Assembly: GCA_002457275.1 (NCBI GenBank) | Contig: NTKD01000004.1 | Location: 1 to 64,000 of the forward strand | DNA: 64,000 bases | Reading direction: 5' to 3' | Source of the DNA: OM182 bacterium MED-G24 | GTDB taxonomy: Bacteria > Pseudomonadota > Gammaproteobacteria > Pseudomonadales > Azotimanducaceae | Shown here: positions 1 to 64,000 of the stretch, piece after piece | Layout of the letters: each line of letters opens with the position of its first letter | Numbering within the stretch: the first letter of the stretch is position 1 | Notes under the pieces: generated by a model | Seen by the model: only the letters and a program-made list of their open reading frames with translations | What the model was told of the DNA's origin: nothing | The model's database searches: none | Translations under genes and position numbers: made by a program

Positions 1-787
<787 letters not shown>

Positions 788-1102
788 AAGAGTATTAATC
801 CAGTTCCCCTCGTTACGCCCTTTTGGGGCTCCCTCAGTTCCCTGTTGCGGATAGAGTCCGCAAATCTTTTCAGGTTGCTCGTATCCGAAGATACTCGCTT
901 CCTGGCTCAGCAAAACTACCATACTGTGTTCGTCCCAATTCCTTTCGGTTATGGTGAACACCGTTAATCAAGTAACTAGATCCCAAATAAAACCACCGAA
1001 ATGGCTTCATTCAGAGAAGTTCTCAATAAATTGTTGGTCTTGATGCTGAATGTATCTGACATCCACCATTCAAGTACCCACACCTATTGCGTGTTTTCCT
1101 AA

Positions 1103-1114
1103 CTGTTAAAGAGC
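1103..1114 (-). promoter_or_regulatory. rRNA leader boxA antitermination element
   Basis: On the minus strand the leader reads GCTCTTTAACAG, which matches the rrn boxA consensus TGCTCTTTAACA at nearly every position. It sits about 320 nt upstream of the mature 16S 5' end. BoxA RNA is bound by NusB/NusE and makes rRNA transcription resistant to Rho. The whole stretch 788–1265 is the transcribed leader of the rRNA operon and contains no protein gene. Confidence 0.85.
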
Positions 1115-1274
1115 TGTGACAGAGAACCTTTAGCGCGACAAAACCCACGCTGAGCTGATATCTCAGAAGGTGGTCGCGATGGGATCCTATGTCAGGCTTG
1201 AACGCTGCACTCAGTGCCGCCTCCAGACCCCTGATTGCTTGCGACAACCAGCTCGACCCGTGTCGAGGGGGCGA

Positions 1275-1302
1275 ATTATACGCAGGTCAAACCTGAAAAC
1301 AA
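1275..1302 (-). promoter_or_regulatory. rRNA operon promoter (P1-like)
   Basis: On the minus strand a perfect TATAAT (1275–1280) is preceded at 16 bp by TTGTTT (1297–1302). An A/T-rich stretch at about 1312–1326 sits where an UP element would bind the alpha subunit. The bases after the -10 are C-rich (TCGCCCCC), like the GC-rich discriminators that make rrn promoters sensitive to ppGpp and initiating NTP. This gives a 16S leader of about 480 nt. Confidence 0.75.
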
Positions 1303-1377
1303 CACCCGTGTCCGAATTTTTTGAAAGAACCGGCAGGAAAGTTCGATGCCCACCCTAAAACCTTGATAATCAATAAT

Positions 1378-2214
1378 TTATAGATCCTGCAAAGTGTCAT
1401 CTTGACGCCGGTAACGTCGTCTTACGGCATCAATGGGGCCGGAAGCCGTGTAGAGGATACCAATCACCAGCAGAAGACCGGGTGGGTAGGTGAAGATGAA
1501 CGCGAACAACACAATCACAATCAGCATGGAGAAAAAGGAGACCCGTCCCTTGAGATCAATCTGCTTGGGACTGAAGTACCTGATATTACTCACCATCAAC
1601 AACGCCAGTACCACCGTCATGACAGCCATGGGAAGCGCCATTTCCATCCCGGAATATAATCCGTTATCGACCCATACCCATACACAGGTTGCCGACGTAC
1701 CAGCTGCCGCAGGGCTTGCCAGACCGGTGAACACCGCGTTGTCTGGCCTGGTGTTGAACCTAGCAAGCCTTAGCGCGGCACAGGCCATATAGATAAAGGC
1801 GATCGTCCACCCGAATTTCCCCAGATCTGACAAACTGAAAGAGAACATCAGTACCGCGGGGGCTACACCGAAAGCGACCAGATCCGAAAGGCTGTCGTAC
1901 TGAACGCCAAACTCACTCTGCGTGTTGGTCATCCTCGCGATTCGACCATCCAGCGCGTCCAGAAATCCGGCGATTACGATGGCAATCGCCGCGCTCTCAT
2001 GCCTGTCAGTCATCGCTGCGATGATCGCATAGAAGCCCGAGAACAAGGCGCCGGTCGTGACCATATTGGGCAGAAGGTAGATACCACGACGAATGCCTGC
2101 TCGTTCGCCTGCAGGTACGACATCATCCTCTTGCGGTCCTGTCTCAGGCTGACGGTCGGTGGCACTAAACGGAATGACTGGTTCCGCGTCTTCCGAACCT
2201 TCTCTGTTTGCCAT
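1378..2214 (-). CDS. pssA: CDP-diacylglycerol–serine O-phosphatidyltransferase
   Basis: This 278-residue inner-membrane enzyme makes phosphatidylserine from CDP-diacylglycerol and L-serine, the committed step to phosphatidylethanolamine. The CDP-alcohol phosphotransferase signature DGRIAR-x8-G-x3-D-x3-D is complete, ending in YDSLSD (about residues 88–110). Several hydrophobic spans follow, with a basic C-terminus (RRRYRRQDD). The first 40 or so residues are polar and acidic, as in the Pseudomonas-type enzyme. It lies 35 bp downstream of ilvN and just before the rRNA operon. In Pseudomonas ilvC lies between ilvH and pssA; here that slot is empty. Confidence 0.95.
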   Translation of the reverse strand: MANREGSEDAEPVIPFSATDRQPETGPQEDDVVPAGERAGIRRGIYLLPNMVTTGALFSGFYAIIAAMTDRHESAAIAIVIAGFLDALDGRIARMTNTQSEFGVQYDSLSDLVAFGVAPAVLMFSFSLSDLGKFGWTIAFIYMACAALRLARFNTRPDNAVFTGLASPAAAGTSATCVWVWVDNGLYSGMEMALPMAVMTVVLALLMVSNIRYFSPKQIDLKGRVSFFSMLIVIVLFAFIFTYPPGLLLVIGILYTASGPIDAVRRRYRRQDDTLQDL

Positions 2215-2249
2215 CTGTAGTCCTCAGAAAAGGGCAACCCGGAAACACA

Positions 2250-2741
2250 CTAAATTGCCAGGACCTTCTCACCCCGTGAAAGCCCGGAACTGCCAGATCG
2301 GACAACCTCCATGATGACTGCGTCACCCAACGCCCCGATAAAGGCGTCCAGCTTATCCTTGGTGCCCGTGAGCTGAATCGTATACGTACTTCCGGTCACA
2401 TCGACGATCTGGCCCCTGAAGATGTCAGCTGTACGCTTTATTTCTGCTCGTTGACTACTCGTTGCCCTTATTTTGACCAGCATCAGCTCGCGCTCAACGT
2501 GACTGCCATCCGTAAGATCCACCAGTTTAACGACTTCAATCAGCTTGTTGAGTTGTTTCGTGATCTGTTCGATTTCCCGGTCATTACCGTGCGTGGTCAG
2601 TGTGAGACGAGACAAGCTCTGATCTTCGGTCGGCGCCACCGTAAGGGTTTCAATATTGTAATTGCGTTGGGCAAATAACCCTACGACGCGAGATAGGGCA
2701 CCCGCCTCGTTCTCGAGTAATACGCTGAGAATCCTTCTCAT
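2250..2741 (-). CDS. ilvN: Acetolactate synthase small (regulatory) subunit
   Basis: This 163-residue regulatory subunit of acetohydroxyacid synthase confers valine feedback inhibition in branched-chain amino-acid synthesis. The N-terminal ACT domain is plain ([20 protein letters not shown], then YNIETLTVAPTED), followed by the second conserved domain (HVERELMLVKI, IFRGQIVDVT). The chosen ATG gives the same length as E. coli IlvH and overlaps the ilvB stop in a TGATG, implying translational coupling. An in-frame start nine codons upstream would lie inside ilvB and is not preferred. IlvH is an equally valid name for the orthologue. Confidence 0.95.
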   Translation of the reverse strand: MRRILSVLLENEAGALSRVVGLFAQRNYNIETLTVAPTEDQSLSRLTLTTHGNDREIEQITKQLNKLIEVVKLVDLTDGSHVERELMLVKIRATSSQRAEIKRTADIFRGQIVDVTGSTYTIQLTGTKDKLDAFIGALGDAVIMEVVRSGSSGLSRGEKVLAI

Positions 2742-4477
2742 CAGGTTCGTACTCCCCTGCGCAGCCACATATCACGCATTGAGCCGTTTGGAGCCACGAA
2801 CATGGGGTACACGTGCTCCTCTGGATCCACAAGAACATCCACGAACACCAGGCGATCTTTCAAAGAGAAGGCCTTTTTCATCATTGGCTCAAGGTCATCA
2901 ACAGTTTCTATCCTGAAACCGACGTGTCCGTAGGCCTCCACGAGTCCAACGAAATCCGGCAATGATTGCATATAGCTATGGGCGTGACGCCCTTCATACT
3001 GCATGTCCTGCCACTGTTTAACCATGCCAAGAGCTTGGTTATTGACGTTGATGATCTTGATTGGCAGCCCGTACTGTGAGCACGTGGACAGCTCCTGAAT
3101 ATTCATCTGAATACTGCCTTCCCCTGTGATGCAGATGACCTGCTCATCAGGGAAAGCAAGCTGGACACCCATGGCTGCAGGCAAGCCAAACCCCATCGTG
3201 CCAAGTCCACCCGAATTGATCCACTTACGGGGCTGATCAAACGGATGATAGAGTGCTGCAAACATCTGATGCTGACCCACATCCGATGTCACGTACGCAT
3301 CGCCACCAGACAACTCATACGCGGCCTGAACAGCTTCTTGCGGCTTGATCTGCTTATCATCGTCCTCACGAATAACCTTCAGACAATCCTGTCCGCGCCA
3401 CCCCTCGATTTGTGTCCACCAGTCAGCCAGCACATTCTTCTGACCCTCAGTACGCTCACCGATCTGGGCGTCGACCAACTGGTTCATTTCCTCAAGTACC
3501 TGAGTGACCTCACCCACGATAGGAACATCAACTGTGACATTCTTAGAGATAGACGCAGGATCCACGTCCACATGCACAATCTTCGCGGTCGGGCAGAAAA
3601 GTGGAACCGTATTGGTGACCCGATCATCAAAACGTGCGCCAATCGCGAGAATCAGATCACTATGGTGCATGGCCATATTCGCTTCATAGGTCCCATGCAT
3701 CCCCAACATACCCAGAAACTGCGGATCTGTTCCCGGGTACGCACCCAGGCCCATGAGGGTATTGGTGATCGGATAGCCCAACGTCCGCGTCAAGTGGGTC
3801 AGGAGCTCACACCCCTCTCCCTGGATAACACCGCCACCGCTATAAATCACCGGTCTTTCCGCTTCCATGATCATCGACACGGCTTTCCGGATTTGCCCGG
3901 AATGACCCTTGCTTGCAGGGTTATAACTTCGGATTTCGATCGTATCGGGATATTCGAAGTCAATAAGATCCGTCGGGTTGGTGATGTCCTTGGGGATATC
4001 GATCACAACAGGGCCGGGTCGACCCGAGGTCGCGATCACAAACGCTTTCTTGATCGCTGGCGCGATTTCCTCTGCGCTTTTCAGCAGGAAGCTGTGCTTC
4101 ACAATAGGACGCGATATCCCGACCATATCCGTTTCCTGAAAGGAATCAGTTCCGATCAGATGACTCTGGACCTGTCCGGATAACACGACCAGGGGAATAG
4201 AATCCATATACGCCGTTGCGATACCCGTCACCGCATTGGTCGCCCCCGGTCCCGAGGTCACCAGTACAACCCCAGGTCGGCCGGTACTGCGCGCATAGCC
4301 GTCTGCCATGTGTGTCGCAGCCTGCTCATGACGGGTCAGAATATGGCGCACTTGGTTCTGCTGAAACAAAGCATCGTAGATATGCAGCACGGCTCCGCCA
4401 GGATAGCCAAAAATGACATCGACGCCTTCTTCCTGCAGAGAACGAATGATTGCATCCGCTCCGGATAATCTCTCCAC
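2741..4477 (-). CDS. ilvB: Acetolactate synthase large (catalytic) subunit
   Basis: This ThDP-dependent subunit condenses two pyruvates to acetolactate, or pyruvate with 2-ketobutyrate to acetohydroxybutyrate. Visible motifs are the N-terminal [14 protein letters not shown] with the catalytic Glu in [15 protein letters not shown], and the ThDP/Mg motif [16 protein letters not shown]. The latter has GEG in place of GDG, which I recall as normal for Pseudomonas-type enzymes. I prefer the GTG at 4477 ([14 protein letters not shown]), because it follows a strong AGAGGAAGAG ribosome site and aligns with the E. coli IlvI N-terminus. A TTG at 4525 would add 16 residues with no clear ribosome site. 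It is translationally coupled to ilvN. Confidence 0.93.
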
Positions 4478-4543
4478 TGACTCTTCCTCTGGAATCTTGG
4501 ACCGAATCTTACGTGACTGCGTCAACGCACCGCAGGTACAAAC

Positions 4544-4684
4544 TCACCACCTGCGAAAAGGCGAAGCATTCTCAATGAAATCAGGCACATCGTCAATGTT
4601 TACGCCCGTTTCGCCTACTCTTCGCACCTCTAGTCGACCTCTTCGCCCACCTTCTCGCACATAAGAACCGCCCACCGGGCCCAT
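4544..4684 (-). other. Upstream region of ilvB with a small unassigned reading frame
   Basis: Between ilvB and the DUF4124 remnant (about 4480–4840) I see no established gene. A minus-strand frame from ATG 4684 encodes 46 residues (MGPVGGSYVREGGRRGRLEV and on, ending SPFRRW). Without its start it could extend further to the TAA upstream. It is not rich in Leu, Ile or Val, so it is not an ilv attenuator peptide. It may be a gene fragment or chance. The A/T-rich stretch 4720–4800 is the likely home of the ilvB promoter, but no clear -35/-10 pair was found. Confidence 0.25.
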
Positions 4685-4841
4685 GATCGCCGCATCAAGG
4701 TTGAAATTGAGGTCGAATTATCGCTACGCATTCTCATCACCATCTATTTGAGTATTAAATATTCTCTAACCAACAATGTTTTAGGTATCAAACCTCATGT
4801 CAAAATTCATGATTGGTTCCTGATCAACAAGGCAATATAAG

Positions 4842-5295
4842 ATCTGCACCCATCTTGGGCTGCTGTCCTGCGGACTATTAATGGCGCTGGTGTCCTCGGC
4901 TTCTGAATACTAAACCTGGGTGGATGAAAGCGGCGTCACCAACTACGCCGAGCGAAATCCCCAAGGGTACAATGCACGCCTCATCACCAAGTAGCGACGT
5001 TCCAGAGAACGCTACGAGACAGAATCAACCGCTTCGCCGACGACGGTTACCAGCGCATCTTCATCAGCCGTTCATCCTGACGCGCTGGTCGCCGAGCAAC
5101 GCGCGGTCCCTGGGGGCCGAAGCCGCACAGACCAGGGCAAGCAACTGTAAAATCGGCTTAGACAATCTGGTCCGATTGCAGGCGTTTGCACGAATTCGCA
5201 TTAAAGGTGACGACGGCGGAGAACGTGTGCTTTCTCCGGCCGAGAAGCAGGAAAAGATAGACGACGCACGAAAGATCATCCAGGACAACTCCTAG
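4842..5295 (+). pseudogene. Decayed DUF4124-domain periplasmic protein gene
   Basis: Reading frame 4842 onward gives a signal-peptide-like stretch (LGLLSCGLLMALVSSASEY), a TAA stop at 4911, then TWVDESGVTNYAERNPQGY, the DUF4124 core. A TAG follows at 4992. The same frame runs to LVAEQRA near 5095, after which homology continues in the next frame (LGAEAAQTRASNCKIGLDN, then ARIRIKGDDGGERVLSPAEK to the stop at 5295). This C-terminal region is typical of the family. Two in-frame stops, one frameshift near a GGGGG run and no good start codon mark it as a pseudogene. A DUF4124 gene next to acetolactate synthase is common in Pseudomonas as I recall. It is convergent with, and overlaps, the pgeF end by 20 bp. 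Confidence 0.75.
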
Positions 5296-6034
5296 CACCA
5301 GGCTTCCCGGGGGCCTGTCGCCAGACCAGGACCGCAAATCGTCTGATTTCCACCGTTCCCTTCTTTGATGCCAGGCGGTGGGAGTAAAGCTGCTCTTTCC
5401 CTCCTGACAGAGCAGAACACGCGGTACATCTGTCGTCTGCGCGCTCTATCGCAACACCGCGCCCCTCCAGCTGATCTCGCGCAATCTGTTGCAGGTCCAT
5501 GTTCCAATGGTCGTCACGACTGACAGCAAAGCCGGTACCACGTTCTTGGTCAGTCATCCGGTCCCGGACTTTCGCATCAACTTCGTAGTGGCAGGGACCT
5601 ATGCAAGGTCCCAGGTACGCAACCAACGACGATGATTCAAATGTAGAAACCACTCGGTGGAGGATCCCATCCGCCAGACCACGCCATCCTGCATGAACCG
5701 CAGCTATTTCCCGTCCATCGACACTCGCAATCACAGCAGGCAGGCAGTCTGCGACGAGAATAGCCAGCGGTGTATCCTGCAATTGGCTGTAACTCGCATC
5801 CGCCGTCGCCTCTCCTGTCCATCCAGTCGCTATCTGGACAACCTCTGTCCCATGAACCTGCCGAAGCCAAACTGCTGTGTCCGGCAATCCACTCCCCAGA
5901 CGCTTACGATTGGCATTCACCTCAATCGGGTTATCACCGGTATGCAGTGCAAGGTTGCCATCGACATGGCTGGTCACTTTCACGAACACATTGGATGGCC
6001 ATTGCAGCATGTCAGATGTTCCCCCATTCGCCAT
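5276..6034 (-). CDS. pgeF: Laccase-domain purine nucleoside phosphorylase / peptidoglycan editing factor (YfiH family)
   Basis: The protein belongs to the YfiH/YlmD family of Zn/Cu-binding enzymes that phosphorolyse purine nucleosides and, in E. coli, remove mis-incorporated serine from peptidoglycan precursors. The three metal ligands are in place: His in QVHGTEV, Cys in VADCLPAV and His in AVHAGWRG. YLGPCIGPCHYEV and YSHR are also family motifs. The usual STTR-GGVS segment near the N-terminus is shortened to TSHVDGNLAL. I chose ATG 6034 (252 aa, start MANGGTSDML); a TTG at 6073 would overlap rluD and a later ATG lies at 6010. The C-terminus runs about 20 residues past the E. coli end. Confidence 0.88.
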   Translation of the reverse strand: MANGGTSDMLQWPSNVFVKVTSHVDGNLALHTGDNPIEVNANRKRLGSGLPDTAVWLRQVHGTEVVQIATGWTGEATADASYSQLQDTPLAILVADCLPAVIASVDGREIAAVHAGWRGLADGILHRVVSTFESSSLVAYLGPCIGPCHYEVDAKVRDRMTDQERGTGFAVSRDDHWNMDLQQIARDQLEGRGVAIERADDRCTACSALSGGKEQLYSHRLASKKGTVEIRRFAVLVWRQAPGKPGARSCPG

Positions 6035-6050
6035 CAATCTTGGTCCATCA

Positions 6051-6989
6051 TTATCCGAGTTCGAGTCCCTCAATCAGTGTTTCAAAGTCTGCTGGCAACG
6101 CCGCTTTGTACGACACCGACTTCCCATGGCCAGGGTGGATGAACGATAACGAATGCGCATGGAGTGCCTGCCGGTCAAACGACCGAATCAACGTCTGAAG
6201 TTCGTCGGACTGGTCCAGATGTTGACGATACGTCCCACCATAGACCGCGTCCCCAATCAGAGGATGACCCCTGTGTTGCATGTGAACCCGGATCTGATGC
6301 GTTCGTCCGGTCGCAAGCCTGAGCCTTAACAACGTGTGGTGATCATAACGCTCCAGCGGCTCATAGGAGGTCTCCGCAAACTTGCCAGCAGGGTGCACAG
6401 CCATCCTTGTTCGATGCACAGGGTGCCGGCCCACGGGTTCAGTGATCGTACCTCCAGCTCCCAGAACACCGTAAACCGCGGCAGTATAGTGTCTCGCCAC
6501 CGTACGTTCCTGGAGCTGATTCACGAGTGCTGTCTGACTGGTTAGGGTCCTCGCCACGACCATCAGACCAGTCGTGTCTTTATCCAGGCGGTGCACAATG
6601 CCAGCGCGTGGAATAGCCGAAAGACCACCATCATGGTGCAGCAGGCCGTTCGCCAGTGTGCCGGTAGCATTCCCAGCACCAGGATGAACAACCAGACCTG
6701 CTGGTTTGTTCAAGACGATGATCTCATTATCTTCGTGGACAATATTCAGTGGGATTGGCTCCGAAACCAGTTCCATCACAGGGAGATTCGCAACGACCAC
6801 CAACTCGGCCCCTGCGGGTACTTTGTCCCTGACACCTGAAGGATTACCGTTGACAAGGAGCTCACCAGATCGGATCCAATGCTGTAGACGGTTTCTGGAA
6901 TAGTCGGGGAACAGTTCGCTCGCTACGCGATCCAAACGTTGCAGTGCGAGTTCGGGAGGCACCGTTGCGTTCAGGCGAACGGTCGTCAT
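6051..6989 (-). CDS. rluD: 23S rRNA pseudouridine(1911/1915/1917) synthase
   Basis: This 312-residue enzyme isomerises uridines in helix 69 of 23S rRNA. It has an N-terminal S4 RNA-binding domain (residues about 18–80, RLDRVASELFPDYSRNRLQH) and a RsuA/RluA catalytic domain. The latter has the catalytic Asp in GIVHRLDKDTTGLMVVA and the conserved GRTHQIRVHMQH. It is divergent from bamD, the same arrangement as in E. coli, and is followed by pgeF, so the pair is probably one transcript. Confidence 0.96.
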   Translation of the reverse strand: MTTVRLNATVPPELALQRLDRVASELFPDYSRNRLQHWIRSGELLVNGNPSGVRDKVPAGAELVVVANLPVMELVSEPIPLNIVHEDNEIIVLNKPAGLVVHPGAGNATGTLANGLLHHDGGLSAIPRAGIVHRLDKDTTGLMVVARTLTSQTALVNQLQERTVARHYTAAVYGVLGAGGTITEPVGRHPVHRTRMAVHPAGKFAETSYEPLERYDHHTLLRLRLATGRTHQIRVHMQHRGHPLIGDAVYGGTYRQHLDQSDELQTLIRSFDRQALHAHSLSFIHPGHGKSVSYKAALPADFETLIEGLELG

Positions 6990-7071
6990 AGTGCTAACCA
7001 GCTTGGGGCTCGCCTGAGGCTATGTTTAAATAGCGACGGTTTCAAGCGCCGTTAGGACATCATCAGTCATC

Positions 7072-7911
7072 ATGCGCAAATATTTCGTATTCGTTTTCGT
7101 TTTCGCGGCTCTCTCCGCAATCACGGCCTGTAACAGTCAGGACACGGATCCCGTGGCAGCGGCAGTCAATTCCACGGAGGGACAGCTCTACACTTCAGCT
7201 CAGAGGAGCCTGCGTAGCGGCAACTATTCAATCGCCATCGAACAGCTTGAGCTGCTCGAGTCGCGTTTCCCGTTTGGCCGTTATGCACAGCAGGCCCAGC
7301 TCGAGCTTATCTACGCATATTTCAGAAGTGGCCAACCCGAAGCGGCCAGGGCCTCCGCCGATCGATTCATAAGACTGCACCCGCAACATGCCAACGCGGA
7401 CTACGCCTACTATCTCAAAGCGATGGTCTCATTCCAGGAGGATAAGAACTTCCTGGAAGGTATTCTCCCGATCAACCCCGCTCACAGAGACATTACTCGT
7501 TCGCGAGAAGCATTCGACTTCTTCGATGACCTGATCAACCAGTTTCCGGACAGCAAATACGCACCCGATGCAAAACAACGGATGGTCTACCTGCGCAACC
7601 TGATGGCAGAACATGAACTGGAAGTTGCCCGTTACTACATCAAGCGGGGCGCTTTCGTCGCAGCCGCAAATCGGGGCCGCAATGTCTTTGAGCACTATCA
7701 GACAACACCAGCCATACCTGACGCACTCGCTTTGATGGTAGAAGCTTACCTGTCACTGGAAATGCCAGACCTTGCCAACGAGTCTCTACTGGTGCTCCAG
7801 AAGAACTTCCCTGACCACCCTTCTCTCGATAACGAAGGCAACTTCAGACGAGCCGCCGCAGAGCGCGAACGTGGCTTCCTGGACATCATGACCTTCGGAC
7901 TCTTCGGTTAG
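7072..7911 (+). CDS. bamD: Outer membrane protein assembly factor BamD (lipoprotein)
   Basis: The protein is an essential lipoprotein of the BAM complex that folds beta-barrel proteins into the outer membrane. The N-terminus is a lipoprotein signal (MRKYFVFVFVFAALSAITAC) with the acylated Cys at residue 20. TPR repeats follow: YTSAQRSLRSGNYSIAIEQL, the family hallmark LESRFPFGRYAQQAQLEL, then VSFQEDKNFLEG and INQFPDSKYAPDAKQRM. At 279 residues it is slightly longer than E. coli BamD. It is transcribed away from rluD from the 82-bp gap between them; no clear promoter was resolved. The gap 7912–8108 holds nothing recognisable. Confidence 0.95.
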   Translation: MRKYFVFVFVFAALSAITACNSQDTDPVAAAVNSTEGQLYTSAQRSLRSGNYSIAIEQLELLESRFPFGRYAQQAQLELIYAYFRSGQPEAARASADRFIRLHPQHANADYAYYLKAMVSFQEDKNFLEGILPINPAHRDITRSREAFDFFDDLINQFPDSKYAPDAKQRMVYLRNLMAEHELEVARYYIKRGAFVAAANRGRNVFEHYQTTPAIPDALALMVEAYLSLEMPDLANESLLVLQKNFPDHPSLDNEGNFRRAAAERERGFLDIMTFGLFG

Positions 7912-8108
7912 TCGAGCACATCGTGGCGACCAAGACCCCGATCGCATCTCCTCCACTGTGTGCATCCGATACAGATGTTCTCTGGCCAGAAAGCTGATGG
8001 CTCCAAACAATAGCTGATCGCCCCAAAACAATAAGAGAGAAGCCTCGCACTTTTATGCGGACGGCTGACTACTTCAACACCCGCGCTCCGTCGCTTGTGC
8101 TACACCCA

Positions 8109-8567
8109 CTAACGACTTCGAGCTATTTCGTTGGAAACCTGCTCAACGTCCAGGATAGTGACATCAAACAGCAGATCCTTCCCTGAGAGTGGATGGTTAA
8201 AGTCCACTGTCGCGGTTTTCTCATCCAGGCCAATAACAACCCCGGGTAATTCTGCATCCTGCGCGTCTGCGAAGGATACGACCAATCCCGCCTCTAGGCC
8301 AATATCTGCAGGAAACCGTGATCGGTCAATCCGTTGAACATTCTCCTCCATTCGAGGACCGAACGCATCGTCACTCGCTACTTCAAAACAGCGTTGTTCG
8401 TTCACAACCATACCTGTCAACCGTCGCTCAAACGGTCCCGGCAGATTACCGTCACCATAGACAAAAGTTGCACCTTCATCCGGCGTTTCGTCCACAAGCT
8501 CGCCGTCATTGATCTGTAACCGAAACCGAAGTCGCACCCGGCTACCTGGCCCCACGGGTACGGTCAT
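8109..8567 (-). CDS. fkpB: FKBP-type peptidyl-prolyl cis-trans isomerase (SlpA/FkpB family)
   Basis: This 152-residue cytoplasmic prolyl isomerase and chaperone has an FKBP core with an IF (insert-in-flap) domain. The N-terminal half shows DGELVDETPDEGATFVYGDG and the LTGMVVNEQR turn. The C-terminal half shows VDFNHPLSGKDLLFDVTIL, typical of the SlyD/SlpA group. Its ATG overlaps the lspA stop (ATGA). The ribF–lspA–fkpB order matches many gammaproteobacteria, but ileS and ispH, its usual companions, are absent here. Confidence 0.92.
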   Translation of the reverse strand: MTVPVGPGSRVRLRFRLQINDGELVDETPDEGATFVYGDGNLPGPFERRLTGMVVNEQRCFEVASDDAFGPRMEENVQRIDRSRFPADIGLEAGLVVSFADAQDAELPGVVIGLDEKTATVDFNHPLSGKDLLFDVTILDVEQVSNEIARSR

Positions 8568-9070
8568 GATGCTTCTCCGCCGCTGGGTTGTTCCGAATCT
8601 CGCCTGGACGACAACAGGACGTCAAGAATCATCAGTGCGGCGCCAACCGAAACCGCAGAATCAGCGACGTTGAACGCGGGAAAATACCAGTCGTCCCAGT
8701 AGAAAAGCAGAAAGTCGACCACGTAACCCTGAAAAGCACGATCAAACAGATTGCCGATCGCGCCACCCAGAATCAGGCTCAAAGACAACGCCAGCAATTT
8801 CTCGCTGGCTTTGAGTCGTGTCATCCAGACCGCAATGACGATACTGACCACCAGCGACACAGTGGTCAGAAACCACCGTTGCCACCCCCCAGCGTCCGCC
8901 AGGAAACTGAATGCCGCGCCGGAGTTGTGCACCACAACCAGCTGAAAAACCGGCAACACATCCACCACTTCACACGCCCCGGGTTCGCAAAGCCCCAGCC
9001 ACTGACTCATTGAGCGCTTGCTGATCTGATCCAACACCACAACCACCGCGGTTATCACAAAATAGATCAT
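8564..9070 (-). CDS. lspA: Lipoprotein signal peptidase (signal peptidase II)
   Basis: This inner-membrane aspartyl protease cleaves prolipoprotein signal peptides such as those of BamD and LptE in this window. With the ATG at 9070 (MIYFVITAVVVVLDQISKR) it has 168 residues and four membrane spans. Catalytic and conserved segments are visible: NSGAAFSFL, GGAIGNLFDR, YVVDFLLFY and FNVADSAVSVG, the last two contributing the Asp dyad. The reading frame is open 42 codons further upstream, but that part lies inside ribF and is not credible. The start overlaps the ribF stop in ATGA. Confidence 0.95.
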   Translation of the reverse strand: MIYFVITAVVVVLDQISKRSMSQWLGLCEPGACEVVDVLPVFQLVVVHNSGAAFSFLADAGGWQRWFLTTVSLVVSIVIAVWMTRLKASEKLLALSLSLILGGAIGNLFDRAFQGYVVDFLLFYWDDWYFPAFNVADSAVSVGAALMILDVLLSSRRDSEQPSGGEAS

Positions 9071-10011
9071 CCCGAGGTCAACCCAAAAAATGTGCGAGCA
9101 AAAACCATGTCGTCCATGATCGCCGCCTTCAATGCATCCAGACCCGAGAACTTCTTTTCTTCCCTGATCTTGTTCCTGAACGTGACCCGTACGCATTGGC
9201 CATAGATGTTTCCATTGAAATCGAAGATGTGGACCTCCAGTACCGGAACCACCGTTTCCTCCTCAATCGTGGGACGAAACCCGAAGTTGGCAACCCCGAA
9301 GAGCGTCTTGCCGGGCTCGACATTGTCCACTTCTACCGCGTAGACACCGCTGATCGGCGCCTTGTAGCGATGCAGCAGAATATTCGCAGTAGGCACGCCG
9401 ATCGTCTGCCCAAGCCGACGGCCATGGATGACATTCCCAACAATCGTATAAGGGTGCCCAAGCAAGGACTGCGCTTCATCAAAATCACCGGACTGCAGAC
9501 ACTCCCTTATACGTGTGCTGCTGACGCGCAGATCATCCTGCGTAAGTGAAAACATGTCGGTGACTTCAAACCCATGAGCCTCGCCTTTGGCCGACAACAT
9601 CGCGAAGTCACCACCTCTGTCTGCACCAAACCTGAAATCGTCTCCCACAAACAATGCGGACACCTGGATGCGTGAAACTAGGACATCAACAAACTCGTCA
9701 GCACTCATGGCGCGCGTGCGCTCATCAAACTTGAAGCACAGTACGTAGTCGATCCCGTGTTGATCAAGTAGCTCAACCTTTTCTCGAAATCGGGTCAACC
9801 GGGCCGGCGCATTAAAGGCATGGAAAAACTCCTTCGGTTGAGGCTCGAAACAGATGAGCATCGTAGGAACGCCGAGTTCGTCTGCTCTCGCACGAACCCG
9901 CTCCAGTATTTTCTGATGCCCGAGATGGACACCGTCGAAATTGCCGATGGTGACGACAGTTCGACGATGCTTCGGCGCCAGATTGATTGTCCCTCGAACA
10001 ACCTCAACCAC
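9067..10011 (-). CDS. ribF: Bifunctional riboflavin kinase / FAD synthetase
   Basis: This 314-residue enzyme converts riboflavin to FMN and FMN to FAD. The N-terminal nucleotidyltransferase domain carries TIGNFDGVHLGHQ and VSSTRIRECL; the C-terminal flavokinase domain carries IGVPTANI and NFGFRPTI. The start is GTG (MVEVVRGTINLAP), overlapping the murJ stop in TAGTG. In this window it connects functionally to the FMN-riboswitch-controlled ribH at 45.1 kb. Confidence 0.95.
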   Translation of the reverse strand: MVEVVRGTINLAPKHRRTVVTIGNFDGVHLGHQKILERVRARADELGVPTMLICFEPQPKEFFHAFNAPARLTRFREKVELLDQHGIDYVLCFKFDERTRAMSADEFVDVLVSRIQVSALFVGDDFRFGADRGGDFAMLSAKGEAHGFEVTDMFSLTQDDLRVSSTRIRECLQSGDFDEAQSLLGHPYTIVGNVIHGRRLGQTIGVPTANILLHRYKAPISGVYAVEVDNVEPGKTLFGVANFGFRPTIEEETVVPVLEVHIFDFNGNIYGQCVRVTFRNKIREEKKFSGLDALKAAIMDDMVFARTFFGLTSG

Positions 10012-11588
10012 TACTTCAGTACCTGCCTCACGTTAAACCTGAATATCCACAAACTTGCCGCATAGAGTCCTGCACCGCCCACGCAAATCGCTAGCGTCAG
10101 AAGCAGGCGCGGCCAATATAGCATTTCGGACCAGTCACCCGCTGCCTCAACGGCCACCAGTAAGCTGATCATCAGCACAACGTTGGCACTCACCAACTGG
10201 AAAAGAAAGCGCCGCCACCCCGCCTGGAGTCGCATCACTCCCGAGCGTCGTAGCCCCTGCCAAAGTAGCCCGGCATTCACAAACGCCGACAAGGACGTCG
10301 CGAGTGCAAGCCCAACATGTTGCAGGTGCCAGATCAGCACCAGATTGAGCACCATGTTGGTCACCAGCGCCACAATACCAATGCGCACGGGTGTGCGTGT
10401 GTCCTGTCGCGCGAAATAGCCAGGCGCCAGAACTTTCACCAGCATATGACCGACCAGCCCGAGTCCGTATGCCGCAAGACTCATTCCTGACATCCCCGCA
10501 TCCATCGCAGTCATTTCACCCTGATGGAACAGCGCAAAGATCAACATGTCACTCATGATGATCAAAGCCAATGTCGCCGGAACGCCCAGCAACAGCACCA
10601 TCCGCACGCCCCAATCAAGCGTCGAGGCAAACTGATCCGGATCATCTGATGCGTGCTGGCGCGACAGACTCGGCAATATCACTGTGGCGATGGCAATCCC
10701 GAAAAGTGCCAGTGGCAGCTCCAGTAGTCGATCGGAATAGTAAAGCCATGAGAGGCTTCCTGTCGGCAGGAACGTCGCCAACACCGTATCTACCAACAGG
10801 TTGATCTGCCCCACAGACACACCAAACATCGCGGGCAACATCAAAGCCATCACTTTCCTGACACCCGGATCACGAAATGTGGGGCGTGGTCGCACTAATA
10901 ATCCCAGGTTCGAAAGTGCAGGCAGTTGCAGCGTCAGCTGCACAACCCCGCCAATCAGTACTGCCCATGCCAACGCCATCACCGGTTCTGCCAGAAACGG
11001 CCGAAGATAGATCGCACACAGGATAAGTGACAGGTTGAGGAGGACCGGGGTGACCGCGGGTATCGCGAAACGGCCATACGTATTCAACACAGAACCGGCA
11101 AACGCGGTCATCGATATCAACAACAGATAGGGAAACGTGAGTCGAAGCATATCGACGGCCAGGTCAAACTTTCCTGTCTCGCCGTGATACAGATAACCCG
11201 CCGCAAAGATACTGATAACAATTTCCGCGCCGATCACGCCGACCAGCGTAACTACTACGAGCGTGCTACCAAGCGCACCTTCGGTCTTGCTGACCAGATC
11301 ACGGACATCATCGCAATTGCCTCGCTCCCGATATTCCGTCAGAACGGGAACAAACGCCTGTGAGAAGGCACCCTCGGCGAACAGGCGCCGAAAAAAGTTG
11401 GGGATACGATTCGCCAGAAAGAAAACGTCGGCACCGGCACCAGCACCAAAAAAGTGTGCAATCACCACATCACGGGCCAGCCCCATGATGCGCGAGAGGA
11501 ACGTCAGTGAAGACACCACCAAGCTGGATCGCAGGAGACCACTACCCGACTGATCAGGCGGACGCCCGGTAGGTTCGGTTTCAGGCAT
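10011..11588 (-). CDS. murJ: Lipid II flippase
   Basis: This 525-residue polytopic membrane protein of the MOP superfamily flips lipid II across the inner membrane for peptidoglycan synthesis. The hallmark N-terminus is present (SLTFLSRIMGLARDVVIAHF, then FFLANRIPNFFRRLFAEGAF), with about 14 hydrophobic spans. It is divergent from rpsT and leads a translationally coupled run murJ–ribF–lspA–fkpB. Confidence 0.96.
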   Translation of the reverse strand: MPETEPTGRPPDQSGSGLLRSSLVVSSLTFLSRIMGLARDVVIAHFFGAGAGADVFFLANRIPNFFRRLFAEGAFSQAFVPVLTEYRERGNCDDVRDLVSKTEGALGSTLVVVTLVGVIGAEIVISIFAAGYLYHGETGKFDLAVDMLRLTFPYLLLISMTAFAGSVLNTYGRFAIPAVTPVLLNLSLILCAIYLRPFLAEPVMALAWAVLIGGVVQLTLQLPALSNLGLLVRPRPTFRDPGVRKVMALMLPAMFGVSVGQINLLVDTVLATFLPTGSLSWLYYSDRLLELPLALFGIAIATVILPSLSRQHASDDPDQFASTLDWGVRMVLLLGVPATLALIIMSDMLIFALFHQGEMTAMDAGMSGMSLAAYGLGLVGHMLVKVLAPGYFARQDTRTPVRIGIVALVTNMVLNLVLIWHLQHVGLALATSLSAFVNAGLLWQGLRRSGVMRLQAGWRRFLFQLVSANVVLMISLLVAVEAAGDWSEMLYWPRLLLTLAICVGGAGLYAASLWIFRFNVRQVLK

Positions 11589-11666
11589 GGTAATTTGTGA
11601 TTTTAATCGGGTGATCCCAGTATGCTGTCAATCCGGCTGCACAGCAGGATTCGCGCATGCGTTTGA

Positions 11667-11695
11667 TTGACAATGACAGACTCGCTGGGCATAGT
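11667..11695 (+). promoter_or_regulatory. Sigma-70 promoter of rpsT
   Basis: A consensus TTGACA (11667–11672) is followed after exactly 17 bp by CATAGT (11690–11695, 4 of 6 matches). The expected start of transcription is near 11702, giving a leader of about 35 nt before rpsT. It is the best promoter match in this intergenic region. Confidence 0.65.
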
Positions 11696-11736
11696 ACCGC
11701 ACCTTATTTTTCCGGACCAATCGAGGTTTAACGACA

Positions 11737-12003
11737 GTGGCCAACACTCCACAGGCTCGCAAACGAGCCCGTCAGGCTGAAACTCACCGCAGGCGTAACG
11801 CCAGTCAGCGGTCACGCCTGCGCACAGCGATCAAATCTGTGGTCACCGCCACCGAGTCCGGAGATTACGACAGTGCCATCGCAGCCTACCAGGCCGCGGT
11901 ACCTATCATTGATCGTGCTGTCACCCATGGTCTGATCCACCAAAATAAGGCTGCAAGGCACAAATCACGTCTGAACGGGCATATCAAAGCCCTTAAGGCT
12001 TAA
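11737..12003 (+). CDS. rpsT: 30S ribosomal protein S20
   Basis: This 88-residue, strongly basic primary binder of 16S rRNA has the family N-terminus (MANTPQARKRARQAETHRRR) and the C-terminal HKNKAARHKSRL-like motif (HQNKAARHKSRLNGHIKALK). The start is GTG with a weak GAGG ribosome site about ten bases upstream. E. coli rpsT also has a poor non-ATG start, which allows autoregulation of translation, so the same may apply here. It is convergent with proB. Confidence 0.97.
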   Translation: MANTPQARKRARQAETHRRRNASQRSRLRTAIKSVVTATESGDYDSAIAAYQAAVPIIDRAVTHGLIHQNKAARHKSRLNGHIKALKA

Positions 12004-12094
12004 AATCATAACGTCCTGATATTCGTCTGTTTCTCCACCGGGCCTGGTGTCTGGTGTTGGATTAACACATCCCCCGATGCGCCTGTATCCGCCA

Positions 12095-14440
<2,346 letters not shown>

Positions 14441-14459
14441 ATTCTAACCGACAATCCTG

Positions 14460-14723
14460 TCACGCCTTGGCGGCGACCACGTCAACGTACTGACGGCTTT
14501 TAGGACCCCGGACCTGAAAGTCCACAACTCCATCCGACTTGGCGAAAAGCGTATGGTCCTTGCCACACCCGACGTTTCTACCGGGGTGAAAGCGAGTCCC
14601 GCGCTGACGCACGATGATGTTACCGGCGCGAACCACCTGTCCGCCGAACATTTTGACGCCAAGGCGTTTGGATTCTGAATCGCGACCGTTTCGGGTGCTA
14701 CCACCTGCTTTCTTATGTGCCAT
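14460..14723 (-). CDS. rpmA: 50S ribosomal protein L27
   Basis: This 87-residue protein reaches the peptidyl-transferase centre. It has the unprocessed [21 protein letters not shown]-terminus of Gram-negative L27 (no cleavable Firmicute-type extension) and [13 protein letters not shown]. An AGGAGG ribosome site lies eight bases upstream of the ATG. It is co-transcribed with rplU, 4 bp downstream. Confidence 0.98.
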
Positions 14724-14727
14724 CTGA

Positions 14728-15042
14728 TCAGCCTCCTGAAATCTCTTTGATCTTCACTTGCGTAAACGCCTGGCGATGCCCTGCCTGTCGGCGATAGTGC
14801 TTACGACGACGCATCTTGATAATTGTGACTTTCTTGCCCCGCCCGTGCGAGAGCACTTCAGCCGATACTTTGCCGCCGTCCACGAAGGGCGTTCCGATCT
14901 TGATATCGTCACCTTCGCCCACCAGCATTACCCGGTCAAAGTCGATCGTCCCGCCGGCTTCGACGTCCAGCTTCTCAAGATTGAGAACCTCACCCGGTTC
15001 GACACGGTGTTGTTTGCCACCGCTTTCAAAAACAGCGTACAT
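14728..15042 (-). CDS. rplU: 50S ribosomal protein L21
   Basis: This 104-residue 23S rRNA-binding protein has [20 protein letters not shown] at the N-terminus and [16 protein letters not shown] near the C-terminus, both diagnostic. The ATG at 15042 matches the usual length; an in-frame ATG seven codons upstream and further codons beyond it are considered leader sequence. Confidence 0.97.
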
Positions 15043-15142
15043 CGCTTGAGTACCCTTGGTCATAGAATCTGTAGGAGTCCGGCCGCTTCTCTTTTGGACT
15101 GACCAATTGGCCAAACCACAAGCACCAGACACAGGGGGGCGC

Positions 15143-15172
15143 ATTCTACGGGACCTCCGCCTTGTAAATCAA
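15143..15172 (-). promoter_or_regulatory. Promoter of rplU–rpmA
   Basis: On the minus strand TTGATT (15167–15172) is followed after 18 bp by TAGAAT (15143–15148). The C-rich discriminator GCGCCCCCC follows directly, which is typical of ppGpp-repressed ribosomal promoters. The leader would be about 95 nt. No matching promoter for the divergent ispB was resolved. Confidence 0.6.
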
Positions 15173-15320
15173 CCACTTCCACTGGATCACGCGTGTCTTT
15201 AGGGCCCAATTTCCGAACGGCAGCCAGTTGCCGCACACGAGCTTCCACGCGCGTGGCATCCGAGGCCGGCAAGTCGTATGCTATCGGCCTGAATTGTGCA
15301 CCAATCCTGCCCTCTGATTG

Positions 15321-16286
15321 ATGAAATACCCGTTCCACGACGTTGTCGACAATGATTTTAGTGCCGTAAACCGACTGATCGTCGATCGACTGTGCTCCCG
15401 GGTGCCGCTGGTTGAAGAGATCGGCCACTACCTAGTCGAAGCTGGAGGCAAGAGACTTCGGCCACTACTTGTATTGCTCACCACAAACGCGTGCCGTTAC
15501 GAGGGCAAGGATCATCTGAAGCTAGCCGCGGTCATCGAGTTCCTTCATACGGCGATGCTGCTCCATGATGATGTCGTCGACGCCTCATACCTGCGTCGCG
15601 GCAGAGAAACCGTCAACTCTACCTGGGGGAACCCAGCCAGTGTACTGGTCGGTGATTTCCTGCACTCACGGGCGTTCGAGATGATGGTTGAGATCGGTCA
15701 TATGAAGGTAATGCAGATTCTCTCGCGCTCAACCAACGTCATAGCGGAGGGTGAGGTACAGCAACTGGCCAATGTGGGAAATCCAGATATCACGGAGAAC
15801 GTGTATCTTCAGGTCATCAAGCGCAAGACCGCCACATTGTTTCAAGCCGCCTCACACAGCGGCGCAGCATTGTCCGATTGCGCAAATGATGATGAGTCGG
15901 CGCTATCGGATTTTGGACTACATCTCGGCATGGCATTCCAATTGATCGATGACGTTCTCGACTACGAAGGTTCAACCGAAGTGCTCGGTAAGAATATCGG
16001 AGACGATCTTGCCGAGGGAAAAGTGACCCTTCCCCTCATTGTGACGATGCGCGATGGCGATGCGTCTGATGCCGAAGTTGTCCGATCTGCGATCCGCAAG
16101 CGAAGTACTGAGAACCTCAGTGAAATCGTCAGAATCGTCCAGAACAATGGTGGACTGGCCTATACCCGACAACTGGCCTCGGCTGAACGAGACCGCGCGC
16201 GAAACGCCCTTAGCGACATCCCATCTTCGCGCTATCGTGACAACATGATTGCGCTGGCAGACTTCGCAGTCGACCGGAACTACTAA
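15321..16286 (+). CDS. ispB: Octaprenyl diphosphate synthase
   Basis: This trans-prenyltransferase makes the all-trans polyprenyl side chain of ubiquinone. The first aspartate-rich motif is LLHDDVVD with GGKRLRPLL before it, and the second is LIDDVLDYEG; KRKTATLF and GDDLAEGKVTLPLI complete the family set. The ATG at 15321 gives 321 aa, close to E. coli IspB. It is divergent from rplU as in most gammaproteobacteria. Confidence 0.95.
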   Translation: MKYPFHDVVDNDFSAVNRLIVDRLCSRVPLVEEIGHYLVEAGGKRLRPLLVLLTTNACRYEGKDHLKLAAVIEFLHTAMLLHDDVVDASYLRRGRETVNSTWGNPASVLVGDFLHSRAFEMMVEIGHMKVMQILSRSTNVIAEGEVQQLANVGNPDITENVYLQVIKRKTATLFQAASHSGAALSDCANDDESALSDFGLHLGMAFQLIDDVLDYEGSTEVLGKNIGDDLAEGKVTLPLIVTMRDGDASDAEVVRSAIRKRSTENLSEIVRIVQNNGGLAYTRQLASAERDRARNALSDIPSSRYRDNMIALADFAVDRNY

Positions 16287-16292
16287 ACGCCT

Positions 16293-16836
16293 GTGGCGCT
16301 AGTGGGCCGGACGATCATCCGCTACTTCGAATTAACCAGCCGTGGGCCAGTCCTGCTCACCACGCTTGCCGGCACCGTCTTAATGGCTCTACTGGTGTTC
16401 CCGTCGTTGCCTTTGAACGGCAATCCGATCACGACATCCTGCCCGGATACGCCTTTGAGCAGGCATTAACGCTGCGCAAGGACTACGGGGGAACGGGCGT
16501 CACGCCTGCGCCATCGCAAGCCCCACTGCCGATACCCTGTTTCCAGTCTTTTTCGTCTCATTGTTCGCGGGTGTAATTTATCGGTTCAGACCCACAGAAT
16601 CCCTTGGCTGGTTTGCCATGGTGCCCGTCGTTTTAGGCTTCTGTGATCTGGGAGAGAACCTTCAGATCACGATGATGCTTATCCAGTATCCCGAGGTTTC
16701 AGCCTCGCAGGTTGAGTGGGCATCACGATTTACCGTGATCAAAGGCTCTTACCTTCGACCACTCTCAATGCTGCTCGCACTCGGATTTCTGATCCGGACA
16801 GGTTTGGCCAACCTCATCAAAGGGTTGAACAAATAA
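16293..16836 (+). pseudogene. Frameshifted membrane-protein gene of unknown function
   Basis: Three successive frames carry what reads as one protein. The first, from GTG 16293 (VGRTIIRYFELTSRGPVLLT, then a hydrophobic span ending FPSLPLN), stops at 16467. The second (SDHDILPGYAFEQALTLRKD) stops at 16573. The third starts upstream of 16561 (HACAIASPTADTLFPVFFV) and runs through two or three membrane spans to GLNK at 16836. The second shift lies at a GGGGG run (16487–16491). The intact protein would be about 180 residues with four membrane segments. I do not recognise the family. Either two real indels or assembly errors explain it. Confidence 0.65.
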
Positions 16837-16893
16837 TCGGTTGTCTACTTGGCTCGCCATCAACCTGACGGCACACTATAATCGGCACCGAGT

Positions 16894-16970
16894 CGGGGTG
16901 TAGCTCAGCCTGGTAGAGCACTGTCTTCGGGAGGCAGGGGTCGTGAGTTCAATTCTCGCCATCCCGACCA
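16894..16970 (+). tRNA. proK: tRNA-Pro (anticodon CGG)
   Basis: This is a 77-nt cloverleaf with acceptor stem CGGGGTG/CATCCCG, D-arm GCTCAGCCTGGTAGAGC, anticodon stem-loop CTGTC-TTCGGGA-GGCAG (anticodon CGG) and T-arm ending in the encoded ACCA. It reads CCG proline codons. A perfect TATAAT at 16877–16882 sits 12 bp upstream and is probably its -10 box, though no good -35 is seen. Confidence 0.95.
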
Positions 16971-17508
16971 TAAAAAACAATGACTTATAGCCACCAAGAC
17001 TGATCACACTTTCGCGTCCCTTATGTATAAGTCCCCAGTAAGTCCACGCCTATAGATGAACTTCCGCTTCTCGAGTTTGGATTCTGTGAGTTCCTTTCAT
17101 GATGGGCGGTATACGAAAGACACATACTTGGGGTTCGTCACACCAACTATTGATCTAAGTCTGCCTTGGATTGAGTTTAGGTCCGCCTACGAGTTTTGTT
17201 TGAACGATAACTTCTGCGCTCATTGTATCGAGCATACGCTCGTATCTGCGCCGTCGATGAGCAAAATTCTGACTTCATTGGAAGAAGACAATCAGCCGAA
17301 TGTTCACCGTCTCTAGAACGCAAACGCCCAGCAGGTCTACGGTGATCCGTCAGGTATTAAACAAGACCCATACAATAGCTGCTGTTTCGTCAACCATCAC
17401 GCACAATAGTGTAATGAATATCGGCACTACTTTCTGTTTACTTATGACATCACGTACACACTGCAGCAGTGTCTGGGATTCACACTGTCGGTGGGGCGAT
17501 TTTGCAGG
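16971..17508. other. Gene-poor stretch downstream of tRNA-Pro
   Basis: This 538-base stretch is more A/T-rich than its surroundings. It has only short reading frames, the longest being 86 codons from ATG 17056 with no ribosome site and no recognisable domain. No copy of the tRNA 3' end, integrase or insertion sequence was seen, so there is no direct sign of an integrated element. It may be the relic of one or a non-coding spacer. Confidence 0.5.
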
Positions 17509-18459
17509 CTAAGTGTTTGGTCCCTCAACCGGATCAGAGTGCTGGTTGTCCTCCATCATCTCATTCAGGTGCAGGTTATCGAGCCAGGATTTCAACTCGA
17601 GGACATTCGCAGGGAGAATGATCCGCGCATTCTCCAGGTTTCGAATCGTATTCACGTAACGCTCGTTCATCTGCAGCTTCAACGCTTCCGTACCACCCTC
17701 GTCACGGGTCACCGACGCGATCTTGCTGATCGATTCGGCTGTTGCACGGGCAATCGCCAGGATCTCCTCCGCGTGCCCTTCCGCTTCATTGATCCGGCGC
17801 TGCATTTCACCTTCCGAGATATTGATCACCTCTTTCTTCACGCCTTCAGATCGATTGATCTTGCTCTGACGTTCACCTTCACTGGATGCAAGAATGGCAC
17901 GACGATCCCGTTCAGCGGTCACCTGTTTCTCCATCGCGTTTCGGACGGTCGTTGGTGGTGTGATGTTCTTGATCTCATATCGATGCACCCGAATACCCCA
18001 GATATCGCCCGCCTGATCGAGCACCTCCACCACCTTGGCGCTGATCAGATCCCTCTCTTCAAAAGTCCGATCCAGTGGCAACGTGCCGATCACAGACCGG
18101 GTGGTGGTCTTCGCCAACTGCACCGCCGCATCTCGATAATCGACGATTCCGTAACTCGCCTTGATCGGATCGGTGATCTGGATATAGATGACGCCATCAA
18201 CTGTGACCTTGACTTCATCACTGGTGAAACACTCCTGGGGGGGCACATCAATCGCTTCCTCCCTGAGATCCTGCAAATAGGTCACCTTGTCGACAAAAGG
18301 AATGAGCAGGTGGAACCCTGCTTCGAGGGTCTTACGATAACGCCCCAGTCTTTCAACGATGTGGGCGGTCCTCGTAGACACCAGCCTGATCGACTGGAAT
18401 AGTTTGACGATGAAGATGAGGAATATGACTCCCCATATACCGGTGACGACCATATCCAT
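17509..18459 (-). CDS. SPFH/stomatin-like (slipin) membrane protein
   Basis: This 316-residue protein has an N-terminal membrane span (residues 4–24) and an SPFH/band-7 domain: IVERLGRYRKTLEAGFHLLI, ITDPIKASYGI, and AVQLAKTTTRSVIGTLPLD. A charged coiled-coil follows (RDRRAILASSEGERQSKINR). Such proteins oligomerise into membrane microdomain scaffolds, paired with NfeD proteins. It is the last gene of nfeD–slipin–slipin, 2 bp after the previous stop. It is a close relative of E. coli QmcA; the two copies here share layout but differ clearly in sequence. Confidence 0.88.
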   Translation of the reverse strand: MDMVVTGIWGVIFLIFIVKLFQSIRLVSTRTAHIVERLGRYRKTLEAGFHLLIPFVDKVTYLQDLREEAIDVPPQECFTSDEVKVTVDGVIYIQITDPIKASYGIVDYRDAAVQLAKTTTRSVIGTLPLDRTFEERDLISAKVVEVLDQAGDIWGIRVHRYEIKNITPPTTVRNAMEKQVTAERDRRAILASSEGERQSKINRSEGVKKEVINISEGEMQRRINEAEGHAEEILAIARATAESISKIASVTRDEGGTEALKLQMNERYVNTIRNLENARIILPANVLELKSWLDNLHLNEMMEDNQHSDPVEGPNT

Positions 18460-18461
18460 GG

Positions 18462-19382
18462 CTATTGCCCTCCTTTCATGGTCTGGGACACCTGATCCAT
18501 GCCCTCGAAGAACCCTTCCATGCGTGCAAGCTCTCTTGGCACAACCGAGATATCAGCTTCCTTGAACAACGCATCAATACGGTCAACATAGGAACCCACC
18601 AGCTCCAGGTTCATGGCCTGCATACCCCCCGGCTCATTGATGGCGCTCGCGATCAGCCGCATGCCTTCCGCCGTCGCACCAGCCACAATCGTGATCTCCT
18701 GTGCGCGGCCCATCGCCTCATTGATACGTTTCTGTCGCTCTCCCTCCGACAGATTGATCGCTTCCTGGCGGTCTCCCTCTGACAGGTTGATCGTCGAATC
18801 TCGTTCGGCATTGGCCAGAGTGATTTCCGCACGCTTCTGACGTTCCGCTTCCATCTGTTTCTCAAGGGTATCGATGACATTGACAGATGGCGTGATGTTC
18901 ATGACTTCGTAACGGAGTACCTTGATCCCCCAGGGTTCTGACGCATTATCGATTTCGCGAACAATCGTCTCATTCAGTTTCTCCCTCTCCGAAAACGTCT
19001 GACCCAACGTCAGCTTGCCGACTTCCGAACGCACGGTGGTCTGCGCAAGGTTAACGGCCGCGATCAGGTAGTCCTCGATGCCATAACTCGCCTTGTAGGG
19101 GTCCATCACTTTGATGTAGAGCAATCCATCCACATCAACCTGGATATTGTCCCTCGAAATACAGCTCTGATGTGGGATATTCAGGCACTGCTCCCGGATC
19201 TCATGCCGATGTGCCACCCGATCAACAAAGGGGATAAGAAGGTGCAACCCAGGCTCCAGCACACCTCTGAACTTGCCAAGACGCTCGATCACGCAGGCCT
19301 CACGCATGGGCACGATGAGTATCAGGTGATAGAAAATAAACGCGATGACCAGAATGATCATCGTCACTGTAAATCCAAGCAT
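18462..19382 (-). CDS. SPFH/stomatin-like (slipin) membrane protein
   Basis: This 306-residue protein has an N-terminal hydrophobic span (residues 3–24) and a band-7 domain (CVIERLGKFRGVLEPGLHLL, VMDPYKASYGIEDY, AVNLAQTTVRSEVGKLTLG). An alanine/glutamate-rich helical region carries three SEGDRQ/SEGERQ-type repeats (LSEGDRQEAINLSEGERQKR). It is the paralogue of the next gene. The pair suggests a hetero-oligomeric scaffold, as HflK/HflC form, but the sequences are of slipin type rather than HflKC. Confidence 0.88.
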   Translation of the reverse strand: MLGFTVTMIILVIAFIFYHLILIVPMREACVIERLGKFRGVLEPGLHLLIPFVDRVAHRHEIREQCLNIPHQSCISRDNIQVDVDGLLYIKVMDPYKASYGIEDYLIAAVNLAQTTVRSEVGKLTLGQTFSEREKLNETIVREIDNASEPWGIKVLRYEVMNITPSVNVIDTLEKQMEAERQKRAEITLANAERDSTINLSEGDRQEAINLSEGERQKRINEAMGRAQEITIVAGATAEGMRLIASAINEPGGMQAMNLELVGSYVDRIDALFKEADISVVPRELARMEGFFEGMDQVSQTMKGGQ

Positions 19383-19459
19383 GCTTCCGCCCCCTCAGCC
19401 AATAAGCCCATATGCCCCGTATGCATATGCCTGTACCGGCGTTAATAGTTCTCAGATCG

Positions 19460-19924
19460 TTATGGTAAATCACCCTCTGCCGGTACCACGACGAGCGTGA
19501 TGTTCTCCCTCGAGACAATGCGCGCACTTTCGCCTGCGGCAATCTCCCGACCGTCACCAACGGCCTTCCAGTTGGTCCCCCGAAAACAGACCAGGCCCTC
19601 TGAGTCTCCGGGACCTATCGGTGAGATCACCGTGACGACCTGATCAATGTCATCCAGAATCTCGATCGTGTTGCCTTTGGTTGAGTCACCCTCGGCCATC
19701 CTGAACATGAATCCCCGAAGCCCAATGATCAGTCCCATCGATCCCACTATGAAGGCCATCAGCGCACCCGTCCCAGTACTCACGATACCCAGCCAGATCG
19801 CGATGGCGACAATAATACTGGCAAGGCCCAGGAAAAAGACAATACCACCCGGAACAATGATCTCTGCCAGCATCAGCAGCACGCCTACCACCAACCAATC
19901 AGAAGCGTTTACAAAGTAGTCCAT
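19460..19924 (-). CDS. NfeD family membrane protein
   Basis: This 154-residue short NfeD has transmembrane segments around residues 10–70 (LVVGVLLMLAEIIVPGGIVF, LGLASIIVAIAIWLG, FIVGSMGLIIGLRG) and a C-terminal soluble OB-fold domain (SPIGPGDSEGLVCFRGTNWK). NfeD proteins partner slipins, and this gene leads the operon with two of them. The GDSEG...GTNWKAVGDG pattern is the classical NfeD OB signature. Transcription probably starts very close to its ATG. Confidence 0.9.
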   Translation of the reverse strand: MDYFVNASDWLVVGVLLMLAEIIVPGGIVFFLGLASIIVAIAIWLGIVSTGTGALMAFIVGSMGLIIGLRGFMFRMAEGDSTKGNTIEILDDIDQVVTVISPIGPGDSEGLVCFRGTNWKAVGDGREIAAGESARIVSRENITLVVVPAEGDLP

Positions 19925-19931
19925 GACGTCA

Positions 19932-19960
19932 GTTTTAAACTCACTGACATATTATGTCAA
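19932..19960 (-). promoter_or_regulatory. Promoter with overlapping palindrome upstream of nfeD
   Basis: On the minus strand a consensus TTGACA (19955–19960) is followed after 17 bp by TAAAAC (19932–19937). The -35 lies inside a perfect palindrome TGACATA-T-TATGTCA (19945–19959), a good operator candidate for a dimeric repressor. A second palindrome, TGACGTCA (19924–19931), covers the predicted transcription start next to the ATG. With this promoter the nfeD mRNA would have almost no leader. Confidence 0.45.
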
Positions 19961-20192
19961 TAAATAAGCGCGTAAGGAAGAGTGGAGGTCGGTTGGCTTT
20001 CTAGGGCAAGTGCTCGCTCAGCGCCTTTTCGTGGACCTGAAGCGCGGGCAATCCGTGATCAAACTGGCGCGATCGTCAAAGAGAGCGGCGTCCCATACGC
20101 AGCGCAGAAAAGAAAACCCGGTCAGGTTGGCCGCTATCAGGATAGCCAACCAGCCTAATCAGGTTTTTGGGGGAATCGTGAGTGGATGGGTG

Positions 20193-20378
20193 CTAGGCAG
20201 GCTCAGTCGCCAGACGATCGCTGGTTACCGATTCTTCGATCATCCACCCAGCGGGCATCTCATTCAAAGAGACCCCTCGCTGCTTAATGGACGCCGGATT
20301 CAAGGGGACCATCAGACCGCTGGTCTGTAAATCACTTCCCTGCCCTTCGAGCATTTCATACAGTACAAAAGCTTTCAT
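20193..20378 (-). CDS. Hypothetical small protein (doubtful)
   Basis: A 61-codon frame starts at ATG 20378 (MKAFVLYEMLEGQGSDLQTS, ending DRLATEPA). Its composition looks protein-like, but there is no clear ribosome site and I recognise no family. It lies in a 690-base stretch (19961–20652) upstream of the response regulator in which I see no other convincing gene on either strand. It may be a small gene, a remnant or chance. Confidence 0.3.
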   Translation of the reverse strand: MKAFVLYEMLEGQGSDLQTSGLMVPLNPASIKQRGVSLNEMPAGWMIEESVTSDRLATEPA

Positions 20379-20652
20379 GGCGTAATGCCCGTTAAATCTT
20401 TGGTGCTATTTAACCTGTTAAAGCCTGAGTGCGTGTTGAAGGAAAGTGAAAGATCGGCGGAACATTGCTGGAGAAAGTATGAACCACGCCTTCTAATGCT
20501 AAAATGAACGCGCTCGTCGACAATACTCGCCGGGCACAGGAGTGAACTTAAGCCGCTCGTCGGGAATCACAGTTACCACAGTGATCCATTCGAGCTGGCA
20601 TCGAAGCCCGAATTCGCTGCCGCAGTCGACCGCATCCAGAGTACGAAACAAG

Positions 20653-21354
20653 ATGGCAAAACGTATAGCGATCGTTGAAGACGATCCAGATCAGCGCAGC
20701 AACTACGTCGATGCAATTACGAGAAAGGGGTACGACGTTACCGCTTACAGTAGTCGAGAGGACGCAATCAGTGGATTCGAGAAGGAACTCCCTGAACTGG
20801 TCATCCTCGACATCATCCTCGGAGACGAGGTCGATGCCGGGTTCGAGCTCTGTCGAGAATTGTTATCCCGTGCACCTTCACTCCCCGTGATCTTCCTTAC
20901 GGAACGCATCAAGGAAATCGACAAGATCAGCGGGCTCAGACTCGGCGCATGGGACTACCTGCCAAAACCCATTACCCTCGACTACTTGGCGGAACGGATT
21001 TCTTCTCTCCTTCGCATCAGTGAGGCGCGCAGTCAATCCAGCGCGACAGGATCCACGTCCGCAAAAGTCATCGGTGATCTCAGTATCGACCAGGAAGCTC
21101 TGCTGGTCTCCTGGAAGGGCAGTGCCATCAATCTGTCCGGCACGGAGTTCAGGATGCTCGCAAAACTGGTGCGCCTGCCCGGACACGCGGTTTCCTACGA
21201 CACGCTGATGAACGCCACCATGCAGTCGCTTGTCACCAACAATACGATCAACACCCATATGCGTAACATCCGCAAGAAGTTCGAAACGATCGATCCGGAT
21301 TTCAATGCCATCAAAAGCGAATACGGTTACGGATATCGCTGGTCTTCTGGTTAG
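20653..21354 (+). CDS. OmpR/PhoB-family response regulator (PdsR-like)
   Basis: This 233-residue protein has an N-terminal receiver (IAIVEDDPDQR acidic pocket, phospho-acceptor Asp in LVILDIILGDE, FLTER switch region, Lys in YLPKPITLDYL). The C-terminal winged-helix DNA-binding domain follows (LSGTEFRMLAKLVRLPGHAV, then NTINTHMRNIRKKF and YGYGYRW). The ATG at 20653 gives a standard start (MAKRIAIVEDD); a longer frame from 20542 adds an unlikely N-terminus. The kinase starts 15 bp downstream. Together they resemble the PdsR/PdsS pair that accompanies the rare marine proteobacterial sortase system; that assignment is from memory. Confidence 0.9.
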   Translation: MAKRIAIVEDDPDQRSNYVDAITRKGYDVTAYSSREDAISGFEKELPELVILDIILGDEVDAGFELCRELLSRAPSLPVIFLTERIKEIDKISGLRLGAWDYLPKPITLDYLAERISSLLRISEARSQSSATGSTSAKVIGDLSIDQEALLVSWKGSAINLSGTEFRMLAKLVRLPGHAVSYDTLMNATMQSLVTNNTINTHMRNIRKKFETIDPDFNAIKSEYGYGYRWSSG

Positions 21355-21369
21355 ACAGGAGGAGAAGCA

Positions 21370-23532
21370 ATGCTGAAACGATTGTTCAGCTTTAGCGGCC
21401 CGAGACTCGCCACCAAGCTATTTATCATCATGAGTGTGACCATGGTCGTCATCCCATGGTTCAGCTACCTGTATCTCCGGGAGATGGAAGCGTTCCTGAT
21501 CGACAGTCAGGCAAACGCCCAGCGACTGACCGCCGAAGGCATCAGCACGTTGCTGAACGGTCGGACCGATCTCTTCCACGAGCTGCCGCTGTCACCTGAC
21601 GGTTATGATCAGCTCTATGCTCATCCCCTTGATTCACCCGTCAGAATCGACGGCAAGGACAGTGACTGGGAAGACATCCTCGATTTTGATCTCCAGTTTG
21701 GTGGCGATACCGAGCAAACAGAAGAGGGTACGCAGTTCTATCTCCTGCTGGGTGAACACAATGAACTGGTCTATGTTCTGGTCCGTGTCATCGACGACCA
21801 ACTAGTATTCCGGGACAGAACGATCCTGCGACTAGACGTGTCTGATCACCTTCGTCTCAACTACACCGATGCGCTGGACCGGAACCGCAAGCTCGTCATC
21901 ACAATGCCGGCACCAGGTGTAACCACGGCCTACGACATCGATGATGAGTGGCGCTACGCAACACAGTCCGGTGCAGACAATCGCGTCCAGGGCTTTGTCA
22001 GCGAAACATCCGACGGCTATATCGCGGAGTTCCGGTTTCCACTCGCCATGCTGGGATCAACCCGACAGTTTGGTCTGGCTGTAGTCGACGTCGACAACGC
22101 AGTTGAGCGATCCATTGAATCAATTACCAGCACGCTGCCTTCCGCCGGTCATGAGGCCTACGGTCTTGTCCTGCTCAAATCGCCAGAGGTTCTAAAGATT
22201 GTGCAGGGACTCGGCTACTCAGGGGCAAACATCCAGGTCATCGATACCAGCAAGCGCGTTCGCGCAGAGGTCGGGAGTTACGATGCCGCGCCCGCCCCGG
22301 AAACCGAGGACGCCAGTGCGATCGATCGCTTTCTCAGCCTGACCAGTCGACCGGTGGACGCCATCTTCTCCGCCCTAGTGGCAAGAAACAGTGATTTCAA
22401 TCCCCTCGCGTCGGATCAGGTCATCAGCACAGCCCTCGACGGGACTCCCAGTCACCAGCTTCGATATACCCAGCAGGACGGTGAAGTCATCATTGCCGCG
22501 CACCCGATCATCGCCCAGGACGTGACCATCGGGACCGTGGTACTGACGCAGAACACAGAACGCATCCTTGAACTCCGACGCGATGCACTGGGGCGTATCG
22601 TGAACTTCTCAGTGCTGGCCCTTTTCATCTTTGTCGCGCTCGTCATGGCGTTCTCTGTGACATTGGCTCGTCGCATCAGAAAACTCGGCGCAGAGACCAC
22701 CAATGCCATCGACGCCTACGGGCGCCTCAGGACCAATCGAATCCATAGTGAAACTGAGTCTGGTGACGAGATTGGAGATCTGGCCCGCAACATCTCCAAC
22801 ATGCTGTCGCGGCTGCACCAGCACAACCAGTTTCTGGAGAACATGCCCCGCACACTGCGGCACGAGATCAACAATCCATTAAACGCCCTCTCAACGTCTC
22901 TGCAGAACCTGGCCTCAGAGGAACAGCCAGACAATCGAGCCAAGTACCTCGACAGCGCCCAACGCGCCGTCATGCGCATCGGAATGATCGTTCAGAACCT
23001 CGCAGACGCCGCGAGTCTGGAGGAGGCGCTGGAGGCCGATGATTTCGAAGTGATCGACCTCAGGGAACTCGTTAGCAACTATCTGAACAACTGTCGGGTC
23101 TTGCATCCAAAAGCACATTTTGAATACCGCGGCACGCATCGCCCTGTGCTCAGTGCCGTCTCCGACTACCGTATCGAGCAGCTGTTGGACAAACTCATCG
23201 ACAACGCCGTCGACTTCTCAGCGCCCGATAGCACAATCACGGTGGGACTCACCACTGAAGCGCATCAGTTGACCTTGTTCGTAACCAACGAAGGGTCCAC
23301 AATTCCGCGGGAAGAACTGGACAACATCTTTGACTCCATGGTCTCGGTGCGTCAGAACAATCCAGACAACCGCCTGCACTTTGGCATGGGGCTTTACGTT
23401 GTGCGGGTCATCGCTGAACATCATGGGGGTCAGGTCAGTGCGGTAAACCTGTTGAACCGCCGCGGCGTGACCGTTCGTGTCACGTTACCGTTGGATCGAC
23501 AGCAACCGGAAGAGCTCTTGGCCGCAGGCTGA
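21370..23532 (+). CDS. Sensor histidine kinase with large periplasmic CBM9-like sensor (PdsS-like)
   Basis: This 720-residue inner-membrane kinase has a first span at residues 16–35. A periplasmic region of about 370 residues follows, with a CBM9/DOMON-like start (DSPVRIDGKDSDWEDILDF, residues 88–106). A second span lies around 413–435, then HAMP, then HisKA with H-box RTLRHEINNPLNAL, and HATPase_c with DNAVDFSAPD (N box) and HFGMGLYVVRVIAEHH (G box). An AGGAGG ribosome site precedes the ATG. The IDG-x-D-x-DW motif suggests that a carbohydrate-like or surface ligand is sensed. No sortase gene lies in this window. Confidence 0.88.
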   Translation: MLKRLFSFSGPRLATKLFIIMSVTMVVIPWFSYLYLREMEAFLIDSQANAQRLTAEGISTLLNGRTDLFHELPLSPDGYDQLYAHPLDSPVRIDGKDSDWEDILDFDLQFGGDTEQTEEGTQFYLLLGEHNELVYVLVRVIDDQLVFRDRTILRLDVSDHLRLNYTDALDRNRKLVITMPAPGVTTAYDIDDEWRYATQSGADNRVQGFVSETSDGYIAEFRFPLAMLGSTRQFGLAVVDVDNAVERSIESITSTLPSAGHEAYGLVLLKSPEVLKIVQGLGYSGANIQVIDTSKRVRAEVGSYDAAPAPETEDASAIDRFLSLTSRPVDAIFSALVARNSDFNPLASDQVISTALDGTPSHQLRYTQQDGEVIIAAHPIIAQDVTIGTVVLTQNTERILELRRDALGRIVNFSVLALFIFVALVMAFSVTLARRIRKLGAETTNAIDAYGRLRTNRIHSETESGDEIGDLARNISNMLSRLHQHNQFLENMPRTLRHEINNPLNALSTSLQNLASEEQPDNRAKYLDSAQRAVMRIGMIVQNLADAASLEEALEADDFEVIDLRELVSNYLNNCRVLHPKAHFEYRGTHRPVLSAVSDYRIEQLLDKLIDNAVDFSAPDSTITVGLTTEAHQLTLFVTNEGSTIPREELDNIFDSMVSVRQNNPDNRLHFGMGLYVVRVIAEHHGGQVSAVNLLNRRGVTVRVTLPLDRQQPEELLAAG

Positions 23533-23533
23533 C

Positions 23534-24051
23534 TCAATTCACCACCGGTTTCTCCTGCGAGGCACTCTGCGCGTGCTTTAGCGGCAATTGAGAAAGCCCC
23601 CATTCTCCCTGCTGGGCAGCACCTAGGAGGAGCCGGGTGAGGTTGTTGTTGATATAGCGATTGATGCCGATGTTGATGCCTTGCCCTTCCTTGGGTGCAT
23701 TCCCAGGTTGAGCTGATCATCGTCGATTCGATAGGTGAGACGATGCGCGAGCATGGCGTCCTCACCCAGGGGGTCGCTGAGCCGAGGCTTCAAACTGTTT
23801 GACATATTGGCGGTCTGCGCCGATTGTTCCTGCTTAAAAGCCTGAACCGCCTGACGTGCCTCCGGTGCCTGTTGTAAAACCACATCCGGGTCGCGTGACT
23901 GATGCTCCTGGAGCACGCGCAGCAGCAAAATCGTATAACGCCGCGAGAACCAGCATCGATACTCCGCGTGGTCCGTCGTATTTACACGCAACAGGAGACG
24001 GTCCTCCTCCCGCCTATACACCACCCGAAGCTGACTGATCGCGCCACCCAT
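23534..24051 (-). pseudogene. Conserved hypothetical gene with 3' frameshift
   Basis: From ATG 24051 the frame encodes GGAISQLRVVYRREEDRLLL, RVNTTDHAEYRCWFSRRYT, and later RLTYRIDDDQLNLGMHPRKG, which reads like a genuine protein. At about 23690–23700 the meaningful sequence moves to another frame (GQGINIGINRYINNNLTRLL, then GEWGLSQLPLKHAQS) and ends at the TGA at 23534. The original frame instead runs into low-complexity serine/threonine codons. One indel in CACCCAAGGAAGGGC would restore a protein of about 170 residues. I recognise it only as a small uncharacterised gammaproteobacterial family. It is divergent from sahR. Confidence 0.6.
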
Positions 24052-24142
24052 ACAAATCGCTTCTTCGTTTCGTTGCTCCTGGACAAGGAATACACCAGGT
24101 ATTCCATAGGTGCAGTATTTCGCCCCAGTCGACCCATTAAAT

Positions 24143-24199
24143 ATCAAAATATGTTGATGTTCCGATGCGATGTCTCTATACAGATCAAAATTTTTTGAT
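24143..24199 (+). promoter_or_regulatory. Twin operators upstream of sahR–ahcY
   Basis: Two copies of ATCAA-N6-TTGAT lie at 24143–24158 and 24184–24199, 41 bp apart (about four helical turns, hence on one DNA face). The second extends to a perfect ATCAAAA-TT-TTTTGAT. They end 14 bp before the sahR ATG. ArsR-type dimers bind such inverted repeats. The A/T-rich half-sites fit what I recall of SahR motifs, and no other copies were seen near by. They should also control the divergent hypothetical gene, whose start is 92 bp away. Confidence 0.7.
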
Positions 24200-24213
24200 A
24201 TAGCTAACGAACG

Positions 24214-25191
24214 ATGGGCGCAATCGCGCAATCAGCATCTCTTGGGAGCGATCTCCTCGATGTCTGCAAGGCAAGCGCTGACAAGCTCAGGCTGCATATC
24301 CTGGGTGTTCTGCGCAACGAGTCTTTCGGCGTGAAGGAATTGTGTCAGGTGTTCGACGTCGCTCAACCCAATATGACGCACCACCTCAAGATCCTGGCTG
24401 GCGCAGGGCTGGTACAGACGCGCAAGGAAGGAACATCGGTGTTTTACCGCCGAGCCCTCGCAACCGATATGGATGATCCTTTCGCGCGCCTTAAACAGCA
24501 GTTGTACGACACGGTCGATCTGCAACCCATTTCCACGACTGTTCTCCGCGGCGTCAGCAAGGTTCACCGGCAAAGGGCGAACCGTTCCCAGTCCTTTTTC
24601 GCGCGACACGCAGATCAGATTTCTGAGAACCAGGACCTCATCGCCCCGATCGACAGCTATCTGCCGACGTTAATCGAATGGCTGGATGAGTTACCTGAGA
24701 CGTCGAGAGTCATGGAAGTCGGTCCGGGAGAAAGTCCGTTGCTCACTGTATTGGCGGACCGGTTCAAGAAAGTCACTGCACTCGATCATTCGACATCCAT
24801 GCTCTACAAAGCCAGGGCACAACTGAATAGTCGATTTCCAAGGCGCGTTCGATTTGTGGAGGCAGAGGTCAGCAACTATCTGGACTCACCCGTCGACCTC
24901 ATTGTGCTCAACATGGTGCTGCACCATCTATCGTCACCATCGGTGTTTTTTCGGGACGCTGCTAGGAACCTGAATGATCAGGGACAATTGCTGATCGCAG
25001 ACCTGTCACCGCACAAGCAGGACTGGGCCAGGGAATCCTGCGGGGATCAATGGCTGGGGTTTGATCCGACCGATCTCAGCCGTTGGAGCACCGATGCGGG
25101 TTTCATTGCAACAAAACAGAGTTTCCTGGGACTGAATAACGGCTTTCAGATCCAGCTTCGACAATTCAGACATTCATCAACCACCTCATGA
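24214..25191 (+). CDS. sahR: ArsR-family regulator with SAM-methyltransferase-like domain (SahR)
   Basis: This 325-residue protein has an N-terminal winged helix of ArsR type ([20 protein letters not shown], recognition region [20 protein letters not shown]). A C-terminal class-I methyltransferase fold follows from about residue 150 ([19 protein letters not shown], then [11 protein letters not shown] and [14 protein letters not shown]). SahR proteins are repressors that sense S-adenosylhomocysteine through this domain and control the methionine/SAM cycle. The direct downstream partner is ahcY, 19 bp away, which supports the call. Twin inverted repeats lie in its own promoter. Confidence 0.85.
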
Positions 25192-25210
25192 TCAACAAGG
25201 AGTAATACAC

Positions 25211-26575
25211 ATGGCCGATGACTTCAAAGTCGCAGATATGTCTCTGACGGACTTCGGACGCGCCGAGATCACTTTGGCAGAAGCTGAAATGCCAGCGCTG
25301 ATGGCCCTCAGGGACAAATACCGGGAGACGCAGCCTCTGGCAGATGCACGTATCATGGGCTGTATCCACATGACAATTCAGACCGCCGTTCTTATTGAAA
25401 CCCTGGTCGACCTGGGTGCAGAAGTTCGGTGGTCCTCGTGCAACATCTTTTCGACCCAGGACCACGCTGCGGCTGCTATTGCGGCCAGTGGGATCCCTGT
25501 TTTCGCATGGAAGGGTGAAACAGACGATGAATTCCTATGGTGTATCCGACAGACCATCGAAAAAGATGGCGAGCCCTGGGACGCCAACATGATCCTAGAT
25601 GACGGCGGCGATCTCACTGCAATGGTGCATGAGGATTACCCTGACATGCTGAACCGTATTCACGGTATCACGGAGGAGACCACCACCGGCGTACATCGAC
25701 TCTACGAGATGCTCGAAAAACAGGAACTCAAAGTTCCTTGTATCAACGTGAATGACTCGGTGACCAAGTCCAAGAACGACAACAAGTACGGTTGTCGTCA
25801 TAGCCTGAACGATGCCGTAAAACGCGCGACAGACATGCTGATGATGGGTAAGCAGGCGCTCGTCGTTGGCTACGGTGATGTCGGCAAAGGCTCCGCGCAG
25901 AGTCTTCGACAGGAAGGCATGATCGTCAAAGTCGTCGAAGTGGACCCAATCTGTGCCATGCAGGCCTGCATGGATGGCTACGAGATCGTCTCACCCTACA
26001 TGAACGGCATCAACGATGGCACGATCGAGAATATCGACACGCGTCTGATGGACAATATTGACCTGCTGGTCACCTGCACCGGCAACGTCAACGTCTGCGA
26101 CAGCAAAATGCTGCGAAGCCTGCAGGCTGGCGCAATCGTCTGCAATATCGGTCACTTCGATACCGAGATTGACACCCACTACATGCGTGACAACTGGCGC
26201 TGGCAGGAGGTCAAGGAGCAGGTGCACATGGTTTTCCGCAGTGATGATCCGAGGGACTATCTGATCCTCTTGTCCGAGGGACGACTGGTTAACCTGGGTA
26301 ACGCCACTGGCCACCCTTCGAGGATCATGGATGGTTCGTTTGCCAACCAGGTACTGGCGCAGATTTACCTCTATGAACGCAGGTGGGCGGATCACGCTGA
26401 AGATCAGCGAGAACCCATCACCGTTGAAGTATTGCCCAAGAAACTGGATGAGGAGGTCGCCAGTCTCATGGTCGCCGGATTCGGGGGCGTTCTGACGCAA
26501 CTCACCAAGAAACAGGCGGACTACATCAATGTACCCGTGGAAGGTCCCTACAAGATAGAGCAGTACAAGTACTAG
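25211..26575 (+). CDS. ahcY: Adenosylhomocysteinase (SAH hydrolase)
   Basis: This 454-residue cytoplasmic NAD-dependent enzyme splits S-adenosylhomocysteine into homocysteine and adenosine. It shows [11 protein letters not shown] at the N-terminus, the substrate-binding [19 protein letters not shown], the NAD-binding [11 protein letters not shown] and the C-terminal lysine/tyrosine end ([12 protein letters not shown]). It carries the bacterial insert relative to animal enzymes. An AAGGAG ribosome site is eight bases upstream. Its substrate is the presumed SahR ligand, so sahR–ahcY forms a feedback unit. No SAH riboswitch is visible. Confidence 0.97.
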
Positions 26576-27454
26576 ATGAATCAGGTTCTTGCTGACCTTC
26601 TTGACCTTCTCGATCTGGAAAAGATCGAGGAGGATATGTACCTGGGTGTCAGTCCACAGACGGGCTGGCAACGGGTCTACGGCGGCCAGGTTCTGGGTCA
26701 GGCGCTCGTCGCCGCTTCCCGAACGGTACCTGATGAAGATCGCATCGCTCACTCACTGCACGGATACTTCCTCCGACCCGGGGACACGACGATTCCCATC
26801 CTCTATCAGGTAGATCGCATTCGCGACGGAAAAAGCTTCACCACGCGCAGGGTCGTCGCCATTCAGCGTGGCCAGGCAATTTTCAACATGTCAGCCTCGT
26901 TCCAGGTCGTTGAGCCGGGGCTTGATCACCAGGTCGCAGCGCCCGACGTACCGCCCCCGGAAGAATCCGTCAGCATGCGCGAACGAAGGGAAGCGTTCGT
27001 CAAGGAAATGGGCGGTACGGGGAATAATACCTGGCTGGACCGACCCGAACCCATTGAGATGCGTTTCACAGACGATCACAACGAATTTTCACCGGAAACA
27101 CGAGACCCGGTTCAACGCACCTGGATTCGAACTGTCGATACAATGCCGGACGGTGTCCGTCTGCACCAGTGTTTACTGGCCTATGCCTCGGACATGACCC
27201 TACTGGACACCAGCTATCGCCCCCATGCAATCGCGTGGACCGATGAGAACTTCCAGGTCGCCTCGCTCGATCATTCCATGTGGTTTCATCGTCCGTTCCG
27301 AACGGATGAATGGTTACTCTACGACCAGGACAGCCCTTTTTCCGGTGGTGCACGAGGCTTCAGTCGCGGTGCCTTCTTCGATCGCAAAGGTCGTCTGATT
27401 GCATCGACCGCACAGGAAGGATTGATACGTTTGCATGAAAAAACAAAGGCTTAG
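26576..27454 (+). CDS. tesB: Acyl-CoA thioesterase II
   Basis: This 292-residue double-hotdog enzyme hydrolyses medium and long acyl-CoAs. Family motifs are GWQRVYGGQVLGQALVAA and VHSLHGYFLRPGD-like (IAHSLHGYFLRPGDTTIPIL). The catalytic triad segments are LLAYASDMTLLDTS (Asp), ASLDHSMWFHRPF (Ser/Thr position) and STAQEGLIR (Gln). The ATG directly follows the ahcY stop with no gap, so it is read with sahR–ahcY, an unusual partnership that may simply be convenience. Confidence 0.92.
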   Translation: MNQVLADLLDLLDLEKIEEDMYLGVSPQTGWQRVYGGQVLGQALVAASRTVPDEDRIAHSLHGYFLRPGDTTIPILYQVDRIRDGKSFTTRRVVAIQRGQAIFNMSASFQVVEPGLDHQVAAPDVPPPEESVSMRERREAFVKEMGGTGNNTWLDRPEPIEMRFTDDHNEFSPETRDPVQRTWIRTVDTMPDGVRLHQCLLAYASDMTLLDTSYRPHAIAWTDENFQVASLDHSMWFHRPFRTDEWLLYDQDSPFSGGARGFSRGAFFDRKGRLIASTAQEGLIRLHEKTKA

Positions 27455-27642
27455 CAGCATTATCATCGATTGTGATCGGTCCTGATACGTTCAGGTGGCT
27501 TGCTGTACAAACCTTAACGACACCTAGATAATGTCGGGCTTTTGTGTACAGGTAGACTCGACCGCGTTTGGGTGATCTGACCACGAGCCATCGCAACTGA
27601 ACTTATTGCAACAGAACTTACCCAACCGAATAAGGGGCCAAC

Positions 27643-28593
27643 GTGGCGCTCAACAACGATGACCGGCTTGCCAGTGTTGATGTCATTCAACAGAACTTTG
27701 AAAGCCGAAACTACATTGCCAACAAGCAGATCGCGACTGCGGTATTCCTTGCCTATCACCTAGGAAAACCGGTCCTGATCGAAGGACCGCCTGGTGTTGG
27801 AAAAACCGAACTTGCCAAGACTACGGCAGAAATGCTCGATCTGGAATGCGTTCGCCTTCAGTGCTACGAGGGGCTGGATGAATCCAAGGCCATCTATGAA
27901 TGGAAGTATGGTAAACAGCTGCTCTACACCCAGGTACTGAAAGAAACACTGAATGAGGTGCTACAGGGTGCCAAGGGTCTGTCCCAGTCCGTTGAAAAAC
28001 TGCACGAATTCGGCGACATCTTCTTTTCCAACGAATTTCTTGAGCCGCGTCCACTGCTCAAAGCGTTGCGCTCCGATGAAGGTTGCGTGTTGCTGATCGA
28101 TGAGGTCGATAAATCCGACCATGAGTTTGAGTCGCTGCTACTGGAAATGCTGTCAGACTTCCAGATCTCGATCCCGGAAATCGGCACGATCAAGGCGAAC
28201 CCCGACCGCAAACCGCTGGTGTTTCTGACCAGTAACAACACGCGTGAGATCAGCGATGCACTTAAGCGCCGGTGTCTGCACCTGTATATTCCTTTCCCGG
28301 ATGGCGATCTTGAAAAACAGATCATTCACGCCCGTGTACCGGAAATCGCTGACAATCTGCGCAACCAGTTGGTCAACTTTGTACAGGAACTGCGGGAGTT
28401 GGATCTGAAGAAGGTCCCGGCCATCAGTGAAACCATCGACTGGGCTCGCACGTTGATCCTGCTTCACAGCGAGACACTCGATCAGGATCTAGTCAACCAG
28501 ACCCTGAACGTCATCCTGAAATTCCAAGAGGATATCGAGTCTGTCGAGCCAGAGCTCGCGACGCTGACCAACAAGGCGCTGAAGGACACTTAG
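27643..28593 (+). CDS. MoxR-family AAA+ ATPase
   Basis: This 316-residue ATPase has Walker A GPPGVGKTELAKT, Walker B CVLLIDEVDKSD, sensor 1 LVFLTSNNTREISDALKRRC and the arginine-finger region. MoxR proteins act as chaperones that mature metalloenzymes or complexes together with a VWA protein; CoxD (maturing the Mo-Cu site of CO dehydrogenase) is one relative. The start is GTG with AAGGGG upstream. Its VWA partner follows after 8 bp. The gap 27455–27642 shows no clear terminator or promoter. Confidence 0.9.
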   Translation: MALNNDDRLASVDVIQQNFESRNYIANKQIATAVFLAYHLGKPVLIEGPPGVGKTELAKTTAEMLDLECVRLQCYEGLDESKAIYEWKYGKQLLYTQVLKETLNEVLQGAKGLSQSVEKLHEFGDIFFSNEFLEPRPLLKALRSDEGCVLLIDEVDKSDHEFESLLLEMLSDFQISIPEIGTIKANPDRKPLVFLTSNNTREISDALKRRCLHLYIPFPDGDLEKQIIHARVPEIADNLRNQLVNFVQELRELDLKKVPAISETIDWARTLILLHSETLDQDLVNQTLNVILKFQEDIESVEPELATLTNKALKDT

Positions 28594-28601
28594 CCCGCGC
28601 C

Positions 28602-30053
28602 ATGGATCAGACTCTCGTCGAATTCGTCAAGACGCTCCGCACTGCCGAGATCAAGGTGTCTCCGGCGGAGACGCTAGATGCAATGGCATGTATCGATAAG
28701 GTTGGTTACGAAGATCGGGAATTTCTGAAGAACTCACTCGCACTGGTGCTTTCGAAGACGCCTGAAGAAAAGGAAGCCTTCGACACCTGCTTCGAGAATT
28801 TTTTCAACTTCGACCATTTCGAAGACAACGACTTCCTTCATCAGGATGACGATGACAACGCCAATGACGGTGATGGTGATGGTGACGGTGACGGTGACGC
28901 ATCGGGCAACAGCGAAGAAGGCGGTTCCGGCGGTGGTCAGGGTGCCAGCGGCGCCACGCCGGAAGATTTTCCGGAACTGACGCTGCAGCCACAATCAGAA
29001 CTGGGCCAGCTACTGATGTCCGGAGACCGCAATCGTCTGACAGTCGCCCTCGTTGAAGCGGGCCGGGAAGTGGGTGTCACCGACATCGTCGTCTTTACAC
29101 AAAAGGGTCTCTACACCCGCAAGATCATGGATGCCATGGGGGGAAAGGCGCTGGGCGAGGAGATTACCGAACTTCAGGGACATGCCGGCATACAGCAGAA
29201 AATGCTGTCGGGCACCTTGAAGAAACATCGTGATCGCCTTCGGGATCGAGTTCGCGACTATGTCGAGAAACAGTTTTTCCTGCATGCCGATGAATCCGGA
29301 AAGCAGCTCCGCGAAGAACTTCTGAAAAAGGTCAAGCTCTCCAATATCGAGAAGCGTAACTTTAAGGATGTTCAGGAAGTCGTGGTCAAGATGGCCAAAA
29401 AGCTCATCTCGATCCACTCCAAACGCCGAAAGGCCTTCAAACGCGGCCAGCTCGATATCCGCAAGACACTACGCAAGAACATGCAATACGACGGTATGTT
29501 CTTCGATATCAAATGGAAAGCTCAGAAGGTTGACCGACCCAAAGTCATGGCCATCTGCGACGTCAGCGGTTCGGTCTCAAACTATTCACGTTTTCTGCTG
29601 ATGTTCCTGTACAGCCTGGCGGAGGTTCTTCCAAAAGTACGCTCGTTCGCTTTCTCTTCCGATCTGGGCGAGGTGACCGATCTGTTTGAACACAGCACAC
29701 TCGAAGATGCGATGGCCAAAACCATGAGGGACTTCGGCAACGGATCAACCGACTATGGACAGATGTTGGCGGACTTCAAGAGCCACTGCATGAATGACGT
29801 GAACAACAAGACCACAGTGATCATCCTTGGGGACGCACGTAATAACTATGGTGATCCCAAGAATGAGGTATTGCGCGAAATCTATGACAAGTGCCAACGC
29901 GTCATCTGGTTGAACCCGGAACCCAAAATGAGCTGGTCTGTGGGCGATTCAGAAATGAAGAAGTACGCGGCCGCCTGTCACCAGGTGGAAGTATGCAACT
30001 CACTCGTTCACCTAGAACGGGTTGTCGGGAATCTGTTGCGCAACGTGTCCTGA
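28602..30053 (+). CDS. VWA-domain protein partner of MoxR (CoxE-like)
   Basis: This 483-residue protein has a helical N-terminal part and an Asp/Gly/Asn linker (residues 83–110, with a GDGDGDGDGD tract). A helical middle (LKKHRDRLRDRVRDYVEKQF) is followed by a C-terminal VWA domain with MIDAS motif CDVSGSVSNYSR (about residue 325), the Thr in GSTDYG and LGDARNNYG. VWA proteins of this kind bind a divalent metal and deliver target proteins to the MoxR ATPase. It forms an operon with the preceding gene. The target is not evident; the molybdenum hydroxylase 8 kb away is a speculative candidate. Confidence 0.88.
   Translation: MDQTLVEFVKTLRTAEIKVSPAETLDAMACIDKVGYEDREFLKNSLALVLSKTPEEKEAFDTCFENFFNFDHFEDNDFLHQDDDDNANDGDGDGDGDGDASGNSEEGGSGGGQGASGATPEDFPELTLQPQSELGQLLMSGDRNRLTVALVEAGREVGVTDIVVFTQKGLYTRKIMDAMGGKALGEEITELQGHAGIQQKMLSGTLKKHRDRLRDRVRDYVEKQFFLHADESGKQLREELLKKVKLSNIEKRNFKDVQEVVVKMAKKLISIHSKRRKAFKRGQLDIRKTLRKNMQYDGMFFDIKWKAQKVDRPKVMAICDVSGSVSNYSRFLLMFLYSLAEVLPKVRSFAFSSDLGEVTDLFEHSTLEDAMAKTMRDFGNGSTDYGQMLADFKSHCMNDVNNKTTVIILGDARNNYGDPKNEVLREIYDKCQRVIWLNPEPKMSWSVGDSEMKKYAAACHQVEVCNSLVHLERVVGNLLRNVS
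28869..28898 (+). repeat. Hexanucleotide tandem repeat inside the VWA gene
   Basis: Five copies of GGTGAY encode a Gly-Asp-Gly-Asp run in the acidic linker between the N-terminal and central parts of the VWA protein. Six-base units keep the frame, so copy-number changes would only alter linker length. Confidence 0.85.
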
Positions 30054-30069
30054 CCCTGGACGGATGACG

Positions 30070-30906
30070 TCAGGAGTCCGCTGAGATCAGCTGTATCTCT
30101 CGAGCATCCAGATCACTAAACGCGGGTGGAGATCCCTTCACAATGATCCCCACGTGTTCCAATGACGTTCTCGCGGCATCAACGTCCTGACACAGGAAAG
30201 CAATCTCCGCCCCGGTCTGCGCCGAAGCCTGGAGCAAAAGAGGCGGCGATCCAGGACGCGGCATTTGGGTACCGCCCCTCGTGTAGCGCAGTAACGTACC
30301 CGCCTTGATGACCTTGGCGCTGAACCCAAGTCTGCGATAGAAGCTCGCGCTGACCTCAGGGTCGACGACGTCGAGCCGGATGACCAGGTCATCCAGCGGT
30401 AATCTGACAGGCACTGGGGATACGCCATTCGGAAAAACCGGACTGGCATGGCTGTCTTCAAAGGTCTCTCGTTCACCCGGATTCGTGTTGAAGTAAAGCG
30501 CTAGGCCGTCCGGGTCATACACCGTAAAGTCACCACACTCGAGAATATCGGGGTACTTCTCACGTATGCCACGCGCAACGTCATTGTCAGGCAACTGATG
30601 GGCATAGATCATCTTATCCTCGTCCCACGCAAGAGTGCTGCCATGGGCCACCGCGATCTCAAACCCAAGCGCTGTCAATTCAGACGCCAATACCGGGATA
30701 TCGGGTCCCCTGAAATTGAGATCCAGCTTCTCGTAGGAGTCAAAGAAGGCGATCAGATTGTGTCCCTGTACCACCGTCCGCAACTGCCCTGGAATGTTGA
30801 ACCCCGCGATGTCAAAGCCCAGCCCACAGTAAAACCCTGCGGTCTTGTCGACATCCGCCGCATGGGTGATCACCGAGTAATATCCGAGATCCGGAAGCTC
30901 TGCCAT
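30070..30906 (-). CDS. Tandem VOC (glyoxalase/dioxygenase-fold) protein
   Basis: The protein contains two VOC modules. The first (residues about 1–145 from ATG 30906) is DLGYYSVITHAADVDKTAGF with YDPDGLALYFNTNP at its end. The second (from about 170) is DDLVIRLDVVDPEVSASFYR and ends AREIQLISA. VOC proteins include glyoxalases, extradiol dioxygenases and resistance proteins; the substrate cannot be read from the sequence. The start could also be GTG 30954, adding 16 residues; neither has a strong ribosome site. It is convergent with the VWA gene and divergent from the next gene. Confidence 0.8.
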   Translation of the reverse strand: MAELPDLGYYSVITHAADVDKTAGFYCGLGFDIAGFNIPGQLRTVVQGHNLIAFFDSYEKLDLNFRGPDIPVLASELTALGFEIAVAHGSTLAWDEDKMIYAHQLPDNDVARGIREKYPDILECGDFTVYDPDGLALYFNTNPGERETFEDSHASPVFPNGVSPVPVRLPLDDLVIRLDVVDPEVSASFYRRLGFSAKVIKAGTLLRYTRGGTQMPRPGSPPLLLQASAQTGAEIAFLCQDVDAARTSLEHVGIIVKGSPPAFSDLDAREIQLISADS

Positions 30907-31028
30907 ATTCGGTCTGAAACCATTGGTCTGAGTGACGGGCTCCCCTTGTATCACAAACCGGACAAATTTCGCACCGAGGGCTGCATTGACTACAATGCTC
31001 CAAGTGTCATCTGGGGTGAAGTTCTCTC

Positions 31029-31385
31029 ATGATCGCAGTAGTGGACAAAAAGGTCGTGAAACACCTCGTCAACACAGACCGCGGCCTGTTGGAAGTTCCC
31101 GTCCGGGTATCATTCGAATACGATCTTGAGCAAGGTCGGTTCGTGACTGGTTCCATGGAACGCCGAATACTGTACAACCAGGACGCCGCGCTTCGTCGTT
31201 TACCCAACATCGATGCCGCAACGCTTGCCGACGATATTGATGGTGTCGTGGACCGGATGCTCGTGGAACATCTGTGTTACAGCGGCCATGCAGGCACCGA
31301 TGTCGACTTGTATGAGGAAGCGCCAGTATGCCCCAAGCTTGAGATCGTGGAGGGCCAACAGCCTCCGAAAGTCATACTGCGCTGA
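31029..31385 (+). CDS. Hypothetical protein, 118 aa
   Basis: I do not recognise this gene. It encodes a small soluble protein (MIAVVDKKVVKHLVNTDRGL, middle FEYDLEQGRFVTGSMERRIL, two late Cys). It contains no signal peptide or membrane span. The charged, acidic composition is typical of an expressed cytoplasmic protein. It lies between the VOC gene (divergent) and the peptide-transporter operon (same strand, 178 bp downstream). Confidence 0.6.
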   Translation: MIAVVDKKVVKHLVNTDRGLLEVPVRVSFEYDLEQGRFVTGSMERRILYNQDAALRRLPNIDAATLADDIDGVVDRMLVEHLCYSGHAGTDVDLYEEAPVCPKLEIVEGQQPPKVILR

Positions 31386-31562
31386 CCATCAGGTTCACGC
31401 CTTCCCCATACAATGAACTTCCTGCCGAAGAACGTGGCGATGTCACCCTCAAAACAGGCTTCGACTCGGGAAACTTATCAACGACTGATAAACTCCAATA
31501 CGGAGATGCGTGGCGTTTATGTCACGTCGCGGACAAAGGAGTTCCAGGTGTCCATCAGAAGC

Positions 31563-33158
31563 ATGACCTCGTTCCTCAAATACTGTGGGCTTCTTTGCCT
31601 GTTGCTACCTGTTTGCGTTCAAGCAGCCGTGAGCAGCGAAGCGCGCACTATCATGATTGCGCTGACGGAAGAACCACCTCAGCTGAACAGCATGAAGGCC
31701 ACAGACCAGGTGAGCATTTTCGTGCTCGGCCACCTGATGGAAGGTCTTGTTCGATACGATCGCCGTGGTCGCCTTGTGCCTGGTGTCGCAGAATCCTGGG
31801 ACGTCGAAGACCTCACCTATACCTTCACACTGAGGAAGGATGCCCGTTGGAGTGACGGTCAACCGGTGACAGCTCGCGACTTCGTGTTTTCGTGGCGGAA
31901 TACACTTGACCCGGTAACTGCCAGCGAATACGCCTTCATACTATATCCCGTGAAGCATGGCGAAGCGATCAACAAGGGAAAACGTCCCATCACAGAGCTC
32001 GGTGTCGTGGCGGAAGACGATCGAACCCTCATTGTTACGCTGGAGCGGCCCACTGCATATTTTCTCAAACTCTGTGCTTTCGCTTCCTATCTGCCGGTTC
32101 GAGAAGATGTCGTGCGCGCGAAGAAAGATCGATACGCCGCCGATGCGGACGACTTTCTGATGAACGGCCCCTTCAGACTTGAAGAATGGGTCCACGGCGC
32201 GTCACTCAGGATGGTGAAGAACGAACACTACTGGGATCGCGACAATATCTACCTGAACGAAATCAACGCCGCCTATGTAACATCCGATACCCGCGCGCGA
32301 TTGAACCTCTTTCTGGATGACAAGATCGTCTACACCTCGCTGGACGGCGACACCTACAAGGACGCCCTCTCGAACCAGCTGCGCATCCGGTCGTTCACAA
32401 CCGGTAGCGTGTTCTTTCTCGAGTACAACCATCGAGAGGACCGCGCCACAGCTAATCTGAATCTGCGCCGGGCAATCCAGCATGCTTACGACCCCGATGA
32501 AATGGTCAACAAGGTCCTGGCGACACCCGGAAACCTAACAGGCGTCAGCGTGTTTCCAGTCTGGCTGGATGGCATCGAAGGCAAGTTCAGGGACGAATTT
32601 CCTGCACCCATAGCAGACCGAAACATCCCACGCGCCAGAGAATACCTTGCCGCTGCAAAGCGAGAACTCGGCGGTACCATACCGCCCCTTGTTCTCCTTG
32701 TCAGTGACAGTCCCACCGCGACCAAACAGGCCGAGTATATTCAAGGGGAGCTGCTCAATAATCTAGGTCTCGACATCCGTATCGACAAACAAATCTTCAA
32801 GCAGCGACTGGCCAAGATGACCTCTGGTGACTTTGACATCGTCGGTGCAGGTTGGGGGCCCGACTTTGATGACATCATGACCTTCGGGGATCTGTTTGCC
32901 AGCTGGAACCTGAATAACCGTGGTCGCTACAGTAACCCACGCTACGATGAACAGGTACGAACCGCGATGAATAGCGTGGACCCCGCAACACGCATGCGGG
33001 CCATGTCGAAAGCACAACAGATCCTGTTTGATGATGCGGTGGTACTACCCCAGTACGAACAAGGTGTGATCTACCTGCTGCATCCCAAACTCCGAGGTGT
33101 CGTACGACGTGTGACCGGCGTCGATCCTGATTTCACGCGCGCGCGAATCATACAATGA
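31563..33158 (+). CDS. oppA: Peptide ABC transporter, substrate-binding protein (family 5)
   Basis: This periplasmic solute-binding protein is of the OppA type. From ATG 31563 it begins with a signal peptide (MTSFLKYCGLLCLLLPVCVQ, cleavage after VQA). The SBP_bac_5 pattern follows: EEPPQLNSMKATDQVSIFVL, GRLVPGVAESWDV, TFTLRKDARWSDGQPVTARD and MNGPFRLEEW. The frame is open 50 codons further upstream, but those lack a credible leader. It is about 530 residues, normal for OppA. It heads oppABCDF, which suggests oligopeptide import; other ligands are possible in this family. Confidence 0.9.
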   Translation: MTSFLKYCGLLCLLLPVCVQAAVSSEARTIMIALTEEPPQLNSMKATDQVSIFVLGHLMEGLVRYDRRGRLVPGVAESWDVEDLTYTFTLRKDARWSDGQPVTARDFVFSWRNTLDPVTASEYAFILYPVKHGEAINKGKRPITELGVVAEDDRTLIVTLERPTAYFLKLCAFASYLPVREDVVRAKKDRYAADADDFLMNGPFRLEEWVHGASLRMVKNEHYWDRDNIYLNEINAAYVTSDTRARLNLFLDDKIVYTSLDGDTYKDALSNQLRIRSFTTGSVFFLEYNHREDRATANLNLRRAIQHAYDPDEMVNKVLATPGNLTGVSVFPVWLDGIEGKFRDEFPAPIADRNIPRAREYLAAAKRELGGTIPPLVLLVSDSPTATKQAEYIQGELLNNLGLDIRIDKQIFKQRLAKMTSGDFDIVGAGWGPDFDDIMTFGDLFASWNLNNRGRYSNPRYDEQVRTAMNSVDPATRMRAMSKAQQILFDDAVVLPQYEQGVIYLLHPKLRGVVRRVTGVDPDFTRARIIQ

Positions 33159-33212
33159 GAGACGGCAACCCCATTTCTTCTCTGCTCATCCTCACGCATC
33201 GCTGATCAAAAC

Positions 33213-34148
33213 ATGATTCGCTACACCGCCAAGCGAATACTCTCGGGCATTGTCACAATCTGGTTCATCACGACGGCGACTTTCCTGGCGATGCACGCAG
33301 TCCCCGGTGACCCGTTGATGAACGACAAGGCCGTGTCAGAGGAGATTCGACGAAACCTGGAAGCACGTTACGGACTCGACAAACCACTGTCGAAACAGTA
33401 CGTCATTTTTATCAGTAACATGCTTAAGGGCGATTTTGGGATCTCCTTCACACAGCAAAACCGTCGAGTCAACGACATTATCCGTGAGCACTTCCCTGTC
33501 TCAGCCATCCTGGGCATTCTCGCCGTTGTCATCGCGGCGCTGGGCGGCATGTTGTGGGGTGCGTTGACTGCGCTGTATCGCAATCGCCTCCCCGACATCA
33601 CCATCATGTTTCTGGTAATTCTTGGGATCTCAGTACCCGGTTTTGTATTCGCGGCTACCGGTCAGCTCGCTTTGGTGCACCTGAATGCCATGGTCGGTAC
33701 AACGGTGCTCCCGGTTGCAGGCTGGGGCACCTTTACCCATATGTTGATGCCGGCGCTGGTTCTGGGCCTAGGCACCATGGCACTGCTGACCCGACTCATG
33801 CGTACCTCGATGATCGACGTCATGGGTGAAGACTACATTCGAACCGCGCACGCGAAAGGACTGTCCGCTCAACGGATCTTTCTGCGCCACCAACTTCGTA
33901 ATGCCATTCTGCCAGTGGTCACAGTACTGGGCCCCCAGATCGCGGCCATCACAACGGGTGGGTTTGTCGTTGAGTATGTATTCGCCATCCCTGGGCTCGG
34001 CCGTTACTTCGTCCAGGCTGTACAGCAGCTAGACTACACCGTCATCATGGGAACAACCGTCTTCTACGGCGCATTCCTCGTCCTGATGGTAATCCTGGTG
34101 GATATCCTCTACGGATTGATTGATCCGAGGGTGAGGTTGTCGACGTGA
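33213..34148 (+). CDS. oppB: Peptide ABC transporter permease OppB
   Basis: This 311-residue integral membrane protein has six spans. The OppB/DppB N-terminus IRYTAKRILSGIVTIWFITT, PGDPLMND and the EAA loop YIRTAHAKGLSAQRIFLRHQ (contact to the ATPases) are present, as is the family C-terminal DILYGLIDPRVRL. Its stop overlaps the oppC start by 4 bp. Confidence 0.94.
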   Translation: MIRYTAKRILSGIVTIWFITTATFLAMHAVPGDPLMNDKAVSEEIRRNLEARYGLDKPLSKQYVIFISNMLKGDFGISFTQQNRRVNDIIREHFPVSAILGILAVVIAALGGMLWGALTALYRNRLPDITIMFLVILGISVPGFVFAATGQLALVHLNAMVGTTVLPVAGWGTFTHMLMPALVLGLGTMALLTRLMRTSMIDVMGEDYIRTAHAKGLSAQRIFLRHQLRNAILPVVTVLGPQIAAITTGGFVVEYVFAIPGLGRYFVQAVQQLDYTVIMGTTVFYGAFLVLMVILVDILYGLIDPRVRLST

Positions 34149-35551
34149 GCGAGCAATCGCACAAATTCACCCAGCTGGACTTTGCACCCCTTGATCACCG
34201 TGAGGACCACGAATCCATCGCGCGGCCTTCCCTTTCCTACTGGCAGGACGCGTGGCGACGATTGAAACAGAACACCCGGGCAATCATCTCGATGTATATC
34301 CTGATCGCGTTGGCGCTGTTTACGATGGCGGGCCCACTCCTGTGGCAGGTAGATGCCTCAAGACAGGACCTGAACCAGACGTCTCAAGCGCCGGGGTTCG
34401 TGAGACAGGCATTGATCGTGCCTGCATACAAACGATGGGCTGCGCCCGTTGACCAGGCCATTCCCAAATATGGTGATCTTCTGCCTGAGGAACTGGCATC
34501 GGCACAAGGCCTCACCGCAGCGGAACCTCCCAACACCCAGACTGTGCGCCTGATCTGGGAGCCCGTCCCCGGCGCAGGTGGTTACAGCATCTATCGCAAT
34601 ACTCGTCCCCCGACATCCATGCAGGATCTCGGTCTGCCGCTCAGCAGTGTCGACACCGGCAATAAACATGGTTACGAGGACCGCCTTAACCTGAAAGCCG
34701 AGGAATATTTTTATTCGGTTGTCGCCACTGACGGTTTTGATGAGGCCGCAGTATTCAGCACTCTTCAACTTCGTCCGCAGCTCGCGATCACCCATAAGGA
34801 CGCACTTGAGCGCGATCTTTCCAACAATCCACAACCCGGTGATGAAGTGAGCCTCGCGTTTCATCCCCTGGGTACCGACTATCTCGGCAGGGACATGCTC
34901 GCGCGTTTGATGGAAGGCGCGCGGGTATCACTCTTTATCGGTGTACTCGCCCCCCTGGCCTTTGTGATTTTCGGCGTTGCCTACGGTGGCTTCGCCGGTT
35001 ATGTCGGCGGGAGCATCGACAATATCCTGATGCGTTTCGCAGACTTTGTCGTCGCGTTACCGTTTCTGCTGTTCATGATCCTGTTCAAGATTGCCTTTGG
35101 TATCGGCCCAGGGGAGAGCGGGATCATCCCTATGCTGGTCGCTCTTGTTCTTCTCAGCTGGCCAGCGACCGCACGTCTCGTTCGCGGACAGGTGCTCCAG
35201 ATTCGCGAACAGGGCTATATCGATGCTGCCCGGTTGATGGGTGCCAGCAATCACTACCTGATCGCACGGCACATTCTCCCGAACACGATGGGGGTTGTGC
35301 TGGTGACGCTCACCTTTGCCGTGCCCATGGCCATCTTTACAGAAGCGTTCCTGTCGTTCATTGGAATGGGCGTTGCGCCTCCGACTCCCTCCTGGGGCTC
35401 CATGTGTAACGCAGGTGTCAAAACGATGCTGGCACATCCCCATGAACTGATTCTCCCTGCAGTACTCATCAGCATTACGGTACTGGCATTCAATCTGTTT
35501 GGTGACGGACTGACTGAGGCGCTGGACGCACGCATGAGAGGGCGCGAATGA
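34145..35551 (+). CDS. oppC: Peptide ABC transporter permease OppC with inserted extracytoplasmic FN3-like domain
   Basis: At 468 residues this is about 165 longer than E. coli OppC. The first span is at residues 47–68, and the normal OppC core resumes at HPLGTDYLGRDMLARLMEGA (240–259), followed by five spans and the EAA loop YIDAARLMGASNHYLIARHI. The extra segment (about 80–236) lies in the first periplasmic loop. It contains a fibronectin type III-like stretch (residues 128–212): VRLIWEPVPGAGGYSIYRNT, a GYEDRLNL turn, and YFYSVVATDGFDE. Such folds bind proteins or sugars. Start and stop overlap both neighbours by 4 bp. Confidence 0.93.
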   Translation: MSEQSHKFTQLDFAPLDHREDHESIARPSLSYWQDAWRRLKQNTRAIISMYILIALALFTMAGPLLWQVDASRQDLNQTSQAPGFVRQALIVPAYKRWAAPVDQAIPKYGDLLPEELASAQGLTAAEPPNTQTVRLIWEPVPGAGGYSIYRNTRPPTSMQDLGLPLSSVDTGNKHGYEDRLNLKAEEYFYSVVATDGFDEAAVFSTLQLRPQLAITHKDALERDLSNNPQPGDEVSLAFHPLGTDYLGRDMLARLMEGARVSLFIGVLAPLAFVIFGVAYGGFAGYVGGSIDNILMRFADFVVALPFLLFMILFKIAFGIGPGESGIIPMLVALVLLSWPATARLVRGQVLQIREQGYIDAARLMGASNHYLIARHILPNTMGVVLVTLTFAVPMAIFTEAFLSFIGMGVAPPTPSWGSMCNAGVKTMLAHPHELILPAVLISITVLAFNLFGDGLTEALDARMRGRE

Positions 35552-36555
35552 CAACGCCGATCCTTGCCGTACGCAATCTTGCCGTGGAATTTGATACGTT
35601 TGGCGGTGTCGTCAACGCTGTTCGCGACGTGTCCTTCGATCTGCATGCCGGCCAGACTCTGGCCATCGTGGGTGAATCCGGGTGTGGTAAATCTGTGACC
35701 GTGCAAAGCCTGATGGGACTGATCCCAACACCACCAGGACGCATCACCAAAGGCAGTGCACGCTTCATGGACCAGGACCTGGTCACAACTGGCGCGCAGG
35801 GCGTCCGCGGTGTCCACATGGGCATGATCTTCCAGGATCCGATGACGTCTCTGAACCCTACCATGCGCATCGGCGACCAGGTTGCGGAAACACTTGTCGT
35901 TCATAAGCAATACACGAGAAAACAGGCGCAGGAAGCGGCCGTTTCTCTGCTGGCGCGAACGCACATTCCAGAACCCAGGCGACGAGCACAGCAATATCCC
36001 TTCGAGTTTTCAGGCGGCATGTTACAGCGTGCCATGATCGCCCAGGCACTGGCGTGTGAACCCGCCATCCTCATTGCAGACGAGCCCACGACAGCGCTGG
36101 ACGTCACCATACAGGCGCAGATTCTCGAGCTGATGCAGTCGTTGCAGAAGGAAAATGGGATGTCGATCATCCTGATTACACATGACCTTGCCGTGGTCGC
36201 CCGAATGGCCGATCAGGTGGCCGTGATGTACGCGGGTGAGATCGTCGAGACAGGCAGCGTGACCGATGTCTTTTACCATCCGGCTCATCCCTACAACCTG
36301 GGCCTGCAACAGGCGATGCCGTCCAACCGACACCCCGATCGTGTCCTGGAACCTATCCCTGGCAGTCCACCGGACCTTTTTTCTCCACCCACTGGGTGCG
36401 GCTACTGTGCCCGCTGCCCACATGCCATGACCATCTGCGACAGCCATCCACCAGAGATGTCACCAATTGACATTGCCTCGACACACGAGGCTCGTTGCTG
36501 GCTACACCATGAGCTTGCCCCCAGCGAAAACAATCCTGTGCGGCCGTCCTCGTGA
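35548..36555 (+). CDS. oppD: Peptide ABC transporter ATP-binding protein OppD
   Basis: This 335-residue nucleotide-binding subunit has Walker A GESGCGKS, Q-loop FQDPMTSLNP, signature FSGGMLQR and Walker B ILIADEPTTALD. The C-terminal oligopeptide-transport extension has a Cys cluster (CGYCARCPHAMTIC) that in this family can hold an iron–sulphur cluster. It overlaps oppC and oppF by 4 bp each. Confidence 0.94.
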   Translation: MTTPILAVRNLAVEFDTFGGVVNAVRDVSFDLHAGQTLAIVGESGCGKSVTVQSLMGLIPTPPGRITKGSARFMDQDLVTTGAQGVRGVHMGMIFQDPMTSLNPTMRIGDQVAETLVVHKQYTRKQAQEAAVSLLARTHIPEPRRRAQQYPFEFSGGMLQRAMIAQALACEPAILIADEPTTALDVTIQAQILELMQSLQKENGMSIILITHDLAVVARMADQVAVMYAGEIVETGSVTDVFYHPAHPYNLGLQQAMPSNRHPDRVLEPIPGSPPDLFSPPTGCGYCARCPHAMTICDSHPPEMSPIDIASTHEARCWLHHELAPSENNPVRPSS

Positions 36556-37499
36556 TCACACTCCAAAATGTCAGCAAGTACTTCTCGCTGGGTCGAGGCC
36601 AGCAACTACATGCTGTCGACGACGTGTCACTCACCGTTGCTGCAGAGACGGTTGTTGGGTTGGTTGGAGAATCCGGTTCTGGAAAGTCTACGTTGGGAAG
36701 GATGATCGTCGGCCTGCATACGCGTGATACCGGAGAGATCTGCTATCAGAACGATGTGTTGCCGGCTCGGTTCCGTCCTGTCGACCATGTACGCTATGCA
36801 CGCCATCTGCAGATGATATTCCAGGACCCCTACGCATCGCTAAACCCAAGAATGACAGTTTTTGACATTCTCAGTGAGTCCTTACGGCTGCAGGGCCAAA
36901 CCGACACACGCGCGATGTCTGACACTATCGCAGACTGGCTCACGACCGTAGGGCTTCATCCGGATCACATGACACGGTACCCCCATGAATTTTCCGGCGG
37001 CCAGCGACAGCGCATTGGTATCGCGAGGGCACTGATGATCGAGCCTGATTTTGTCGTGTGTGACGAGCCCATCTCTGCACTCGACGTTTCGGTACAGGCA
37101 CAGATCATCAATCTGTTGGCCGAGTTGAAGGAACGTATGGGCCTGACCCTGCTGTTCATCGCTCACGACCTTTCGATGGTGCGCTATATCAGCGATCGCA
37201 TGGCGGTCATGTACCTCGGGAAAATTATCGAGGAGGGCCCATCGGATGAAGTATTCTTCAATCCACAGCATCCGTATACACAACTGCTGATTGCCTCCAA
37301 TCCCGAACCGGATCCCGACACGGAACGCGCCCGATCTGTGGAACCCATTCGGGGTGAGATCACATCACCCGTCAACCCCGGCCCTGGTTGCCGGTTTGCT
37401 GACCGGTGTCCTAAAGCAAGTTCCCAGTGCACCACACCACCACCAGAGGTGATTGTCTCAGAAGGCCACCGGGCCAGCTGTCACCTGCTGGCCGAGTAA
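36552..37499 (+). CDS. oppF: Peptide ABC transporter ATP-binding protein OppF
   Basis: This 315-residue partner ATPase of OppD has Walker A GESGSGKST, Q-loop FQDPYASLNPRM, signature FSGGQRQRIGIARAL and Walker B FVVCDEPISALDVS. Its C-terminal extension also has a Cys cluster (PGCRFADRCPKASSQC). The start is GTG within GTGA overlapping the oppD stop. It is the last gene of the opp operon; no clear terminator follows. Confidence 0.94.
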   Translation: MITLQNVSKYFSLGRGQQLHAVDDVSLTVAAETVVGLVGESGSGKSTLGRMIVGLHTRDTGEICYQNDVLPARFRPVDHVRYARHLQMIFQDPYASLNPRMTVFDILSESLRLQGQTDTRAMSDTIADWLTTVGLHPDHMTRYPHEFSGGQRQRIGIARALMIEPDFVVCDEPISALDVSVQAQIINLLAELKERMGLTLLFIAHDLSMVRYISDRMAVMYLGKIIEEGPSDEVFFNPQHPYTQLLIASNPEPDPDTERARSVEPIRGEITSPVNPGPGCRFADRCPKASSQCTTPPPEVIVSEGHRASCHLLAE

Positions 37500-37553
37500 G
37501 ATCAACGCCTGTACCAGATCCGATACATCTCAATACAGACTTCCCAACTCTTG

Positions 37554-37920
37554 CTACACCGGCAGGTCAATTGCCTGCATACAGATCAGACGAGAATCCA
37601 GCAGTGCATTCGCACGCACATCACTGGTGTAGTCCCCCCGCCCGACATCGACAGGAACGCTTCTTTTGATGGGTACTCCACCAGAATCATTCGGTCCCAC
37701 TCCTCGCCGCCAATGACCGTGGCTACAACATTCGCAAGCAATTTCACCTTCGCACCCGCTTTCTGCAGGTGACCACCTGCCACTGCACCGTAACGCGCGC
37801 ATTCTGCTTCACCACCGTCCGGCCTGAACCGAAGCTCAGCATGACGATCGGGCCGTCAATCGATAAATCACGAACGTGCGCAATCTGATCAGGTGTCGGG
37901 GCAATGTATGAATCACTCAT
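37554..37920 (-). pseudogene. Broken DUF1330-family gene
   Basis: Starting at ATG 37920 the protein reads SDSYIAPTPDQIAHVRDLSI, DGPIVMLSFGSG, then shifts frame near 37795 to RYGAVAGGHLQKAGAKVKLL, GGEEWDRMILVEYPSKEAFL, and shifts again at the C-run near 37650 to DVRANALLDSRLICMQAIDL, ending at 37554. This is the whole small ferredoxin-like DUF1330 domain (about 120 residues) split over three frames. The second break coincides with CCCCCC. It lies convergent to oppF. An assembly error is possible, but two indels within 150 bases favour decay. Confidence 0.7.
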
Positions 37921-38065
37921 CTTGATCTCCAGGCTCATGGATGCAATGCGAAGTTCAACATACGCCTGGCCCCTCGGGATTCCCAGCAGGACACGCGATA
38001 ACACGTTTGCTTCGGTCACACAGCCTGTTATAGCTTTCGTGTAAGCTCCTTACCAAGGCGCGTTG

Positions 38066-38527
38066 ATGACGCAGCTGGAACTCATTATCAATCAGACCTC
38101 CGTGACGCTCGATGTTGATCCTGCAACTTCGCTGCTGGACGTGCTCCGAAACGAGGTTGGCCTTGCCAGTCCGAGGTTCGGTTGCGGTAAAGAACAATGC
38201 GGTGCCTGTTGCGTCAAAATTGACAACAAACTTGTCTACGCTTGTACCCATTCGATGGCTGAAGCAGCCGGGCAATCGATCACCACAGTAGAGGGTCTCG
38301 GAACCCCTGAAAACCCACATCCTCTACAACAGGCTGTCATGGACCTGAATGCCGGCCAGTGTGGTTTTTGCCTTTCGGGAATTCTGGTCACCGCCTCGAA
38401 ATTGCTGGATGAGAATCCTGCGCCCTCCAGAAGTGACGTGATGACAGCGCTGGACGACCACTTGTGTCGGTGCGGGGCTCACAACCGCATCATTGATGCG
38501 ATCCTTCGCGCGGCAGACAAGCGATGA
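38066..38527 (+). CDS. Molybdenum hydroxylase, 2Fe-2S small subunit (IorA/CoxS type)
   Basis: This 153-residue iron–sulphur subunit of a xanthine-oxidase-family enzyme has a plant-type 2Fe-2S cluster in FGCGKEQCGACCVKID with a later Cys (YACTHS), and a second cluster in GQCGFCLSGI with LCRCGAHNRI. It passes electrons from the molybdenum site. The ATG at 38066 follows an AAGG. The large subunit overlaps by 4 bp. No FAD-binding medium subunit is present. Confidence 0.9.
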   Translation: MTQLELIINQTSVTLDVDPATSLLDVLRNEVGLASPRFGCGKEQCGACCVKIDNKLVYACTHSMAEAAGQSITTVEGLGTPENPHPLQQAVMDLNAGQCGFCLSGILVTASKLLDENPAPSRSDVMTALDDHLCRCGAHNRIIDAILRAADKR

Positions 38528-40662
38528 GTATTCCGTTTTCACTGCAACGGAACCCCAGGCTTTCCACCTGGATTCGGTTTGAAGGTGATCGGTTGATCGT
38601 CTACACCGGCAAAGTGGAACTGGGGCAGGGAATCAAGACCGCCGTGGCCTCCATTGCGGCATTCGAACTGAACTTTCCGATTTCACGCATTGATGTCGTC
38701 TCGGGCAACACGGAGAGTGGACCTGAAGAGGGCATCACAGCTGGCAGTATGTCAATTGAAACCACCGGTGCGGCCATCAGACAGGCGTCAGCCGAGGTAC
38801 GTGCGCACCTTCTGGACCGAGCCGCGGATCGCCTGGAGGCCGACCCAAGCGCGTTGGTCGTTAAAGACGGCCTCATCCACAATCCCGGAACCAACAACAG
38901 CCTCAGCTTTGACGAAATCCTTAGCGGCGGGCAAATAGATGTGGAAGCAACGGGCAATCCCAAACCGCGCCCCTCAGATGCCTCTGACACCTTAGGTACT
39001 TCCGAGACACCACGCACCGCACGAATTGATCTACCGTACAAAGTCACCGGGGGCAAGGCCTTTATACAGGATCTGCAATTCCCTCACATGAAGCACGGTA
39101 GAGTCGTTCGTGGACCGTCGATCAATCACTACCCTGACCAGACCAGCGACTTAAAGGAATCGTTGGCGAACATCGTTCGCGACGGCAACTTCATCGGTGT
39201 CATCGCCGATCGAGAAGACGCCGTTCGAGCCGCCAGGCAACATCTGAACGACACCATCTCATGGCAGCTGGACGCTTCTCACGAAACTCCCAATGGATCC
39301 GACTGGCTTCGAGATACCGACACCCGGTTGCTGGTGGTAGACGGCACCCCGGGTGACGAACCCATACCCGACGTGCCGGCCTGTAACTTCAGCGCGACCT
39401 ATCGAAAACCATGGCACATGCACGGATCGCTCTCACCCTCGGCCGCGATCGCGATTTGGCAGGATGACCACCTGACCGTTTACAGCCATGCTCAGGGTCC
39501 CTCGTTGCTACGCGACGCGCTTGCGAACGCGCTCTCACTCAACGGAAACCAGGTCACCGTCATCCACACGGAGAACGCCGGTTGTTATGGCCACAATGGC
39601 GCAGATGATGCCGCGATGGATGCTGCCAAACTGGCTCTGCACGTTCCTGGTTCCCACATCCTGCTCAAGTGGGAACGGGAAGACGAGCATCGCTATGAGC
39701 CCTATAGCCCCGGCACGTTGATTGATGTCGCCGCGAACATCGAAAACGGTCGTGTTCGGTACTGGAGCGCCGATATCTACAGCCAGACCCACTCTGGGCG
39801 CCCTTTCGGGATGCAAGGCGCGTCCAACCTCGTCGCCGCATGGGAGCAGGAAGAAGCGATACCGCGGCCTATACCGCAACCCGGTCGCGGCAATCATTCC
39901 GGTATTCACCGAAATGCCGATCCCCTGTATCAGTTTGAGGATCGTCGTATCGTCAAACACCTGAACCGGGATCAGCGTATCCGAACTTCATCAACCCGTG
40001 GTCTGGGCGCGTTTGCGAACGTCTTTGCCATCGAGTCAGCAATAGACGAACTGGCAAGGCTTGATGAAATCGATCCAGTGACTTTCAGGTTGGCACACTT
40101 GGAAGACCCGCGCGCAGTTGCCGTGTTGCAGCGTTGCCGTGCACTGGCATCCGACTATGCACCGAGGCACCAAGATGGTCACCATCCCGGGCGGGGTTTT
40201 GCGTTCGCGCAATACAAAAACCGACAGACGTATGCAGCGCTGTGTGTATTCCTCGATGTCGACGACGAGACGCTGGAGGTTTCCCTGGAACATGCGATCA
40301 TCGTTGCGGATGCCGGACGCGTCGTCGACCCGGACGGACTTCGTAATCAGCTGGAAGGCGGCTTCATCCAGTCCGCCAGCTGGTCTCTGAAAGAATCGGT
40401 CAGTTTCAATCGCTATGGCACGACTTCGGTTGACTGGGACAGTTATCCAATCCTCCGGTTTTCCGAGATTCCAACCGTCAATGTTCAGCTGATCGAGGAT
40501 CCCACCTCACCTTCGCTGGGTGCTGGAGAAGCGTTACATGGTCCAACACCAGCCGCGATCGCCAATGCCATTGCTGATGCCACGGGGATCCGGGTCCGAG
40601 AAGTCCCACTGAACACAGATTCTATTCGCCGAGCCGGACTGGTTGACCACACAGCGCGGTAG
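38524..40662 (+). CDS. Molybdopterin-binding hydroxylase, large subunit (IorB-like)
   Basis: This 712-residue catalytic subunit of the xanthine oxidase superfamily has the molybdopterin-binding part at the N-terminus (IVYTGKVELGQGIKTAVASI, then TESGPEEGITAGSMSIETTG). That order is characteristic of isoquinoline 1-oxidoreductase IorB-type aldehyde/heterocycle hydroxylases. The catalytic Glu sits in LGAGEALHGPTPAAIANAI near residue 670. There is no Tat signal, so it should be cytoplasmic. The substrate is unknown; an aldehyde or N-heterocycle is plausible. Electron acceptors other than NAD are likely, as no FAD subunit is encoded. Confidence 0.88.
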   Translation: MSIPFSLQRNPRLSTWIRFEGDRLIVYTGKVELGQGIKTAVASIAAFELNFPISRIDVVSGNTESGPEEGITAGSMSIETTGAAIRQASAEVRAHLLDRAADRLEADPSALVVKDGLIHNPGTNNSLSFDEILSGGQIDVEATGNPKPRPSDASDTLGTSETPRTARIDLPYKVTGGKAFIQDLQFPHMKHGRVVRGPSINHYPDQTSDLKESLANIVRDGNFIGVIADREDAVRAARQHLNDTISWQLDASHETPNGSDWLRDTDTRLLVVDGTPGDEPIPDVPACNFSATYRKPWHMHGSLSPSAAIAIWQDDHLTVYSHAQGPSLLRDALANALSLNGNQVTVIHTENAGCYGHNGADDAAMDAAKLALHVPGSHILLKWEREDEHRYEPYSPGTLIDVAANIENGRVRYWSADIYSQTHSGRPFGMQGASNLVAAWEQEEAIPRPIPQPGRGNHSGIHRNADPLYQFEDRRIVKHLNRDQRIRTSSTRGLGAFANVFAIESAIDELARLDEIDPVTFRLAHLEDPRAVAVLQRCRALASDYAPRHQDGHHPGRGFAFAQYKNRQTYAALCVFLDVDDETLEVSLEHAIIVADAGRVVDPDGLRNQLEGGFIQSASWSLKESVSFNRYGTTSVDWDSYPILRFSEIPTVNVQLIEDPTSPSLGAGEALHGPTPAAIANAIADATGIRVREVPLNTDSIRRAGLVDHTAR

Positions 40663-40686
40663 AAATCGACTTCACAGTTCCCATCA

Positions 40687-41505
40687 TTACCACTTTTCGA
40701 TCGCACCCATTAAAAGTCTCTGCTCATCGGTACCTTCCTCCCGGAAACGCCTTGCGACCGGGCCACTGAACGACTCGCGGGATTTCATCCACGAGTTCTG
40801 GTAACACATCAGACAGGTTCGTCGCATTTCACCGGAAACGTTGGCTACGCCGCGATAGTAGATCCATCCATCAAACAACACTGCCTGACCGGGCTTTGCA
40901 TAGACCCGAACCTCATCAGGGCGAGGGTCCGGCTTGTGTGACGGCGATGCTGGATTCCGGTGGCTGCCTCGCACAAACGCGATGGCACCATTTTCTTCCG
41001 TCAGTTCGTCGAGAAAATAACCGCAATTGATCTGACCTGGCCGGCTACCGTAGGGAGTCCCATTTGGATCGACTGGCCACGGTCCATCACGATGCCATCC
41101 CTGATCCGGTACCTCTCCTTGGGTGACTCGTGCAGTCGCGCTGTGGAGCTGAATACAGTTCCCAAGCAACGCTTTGATGCGAGACAATGCAGGGGGGTGA
41201 TCCAGCAGAAACTCAAAACGAGAATCCTCCTCCAGAAGCTCATGAATAAACTGCTCTCCACCACTTGTTCTGGCATAGGTCTCGTCCAGTGCCGCCCTCA
41301 GCGATTCCACCTGAGCATGTGTTATCGCATCTTCGACAACGAGAAAACCATTCTTGAGGAACGAATCAACGTCGGCAGACAAGGCCGTCGTCAATGTCGG
41401 GTTCATCTCGCGGGGCACAATGTTTCGAGGCATAGTGTTACGTTGCGTTTTCCCCGTTCCTTTCCTGTTCTCGCCTTCTTGGGCAGCCGCTTTTGCGTCA
41501 GCCAT
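40687..41505 (-). CDS. Phytanoyl-CoA dioxygenase (PhyH) family protein with altered metal site
   Basis: The protein is of the Fe(II)/2-oxoglutarate oxygenase PhyH family. The first two metal ligands are visible in GWHRDGPWPVD (His-x-Asp). The expected distal His motif (LFDxRLWHxxGxNxS) appears as LFDGWIYYRGVANVSGEMRR, with Tyr in place of His. The RR in GEMRRT fits the 2-oxoglutarate-binding Arg. I chose ATG 41505, whose ATGATGGCTGA overlaps the end of the MOSC frame; ATGs at 41433 and 41406 are alternatives. The target substrate is unknown. Confidence 0.8.
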   Translation of the reverse strand: MADAKAAAQEGENRKGTGKTQRNTMPRNIVPREMNPTLTTALSADVDSFLKNGFLVVEDAITHAQVESLRAALDETYARTSGGEQFIHELLEEDSRFEFLLDHPPALSRIKALLGNCIQLHSATARVTQGEVPDQGWHRDGPWPVDPNGTPYGSRPGQINCGYFLDELTEENGAIAFVRGSHRNPASPSHKPDPRPDEVRVYAKPGQAVLFDGWIYYRGVANVSGEMRRTCLMCYQNSWMKSRESFSGPVARRFREEGTDEQRLLMGAIEKW

Positions 41506-42051
41506 CATTACCGTCCCGTTTTGCGATGTTGTCGCCGACACGGATCGCACCTGCCTGCACAATCTTGGCGTTAATACCTCGAAGATTCAGCTGGCATCCA
41601 ACCTCGGAATTTACAAATGCCATCACGTCAGCGCCAAACCGATCGACAAATTTTGCACGGACACGATGGGGTACAGCAGTGACCTCAACGACAGCTTCTC
41701 CCAACGCGAGTCGTGTAGCGACGGGCAGGTTTTCCAGGCTGAGATCAAATCCACATAGAGCTCATCCCCAGCAAGTGCCCAGCGGTCCCGGTCCTGTGCC
41801 ACCAGCGCCGTCGAACGGACATTCATGACATTAAGCTGCATTTCCGGGTGGGCGTTCGGGCGGCCTTTCCAGTTGTCACCCAACAATCCTTCTTCGAGCG
41901 ACAACTCACCTTCCTCGATCGTTATGCGTTCGCCAATATCAGGTCGTTGTACGATCATCTCGAGGCAACCGCTGTCTTTCGGCGCCTGTTTGATCGTGTC
42001 AAGGCCGGCTTCCAGTTCTGCCGTGGTGAGGTGTGCCACAGTCTTCTCCAT
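41498..42051 (-). pseudogene. MOSC-domain protein gene with one frameshift
   Basis: From ATG 42051 (MEKTVAHLTTAELEAGLDTI) the frame holds a MOSC domain: GSCLEMIV-like DSGCLEMIVQRPDIGERI, NVRSTALVAQDRDRWALAGD and LYVD. After GTGGATTT the sequence continues one frame over (DLSLENLPVATRLALGEAVV, VPHRVRAKFVDRFGADVMAF, GINAKIVQAGAIRVGDNI) to the stop at 41498. One base lost at about 41752 explains it. MOSC domains bind molybdenum cofactor or sulphur donors and are common next to molybdenum hydroxylases such as the one 1 kb away. Confidence 0.7.
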
Positions 42052-42129
42052 ATCAGGGAATCGGTTGCCTAGCGTACAGGGAAACACCCCGCTATGCTGC
42101 AACCGAACATCCGACTGTGAACACCTATC

Positions 42130-43095
42130 ATGCCACTACATCCCCAGACCCAGGCACTTGTTGACTCGATGGCCACCGCCAACGAAGGTCGTCCTGACAC
42201 CCACGAATTGCCACCAGATCAGGCCAGAGCCGGTTACCAGGCATTGGGCAATATGCTTGGCCCTGTACCCGAGGTCACCAGTGTGGCGGACCGGACGATC
42301 CCCGGCCCTGCTGGCGATATCCCCGTACGTGTCTATTCACCACAGCCGGATAACACGCTCCCTGTAGTAGTCTACTTTCACGGCGGCGGCTGGGTGATCG
42401 GTGACCTCGAAACCCATGACCGCGAATGCAGGCTGCTCGCGAACCAGGTGCCTTGCGTTGTCGTTGCCGTGGACTATCGACTTGCGCCGGAACACCCCTT
42501 CCCAGCTTCACACGATGACTCCTGGGCAGCAACACAGTACGTCGCAGCAAACGCGGCCGACTTTGGCGGTGATGATGCAAGGATAGCGGTCGCCGGTGAT
42601 TCGGCGGGTGGCAATCTCTCTGCCTACGTTGCGCTGACGGCACGCGATGCGGGCCTTGATCTCAAACTACAGGCCCTGATCTACCCAGCAACAGATGCTC
42701 GAGGGCACGTTCCAGGTACCAGCAACACAATGCGGCAATCCCTCATCGACAACCAGGATGCACCCTTTCTGACGCTGGCTTCCATGCACTATTTCTTTAC
42801 GCATCTGGCCGGAGAACAAAATCACGACGAGGTTGCCGGGGACTGGCGATTGTCGCCATTGCTCGCAGACAGTCACGCCGGTGTCGCCCCGGCGTATATC
42901 GCCACCTGCGAGTATGACCCCATTCGGGATGAAGGTAACGATTATGCCAAGGCGCTGTCCGAAGCTGGCGTCGCAGTACAGCACAAGCAGTGGCCCGGTG
43001 AGCCTCATCTGTTGTTCCAGTTGTCCCCGATTCTCGACGATGGCAAGGCACTGATCGCCGAAACTGTGGCAGCACTTCAACAGGCGTTTGCCTGA
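42130..43095 (+). CDS. Alpha/beta hydrolase (hormone-sensitive lipase family esterase)
   Basis: This 321-residue cytoplasmic carboxylesterase has the oxyanion-hole motif VYFHGGGWVIGDLETHD, the nucleophile Ser in AVAGDSAGGNLSAY, the Asp in CEYDPIRDEGNDYAKAL and the His in GEPHLLFQL. This is the bacterial HSL (family IV) pattern. The acyl substrate is not predictable. It lies between the MOSC remnant (divergent) and the GMC oxidoreductase, which starts 19 bp after it on the same strand, so the two are probably co-transcribed. Confidence 0.92.
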   Translation: MPLHPQTQALVDSMATANEGRPDTHELPPDQARAGYQALGNMLGPVPEVTSVADRTIPGPAGDIPVRVYSPQPDNTLPVVVYFHGGGWVIGDLETHDRECRLLANQVPCVVVAVDYRLAPEHPFPASHDDSWAATQYVAANAADFGGDDARIAVAGDSAGGNLSAYVALTARDAGLDLKLQALIYPATDARGHVPGTSNTMRQSLIDNQDAPFLTLASMHYFFTHLAGEQNHDEVAGDWRLSPLLADSHAGVAPAYIATCEYDPIRDEGNDYAKALSEAGVAVQHKQWPGEPHLLFQLSPILDDGKALIAETVAALQQAFA

Positions 43096-43114
43096 CCACT
43101 CGTCGACGACCGCC

Positions 43115-44716
43115 ATGTCCAGGGATATCCATCACAGCGATGTCCTGATCATTGGTGCCGGGTCCGCCGGTTGTGTTCTGGCGAATCGACTAAGCGCCGA
43201 CTCCCAACGTACAGTCACGTTGATCGAAGCCGGTGGCAACGACCGCCATCCCATGATCCGGATGCCCTCCGCGTTCTATTTGCCGGTACGCCACAGGAAA
43301 TTCAACTGGGGTTACGTCAGCGAACCGGAACCCCATCTCAACAACCGGCGATTGTTATGTCCTCGTGGTCGACTGTTAGGGGGATCCTCGTCCATCAACG
43401 GCATGGTCTATGTGCGCGGCAATCCGGCGGACTTTGATCGCTGGCAACAAATGGGCGCTGAAGGATGGGCCTACCAGGACGTGCTCCCCTACTTCAAAAA
43501 GGCACAACACTTCGCAGGTCAGAATAAACCCCATCCATTCCGTGGTCATGACGGGCCCCTATCGGTTACGGATGGCACACTCAGCAATCCACTGCACAAC
43601 CGTTTCCTGACAGCCGCTGAGCAGGCGGGATACCCTCGCCGGCAGGACCTCAATGACAACGAGCAGGAAGGGTTCGGCCCGTTACCCATGACCGTGGCGA
43701 ACGGCATACGGGCCTCCACGGCGCACGCCTATCTGCATCCTGTGATACATCGAAAGAATCTGCGGGTTATTCGTAACGCTCTTGCCAGTCAGATATTGAT
43801 GGATCACCACCATGCGATCGGTGCGACAGCGACGGTGGGTAGGCGCGAGGTCAGGCTGGGTGCCAACCTGGTCATCCTGTGCGGTGGCGCGATCAACTCA
43901 CCACAGCTTCTGATGTTATCGGGTATAGGCCCTGCGGATCAGCTCAGCGCTCTCAATATCCCCGTACAGCAGGATCTCATGGGCGTGGGTGAGAACCTGA
44001 TGGATCACCTGGAAATCTATATTCAGCAGGCCTGCACACAACCGATTTCGCTTTACAGCGATCTAGGCCTGTTTGGTCGTGCAAAGATCGGCATTGAGTG
44101 GTCGCTCACACGACGTGGTCTGGGCACGACCAACCACTTTGAAACCGGTGGCTTCATTCGTAGCAGCGATACCGCGCCGTATCCCAATATCCAGTTCCAC
44201 TTCCTACCAGCTGCTATGCAATATGATGGTAGTGCGCGATCCGCGCAGCATGGTTTCCAGGCGCATGTCGGTCCGATGTTGCCCTCGAGTCGAGGCTCGG
44301 TGTCGCTCAACAGCAATAACCCATCGGACCCACCGAAAATCCAATTCAACTACATGTCGGATCCGACGGACTGGCGAGTATTCCGAGCCGCGATCCGTGC
44401 AGCTCGCCACATCTTTGCACAACCGGCTTTTGCTGACGTGAGGGGGGATGAGATAAGACCAGGGGACGCTGCCACATCGGACGACGACCTGGATGCCTTC
44501 ATTCGTACGCACGCGGAAAGTGCCTATCACCCATGCGGCACGTGTCGCATGGGTGTCGACGATCAATCCGTGGTGACCCCAAAGGGCCAGGTCCACTGCA
44601 TGGAGAATCTCTACGTTGTCGACGCTTCTATTTTCCCGCACATCACCAATGGGAATCTCAATGCGCCCGTGATCATGCTGGCAGAGAAAATCGCCACTCA
44701 CCTCGGGACCCGATGA
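43115..44716 (+). CDS. GMC-family FAD oxidoreductase (choline/alcohol dehydrogenase type)
   Basis: This 533-residue enzyme has the FAD-binding GXGXXG segment (VLIIGAGSAGCVLANRLS), the GMC signature GRLLGGSSSINGMVYVRGNP, the second GMC signature ILCGGAINSPQLLMLSGIGP, and the catalytic His in YHPCGTCRMGVD with NGNLNAPVIMLAEKIA. It oxidises an alcohol to an aldehyde or acid; relatives include choline, PEG and alkanol dehydrogenases. ATG 43115 is preferred over a TTG at 43088. Pairing with the upstream esterase suggests ester cleavage followed by alcohol oxidation. Confidence 0.92.
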   Translation: MSRDIHHSDVLIIGAGSAGCVLANRLSADSQRTVTLIEAGGNDRHPMIRMPSAFYLPVRHRKFNWGYVSEPEPHLNNRRLLCPRGRLLGGSSSINGMVYVRGNPADFDRWQQMGAEGWAYQDVLPYFKKAQHFAGQNKPHPFRGHDGPLSVTDGTLSNPLHNRFLTAAEQAGYPRRQDLNDNEQEGFGPLPMTVANGIRASTAHAYLHPVIHRKNLRVIRNALASQILMDHHHAIGATATVGRREVRLGANLVILCGGAINSPQLLMLSGIGPADQLSALNIPVQQDLMGVGENLMDHLEIYIQQACTQPISLYSDLGLFGRAKIGIEWSLTRRGLGTTNHFETGGFIRSSDTAPYPNIQFHFLPAAMQYDGSARSAQHGFQAHVGPMLPSSRGSVSLNSNNPSDPPKIQFNYMSDPTDWRVFRAAIRAARHIFAQPAFADVRGDEIRPGDAATSDDDLDAFIRTHAESAYHPCGTCRMGVDDQSVVTPKGQVHCMENLYVVDASIFPHITNGNLNAPVIMLAEKIATHLGTR

Positions 44717-44785
44717 GAAAAGAGCCTGCGGGTGTTTTACAAACTCAGCGACCGGCGCTTGCACCAGAAAAAACAATACGGGTGC

Positions 44786-44802
44786 TTGATCAGCCTGATC
44801 AA
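44786..44802. promoter_or_regulatory. Perfect inverted repeat upstream of the ribH promoter
   Basis: TTGATCA-GCC-TGATCAA is a perfect 7-bp inverted repeat, centred about 38 bp upstream of the -10 box of ribH and 78 bp after the GMC stop. There is no T-run, so it is not an intrinsic terminator. A regulator operator just upstream of the -35 is the simplest reading. Confidence 0.4.
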
Positions 44803-44829
44803 AACCATCCCATCAGGCGAACAGATCGG

Positions 44830-44859
44830 TATAATCTAGCTGTCGCTCCAGTAGCGACA
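44830..44859 (+). promoter_or_regulatory. ribH -10 box and 5'-terminal hairpin
   Basis: A perfect TATAAT (44830–44835) should start transcription near 44842. The first bases transcribed, TGTCGCT-CCAGT-AGCGACA (44841–44859), form a perfect 7-bp hairpin directly in front of the FMN aptamer. No convincing -35 is present. A 5'-terminal hairpin can protect the RNA from RNase-dependent decay. Confidence 0.55.
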
Positions 44860-45022
44860 ATTCTCAGGGCGGGGTGAAAGTCCCTACCGGCGGTAATCAC
44901 GACCCGACCAACGCTTGGTTGGTCTGTGTTGACGTGTAGCCCGCGGGCGCTTCTGCGCGAGCAGGAGGACAGCAGACCCGGTTGGATTCCGGGGCCGACA
45001 GTCACAGTCTGGTTATGAGAAT
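44860..45022 (+). ncRNA. FMN riboswitch (RFN element)
   Basis: The aptamer has its closing P1 stem (ATTCTCA 44860–44866 with TGAGAAT 45016–45022) and the conserved core: AGGGCGGGGTGAAAGTCCC, TACCGGCGGTAAT, AGCCCGCGGGCGC, GACAGCAGACCCGGTTGGAT and CCGGGGCCGACAGTCACAGT. It binds FMN and turns down expression of flavin genes. The downstream gene is ribH, and a hairpin next to the start codon suggests control of translation. Confidence 0.95.
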
Positions 45023-45070
45023 GAGGTTGCTTGTTTGGATCACTGTGTCCTTCTTTCCCCCTTGTTTGCC

Positions 45071-45104
45071 CTGTTGTTTTTGTCCAGGTAAAAGGAAACA
45101 ACAG
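45071..45104 (+). promoter_or_regulatory. Hairpin abutting the ribH start codon (riboswitch expression platform)
   Basis: CTGTTGTTT (45071–45079) pairs perfectly over 9 bp with AAACAACAG (45096–45104), which ends directly before the ATG at 45105. The ribosome site AAAGGA (45091–45096) is held in the loop against the stem. This fold would hinder initiation, which fits translational control by the FMN aptamer 48 bases upstream. No long T-run typical of a transcription-terminating platform follows. Confidence 0.65.
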
Positions 45105-45602
45105 ATGACTCAATTCGATCCCAAAATCTCCGATATTGCTTCCCGAAACAAGATCGCACTGGTGCAGGCATGTTGGCATCGAGATATTGTTGATGAGTTC
45201 CGACACTCGTTCATCAAAACGTGGGGCGAATCCGACAATAGCCAGGTTGAGGTATTCGAAGTGCCCGGTGCTTTCGAGATTCCACTTCGTATCAAACAAC
45301 TGGCATCCACGGACGAATACGCCGGCATCGTTGCAACCGCGCTTGTCGTCGATGGAGGGATCTATCGTCACGAGTTCGTTGCAACCGCTGTGATCGACGG
45401 GTTGATGCAAGTTCAGCTGGAGACCGGCGTGCCCGTTTTCTCAGGCGTTTTGACCCCTCACGATTTTTTGAGTGAAGGGCGACATGCGTTCTTTAAAGAG
45501 CACTTCGTACTCAAGGGCCATGAGGTCGCCAGCGCCTGCCTTGCAACACTGACCAAAAAGGAAGCAACAGCGGGTTGCCTGAATCAAAAGGCGGGTTCGT
45601 AA
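45105..45602 (+). CDS. ribH: 6,7-dimethyl-8-ribityllumazine synthase
   Basis: The protein is a 165-residue lumazine synthase, the penultimate step of riboflavin synthesis. It shows IALVQACWHRDIVDEFRHSF, the substrate-binding EVPGAFEIPLRIKQLA, VVDGGIYRHEFVATAVIDGL and GVPVFSGVLTPHDF. The WHRDIVDE start and GIYRHEFV segment resemble the type-II (Brucella RibH2-like) enzymes rather than the E. coli type, and the gene is alone rather than in a rib operon. The FMN riboswitch upstream gives end-product control. Confidence 0.92.
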   Translation: MTQFDPKISDIASRNKIALVQACWHRDIVDEFRHSFIKTWGESDNSQVEVFEVPGAFEIPLRIKQLASTDEYAGIVATALVVDGGIYRHEFVATAVIDGLMQVQLETGVPVFSGVLTPHDFLSEGRHAFFKEHFVLKGHEVASACLATLTKKEATAGCLNQKAGS

Positions 45603-45615
45603 GCGCGATAGCGTC

Positions 45616-46161
45616 CTATGCCTGAGCGGAATCGAGCCACTTGCGCACCATGCGCAACACCGATTCCTCATCAGTCAGATTGGTGATCTCGTCGGCACTG
45701 ATCCACCGAAGGTCGTTGGACTCTTCGGAGACCACATACTTGTTGTGAGCTGCCTGCAGCAGGAATCGACAGTCATAGTGAAAATGGGCCGGTTCAGCAC
45801 CGCGTGCCGGGATCTCATGGATATCAATATCAAATATCTTCGTGGACAGTGCGGCAATATCGTCTATCCCCGATTCCTCGATCGCCTCGCGGAGTGCCAC
45901 ATTTGCTACGTCAGCGTCACCATCCGCGTGGCCACCCGGCTGTAGCCAGCGACCCAGCTTTCGGTGGTGTGTGAGAAGCGCTCGTTGCCCGTTACTGTCC
46001 AGTAGCCATGCGGAACCGGTGACGTGCCCAATCAGGAGTGAACGCTCAAAGCAGTGGGTGTTCGCTTCGACAAAATTCCGGAGCCGGTTCACCGTGGCCT
46101 CTTCTGCTGGAAAGCGCGCCGAATAGTTGTCCAGCAACGTGAGCAGGGGACGACGGTGCAC
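45616..46161 (-). CDS. Nudix hydrolase
   Basis: This 181-residue protein has a Nudix fold. The Nudix box reads GGHADGDADVANVALREAIE followed by ESGI. The REAIEESG core is intact, but the first Glu of the classical GX5E is Ala, as in a subfamily with the GGHADGD pattern. QPGG and a His-rich FHYDCRFLL strand follow. The start is GTG, overlapping the cobT stop in TAGTG. A nucleotide-diphosphate substrate is likely but not known. It is probably read with cobS–cobT. Confidence 0.85.
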   Translation of the reverse strand: MHRRPLLTLLDNYSARFPAEEATVNRLRNFVEANTHCFERSLLIGHVTGSAWLLDSNGQRALLTHHRKLGRWLQPGGHADGDADVANVALREAIEESGIDDIAALSTKIFDIDIHEIPARGAEPAHFHYDCRFLLQAAHNKYVVSEESNDLRWISADEITNLTDEESVLRMVRKWLDSAQA

Positions 46162-48002
46162 TATTCGATCTGTGCCGGCCGTAGGGTCGCACCGTTGGCA
46201 TTCGATTTCTCGTCAAACAGATCCACCAGCTGTTCAGTCATCGCGTCGCCTAGTTGCTCCGCATCGGTAATCGTGACCGCACGTCGGTAGTGGTGCGTTA
46301 CATCATGGCCGATTCCAATGGCAACAAGCTCCACCGGTGAGTGATTTTCGATCATATCGATCGCATATTTCAGGTGTTGTTCAAGGTAGTTGCTGGCATT
46401 GACCAGCAGCGTGCTGTTGTCGACGGGTAGACCATCGGAGATCACCATCAGAATCTTACGATCTTCCGGACGACCCACAATCCGGTTATGCGCCCAGATC
46501 AGCGCTTCCCCATCAATATTCTCCTTCAGCAGCTCCTCGCGCATCATCAGGCCAAGATTGGCTCGGGCACGACGCCAGGGCGCGTCCGCTTCCTTGTAGA
46601 TGATGTGGCGCAGGTCATTCAGTCGACCAGGTTGAGGTGGCTTGCCCTTCTGCAGCCAGCGCTCCCGGGACTGACCACCCCGCCAGGCACGTGTGGTGAA
46701 TCCGAGAATCTCCACTTTCACCATACAACGTTCCAGCGTACGTCCAAGGATATCCGCGCACATGGCTGCAATAGTGATCGAGCGGCCTCGCATGGAACCA
46801 CTACTGTCGATCAGCAGTGACACCACGGTGTCTCGAAATCGCATATCCTTTTCCTGTTTGAACGCGAGCGGTGAAAACGGGTCCATAACAACCGTCGTCA
46901 GCCGTGAGGTGTCCAACGTGCCTTCCTCAAGATCAAACTCCCACGTGCGATTTTGTTGCGCCATCAATTTGCGTTGCAGTCGATTCGCCAGTTTGCTGAT
47001 GATGACCTGCGAACTCTGCAGATGCTGATCAAGGACACCACGCATGCGCAGCAATTCCTCTACGTCACAGAGTTCGCTGGCAGGAATGACCTCATCAAAT
47101 TCTTTCGTGAACGCCTCGTAGTCTGATTCTCGGGGGCGATTCCAATTCTGTGGGGGCGCGCCATCTGGTGGCCCACCGGGCTCGTCTTCCTCACCCTCCG
47201 CTTCGCCCATTTCCATTGAGTCGATATCCGCTGGGACGTCACCCTCAACGGCATCGGTCATTTCGACGTCACCTTCAGCGTCCTGGCCTCCAGCCTCTTC
47301 GCTCGCACCGGATTCGCTTTCTTCAGGATCCTGATCGTAGTCGTCCGCGTCAGGATCGCCGTCCTCCTGACCCCATTCGTCAGTCAGCCCCATGTCCTGA
47401 ATCATCCGCCGCGCGATGCGTGCGAACTCCGCCTGGTCCTTGACGCAGGCTTCGAGCTCATCCGTATCCGGACCTATATGGTCTTCGATGAAATCCCGCC
47501 ACGGTTCAAGTACACGAAGTGCCGGTTCTGGCAGGCGACCAGTCAGCTTCTCCTGAATCAGGAAGCCAACGGCTTCACCTAGGGGTGCATCCTTTCGATC
47601 AATAACCTTGTGATAGCCCCTCTCTTCACATTGAGCATCCAACTGAGCAAACAGATTGTCCTCAACACCCTGCATCAACCCACTGCCAATCGCAGTAACG
47701 CGAGCTTCTTCGATGCAATCGAACACATCCTGCGCTATTCCCGCCTGCGGTCGATGTTCGCGGTGCCAGCCCTCGTCGTGAAATCGCATTTTGAGAGCGA
47801 ATTTGTCAGAGGTCCCCCGCAGCGCGGCCAACTCAGCGTCTGCTAGAGATGAATCCGGCATGGGCACGCGCGCGCGGTCACCCTGTATATAGGGCTTTCC
47901 GCGGCCGAACGTCACCGCGAGCTCATCATTGCCCGAGATCGCTCGCATGGTGGACGTCACTGCCTGTTTGAACAGCTCCGACTGGTCTTCCGGCTGGGAC
48001 AT
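46161..48002 (-). CDS. cobT: Cobaltochelatase subunit CobT (VWA protein)
   Basis: This 613-residue protein has the CobT N-terminal domain ([34 protein letters not shown]) and a very acidic linker (about residues 215–285, [15 protein letters not shown]). The C-terminal VWA has [21 protein letters not shown] (about residue 405) and [13 protein letters not shown]. With CobS it forms the AAA+/VWA motor that drives CobN in aerobic cobalt insertion. No cobN is in the window, so the actual substrate in this organism is open. It is preceded by cobS (11 bp gap). Confidence 0.92.
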
Positions 48003-48013
48003 GGTGTCTCCGA

Positions 48014-48991
48014 CTACGCGAGTACCAGTTTGGACGCGGATTCCGGCAGTTCTTCACCCATGCAGCGTTGGTAATACTCTGCCACGATCGCACGTTCAGT
48101 TTCGTCACATTTGTTCAGGAAGGTCATCCGGAAGGCGAGGCCATAATCATTGAAAATGGCGGTGTTTTCCGCCCACATGATTACCGTCCGAGGTGACATC
48201 ACGATCGAAATATCACCGTTGATGAACCCCTGGCGTGTCAGCTCCGCCACGGACACCATGTGACCTGCTTTCTTCCTGTCCATCTTGGGAACTTTGGACA
48301 ACACGATATCAACCTCGTTGTCGTGCGGCAGGTAATTCAGCGTCGTGACGACATTCCAGCGGTCCATCTGACCCTGGTTTATCTGCTGCGTACCATGGTA
48401 AAGCCCTGTAGGGTCACCAAGTCCAATGGTATTGGTGGTCGCAAACAGTCTGAATGACTCATGTGGCGCGATCACCTTGCTCTGATCCAGCAACGTGAGC
48501 TTGCCTTCAACCTCAAGCACCCGTTGTATGACAAACATCACGTCGGGCCGTCCTGCATCGTATTCATCGAAAACGAGGGCGCAGGCTCGTTGCAACGCCC
48601 AGGGCAACAGCCCTTCCTTGAATTCCGTAACTTGCTTACCGTCCTGGAGGACGATCGCATCCTTACCCACGAGATCAATACGACTCACGTGGCTATCCAG
48701 GTTGATCCGGATACACGGCCAGTTCAGTCGTGCCGCAACCTGCTCGATGTGTGTCGATTTTCCGGTACCGTGGTAACCCTGAACCATGACACGGCGGTTG
48801 TGCGCAAATCCCGCAAGTATTGCCAGTGTGGTTTCGGGATTGAACAGATAGGCATCATCCACGTCAGGCACATGCTCAGACCGCTCTGAAAACGCCGGGA
48901 CTTCGAGGTCCATTTCCATACCAAATGCATCGGCGACGCTGACCTTGGTATCCGGGATGCCGCCCCCATCGAGTGCATTACCTTTTGACAT
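48014..48991 (-). CDS. cobS: Cobaltochelatase subunit CobS (AAA+ ATPase)
   Basis: This 325-residue AAA+ ATPase has Walker [20 protein letters not shown], Walker [21 protein letters not shown], sensor [19 protein letters not shown] and the arginine region [14 protein letters not shown]. The ATG 48991 ([20 protein letters not shown]) gives the family length; the frame is open 29 codons further upstream but without a credible start. It heads the cobS–cobT–nudix unit. The segment 48992–49201 shows no gene. Confidence 0.93.
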
Positions 48992-49201
48992 CACTATCTG
49001 CCTGTCTGATTGTTGTCTGTTGACTGAATGACAAAAACTCCCCTGGCCGGATCTTCCGGCGACAGTACACTTACCCATGCGCTAACCACACATCAACTAT
49101 GTCGGCCCACGCAGGACACGAATAGGCCGTTTCGAGGGGCTGCCAAGAATAGCCAGAAAGCGATGAAATTGCCATGTTGAAACGGCGGATGAAGGAGTTC
49201 C

Positions 49202-50233
49202 TCAAAGTTCGGCAGAACGGCTCATCGCCGTGATGTTCACTCCCGCCACCGATAGCAGAATCTCACGAATACAGGTCCAGGGATCACCACTCGCCATCCC
49301 TTTCGCCATTCGGTCTGCCTGGGCCAGTATGGGCATCAGCCGAATAATGTCATCGTAGGTCCGGGCAGCCACACACCGCTCCACAATCGGTTTCCGCTTG
49401 GGAAATACGCGATAGGTGCTCATGAGTTTCCCGACATCACCTCCCGCTCGTTTCTGTTCGGTCATGGCCAGCAGCATCCGAACTTCCCGTGCGACCATCG
49501 CCAGCACCATGAGCGGCTCGGCACCCTCTGACCGCAGGCCTTCTGATATTTTGACCACACGATCTGCATCCTGGGCCAGTGCAGCGTCTATCAGCATGAA
49601 AACATCGAATCGCGCAGCATCTGCGACGCTGTTGACGACATCTTCAGCAGTGACCTCCCTGCTCGCACTGATCAGGCGTATGCGCTCGATCTCCTGGACC
49701 GCAGCCAGTTGATTGCCCTCAATACGATCGACCAACGCCTCCACGGCATCGCGCGTGGGTGACAACCCAGCCTGCTTGAACCGTCCACGCACCCAACCTG
49801 GTAGTCTCGATCGATCAACGGGAAAAACCTGCACCACAAGACCCGCTTTCTCCAAACCCTTGAACCACTTACTGTTCTGGCTCGAACGATCAAGCCTGGG
49901 CAGCACCATAAGCACCCTTGTTTCGAGAGTCAGAAGTTCTGTCAGCGCGGCCAGTCCTTTGGACCCGGCGTCGCCCGGCTTACCGTTCGCTATCCGCACC
50001 TCAAGCAGTTTCTGTTCCGCAAACAGCCCCATGCTGTTGGCACTGTGCAACACCTCATCCCACTTGAACTGCCCTTCCACATGAAAGAGCTCCCGCTCGA
50101 ATCCCTGACCTCGCAGATATGACCGAATCAGGTCGCAAGACTCCTGAACCACCAATGGTTCATCACCGGTGACCACATACAGCGTGTGGTCACGACCCAG
50201 TTGCTCCGTCAGTTTCTCGGGGTATATTTTCAA
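49202..50233 (-). CDS. holA: DNA polymerase III subunit delta
   Basis: This 343-residue subunit of the clamp loader opens the beta clamp. The N-terminus KIYPEKLTEQLGRDHTLYVV is diagnostic, followed by VVTGDEPLVVQESCDLIRSY and an ERELFHVEGQFKWDEVL segment. The start is TTG, overlapping the lptE stop by 4 bp. nadD, which follows holA in E. coli, is absent. Confidence 0.94.
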   Translation of the reverse strand: MKIYPEKLTEQLGRDHTLYVVTGDEPLVVQESCDLIRSYLRGQGFERELFHVEGQFKWDEVLHSANSMGLFAEQKLLEVRIANGKPGDAGSKGLAALTELLTLETRVLMVLPRLDRSSQNSKWFKGLEKAGLVVQVFPVDRSRLPGWVRGRFKQAGLSPTRDAVEALVDRIEGNQLAAVQEIERIRLISASREVTAEDVVNSVADAARFDVFMLIDAALAQDADRVVKISEGLRSEGAEPLMVLAMVAREVRMLLAMTEQKRAGGDVGKLMSTYRVFPKRKPIVERCVAARTYDDIIRLMPILAQADRMAKGMASGDPWTCIREILLSVAGVNITAMSRSAEL

Positions 50234-50745
50234 CGTCCTTCGTCTGCCTCCTGCATCGCGGCCAGTTGACGAACGATCTGTCCTACCAGTTCGCGCAGCA
50301 TTTCCGACGTTAATAGTTCTTCTTCCTGGCTGTTGGCAGCAAGATTGCTCACATCAAACTCATAGTTGCGCTCCGCAAAAACTGATCGGGTGTTGACCTC
50401 ACTACCCTCCTTCGCTCCCTGGAATTCATACGTCAGCTCCAGGCGCAGCTCATATTGGGTCGCGGCGCCCTGGCCAGCGGTAGCCAGTGGGCGGCGTCTC
50501 AGCTGCTCACGCTGTAACGCGATCCGACCTGTCGATCGCGCTTCGTCATCTGCCAGCGCATCGATTCGAGACAGCGCTTCCCGAAGCACACGATCTGTGT
50601 CGCGGTTCGAGGAATCCATTACGGTGATCGGCGCCATCTGAGTGGCCATATGGCCCGTCCCCCTCAGATGAAAACCACAGGCCGCAAGGCTGAGTACAAA
50701 CAGCGGTAGAACCAGCCTCTGGACTACGCGCAGGTTACGATTCAT
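50230..50745 (-). CDS. lptE: LPS-assembly lipoprotein LptE
   Basis: This 171-residue outer-membrane lipoprotein plugs the LptD barrel for LPS export. The signal peptide and lipobox read RLVLPLFVLSLAACGFHLRG with the acylated Cys at residue 23; GFHLRG is the family hallmark. YELRLELTYEFQGAKEG and a long C-terminal helix (LREL...QLAAMQEA) follow. The ATG 50745 lies 7 bp after the leuS stop; a longer frame into leuS was rejected. Confidence 0.93.
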   Translation of the reverse strand: MNRNLRVVQRLVLPLFVLSLAACGFHLRGTGHMATQMAPITVMDSSNRDTDRVLREALSRIDALADDEARSTGRIALQREQLRRRPLATAGQGAATQYELRLELTYEFQGAKEGSEVNTRSVFAERNYEFDVSNLAANSQEEELLTSEMLRELVGQIVRQLAAMQEADEGR

Positions 50746-50752
50746 CCCGGAA

Positions 50753-53233
50753 TCACCCGACGACGAAGTTGATGAGTCTATTCGGCACATGGATGACCTT
50801 GCGGACCGTCTTGTCTGCAAGGAATCGCAGGACATTCTCGATGTCTCGTGCTGCGGCTTCCGCTTCCTCTTCAGAGGCATCCATGGCTATGGTGAGCTTC
50901 GCACGCAATTTGCCGTTGACCTGCACAATCAACTCGACTTCGTTGGCGATCATTGCACTCTCGTCAACGACCGGCCAGCTGGCGTCTTCCATGGCTTTAC
51001 CGTGCAGCTCCTGCCAGAGTACGTGACAGATGTGTGGTGTAATTGGTGACATGATGACGATGGCAGCGGACAATGCCTCCCGCATCACCGCCAACCCCTG
51101 GGGGGACGTGTCTTGAAATTTTGACACCTGACCCATCATCGACATGACCGCTGATACCACGGTATTGAAAGCAAGTCGTCGCCCATAGTCATCTTCTGCT
51201 TTCGCCAGTGTCTCGTGCGTCACACGTCGGAGCTCTTTCTGTTCATCATTCAGTTGATCCGGCTCAAGCTCGGGTGGTGTGCCATGCGCCAGATGTTCCT
51301 GAACGCGCGCCCACAAACGATTACGCAGCCATTTCTCTGCTGACTCAACCCCATGCTCAGACCACTCGAAGGATTGTTCCGGCGGTGCTGCAAACATCAT
51401 CGCCATTCGCACTGCGTCAGCACCATGTTTATTCAGAAGCACCTGGGGGTCACCAGCATCACCGGCCGATTTCGACATCTTGGCACCGTCTTTCAACACC
51501 ATGCCAAGGGACAACAGTTTCTCAAACGGCTCATCCGAGTCCACGAGACCTTCATCACGCATCACCTTGTGAAAGAAGCGTGCATAGAGCAGATGCAAAA
51601 TGGCGTGTTCTTCACCCCCAACGTAGTGATCAACATTGCGCCAGTACTGCATGCGTTCATCCAGCATGCCTTCCGAACAATCCGCAGAGGCAAACCTGGC
51701 GTAATACCAAGACGATTCCATGAAGGTGTCGAACGTATCCGTGTCGCGAACAGCGTCTTTGCCGCAATCCGGACAACTCGTGTTGTACCAGTCCGGCATC
51801 TTGGATAGTGGCGACCCGGACCCGTCGATGCTCACGTTGTCTGGCAATGTTATGGGGAGTTCTTTGTCCGGGACCGGCACAGGCCCACAGTGATCGCAGT
51901 GAATGATTGGAATAGGGCAACCCCAATAGCGCTGCCGAGACACCAGCCAGTCTCGAAGTCGGTAGTTCACTGTCCTCTTACCCAGTGACTTGCTCTCAAG
52001 CGCCTCGGCAATCGCGTCGAACGCCGCGTCGAAATCCAGACCATCGTATTCGCCCGAACCCATGACAACGCCATTCTTCGAAACGTAGGCTTCTGATGCG
52101 ATATCACAGGATTCGTCGCTGTCCGGTTTTGGCTTAACCACCTGTTTGATCGGCAGTCCATATTTCTGTGCAAACTCGCAGTCGCGCTGGTCGTGGGCTG
52201 GTACCGACATCACCGCGCCTGAGCCGTACTCCATCAACACAAAGTTCGCCACCCAGATTGGAATATCTTCGTCCGTCAAAGGATGCTTCGCGTACAGACC
52301 GCTGAACATGCCTTCCTTTGGCAGCTTCGCCATATCTGCTTCAGCGACACTGGTCTGATTGCACTTATCGAGAAATGCCAGAAGTTCAGGATCTTCTTCC
52401 GCTGCACTGGTCGCCAGTGGATGTTGCGGCGCGACGGCCAGGTATGTTGCACCCAACAGCGTATCAGGACGCGTCGTGTATACATCAACACCCGTTATGT
52501 CAGAAACAGGTGACTCTGGCATGGGAAACGTCATTTCAACGCCCTGGGATCGGCCAATCCAATTGCGCTGCATGGTTTTGACCTTGTCCGGCCAACCGGG
52601 CATGCGATCCAGGAAATCGAGAAGTTCTTCGGCATATTCCGTGATATGCACGAACCACTGGGATAACTCACGTCGCTCCACCGGTGCGTCGGATCGCCAG
52701 CCCCGGCCATCAATCACCTGTTCATTGGCGAGCACGGTCTGGTCGACCGGGTCCCAGTTGACCCATGCCGCCTTCTTGTAAACCAGGCCCTTCCGGAACA
52801 TTCGGGTAAAGAACCATTGCTCCCATCGATAGTAGGACGAGTCACAGGTGGCAAACTCACGGTTCCAGTCGAACGAGAAACCCAGGCGTTTCATCTGACC
52901 CTGCATGTACTCAATATTGCTGTGGGTCCACTCGGCTGGCGGCACATTGCGCTTGATGGCGGCGTTTTCAGCGGGAAGGCCAAAGGCATCCCAACCGATC
53001 GGGTGCAGTACGTTTTTGCCCTTCAGGCGCTGGAAACGAGAAATCACATCACCCAGCGTGAAATTGCGAACATGGCCCATGTGGAGTTGCCCGCTGGGAT
53101 AAGGGAACATGGATAGGCAGTAGAACTTCTCGCGCGGATCATTTTCTGTAACGGCAAACGTCTCGTTCTCCGCCCAGTACGATTGCACTGCTTCCTCACC
53201 GGAAGCTACGCTATAGCTCTTATTCTCACTCAC
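50753..53233 (-). CDS. leuS: Leucyl-tRNA synthetase
   Basis: This 826-residue class I enzyme has the HIGH motif in PYPSGQLHMGHVRNFTLGDV, the editing domain with VYTTRPDTLLGATYLAVAPQ, the zinc-type insert (HCDHCG, SCPDCG) and the KMSKS loop (DGAKMSKSAGDAGDP). The C-terminal domain with VNGKLRAKLTI is complete. It is upstream of lptE and holA as in E. coli. The upstream gap 53234–53414 contains a GC hairpin at 53276–53291 (CAGGCG-GATT-CGCCTG) of unclear role. Confidence 0.97.
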   Translation of the reverse strand: MSENKSYSVASGEEAVQSYWAENETFAVTENDPREKFYCLSMFPYPSGQLHMGHVRNFTLGDVISRFQRLKGKNVLHPIGWDAFGLPAENAAIKRNVPPAEWTHSNIEYMQGQMKRLGFSFDWNREFATCDSSYYRWEQWFFTRMFRKGLVYKKAAWVNWDPVDQTVLANEQVIDGRGWRSDAPVERRELSQWFVHITEYAEELLDFLDRMPGWPDKVKTMQRNWIGRSQGVEMTFPMPESPVSDITGVDVYTTRPDTLLGATYLAVAPQHPLATSAAEEDPELLAFLDKCNQTSVAEADMAKLPKEGMFSGLYAKHPLTDEDIPIWVANFVLMEYGSGAVMSVPAHDQRDCEFAQKYGLPIKQVVKPKPDSDESCDIASEAYVSKNGVVMGSGEYDGLDFDAAFDAIAEALESKSLGKRTVNYRLRDWLVSRQRYWGCPIPIIHCDHCGPVPVPDKELPITLPDNVSIDGSGSPLSKMPDWYNTSCPDCGKDAVRDTDTFDTFMESSWYYARFASADCSEGMLDERMQYWRNVDHYVGGEEHAILHLLYARFFHKVMRDEGLVDSDEPFEKLLSLGMVLKDGAKMSKSAGDAGDPQVLLNKHGADAVRMAMMFAAPPEQSFEWSEHGVESAEKWLRNRLWARVQEHLAHGTPPELEPDQLNDEQKELRRVTHETLAKAEDDYGRRLAFNTVVSAVMSMMGQVSKFQDTSPQGLAVMREALSAAIVIMSPITPHICHVLWQELHGKAMEDASWPVVDESAMIANEVELIVQVNGKLRAKLTIAMDASEEEAEAAARDIENVLRFLADKTVRKVIHVPNRLINFVVG

Positions 53234-53414
53234 GTTCGTTTCGTGCCCAAAGATTGTTTCAATATTCGAAAACAGCAGGCGGATTCGCCTGTTTGTGTTT
53301 CACCCTAGGAAGACTGCGATTCTACCTAATCCCGGGCCCGCGTGAAGAACCTGCCGAGAACCAACCCAGTACCAAAGTCGATTCAGCGCCTTGTTGTCAG
53401 CTATCCGTCACTCT

Positions 53415-54920
53415 TTACTCTTTCTGAAGATCAGGCCGAAGCCTGAACCGTTGCATCAACGACACAGCGACGACCAAGAATGCCAGAACTATCCAGGGGA
53501 CGTCACCAAGAACCCTATAGGGTGTATCACCCGTCATTGCCCGGACCTCGGATTTCAGCACACCGGCCTCGAAACGTGGCAGTGTTGACTGCAAGCCGCC
53601 ATCCGGAGCGACCACTCCGGTGATGCCGTTGTTGGTTGCCCGGAGCAGAAATCGCCCATTCTCCATCGCCCGTGCCTGTGCCATTTGCATGTGCTGATCA
53701 GGGCCCAGCGAAGAACCGAACCATGTGTCGTTGCTGATCGTCACGAGCAGATCCGGAGAGGCCACCTGGCTCCGAACCATTTCAGGAAAAACAACCTCGT
53801 AACAGATCGACATGGAGATCAGGAGGTCGCCCGCCGTCAGAGGGCGCTGCCTGTCAGGTCCGGGCACGTTGCGCGACATCGGCAGATCAAAGAAGGTGAT
53901 CAGCCCCCGCAGTTGATCTTCGAGCGGCACATACTCGCCAAAAGCCACGAGCCGCTTCTTGAAGTACTCACCCTCACCCTCACCAATCGCGACTGCGGCG
54001 TTAAGAAACCGCCCCTCATCCGTCGCGTCGGGAAGGCCCAGTATCAAGGTGGTTCCAGTTGTCTTCGCGTGTTCTGAGATTTGGTTCAGCAAATCATCTG
54101 CCGTCTCCCTGAAGAATGTCAACGCAGCTTCTGGCCAGATGACGAGATCCTGGCCCCACTCTGTTTCTGTAAGGGAAAGATACGTCTCCAGAATCGGACC
54201 GCGACTATCCGGATGCCACTTCGTAGACTGGGCGATGTTTCCTTGCACCAGGCTGACACGAATCGGCTCTCCGGTTTCCTTGACCCAGGATAGCGGCAGG
54301 CAGGCGACCACCAAGAGGACAACGACTCCCAGCACAAAAAGCTGCTGGCGCCTCTGTCGTTCCGCATCCCGCAGTGCATTCAAGACCAGAGCGGTCACAA
54401 GCACGATCAGGAAGCCAGTACCCAGTACGCCCACCACCGGCAAAGTTCCCGAGAATGGAGCGATCCACCCCAGGCCTACCTGTGTATACCCCACCAGTAG
54501 CCAAGGGAAACCGCCAAGAAACCAGGTATACGTCCATTCGCGCAGCATCCATAACGATGCAAACAGCACCGCGCCGGCAACAGCAGCCGAACCTTCTCGC
54601 ATCACCCGCCTGTGCAACCAGCCAAACACTATCCAGGGGAGAGAAATACCCAGCACAAACAGAAACACCAACAGTGCCGCGAGCATCACTGGTGCATTGC
54701 CGTGTTCATGGATGCTGACATAGATCCAGGAAGTACCTACAAGGTAGCTGCCAAAGGCGAACAGAAAGTACCGCCGGACGGTACGTTCAGCGGTCAGCCA
54801 GAAGAACACGCCAACGGACAACAGGGAGAGCGGCCAGAAATAGAACGGGGAGAACCCCAATGGAAAAATGAGACCTGCTGCAACGACAGCCAGATCAGAC
54901 CGACGACCGCTTATATCCAA
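53415..54920 (-). CDS. lnt: Apolipoprotein N-acyltransferase
   Basis: This 501-residue inner-membrane enzyme adds the third acyl chain to lipoproteins such as BamD and LptE. Six to eight N-terminal spans are followed by a nitrilase-like domain with the triad Glu (VIWPEAALTFF), Lys (FKKRLVAFGEYVP) and Cys (SMSICYEVVFPE). The start codon is TTG (MDISGRRSDLAVVAA), with no clear ribosome site. A tandem 11-bp duplication lies directly at the junction with corC. Confidence 0.94.
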   Translation of the reverse strand: MDISGRRSDLAVVAAGLIFPLGFSPFYFWPLSLLSVGVFFWLTAERTVRRYFLFAFGSYLVGTSWIYVSIHEHGNAPVMLAALLVFLFVLGISLPWIVFGWLHRRVMREGSAAVAGAVLFASLWMLREWTYTWFLGGFPWLLVGYTQVGLGWIAPFSGTLPVVGVLGTGFLIVLVTALVLNALRDAERQRRQQLFVLGVVVLLVVACLPLSWVKETGEPIRVSLVQGNIAQSTKWHPDSRGPILETYLSLTETEWGQDLVIWPEAALTFFRETADDLLNQISEHAKTTGTTLILGLPDATDEGRFLNAAVAIGEGEGEYFKKRLVAFGEYVPLEDQLRGLITFFDLPMSRNVPGPDRQRPLTAGDLLISMSICYEVVFPEMVRSQVASPDLLVTISNDTWFGSSLGPDQHMQMAQARAMENGRFLLRATNNGITGVVAPDGGLQSTLPRFEAGVLKSEVRAMTGDTPYRVLGDVPWIVLAFLVVAVSLMQRFRLRPDLQKE

Positions 54921-54946
54921 CGGCTTATCAACGGCTTATCAACGGC
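54918..54946 (-). repeat. Tandem 11-bp duplication at the corC–lnt junction
   Basis: On the plus strand CAACGGCTTAT occurs twice (54918–54928, 54929–54939), followed by a partial third CAACGGC. On the coding strand TTGATAAGCCG repeats over the corC stop TGA and the lnt TTG start. One copy fewer would put the lnt TTG against the corC stop, so the duplication has separated formerly overlapping ends. Confidence 0.75.
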
Positions 54947-55766
54947 CCGGAGGCACCAACTGCAACAGATGGACTCGACGATTGTCAGCGTTCAGTACAC
55001 GAAACTCGTAGTCGTCGATGGTGACCGTCTCGTCACGTTCTGGCAGATGCCCAAACTCCGCAATGACAAGACCACCGACCGTGTCGGTGTCCTCTTCAGA
55101 CAAGGTGGCTTCAAACACCTCGTTGAACATTTCGATGGGTGTGAGTGCCTTGACGGTGTAGCTGCCATCGTCGTGTTGTCGGATGAACTCCTCTTCGTCA
55201 AGATCGTATTCGTCTTCGATGTCACCCACAATCTGTTCGAGCACATCCTCGATCGTCACAATACCCGAGATATCGCCGAACTCATTCAACACAATGGCCA
55301 TATGATTGCGGTTCGCGCGGAACTCCTGCAACAGCACATTGAGCCGTTTGCTCTCCGGTACCGAATTACAGGGACGGAGTGCGTCCTTGAGCACAAATTT
55401 CTGGCGTCCTTTTTTGGCGAGAGGCAGCAGGTCCTTAGCCAGCAGAATTCCCTGTACATCGTTGGGTTTCTCACCCAGCACGGGGAATCGAGAGTGCCCG
55501 GATTCGATGACTAGGGGAAGGATTTCCTGAATCTCCATTTCCCCCTTCAAAAACACGACTTGGGAACGGGGGATCATAATTTCCCTGACCTGCATTTCGG
55601 CCACGGTCATTGCGCCCTCAATGATCGAGAGCGCTTCTACATCCAGCAGATTCCGCTCTTGCGCTGATCGAAGTGTTTCGAGCAACTGACGCCGGGAGGT
55701 GGGCTCAAGAATGAACACTTGCGACAGCCGTTCCAGCCATCCAAGCTGTTCTTCGTCGTCGCTCAT
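54939..55766 (-). CDS. corC: HlyC/CorC-type transporter-associated protein (CBS domains)
   Basis: This 275-residue cytoplasmic protein has two CBS domains (VREIMIPRSQVVFLKGEMEI, SRFPVLGEKPNDVQGILLAK; NHMAIVLNEFGDISGIVTIE) and the C-terminal CorC_HlyC domain (GSYTVKALTPIEMFNEVFEA, GGLVIAEFGHLPERDETVTI). The family is linked to magnesium/cobalt efflux. ATG 55766 is preferred over TTG 55775. It lies between ybeY and lnt as in E. coli. Confidence 0.93.
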   Translation of the reverse strand: MSDDEEQLGWLERLSQVFILEPTSRRQLLETLRSAQERNLLDVEALSIIEGAMTVAEMQVREIMIPRSQVVFLKGEMEIQEILPLVIESGHSRFPVLGEKPNDVQGILLAKDLLPLAKKGRQKFVLKDALRPCNSVPESKRLNVLLQEFRANRNHMAIVLNEFGDISGIVTIEDVLEQIVGDIEDEYDLDEEEFIRQHDDGSYTVKALTPIEMFNEVFEATLSEEDTDTVGGLVIAEFGHLPERDETVTIDDYEFRVLNADNRRVHLLQLVPPGR

Positions 55767-55846
55767 TGCCTGCAAACCCCTGGAGGTTCGTCGTTATCTT
55801 TGCTCATCATATCCCCACATCGGGCGTCTTTTTATTGAGAGATCCG

Positions 55847-56353
55847 TCAATCATCGTTCGAGCCCTTTTCAGGTCTCGTGTCATCGCCCTGTAATGCCGT
55901 TTGTATCGCAACCTGATAGGGGTCGTCAAAGCCTGCTTTCCGGAGCAGAGAAGTCTCCATCGCTTCCATGGCCAGCGCTTCATCTTCCGATTCGTGATCA
56001 TAGCCCTCAAGATGAAGCACCCCGTGGATCAGAAGATGGGCAGTATGGGCTTGCAGGGGTTTTCGCTGAGCCTCTGCCTCAGCGCGGAGTACTGCCGCAC
56101 ACACAACCACATCGCCGAGCAGGGTTCTGCCATCCGGCAGTGTTTCCTGTGCTGGAAAAGACAGAACATTAGTGGGTCCTGACTTTTGACGGTACCGCTC
56201 ATTGAGCGTTGTCATTTCCTGCTCGCTGGCAAACCGGACTGTCAATTCCACGACACGGTCGCTTTCCAGCGCAAGCGTGATCCATGCATGCATGTCATCG
56301 TCTGACGGCAACCCATCACGCCCTTCGGCAAACTGGAACTCAACCTGGTGCAA
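55847..56353 (-). CDS. ybeY: Endoribonuclease YbeY (rRNA maturation)
   Basis: This 168-residue metal-dependent endonuclease takes part in 16S 3'-end maturation and ribosome quality control. The zinc-binding motif HLLIHGVLHLEGYDHESEDE (His-x3-His-x5-His) is complete, and TNVLSFPAQE precedes it. The start appears to be TTG (HQVEFQFAEG), since no in-frame ATG lies near the expected N-terminus. It is 19 bp downstream of phoH. Confidence 0.94.
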   Translation of the reverse strand: MHQVEFQFAEGRDGLPSDDDMHAWITLALESDRVVELTVRFASEQEMTTLNERYRQKSGPTNVLSFPAQETLPDGRTLLGDVVVCAAVLRAEAEAQRKPLQAHTAHLLIHGVLHLEGYDHESEDEALAMEAMETSLLRKAGFDDPYQVAIQTALQGDDTRPEKGSNDD

Positions 56354-56372
56354 TGTTCGACCTGAGGGTCAC

Positions 56373-57398
56373 CTAGGTGCTGGATTCGCGCTCTGACCGA
56401 CCGGGACCATCTCGCGGATCAGTCTGCGCCGACTCTGCCTGTTCATAGGCTTCAACGATCCGTTGAACAAGCGGATGTCGCACAACGTCCTTCGCTGAAA
56501 ATTCAGTGAACGAAATACCCTTCACTCTCTCGAGGATTCGCTGTACGTGACGAAGCCCGGAGCGGGTACCGCGAGGAAGATCTACCTGGGTGGCGTCCCC
56601 GGTCACCACCACCGTAGAACCAAAACCGATTCGGGTCAAAAACATCTTCATCTGCTCAACGGTGGTGTTCTGACTCTCGTCGAGAATGATGAAAGAATCA
56701 TTTAATGTCCGCCCTCGCATGAACGCTAGGGGCGCGACCTCAATGACACCACGCTCAATCAGCTTTCCTACCCGCTCAAAGCCCATCATTTCGTAGAGCG
56801 CGTCATACAAGGGTCGCAGATACGGATCAATTTTCTGCGCGAGGTCACCGGGGAGAAACCCGAGCTTCTCCCCGGCTTCAACAGCAGGCCGCACGAGCAG
56901 GATACGCTTTACCTGTTCCTGCTCCAGTGCTTCCACAGCACACGCTACAGCCAGATAGGTTTTTCCTGTTCCAGCCGGACCAATACCAAAATTGATATCC
57001 TGGTTTCGAACCGCCCGGACATAACGTTGCTGATTGCCTCCACGCGGTTTGATGCTTTTCTTGCGCGTAAAGATCAGGTCATCATCGTTCTGATCATGTT
57101 GCTCTGATGTCTCCAGTGCGGCCAATCCGGACTCCTGCAAGAATAGATGAATATCGTTTGAACTCAGCCCCGGGTTCTTTTCAGCCTGACGATAGAGCGC
57201 TGTCAGCAGATTCTCCGCGGTCCTGACACGCCCTGATTCACCGATCAGCTCGAATTCATGACCACGGTTTCTGATCGTGACATCAAGCCGTTTCTCAATC
57301 TGCTTGAGATGGGCGTCAAAGGGACCACACAGAGTGGCTAGCTGGCGACTGTTGTCGGGTTCCAGCGTAACCTGGCGAGGGGTTATCTCGTTTTCCAA
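56373..57398 (-). CDS. ybeZ: PhoH-like ATPase (YbeZ)
   Basis: This 341-residue P-loop ATPase partners YbeY in rRNA metabolism. It has an N-terminal KH-like segment (LDVTIRNRGHEFELIGESGR) and a PhoH domain with Walker A FGIGPAGTGKTYLAVACAV, Walker B SFIILDESQNTTVEQMKMFL, and VVVTGDATQVDLPRG. Many databases call it PhoH family. The order miaB–ybeZ–ybeY–corC–lnt is conserved across gammaproteobacteria. Confidence 0.95.
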   Translation of the reverse strand: MENEITPRQVTLEPDNSRQLATLCGPFDAHLKQIEKRLDVTIRNRGHEFELIGESGRVRTAENLLTALYRQAEKNPGLSSNDIHLFLQESGLAALETSEQHDQNDDDLIFTRKKSIKPRGGNQQRYVRAVRNQDINFGIGPAGTGKTYLAVACAVEALEQEQVKRILLVRPAVEAGEKLGFLPGDLAQKIDPYLRPLYDALYEMMGFERVGKLIERGVIEVAPLAFMRGRTLNDSFIILDESQNTTVEQMKMFLTRIGFGSTVVVTGDATQVDLPRGTRSGLRHVQRILERVKGISFTEFSAKDVVRHPLVQRIVEAYEQAESAQTDPRDGPGRSERESST

Positions 57399-57513
57399 AC
57401 TGATGTGTATATCGTAGGTAATTCTTCGATGGTTAACTTCACTTTATACCCTCACTGATGCGAGTAAAAGTGGACAGCATGTTAATTTTTCAGGTGTTTT
57501 CGACCATCGATCG

Positions 57514-58848
57514 TCATGGTGAAACAACCTGTCTGCCTCGCAGCGAATTGGGTAGTGACTCCTTGATCTCAACATCCGTGAACTGGCCTACCAGAGATAT
57601 CTCTCCCTTAAAGTTCACCACGCGATTGTTCTCGGTTCTGCCTTGCATCTCCGCGGGGTCCTTTTTGGAAGGCCCTGTCGCCAGGACCCGCTGCATGGTG
57701 CCCACCATCCTTCGGCCGATCTCCTGAGCCTGCTGCGTGATACGGTTCTGAAGTACGGCCAACCGCTCTTTCTTGATCGCCATTGGGGTCTCGTCAGGAA
57801 GATCCGCAGCAGGTGTGCCTGGACGCGCGCTGAAAATAAAGCTGAAGGAATGGTCAAAACCAATTTCCGCGATGAGGTTCATGGTGTCCTCGAAGTCCTT
57901 ATCAGTTTCGCCCGGGAATCCCACGATAAAGTCGGATGACAAGCTGATATCTGGCCTGATTGCACGCAGTTTTCTGATTCTGGACTTGTACTCGAGCACC
58001 GTATGGTTCCGCTTCATACGCGCGAGCACCCGGTCAGACCCGCTCTGTACCGGCAGGTGCAGGTGGTCCACAAGTTCCGGTACGTCTCGGTACGCCTCAA
58101 TCAAACTGTCGGAGAACTCCATGGGATGGGATGTTGTGTAACGAATGCGATCAATCCCATCGATTTCCCGAATCACCCGGATGAGGTACGCGAGGTCAAC
58201 CACGCTATTATCATTGTCCGAAACCGGGCCACGATAGGCGTTAACGTTCTGACCCAACAGGTTCACTTCGCGTACACCCTGCTCGGAGAGCGCCAGGATT
58301 TCATCGACCACGTCCGCGACCGGTCGACTGACTTCCTCTCCGCGGGTATATGGCACCACACAGAAACTACAGTACTTGCTGCAACCTTCCATGATGGATA
58401 CGAAGGCGGTTGGGCCTTCCGAACGGGGCTCCGGGAGCCGATCAAATTTCTCAATTTCAGGGAAAGAGATATCAACAACGGCGATACCCCTGTCATTCTG
58501 TTCGTTCAGCATCTCCGGCAATCGATGCAACGTCTGTGGGCCAAACACGAGATCCACGAAAGGCGCCCGATCTGAGATGGCTTCACCTTCCTGACTCGCA
58601 ACACATCCCCCTACACCGATCTTAAGCCCAGGTTTCGCTTCCTTAAGCTCACGCCAACGACCCAGTTGATGGAAAACCTTCTCCTGTGCCTTCTCACGAA
58701 TGGAACAGGTGTTCAGCAATAATAGATCGGCTTGCGCTTCATCGTCCGTCGGCTCATACCCGGCATCATCGCGCAACAGATCGAGCATCCGTGCGGAGTC
58801 GTACTCGTTCATCTGGCAGCCGTGAGTCTTGATGAATACCTTGGCCAT
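57514..58848 (-). CDS. miaB: tRNA-2-methylthio-N6-dimethylallyladenosine synthase
   Basis: This 444-residue radical-SAM methylthiotransferase acts on i6A37 of tRNAs. It has an N-terminal UPF0004 domain holding one 4Fe-4S cluster ([41 protein letters not shown]). The radical-SAM cluster [17 protein letters not shown] and a C-terminal TRAM domain (about residues 375–440) follow. ATG 58848 ([17 protein letters not shown]) is chosen over an upstream in-frame start at 58884. Gaps on both sides (115 and 227 bp) hold no gene. Confidence 0.96.
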
Positions 58849-59075
58849 ATCGGGTCTTTGAGCCGGATGTACCATAGGCGACATCCTTCACAATGTTCCT
58901 GTGAGTCGTAGAAAAAGGGGGAGAATTATAATCCTACCGCCAAGGAATGCACGCGCAGGTTCGACGCTCACTTGAAAAGAGTATTTAGCGCTCCCATATC
59001 GCCTTTCCCAGTACTTTTCAGTTACTCTTGCGCGCTCGATCGTAAATGGCGCGTTGGCAAGCTCCGGACATCACT

Positions 59076-59405
59076 ATGGCAGACACACCGATCTACAAGA
59101 TCATCTTCTTCAACCAGGGTAGTATCTATGAGGTCTATGCCCGTCAGATTTTTCAAAGCGATCTGTACGGCTTCATCGAGATCGAAGAGATGATATTTGG
59201 TGAACGGTCCGCTATGGTCGTCGACCCCAGCGAAGAGAGGCTGAAAGCCGAGTTTGAGGGAGTCTCACGAAGTTACATCCCGATGCATGCCGTCGTTCGA
59301 ATCGACGAAGTGGCCAAACAGGGTGTCGGCAAGATCAGTGAGGCCTCAGGCAACAACGTATCTCCGTTCCCCATGCCTGCTTTTACGCCCAAGAAATCAG
59401 ACTAA
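59076..59405 (+). CDS. DUF1820 family protein
   Basis: This 109-residue conserved gammaproteobacterial protein has no known function. It starts MADTPIYKIIFFNQGSIYEV and contains VYARQIFQSDLYGFIEIEEM and YIPMHAVVRIDEVAKQG. The family is small, soluble and often next to miaB as in Pseudomonas from memory; it is divergent from miaB here. A start ten codons upstream (59046) is possible but has a less typical N-terminus. It converges with folK, 5 bp from its stop. Confidence 0.85.
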   Translation: MADTPIYKIIFFNQGSIYEVYARQIFQSDLYGFIEIEEMIFGERSAMVVDPSEERLKAEFEGVSRSYIPMHAVVRIDEVAKQGVGKISEASGNNVSPFPMPAFTPKKSD

Positions 59406-59410
59406 CCCTG

Positions 59411-59914
59411 TTACAGGGCAGACAATAACCGACTCACCGTCAGGGTCTGACCAGGCAAGATGAGATCGGGCGCAATCTCCGCCAAAGGAGCAAGTACAAA
59501 ATCTCGCTCATGTGCCCGGGGGTGAGGTAGTACGAGATCGACTTCTGACAACACAAGATCTCCGACGGCGATCAAATCCAGATCAACGACCCGCGCGACG
59601 TGGTACTGGTGTTCCCGCGGACGCCCCATCTCTATTTCAATCCGTTGCAGGCTCTTAAGCAGTTCCCCCGGCGACCATTCACACTTGAATGCGATAGCTG
59701 CATTCAGAAAGGGCCCGCTATCATCCTGCATATCCACCGGTGCCGTTTCCATAAAGCTGGATGCCACGAGTTCTTTGACACCCAAATCCTGCACGTGGGT
59801 AATGGCCTCGTTCAGGTACTCGGTCCTTTCACCCTTGTTGCTACCCAGGGCGACATAGGTCTGTCTTGATACGTTAGCCTGGTCTGATCTGGTGCAAATG
59901 GATTTAGCGGACAT
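59411..59914 (-). CDS. folK: 2-amino-4-hydroxy-6-hydroxymethyldihydropteridine pyrophosphokinase
   Basis: The enzyme adds pyrophosphate to the pterin precursor of folate. The signature is TYVALGSNKGERTEYLNEAI at the N-terminus. VVDLDLIAVGD follows, with the Asp-x-Asp magnesium site, and then LVLPHPRAHERDFVLAPLAE. I chose ATG 59914, giving 167 residues with a 17-residue extension before YVALGSN. Three tandem ATGTCC repeats lie at and upstream of this start. No folP or folB is near. Confidence 0.92.
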   Translation of the reverse strand: MSAKSICTRSDQANVSRQTYVALGSNKGERTEYLNEAITHVQDLGVKELVASSFMETAPVDMQDDSGPFLNAAIAFKCEWSPGELLKSLQRIEIEMGRPREHQYHVARVVDLDLIAVGDLVLSEVDLVLPHPRAHERDFVLAPLAEIAPDLILPGQTLTVSRLLSAL

Positions 59915-60093
59915 GGAATTTTTTGGACATGGGTTTAACGGACATTGATTGGGACAGCGTGCTGGTGTGAATAATCGGGACAATCATGTTAGCTTCTCCG
60001 CTCCGCGGGCGCATGAACCTGAACACCAAGAGTGCTCGGGCAAATAGCATTATGAAGTGCCCAGCCAAAACATCGAGGATGGCCGTTTTTCAG

Positions 60094-61293
60094 ATGGAAG
60101 TTGTTGAACCGGAATCTGTGGGATTAAGCAGTCACCGTTTAGAGAAACTAAATGGTCTCATGGCATCCTACATCGATTCAGGAAAGTATCCCGGGACAAC
60201 CACGCTGGTCGCACGACATGGCAAGGTGGCGCACCTGTCCTTCCAGGGCAGGTCCAATGTGGCAAATGATGCCGCCATCGCACGAGATACGATCTTTCGC
60301 ATCTACTCGATGTCAAAACCGATCACCAGTACAGCGCTGATCATGCTGTATGAAGATGGTCACTTCATGCTCGATGATCCCGTGAGCCGTTTCATACCCG
60401 GATGGGACAACCTGAAGGTCTATACCCCCAAAGGTACCGTACCCGCTGACCGTCCGATGCAGATCAGAGACCTGCTGACACACACCTCTGGGCTCACCTA
60501 TGGTTTCATGAACGCTCACCCGGTGGACGCCATGTACCGTGATCAGGGCGTGGAATCCGCCAGGGATCTCACTGAGATGGTCGAGCGTCTGGCCGACATG
60601 CCGCTCCTCTTCTCACCCGGAAGCCGTTGGAGCTACAGCGTCGCGACAGACGTGTGCGGGTATCTGGTCCAGACCATTGCCGACCAGAGTTTCGATGAGT
60701 TCCTCACCGAACGACTGTTTACCCCTCTCGGAATGGTTGACACCGACTTCTGGGTTCCGGCAGACAAGGCACACCGACTGGCCGCCAACTACAGTCGAAC
60801 CCCCGAAGACGGTATGAGATTAGTCGAACCTCCGGGCAGAAGTACCTACCTTACGAAACCCTCAAGGTTCAGTGGCGGTGGGGGTCTGGTTTCAACCATT
60901 GATGACTATTTCCGGTTTGCCCAGATGCTGCTGAACAAAGGGGAACTGGATGGCACACGCATCCTTGGTCGAAAGACCATCGAACTGATGACCAGCAACC
61001 ACATGCCTGGCAACGGCGACCTTGCCAGTATGGGTCAGTCGGTTTTCAGCGAAACACCCTATGACGGTATCGGCTTCGGACTCGGTTTCTCGGTGATGCT
61101 AAACCCACCAACTGCCAACATCCTAGGAACCCCCGGCGAGTTCGCCTGGGGTGGTGCCGCGAGCACCTACTTCTTTGTCGATCCGGGAGAGGACATGCTG
61201 GCCATCCAGCTGACGCAGTTGTTGCCATCGTCAGCCTATCCCGTGCGACGGGAGTTGCGGGTTCTCACCTATCAGAGCCTGATCGACGAATAG
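60094..61293 (+). CDS. Serine hydrolase, beta-lactamase/esterase (class C-like) family
   Basis: This 399-residue penicillin-binding-fold hydrolase (EstB-like) starts at ATG 60094 (MEVVEPESVGLSSHRLEKLN). The catalytic SxxK is SMSK in FRIYSMSKPITSTALI, the Tyr motif is YSV in SRWSYSVATDVCGYLVQ, and the KTG-like motif is WGGAAST. There is no signal peptide, so it is probably a cytoplasmic esterase rather than a resistance lactamase. Other in-frame starts reach back to 59986 but add an unlikely polar N-terminus. It is divergent from folK. Confidence 0.88.
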   Translation: MEVVEPESVGLSSHRLEKLNGLMASYIDSGKYPGTTTLVARHGKVAHLSFQGRSNVANDAAIARDTIFRIYSMSKPITSTALIMLYEDGHFMLDDPVSRFIPGWDNLKVYTPKGTVPADRPMQIRDLLTHTSGLTYGFMNAHPVDAMYRDQGVESARDLTEMVERLADMPLLFSPGSRWSYSVATDVCGYLVQTIADQSFDEFLTERLFTPLGMVDTDFWVPADKAHRLAANYSRTPEDGMRLVEPPGRSTYLTKPSRFSGGGGLVSTIDDYFRFAQMLLNKGELDGTRILGRKTIELMTSNHMPGNGDLASMGQSVFSETPYDGIGFGLGFSVMLNPPTANILGTPGEFAWGGAASTYFFVDPGEDMLAIQLTQLLPSSAYPVRRELRVLTYQSLIDE

Positions 61294-61323
61294 AACCAGC
61301 CAGACATACAGGAGCTTTAGCGC

Positions 61324-61545
61324 ATGGCAACCGAAGAAATCGAATCAGAAGTCACTGGCAAGGTATGGAAGATTGAGATGAAGGTGGGTGACACCGTCCA
61401 GGAAGAAGACGTCATCATGATTCTTGAATCCATGAAAATGGAGATCCCGGTCGAAGCCCCGTGCGCTGGCACAATCGCGAGTATCCTCGTGAAGGAGGAG
61501 GACGCAGTGGAAGAGGATCAGGTAGTCGTTATTCTGGATACCTGA
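61324..61545 (+). CDS. Biotinyl carrier domain protein (BCCP-like)
   Basis: This 73-residue stand-alone biotinyl/lipoyl attachment domain has the modified Lys in LESMKMEIPVEAPCAGTIA. Single-domain carriers of this size serve acyl-CoA carboxylases that have separate biotin carboxylase and carboxyltransferase subunits; none of these is in the window. AGGAG lies about ten bases before the ATG. It follows the serine hydrolase by 30 bp and may share its transcript. Confidence 0.9.
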   Translation: MATEEIESEVTGKVWKIEMKVGDTVQEEDVIMILESMKMEIPVEAPCAGTIASILVKEEDAVEEDQVVVILDT

Positions 61546-61559
61546 GCCAAGCCAAAATC

Positions 61560-62561
61560 TCAGGCAGCATCCTCGGTCTCGTTGTCTTCAGACGGCAGCG
61601 GCTTCAGCAGGTCTTCTATCCCCTTGGCAAAATCTTCATAGGTATAGCTGGTAACTTTGTATTCCCAGGACGCCAATGCAGTTTCGCCTCTGTCCAATCG
61701 TAGCCAGTGCTCCTCACCTTCCTTGCGTGCCTGGACCACAACACTTGTGCCATCCACCAGCTGGTAGGTCGCCTGATTGGCGTCTGTCCAGGGTTCACCT
61801 GACACAGGTCTGACATCCGTCATCCTGATATTCGTCAGCGAGCGGGCGAGTTCGTTAGCGACGGTGGCATACCTCAACTCCCGGCCGTCTGGTACATCGT
61901 CGACGACCAGATTTTCCTCGCCGTCGTCTCGGCGCACGATGAGTGATTCACCGTCCACACGAACAATCTCGACCTGTATAACGTCGTCCGAGTCCACATT
62001 CGTGATGGTGGTATTGATCCAGCTGGTTGGATCCTCATCAATTTGAATCGATTTGCTGGCCAGCCAGACCTGGGGGTCATTCTCCATCCGAACATAGGAT
62101 CCCCCACTGCCACCCGTCGACGACTCACCCACGACCAGGCTCCAGGTGGACGATTCATCAGACGCAGACAAGCTGACGACAATTGCCTGACTATCCTCCT
62201 CTACCGGATCTGCAACCCCCAGTCGCGCATGATAGACAGATCGCGCCGTCTTCTTCTCCACGATGGTGGCTTCCGACAAGGTATCAAGCAGTCCGACGAG
62301 CGACTCAAAGTTCACTGGATAGCCGCCTCTCTCTGCAACCAGCCATTCATCGCCGGTCCTGATCAGCGTGACCGTGTCGGCTCGGCTGCGCAGTTCGATG
62401 GTTGAAAGATCGGTCAGCGCGTCCGTGAGCCCAACCAGCAATGGTTGCCCTACCTGATCGCCACCACCATGGGTATCATCGCCTCCATCGACAACCAGAC
62501 CGGCGCCCAGCGCGAGCACCACTACAACCACAATCAATGTCCAGAGTCGCCGTCTGTTCAT
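61560..62561 (-). CDS. DUF4340 domain-containing protein
   Basis: This 333-residue protein has an N-terminal membrane anchor (residues 4–24, RRRLWTLIVVVVVLALGAGL). A large extracytoplasmic DUF4340 region follows (LTDLSTIELRSRADTVTLIR, YPVNFESLVGLLDTLSEATI, DPTSWINTTITNVDSDDVIQ). The family is nearly always next to a Gldg-type membrane protein, as here, and is thought to belong to an ABC transport system for an unknown surface function. It is the last gene of that unit in this window. Confidence 0.88.
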   Translation of the reverse strand: MNRRRLWTLIVVVVVLALGAGLVVDGGDDTHGGGDQVGQPLLVGLTDALTDLSTIELRSRADTVTLIRTGDEWLVAERGGYPVNFESLVGLLDTLSEATIVEKKTARSVYHARLGVADPVEEDSQAIVVSLSASDESSTWSLVVGESSTGGSGGSYVRMENDPQVWLASKSIQIDEDPTSWINTTITNVDSDDVIQVEIVRVDGESLIVRRDDGEENLVVDDVPDGRELRYATVANELARSLTNIRMTDVRPVSGEPWTDANQATYQLVDGTSVVVQARKEGEEHWLRLDRGETALASWEYKVTSYTYEDFAKGIEDLLKPLPSEDNETEDAA

Positions 62562-62603
62562 CTGATTTCCTGACCCCTGTTTGGAAAACGTTGCACCAAC
62601 AAA

Positions 62604-64000
62604 TTAACCGACCTCTAACTCTGCACTCCTCGATTGCCAGACGCGCCATGCCAGCATCAGTATGAGTGTCAGCATGATCGGCAAGAGGATCACGTTGGTG
62701 AATTTCAAGGTTGCCCCCAGTGATTCGATGTTCTTATCGAGCTGGTGACGAATATCGCGAAGTTCCTTGCGAATGCGCAGCTTCTCGTCCTGGAACCGAA
62801 TCAGCTCCGCCTCCTGTTCCGTCGACAATGACAGGACACTCTGACCGGTGCGTTCGCTCTGGAGTGCCTGGAGTTTGGTCTCTGTCTCGGCCAGCTGATC
62901 CTGAAGATCGTTTGCACTGGCGAGATAGCTTGCCTCGGCTTCTCGCCGAAGGTCCTGCACCACATCAAACGGACGGGTGAATCGACCGCGACTGCGAACA
63001 CTGATCAGCGCTGAGCTTCCCGTCATGTTCTCAACAGCGTTGTTGAAGAAATCACCATTGTCTGCGAAGGGACTGGCAATCTGGGTCCCGAAAAAGTTGC
63101 GGACCTGGACCCACAGACGGTCGCTCAGAAAATCGGTGTCGGCCACTAGAAGGACATTGAGAGCGCTGGTTTCAGTCAGACCGCCTTCTACAGAGGCTCT
63201 ATCCAGATATGCAGAGTTCGCATTTCCTGACAGACGAGCGGCAACCACGTAGCGCTCACCAGTCGGCGAAAAGCCCTGTTGAAGCTCCTCCGGCCCACCC
63301 AGCATCAACTGGAACGACTGGAGTGGTGCCGCGTATTCTGACGAATGAATCAGCGGAGTAAATGTTGTTTCGGACTCCGCCGCAGGCTCAATGATCCCTA
63401 CCGAAGCAAAGTTCAACGACTCGAGGTTGCCCGTGATCACGTCATCGGTGGCGAGATTGTCAGCGTTGAATCCCAGAATCGCCAGGTGACGAATCGGTTG
63501 CCCACCTTGACCGCCCACCGTCAGCGCCGACTGGGAATCCCCCAGCACGGTATTCGGCAACAGTTCCGCACCCCACTCCGGCAGCAACGGTCCCAGGTCG
63601 GACGCCTGGCTTTGGATTTGAGTCATCGGGTTGGATCCAGGGGCCTGCGCATCCATTTCCGCTACCGGATCCACGAAGGCAAGAATGCGACCTCCTCGCA
63701 TTGCAAATTGATCAATCGCAAACAGTGCATCTTCAGTCAGTTCTTTCGGGTGGATCAGGATCAAGGTCTCAATGTGTGAGGGTATTTCAGTCGTGGTACC
63801 CGGCACAGTTTCCACATCAAATGTCTGTTCAATCTGACCAACCACGACCCACGGAGACGTCTGCTGCATCGTCTGCATATTGAAGTCCCCCTGCACCATC
63901 ATGGAAGACAACAACCCTACTGTCGGACGCTCTACCAGGCTGAGTGTCTGTATGAGCTTGCTGATTTCATACTCAAGAAATTCTTCTTTGTCAGGCTGAA
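62604..64000 (-). CDS. Gldg-family ABC transport auxiliary membrane protein (partial)
   Basis: The gene runs off the right edge, so its 5' end is missing. The visible part begins at the edge with EYEISKLIQTLSLVERPTVG and continues TLILIHPKELTEDALFAIDQ, FAMRGGRILAFVDPVAEMDA, and a helical stretch before a C-terminal membrane span (LLPIMLTLILMLAWRVWQ). This is the ABC_transp_aux / GldG-like family found with DUF4340 proteins and an ABC permease/ATPase pair, which should lie beyond 64 kb. Confidence 0.88.
   Translation of the reverse strand, partial: QPDKEEFLEYEISKLIQTLSLVERPTVGLLSSMMVQGDFNMQTMQQTSPWVVVGQIEQTFDVETVPGTTTEIPSHIETLILIHPKELTEDALFAIDQFAMRGGRILAFVDPVAEMDAQAPGSNPMTQIQSQASDLGPLLPEWGAELLPNTVLGDSQSALTVGGQGGQPIRHLAILGFNADNLATDDVITGNLESLNFASVGIIEPAAESETTFTPLIHSSEYAAPLQSFQLMLGGPEELQQGFSPTGERYVVAARLSGNANSAYLDRASVEGGLTETSALNVLLVADTDFLSDRLWVQVRNFFGTQIASPFADNGDFFNNAVENMTGSSALISVRSRGRFTRPFDVVQDLRREAEASYLASANDLQDQLAETETKLQALQSERTGQSVLSLSTEQEAELIRFQDEKLRIRKELRDIRHQLDKNIESLGATLKFTNVILLPIMLTLILMLAWRVWQSRSAELEVG

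Follow-up and report, generated by a model that had tools for sequence, protein, structure and literature searches.

Two predicted SahR operators bracket a predicted sahR–ahcY promoter in OM182 bacterium MED-G24

Several lines of evidence suggest that, in OM182 bacterium MED-G24, two palindromic operators of the regulator SahR lie on either side of the sahR–ahcY(–tesB) operon's promoter and overlap it, and it is highly probable that SahR represses its own transcription here by steric hindrance, with repression relieved by S-adenosylhomocysteine (SAH). The locus lies in a contiguous stretch of 64,000 nucleotides that was analyzed as a whole (hereafter, the window). Because the regulator and a 20-bp palindrome that it recognizes have already been published, the window locus is a member of a known regulon, and its place among SahR-controlled loci, with a two-operator layout specific to its clade, is well supported. 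The features discussed below are as follows.

23535–24051, minus strand: divergent gene with a broken frame here and no assigned family; intact and conserved in relatives
24143–24158, no strand: operator 1 core, ATCAA-AATATG-TTGAT; 24-bp extended site at 24139–24162, score 24.5
24154–24159, plus strand: predicted −35 element TTGATG, made of the operator 1 right half-site plus one base; 4/6 match to consensus; conserved in G168, the only other genome examined from the same genus
24177–24182, plus strand: predicted −10 element TATACA, after a 17-bp spacer and ending 1 bp before operator 2; 4/6 match to consensus
24184–24199, no strand: operator 2 core, ATCAA-AATTTT-TTGAT; 24-bp extended site at 24180–24203, score 25.0
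24214–25191, plus strand: sahR, 325 aa, ArsR-type winged helix plus SAM/SAH-binding methyltransferase fold
25211–26575, plus strand: ahcY, adenosylhomocysteinase (SAH hydrolase), 454 aa, TIGR00936 above cut-off; begins 19 bp after sahR
26576–27454, plus strand: tesB-like acyl-CoA thioesterase II; its start codon follows the ahcY stop with no gap

Operators and genes of the sahR–ahcY operon

The original prediction of two ATCAA-N6-TTGAT inverted repeats, 41 bp apart, is borne out: ATCAAAATATGTTGAT occupies 24143–24158 and ATCAAAATTTTTTGAT occupies 24184–24199 (41 bp from start to start). These are the sole exact matches in the 64-kb window, for which dinucleotide shuffles gave a mean of 0.09 and never two. 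Elsewhere in the organism's own assembly (2.09 Mb, 85% complete) there is one further exact core match, at C33:15052; it was rejected as a chance occurrence, as it is without the flanking bases (weight-matrix score −2.9) and has no recognized methionine gene nearby. When the pattern is extended to 20 bp, operators 1 and 2 are the only matches in the assembly with at most one mismatch, and all others have two.

Operators of the same type are found in relatives. Of 150 distinct related loci, 146 have a site of this 24-bp palindromic type before sahR, and the consensus of these sites, CWATATCAAAATATTTTGATATWG, is palindromic over at least 24 bp. They were used, with the window left out, to build a 24-bp weight matrix. 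It gives operators 2 and 1 scores of 25.0 and 24.5, respectively; no other position in the 64 kb exceeds 0.5, and no score reached 12 in 2 Mb of random sequence. At both operators the outward flank is intact and the promoter-facing flank is degenerate. The relatives' motif, together with the published SahR family (PMC4239095; PMC8877191), supports the earlier reading of the repeats as SahR operators in front of sahR–ahcY.

The downstream genes are also as originally described, that is, an ArsR helix-turn-helix joined to a methyltransferase fold and then adenosylhomocysteinase. The window SahR matches Pfam HTH_5 and Methyltransf_11/23 as well as NF033788 above their cut-offs, and its structure model (pLDDT 90) comprises a winged helix and a Rossmann (class I) methyltransferase fold. 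In the PDB, the fold of this model is closest to that of Rv2258c, whether solved with SAH or without it, and small-molecule methyltransferases are also among the best matches; a sequence search of solved structures matched only SahR's single domains. In an alignment of 23 SahR sequences, the EVGPG loop (motif I) and the acidic residue D191 after strand 2, which form part of the cofactor site, are conserved, and this pattern is consistent with SAM/SAH binding by SahR. Along almost its entire length the protein shares 43–46% identity with Pseudomonas proteins whose genes neighbor metK, and the Pseudomonas gene PA0547 is named sahR (PMC7950407). Judged from these comparisons, the window SahR is very likely orthologous to the known SahR.

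Gene order in relatives also supports SahR control of this operon. In all 80 related loci scored for it, sahR is co-directional with metK and/or ahcY (sahR-metK in 41, sahR-metK-ahcY in 17, sahR-ahcY in 22), and the order sahR-ahcY-tesB occurs in 11 of the 80. The tesB-like gene is probably on the sahR–ahcY transcript. The ahcY stop codon runs straight into the tesB-like ATG (26573–26578), an arrangement that suggests translational coupling.

Promoter and proposed mechanism

A promoter element was overlooked in the original prediction: from its sequence, the right half of operator 1 is predicted to be the −35 element. The arrangement is kept in the same place in G168 (TTGATG-N17-TATAAC), and a related locus with a 40-bp operator spacing has TTGATA-N17-TATCAT with the same operator overlap as the window. 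A generic promoter scan did not call the sahR–ahcY promoter because its hexamers, at 4/6 each, are too weak. Among the 24 relatives with double operators, a −10-like hexamer (TACTAT, TAATAT, TAGTAT, TACAAT or TATCAT) touches operator 2 in every case, and its last bases double as the conserved flank of that operator; the −10-like match abutting operator 2 averages 4.2/6, compared with 2.4 before operator 1. In the more common class of doublets, with 49–51 bp between operators, operator 1 ends shortly before a distinct −35 element such as TTGAAA, TTGCAA or TTGATG, some members being without a good one. A phage origin of the promoter was considered and rejected, as there was no match.

We propose the following mechanism. 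Operator 1 would hold the −35 element, and operator 2, beginning 1 bp past the −10 element, would cover the start of transcription predicted at about 24189. Assuming one dimer per site, SahR bound at either operator would sterically exclude RNA polymerase, and the presence of two operators could make repression tighter or more graded. As SAH accumulates it would bind the methyltransferase-like domain and SahR would release the DNA, so that SAH hydrolase would be made until SAH falls. The whole would amount to negative autoregulation in which the feedback signal is the very metabolite removed through the operon. We infer the transcription start, the binding of dimers and the preference for independent steric block over looping or cooperativity. 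Autorepression relieved by SAH, as originally proposed, is the most likely mode of control given the relatives' motif and the published family, from whose members both the effector and the autorepression are carried over (PMC4239095; PMC8877191). In Ensifer aridi, deletion of sahR raised sahR expression (PMC8877191), and SAH is reported to be the effector that alters DNA binding by Desulfovibrio SahR (work cited in PMC8877191 and PMC4239095). By analogy with what has been suggested for SamR, SahR could in principle respond to SAM instead of SAH.

Spacing of the paired operators

The distance between the operators can be read off the promoter. A spacing of 40 or 41 bp is the sum of 11 (the offset of TTGAT within operator 1), 6, 17, 6, and 0 or 1; as the operator 1 half-site serves as the predicted −35 element and is followed by a 17-bp spacer, the −10 element and operator 2, the 41-bp spacing is that of promoter geometry. 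Double operators are present in 24 of the 63 loci in which ahcY directly follows sahR and in none of the 87 other sahR loci, counts that do not represent independent events since, in a quick SahR tree, the doublets form essentially one clade. Their spacings are 28 bp (two loci), 40 bp (one locus) and 49, 50 or 51 bp (the rest).

It was previously argued that the operators are helically phased and therefore bound cooperatively. The arithmetic holds, with 41/10.5 giving 3.9 helical turns and hence nearly the same DNA face; the conclusion drawn from it is not supported as it was put, because the relatives' spacings mean that helical phasing is neither needed nor shown. A version of the argument in which the spacing was selected so that two SahR dimers on the same face touch or loop can appeal to more than the 3.9 turns, given that the 28, 40/41 and 49–51 bp spacings cluster closely in helical phase (7 to 9.5 of 10.5 bp) and that, beyond these, the only spacings found are 16 bp, from overlapping matches, and 123 bp, from a single weak pair. 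Nevertheless, the phase departs by 1–3.5 bp from integral turns, the clustering is not significant because there are only three spacing classes, essentially in one clade, and the anchoring of operator 2 at the −10 element with operator 1 on or beside the −35 element yields both 40/41 and about 50 bp. We therefore consider selection for phasing rather unlikely, and cooperative same-face binding by SahR is possible.

Conservation within the genus bears on whether both operators act. In G168 the operator 1 core is identical to that of the window, and operator 2 is degenerate at the same +41 offset, with two core mismatches and a score of −4.5, so that operator 2 may be auxiliary. A stronger form of this reading, in which operator 1 alone is functional here and operator 2 is a decaying second copy, is in keeping with G168 and with the single site found in most SahR promoters of the order. 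It is at odds with the slightly higher score of operator 2 in the window (25.0 versus 24.5) and with the retention of operator 2 in 24 relatives, and we judge it unlikely.

The divergent gene

Upstream of the operators, a minus-strand frame of approximately 115 residues runs from 24051 and continues in another frame to about 23535. This confirms the frame break noted in the original prediction. In relatives the gene is intact (about 170–180 codons, 34–57% identical), and no convincing Pfam match was found for it there. In G168, too, several shifts and stops interrupt the gene; thus, the break looks like real decay within the genus and not a single read error. The further suggestion that the operators govern this gene is unlikely to matter here, given its decay in both members of the genus, and is plausible in relatives.

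Taken to its full extent, that suggestion would have operator 2 serve sahR–ahcY and operator 1 serve, or once have served, the divergent gene, with one control region shared by two transcripts. In the sahR–ahcY loci whose upstream DNA is long enough to tell, the divergent gene is present in 19 of 23 doublets and 4 of 35 single-site loci (Fisher p = 5e-8), an association that is phylogenetically confounded by the essentially single clade of doublets; the gap between operator 1 and the divergent start codon is 8–30 bp in several relatives. Against such a division of labor, no consistent −10 element directed toward the divergent gene was seen by eye at operator 1, and operator 1 is the better conserved site in the very genus in which the gene is broken. 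We find bidirectional control improbable and favor two operators acting on the sahR–ahcY promoter. Finally, the notion that the operators are chance inverted repeats in an intergenic stretch that looks more A+T-rich in sequence than the window average is extremely improbable, as two exact matches stand against an expected 0.09, the pair are the best two extended matches in the assembly, and the conservation of orthologous sites in relatives already refutes it.

Two further observations concern this region. Three related loci (L051, L053 and L061) have a third, degenerate ATAAACAATC[GA]TTGAT repeat, about 120–137 bp upstream of sahR and near the divergent start codon. In the window, a response regulator and a 720-aa sensor histidine kinase, as read from the sequence, are encoded at 20542–23532, just upstream of the decayed gene.

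Extent of the regulon

The core targets of SahR are ahcY, metK, metF, metH and sahR itself, and published targets vary among genomes, with metK, metF and metH common and not universal (PMC4239095). The original prediction proposed scanning the genome for further ATCAA-N6-TTGAT sites near metE, metH, metK and metF, and the expectation of such sites was not realized. In the organism's own assembly metK and metF lie together in an operon at another place and have no SahR site (best score −6.5), metE is absent and no full-length metH was found. A one-mismatch repeat between metK and tkt (C1:55294) was rejected, as its score of −6.5 is at about the window background. Every mismatch-free 20-bp site in a set of 16 related genomes is at sahR–ahcY, and in the 14 of them with DNA upstream of metK no convincing SahR site precedes that gene (best −3.7). 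The absence of sites at metK–metF here and at metK in relatives indicates a local regulon; the SahR regulon of this clade seems to be confined to one operon, and targets in the missing part of the assembly could escape this survey. The absence of other methionine sites leaves SahR control of its own operon unrefuted. Separately, L185:3011-3988 encodes a 325-aa homocysteine S-methyltransferase-like protein after a 411-aa open reading frame, possibly of a PhyH-type oxygenase; this protein may act as a stand-in for methionine synthase in this genome, in which no full-length metH or metE was found.

A bolder reading, which we consider rather unlikely, is that in this mostly uncultured Pseudomonadales clade a multi-target SahR regulon has become a single-locus switch with two promoter-clamping operators, one half-site of which can double as a −35 element, and that the switch also governs, or has governed, a conserved divergent gene without an assigned function that is tied to SAH metabolism. 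The locus offers a clear, testable case of a metabolite-sensing repressor whose operators are fitted onto its promoter, and illustrates that operator spacing can follow −35/−10 geometry instead of helical phasing. A single-locus SahR regulon with a linked divergent gene would be a small addition to what is known of SAH homeostasis in uncultured gammaproteobacteria.

Comparison with known systems

The window SahR shares its winged-helix DNA-binding domain (NF033788) with the other ArsR/SmtB repressors, which are metal sensors, and differs from them in that its sensing domain is a methyltransferase fold. ArsR metal sensors carry a paired-cysteine metal motif in helix 3, and this motif was not seen in the window SahR sequence. 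The SAH riboswitch of ahcY in beta-proteobacteria follows the same logic, in that SAH turns on SAH hydrolase, but it is an RNA element; no Rfam riboswitch match was found near sahR–ahcY or metK.

SamR of the Xanthomonadales is a distant homolog of SahR, about 30% identical to it, and recognizes a 24-bp palindrome that shares the ATC-10 nt-GAT arrangement with the operators described here (PMC4239095). Unlike the window regulator, SamR is encoded next to metH; its targets are metK and the genes of methionine synthesis, and the remaining SAM-cycle genes, ahcY among them, are outside its control (PMC4239095). The window regulator is linked to ahcY.

The closest counterpart is the SahR regulon itself (Novichkov et al. 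2014; Leyn et al. 2014), which likewise has an ArsR–methyltransferase regulator, a palindromic operator of the ATC-N10-GAT type, sahR and ahcY as targets, and representatives in Pseudomonadales relatives (PMC4239095). The motif described for SahR is a 20-bp palindrome (PMC4239095), and the window operators fit its gamma/delta type as far as length and the ATC-10-GAT core can be compared. The SahR regulons in the literature contain 4.3 genes per genome on average, with metK, metF and metH among their targets (PMC5343134; PMC4239095). In contrast, the SahR system of the window has no further methionine-cycle targets that we could find, and is distinguished by two operators that clamp one promoter.
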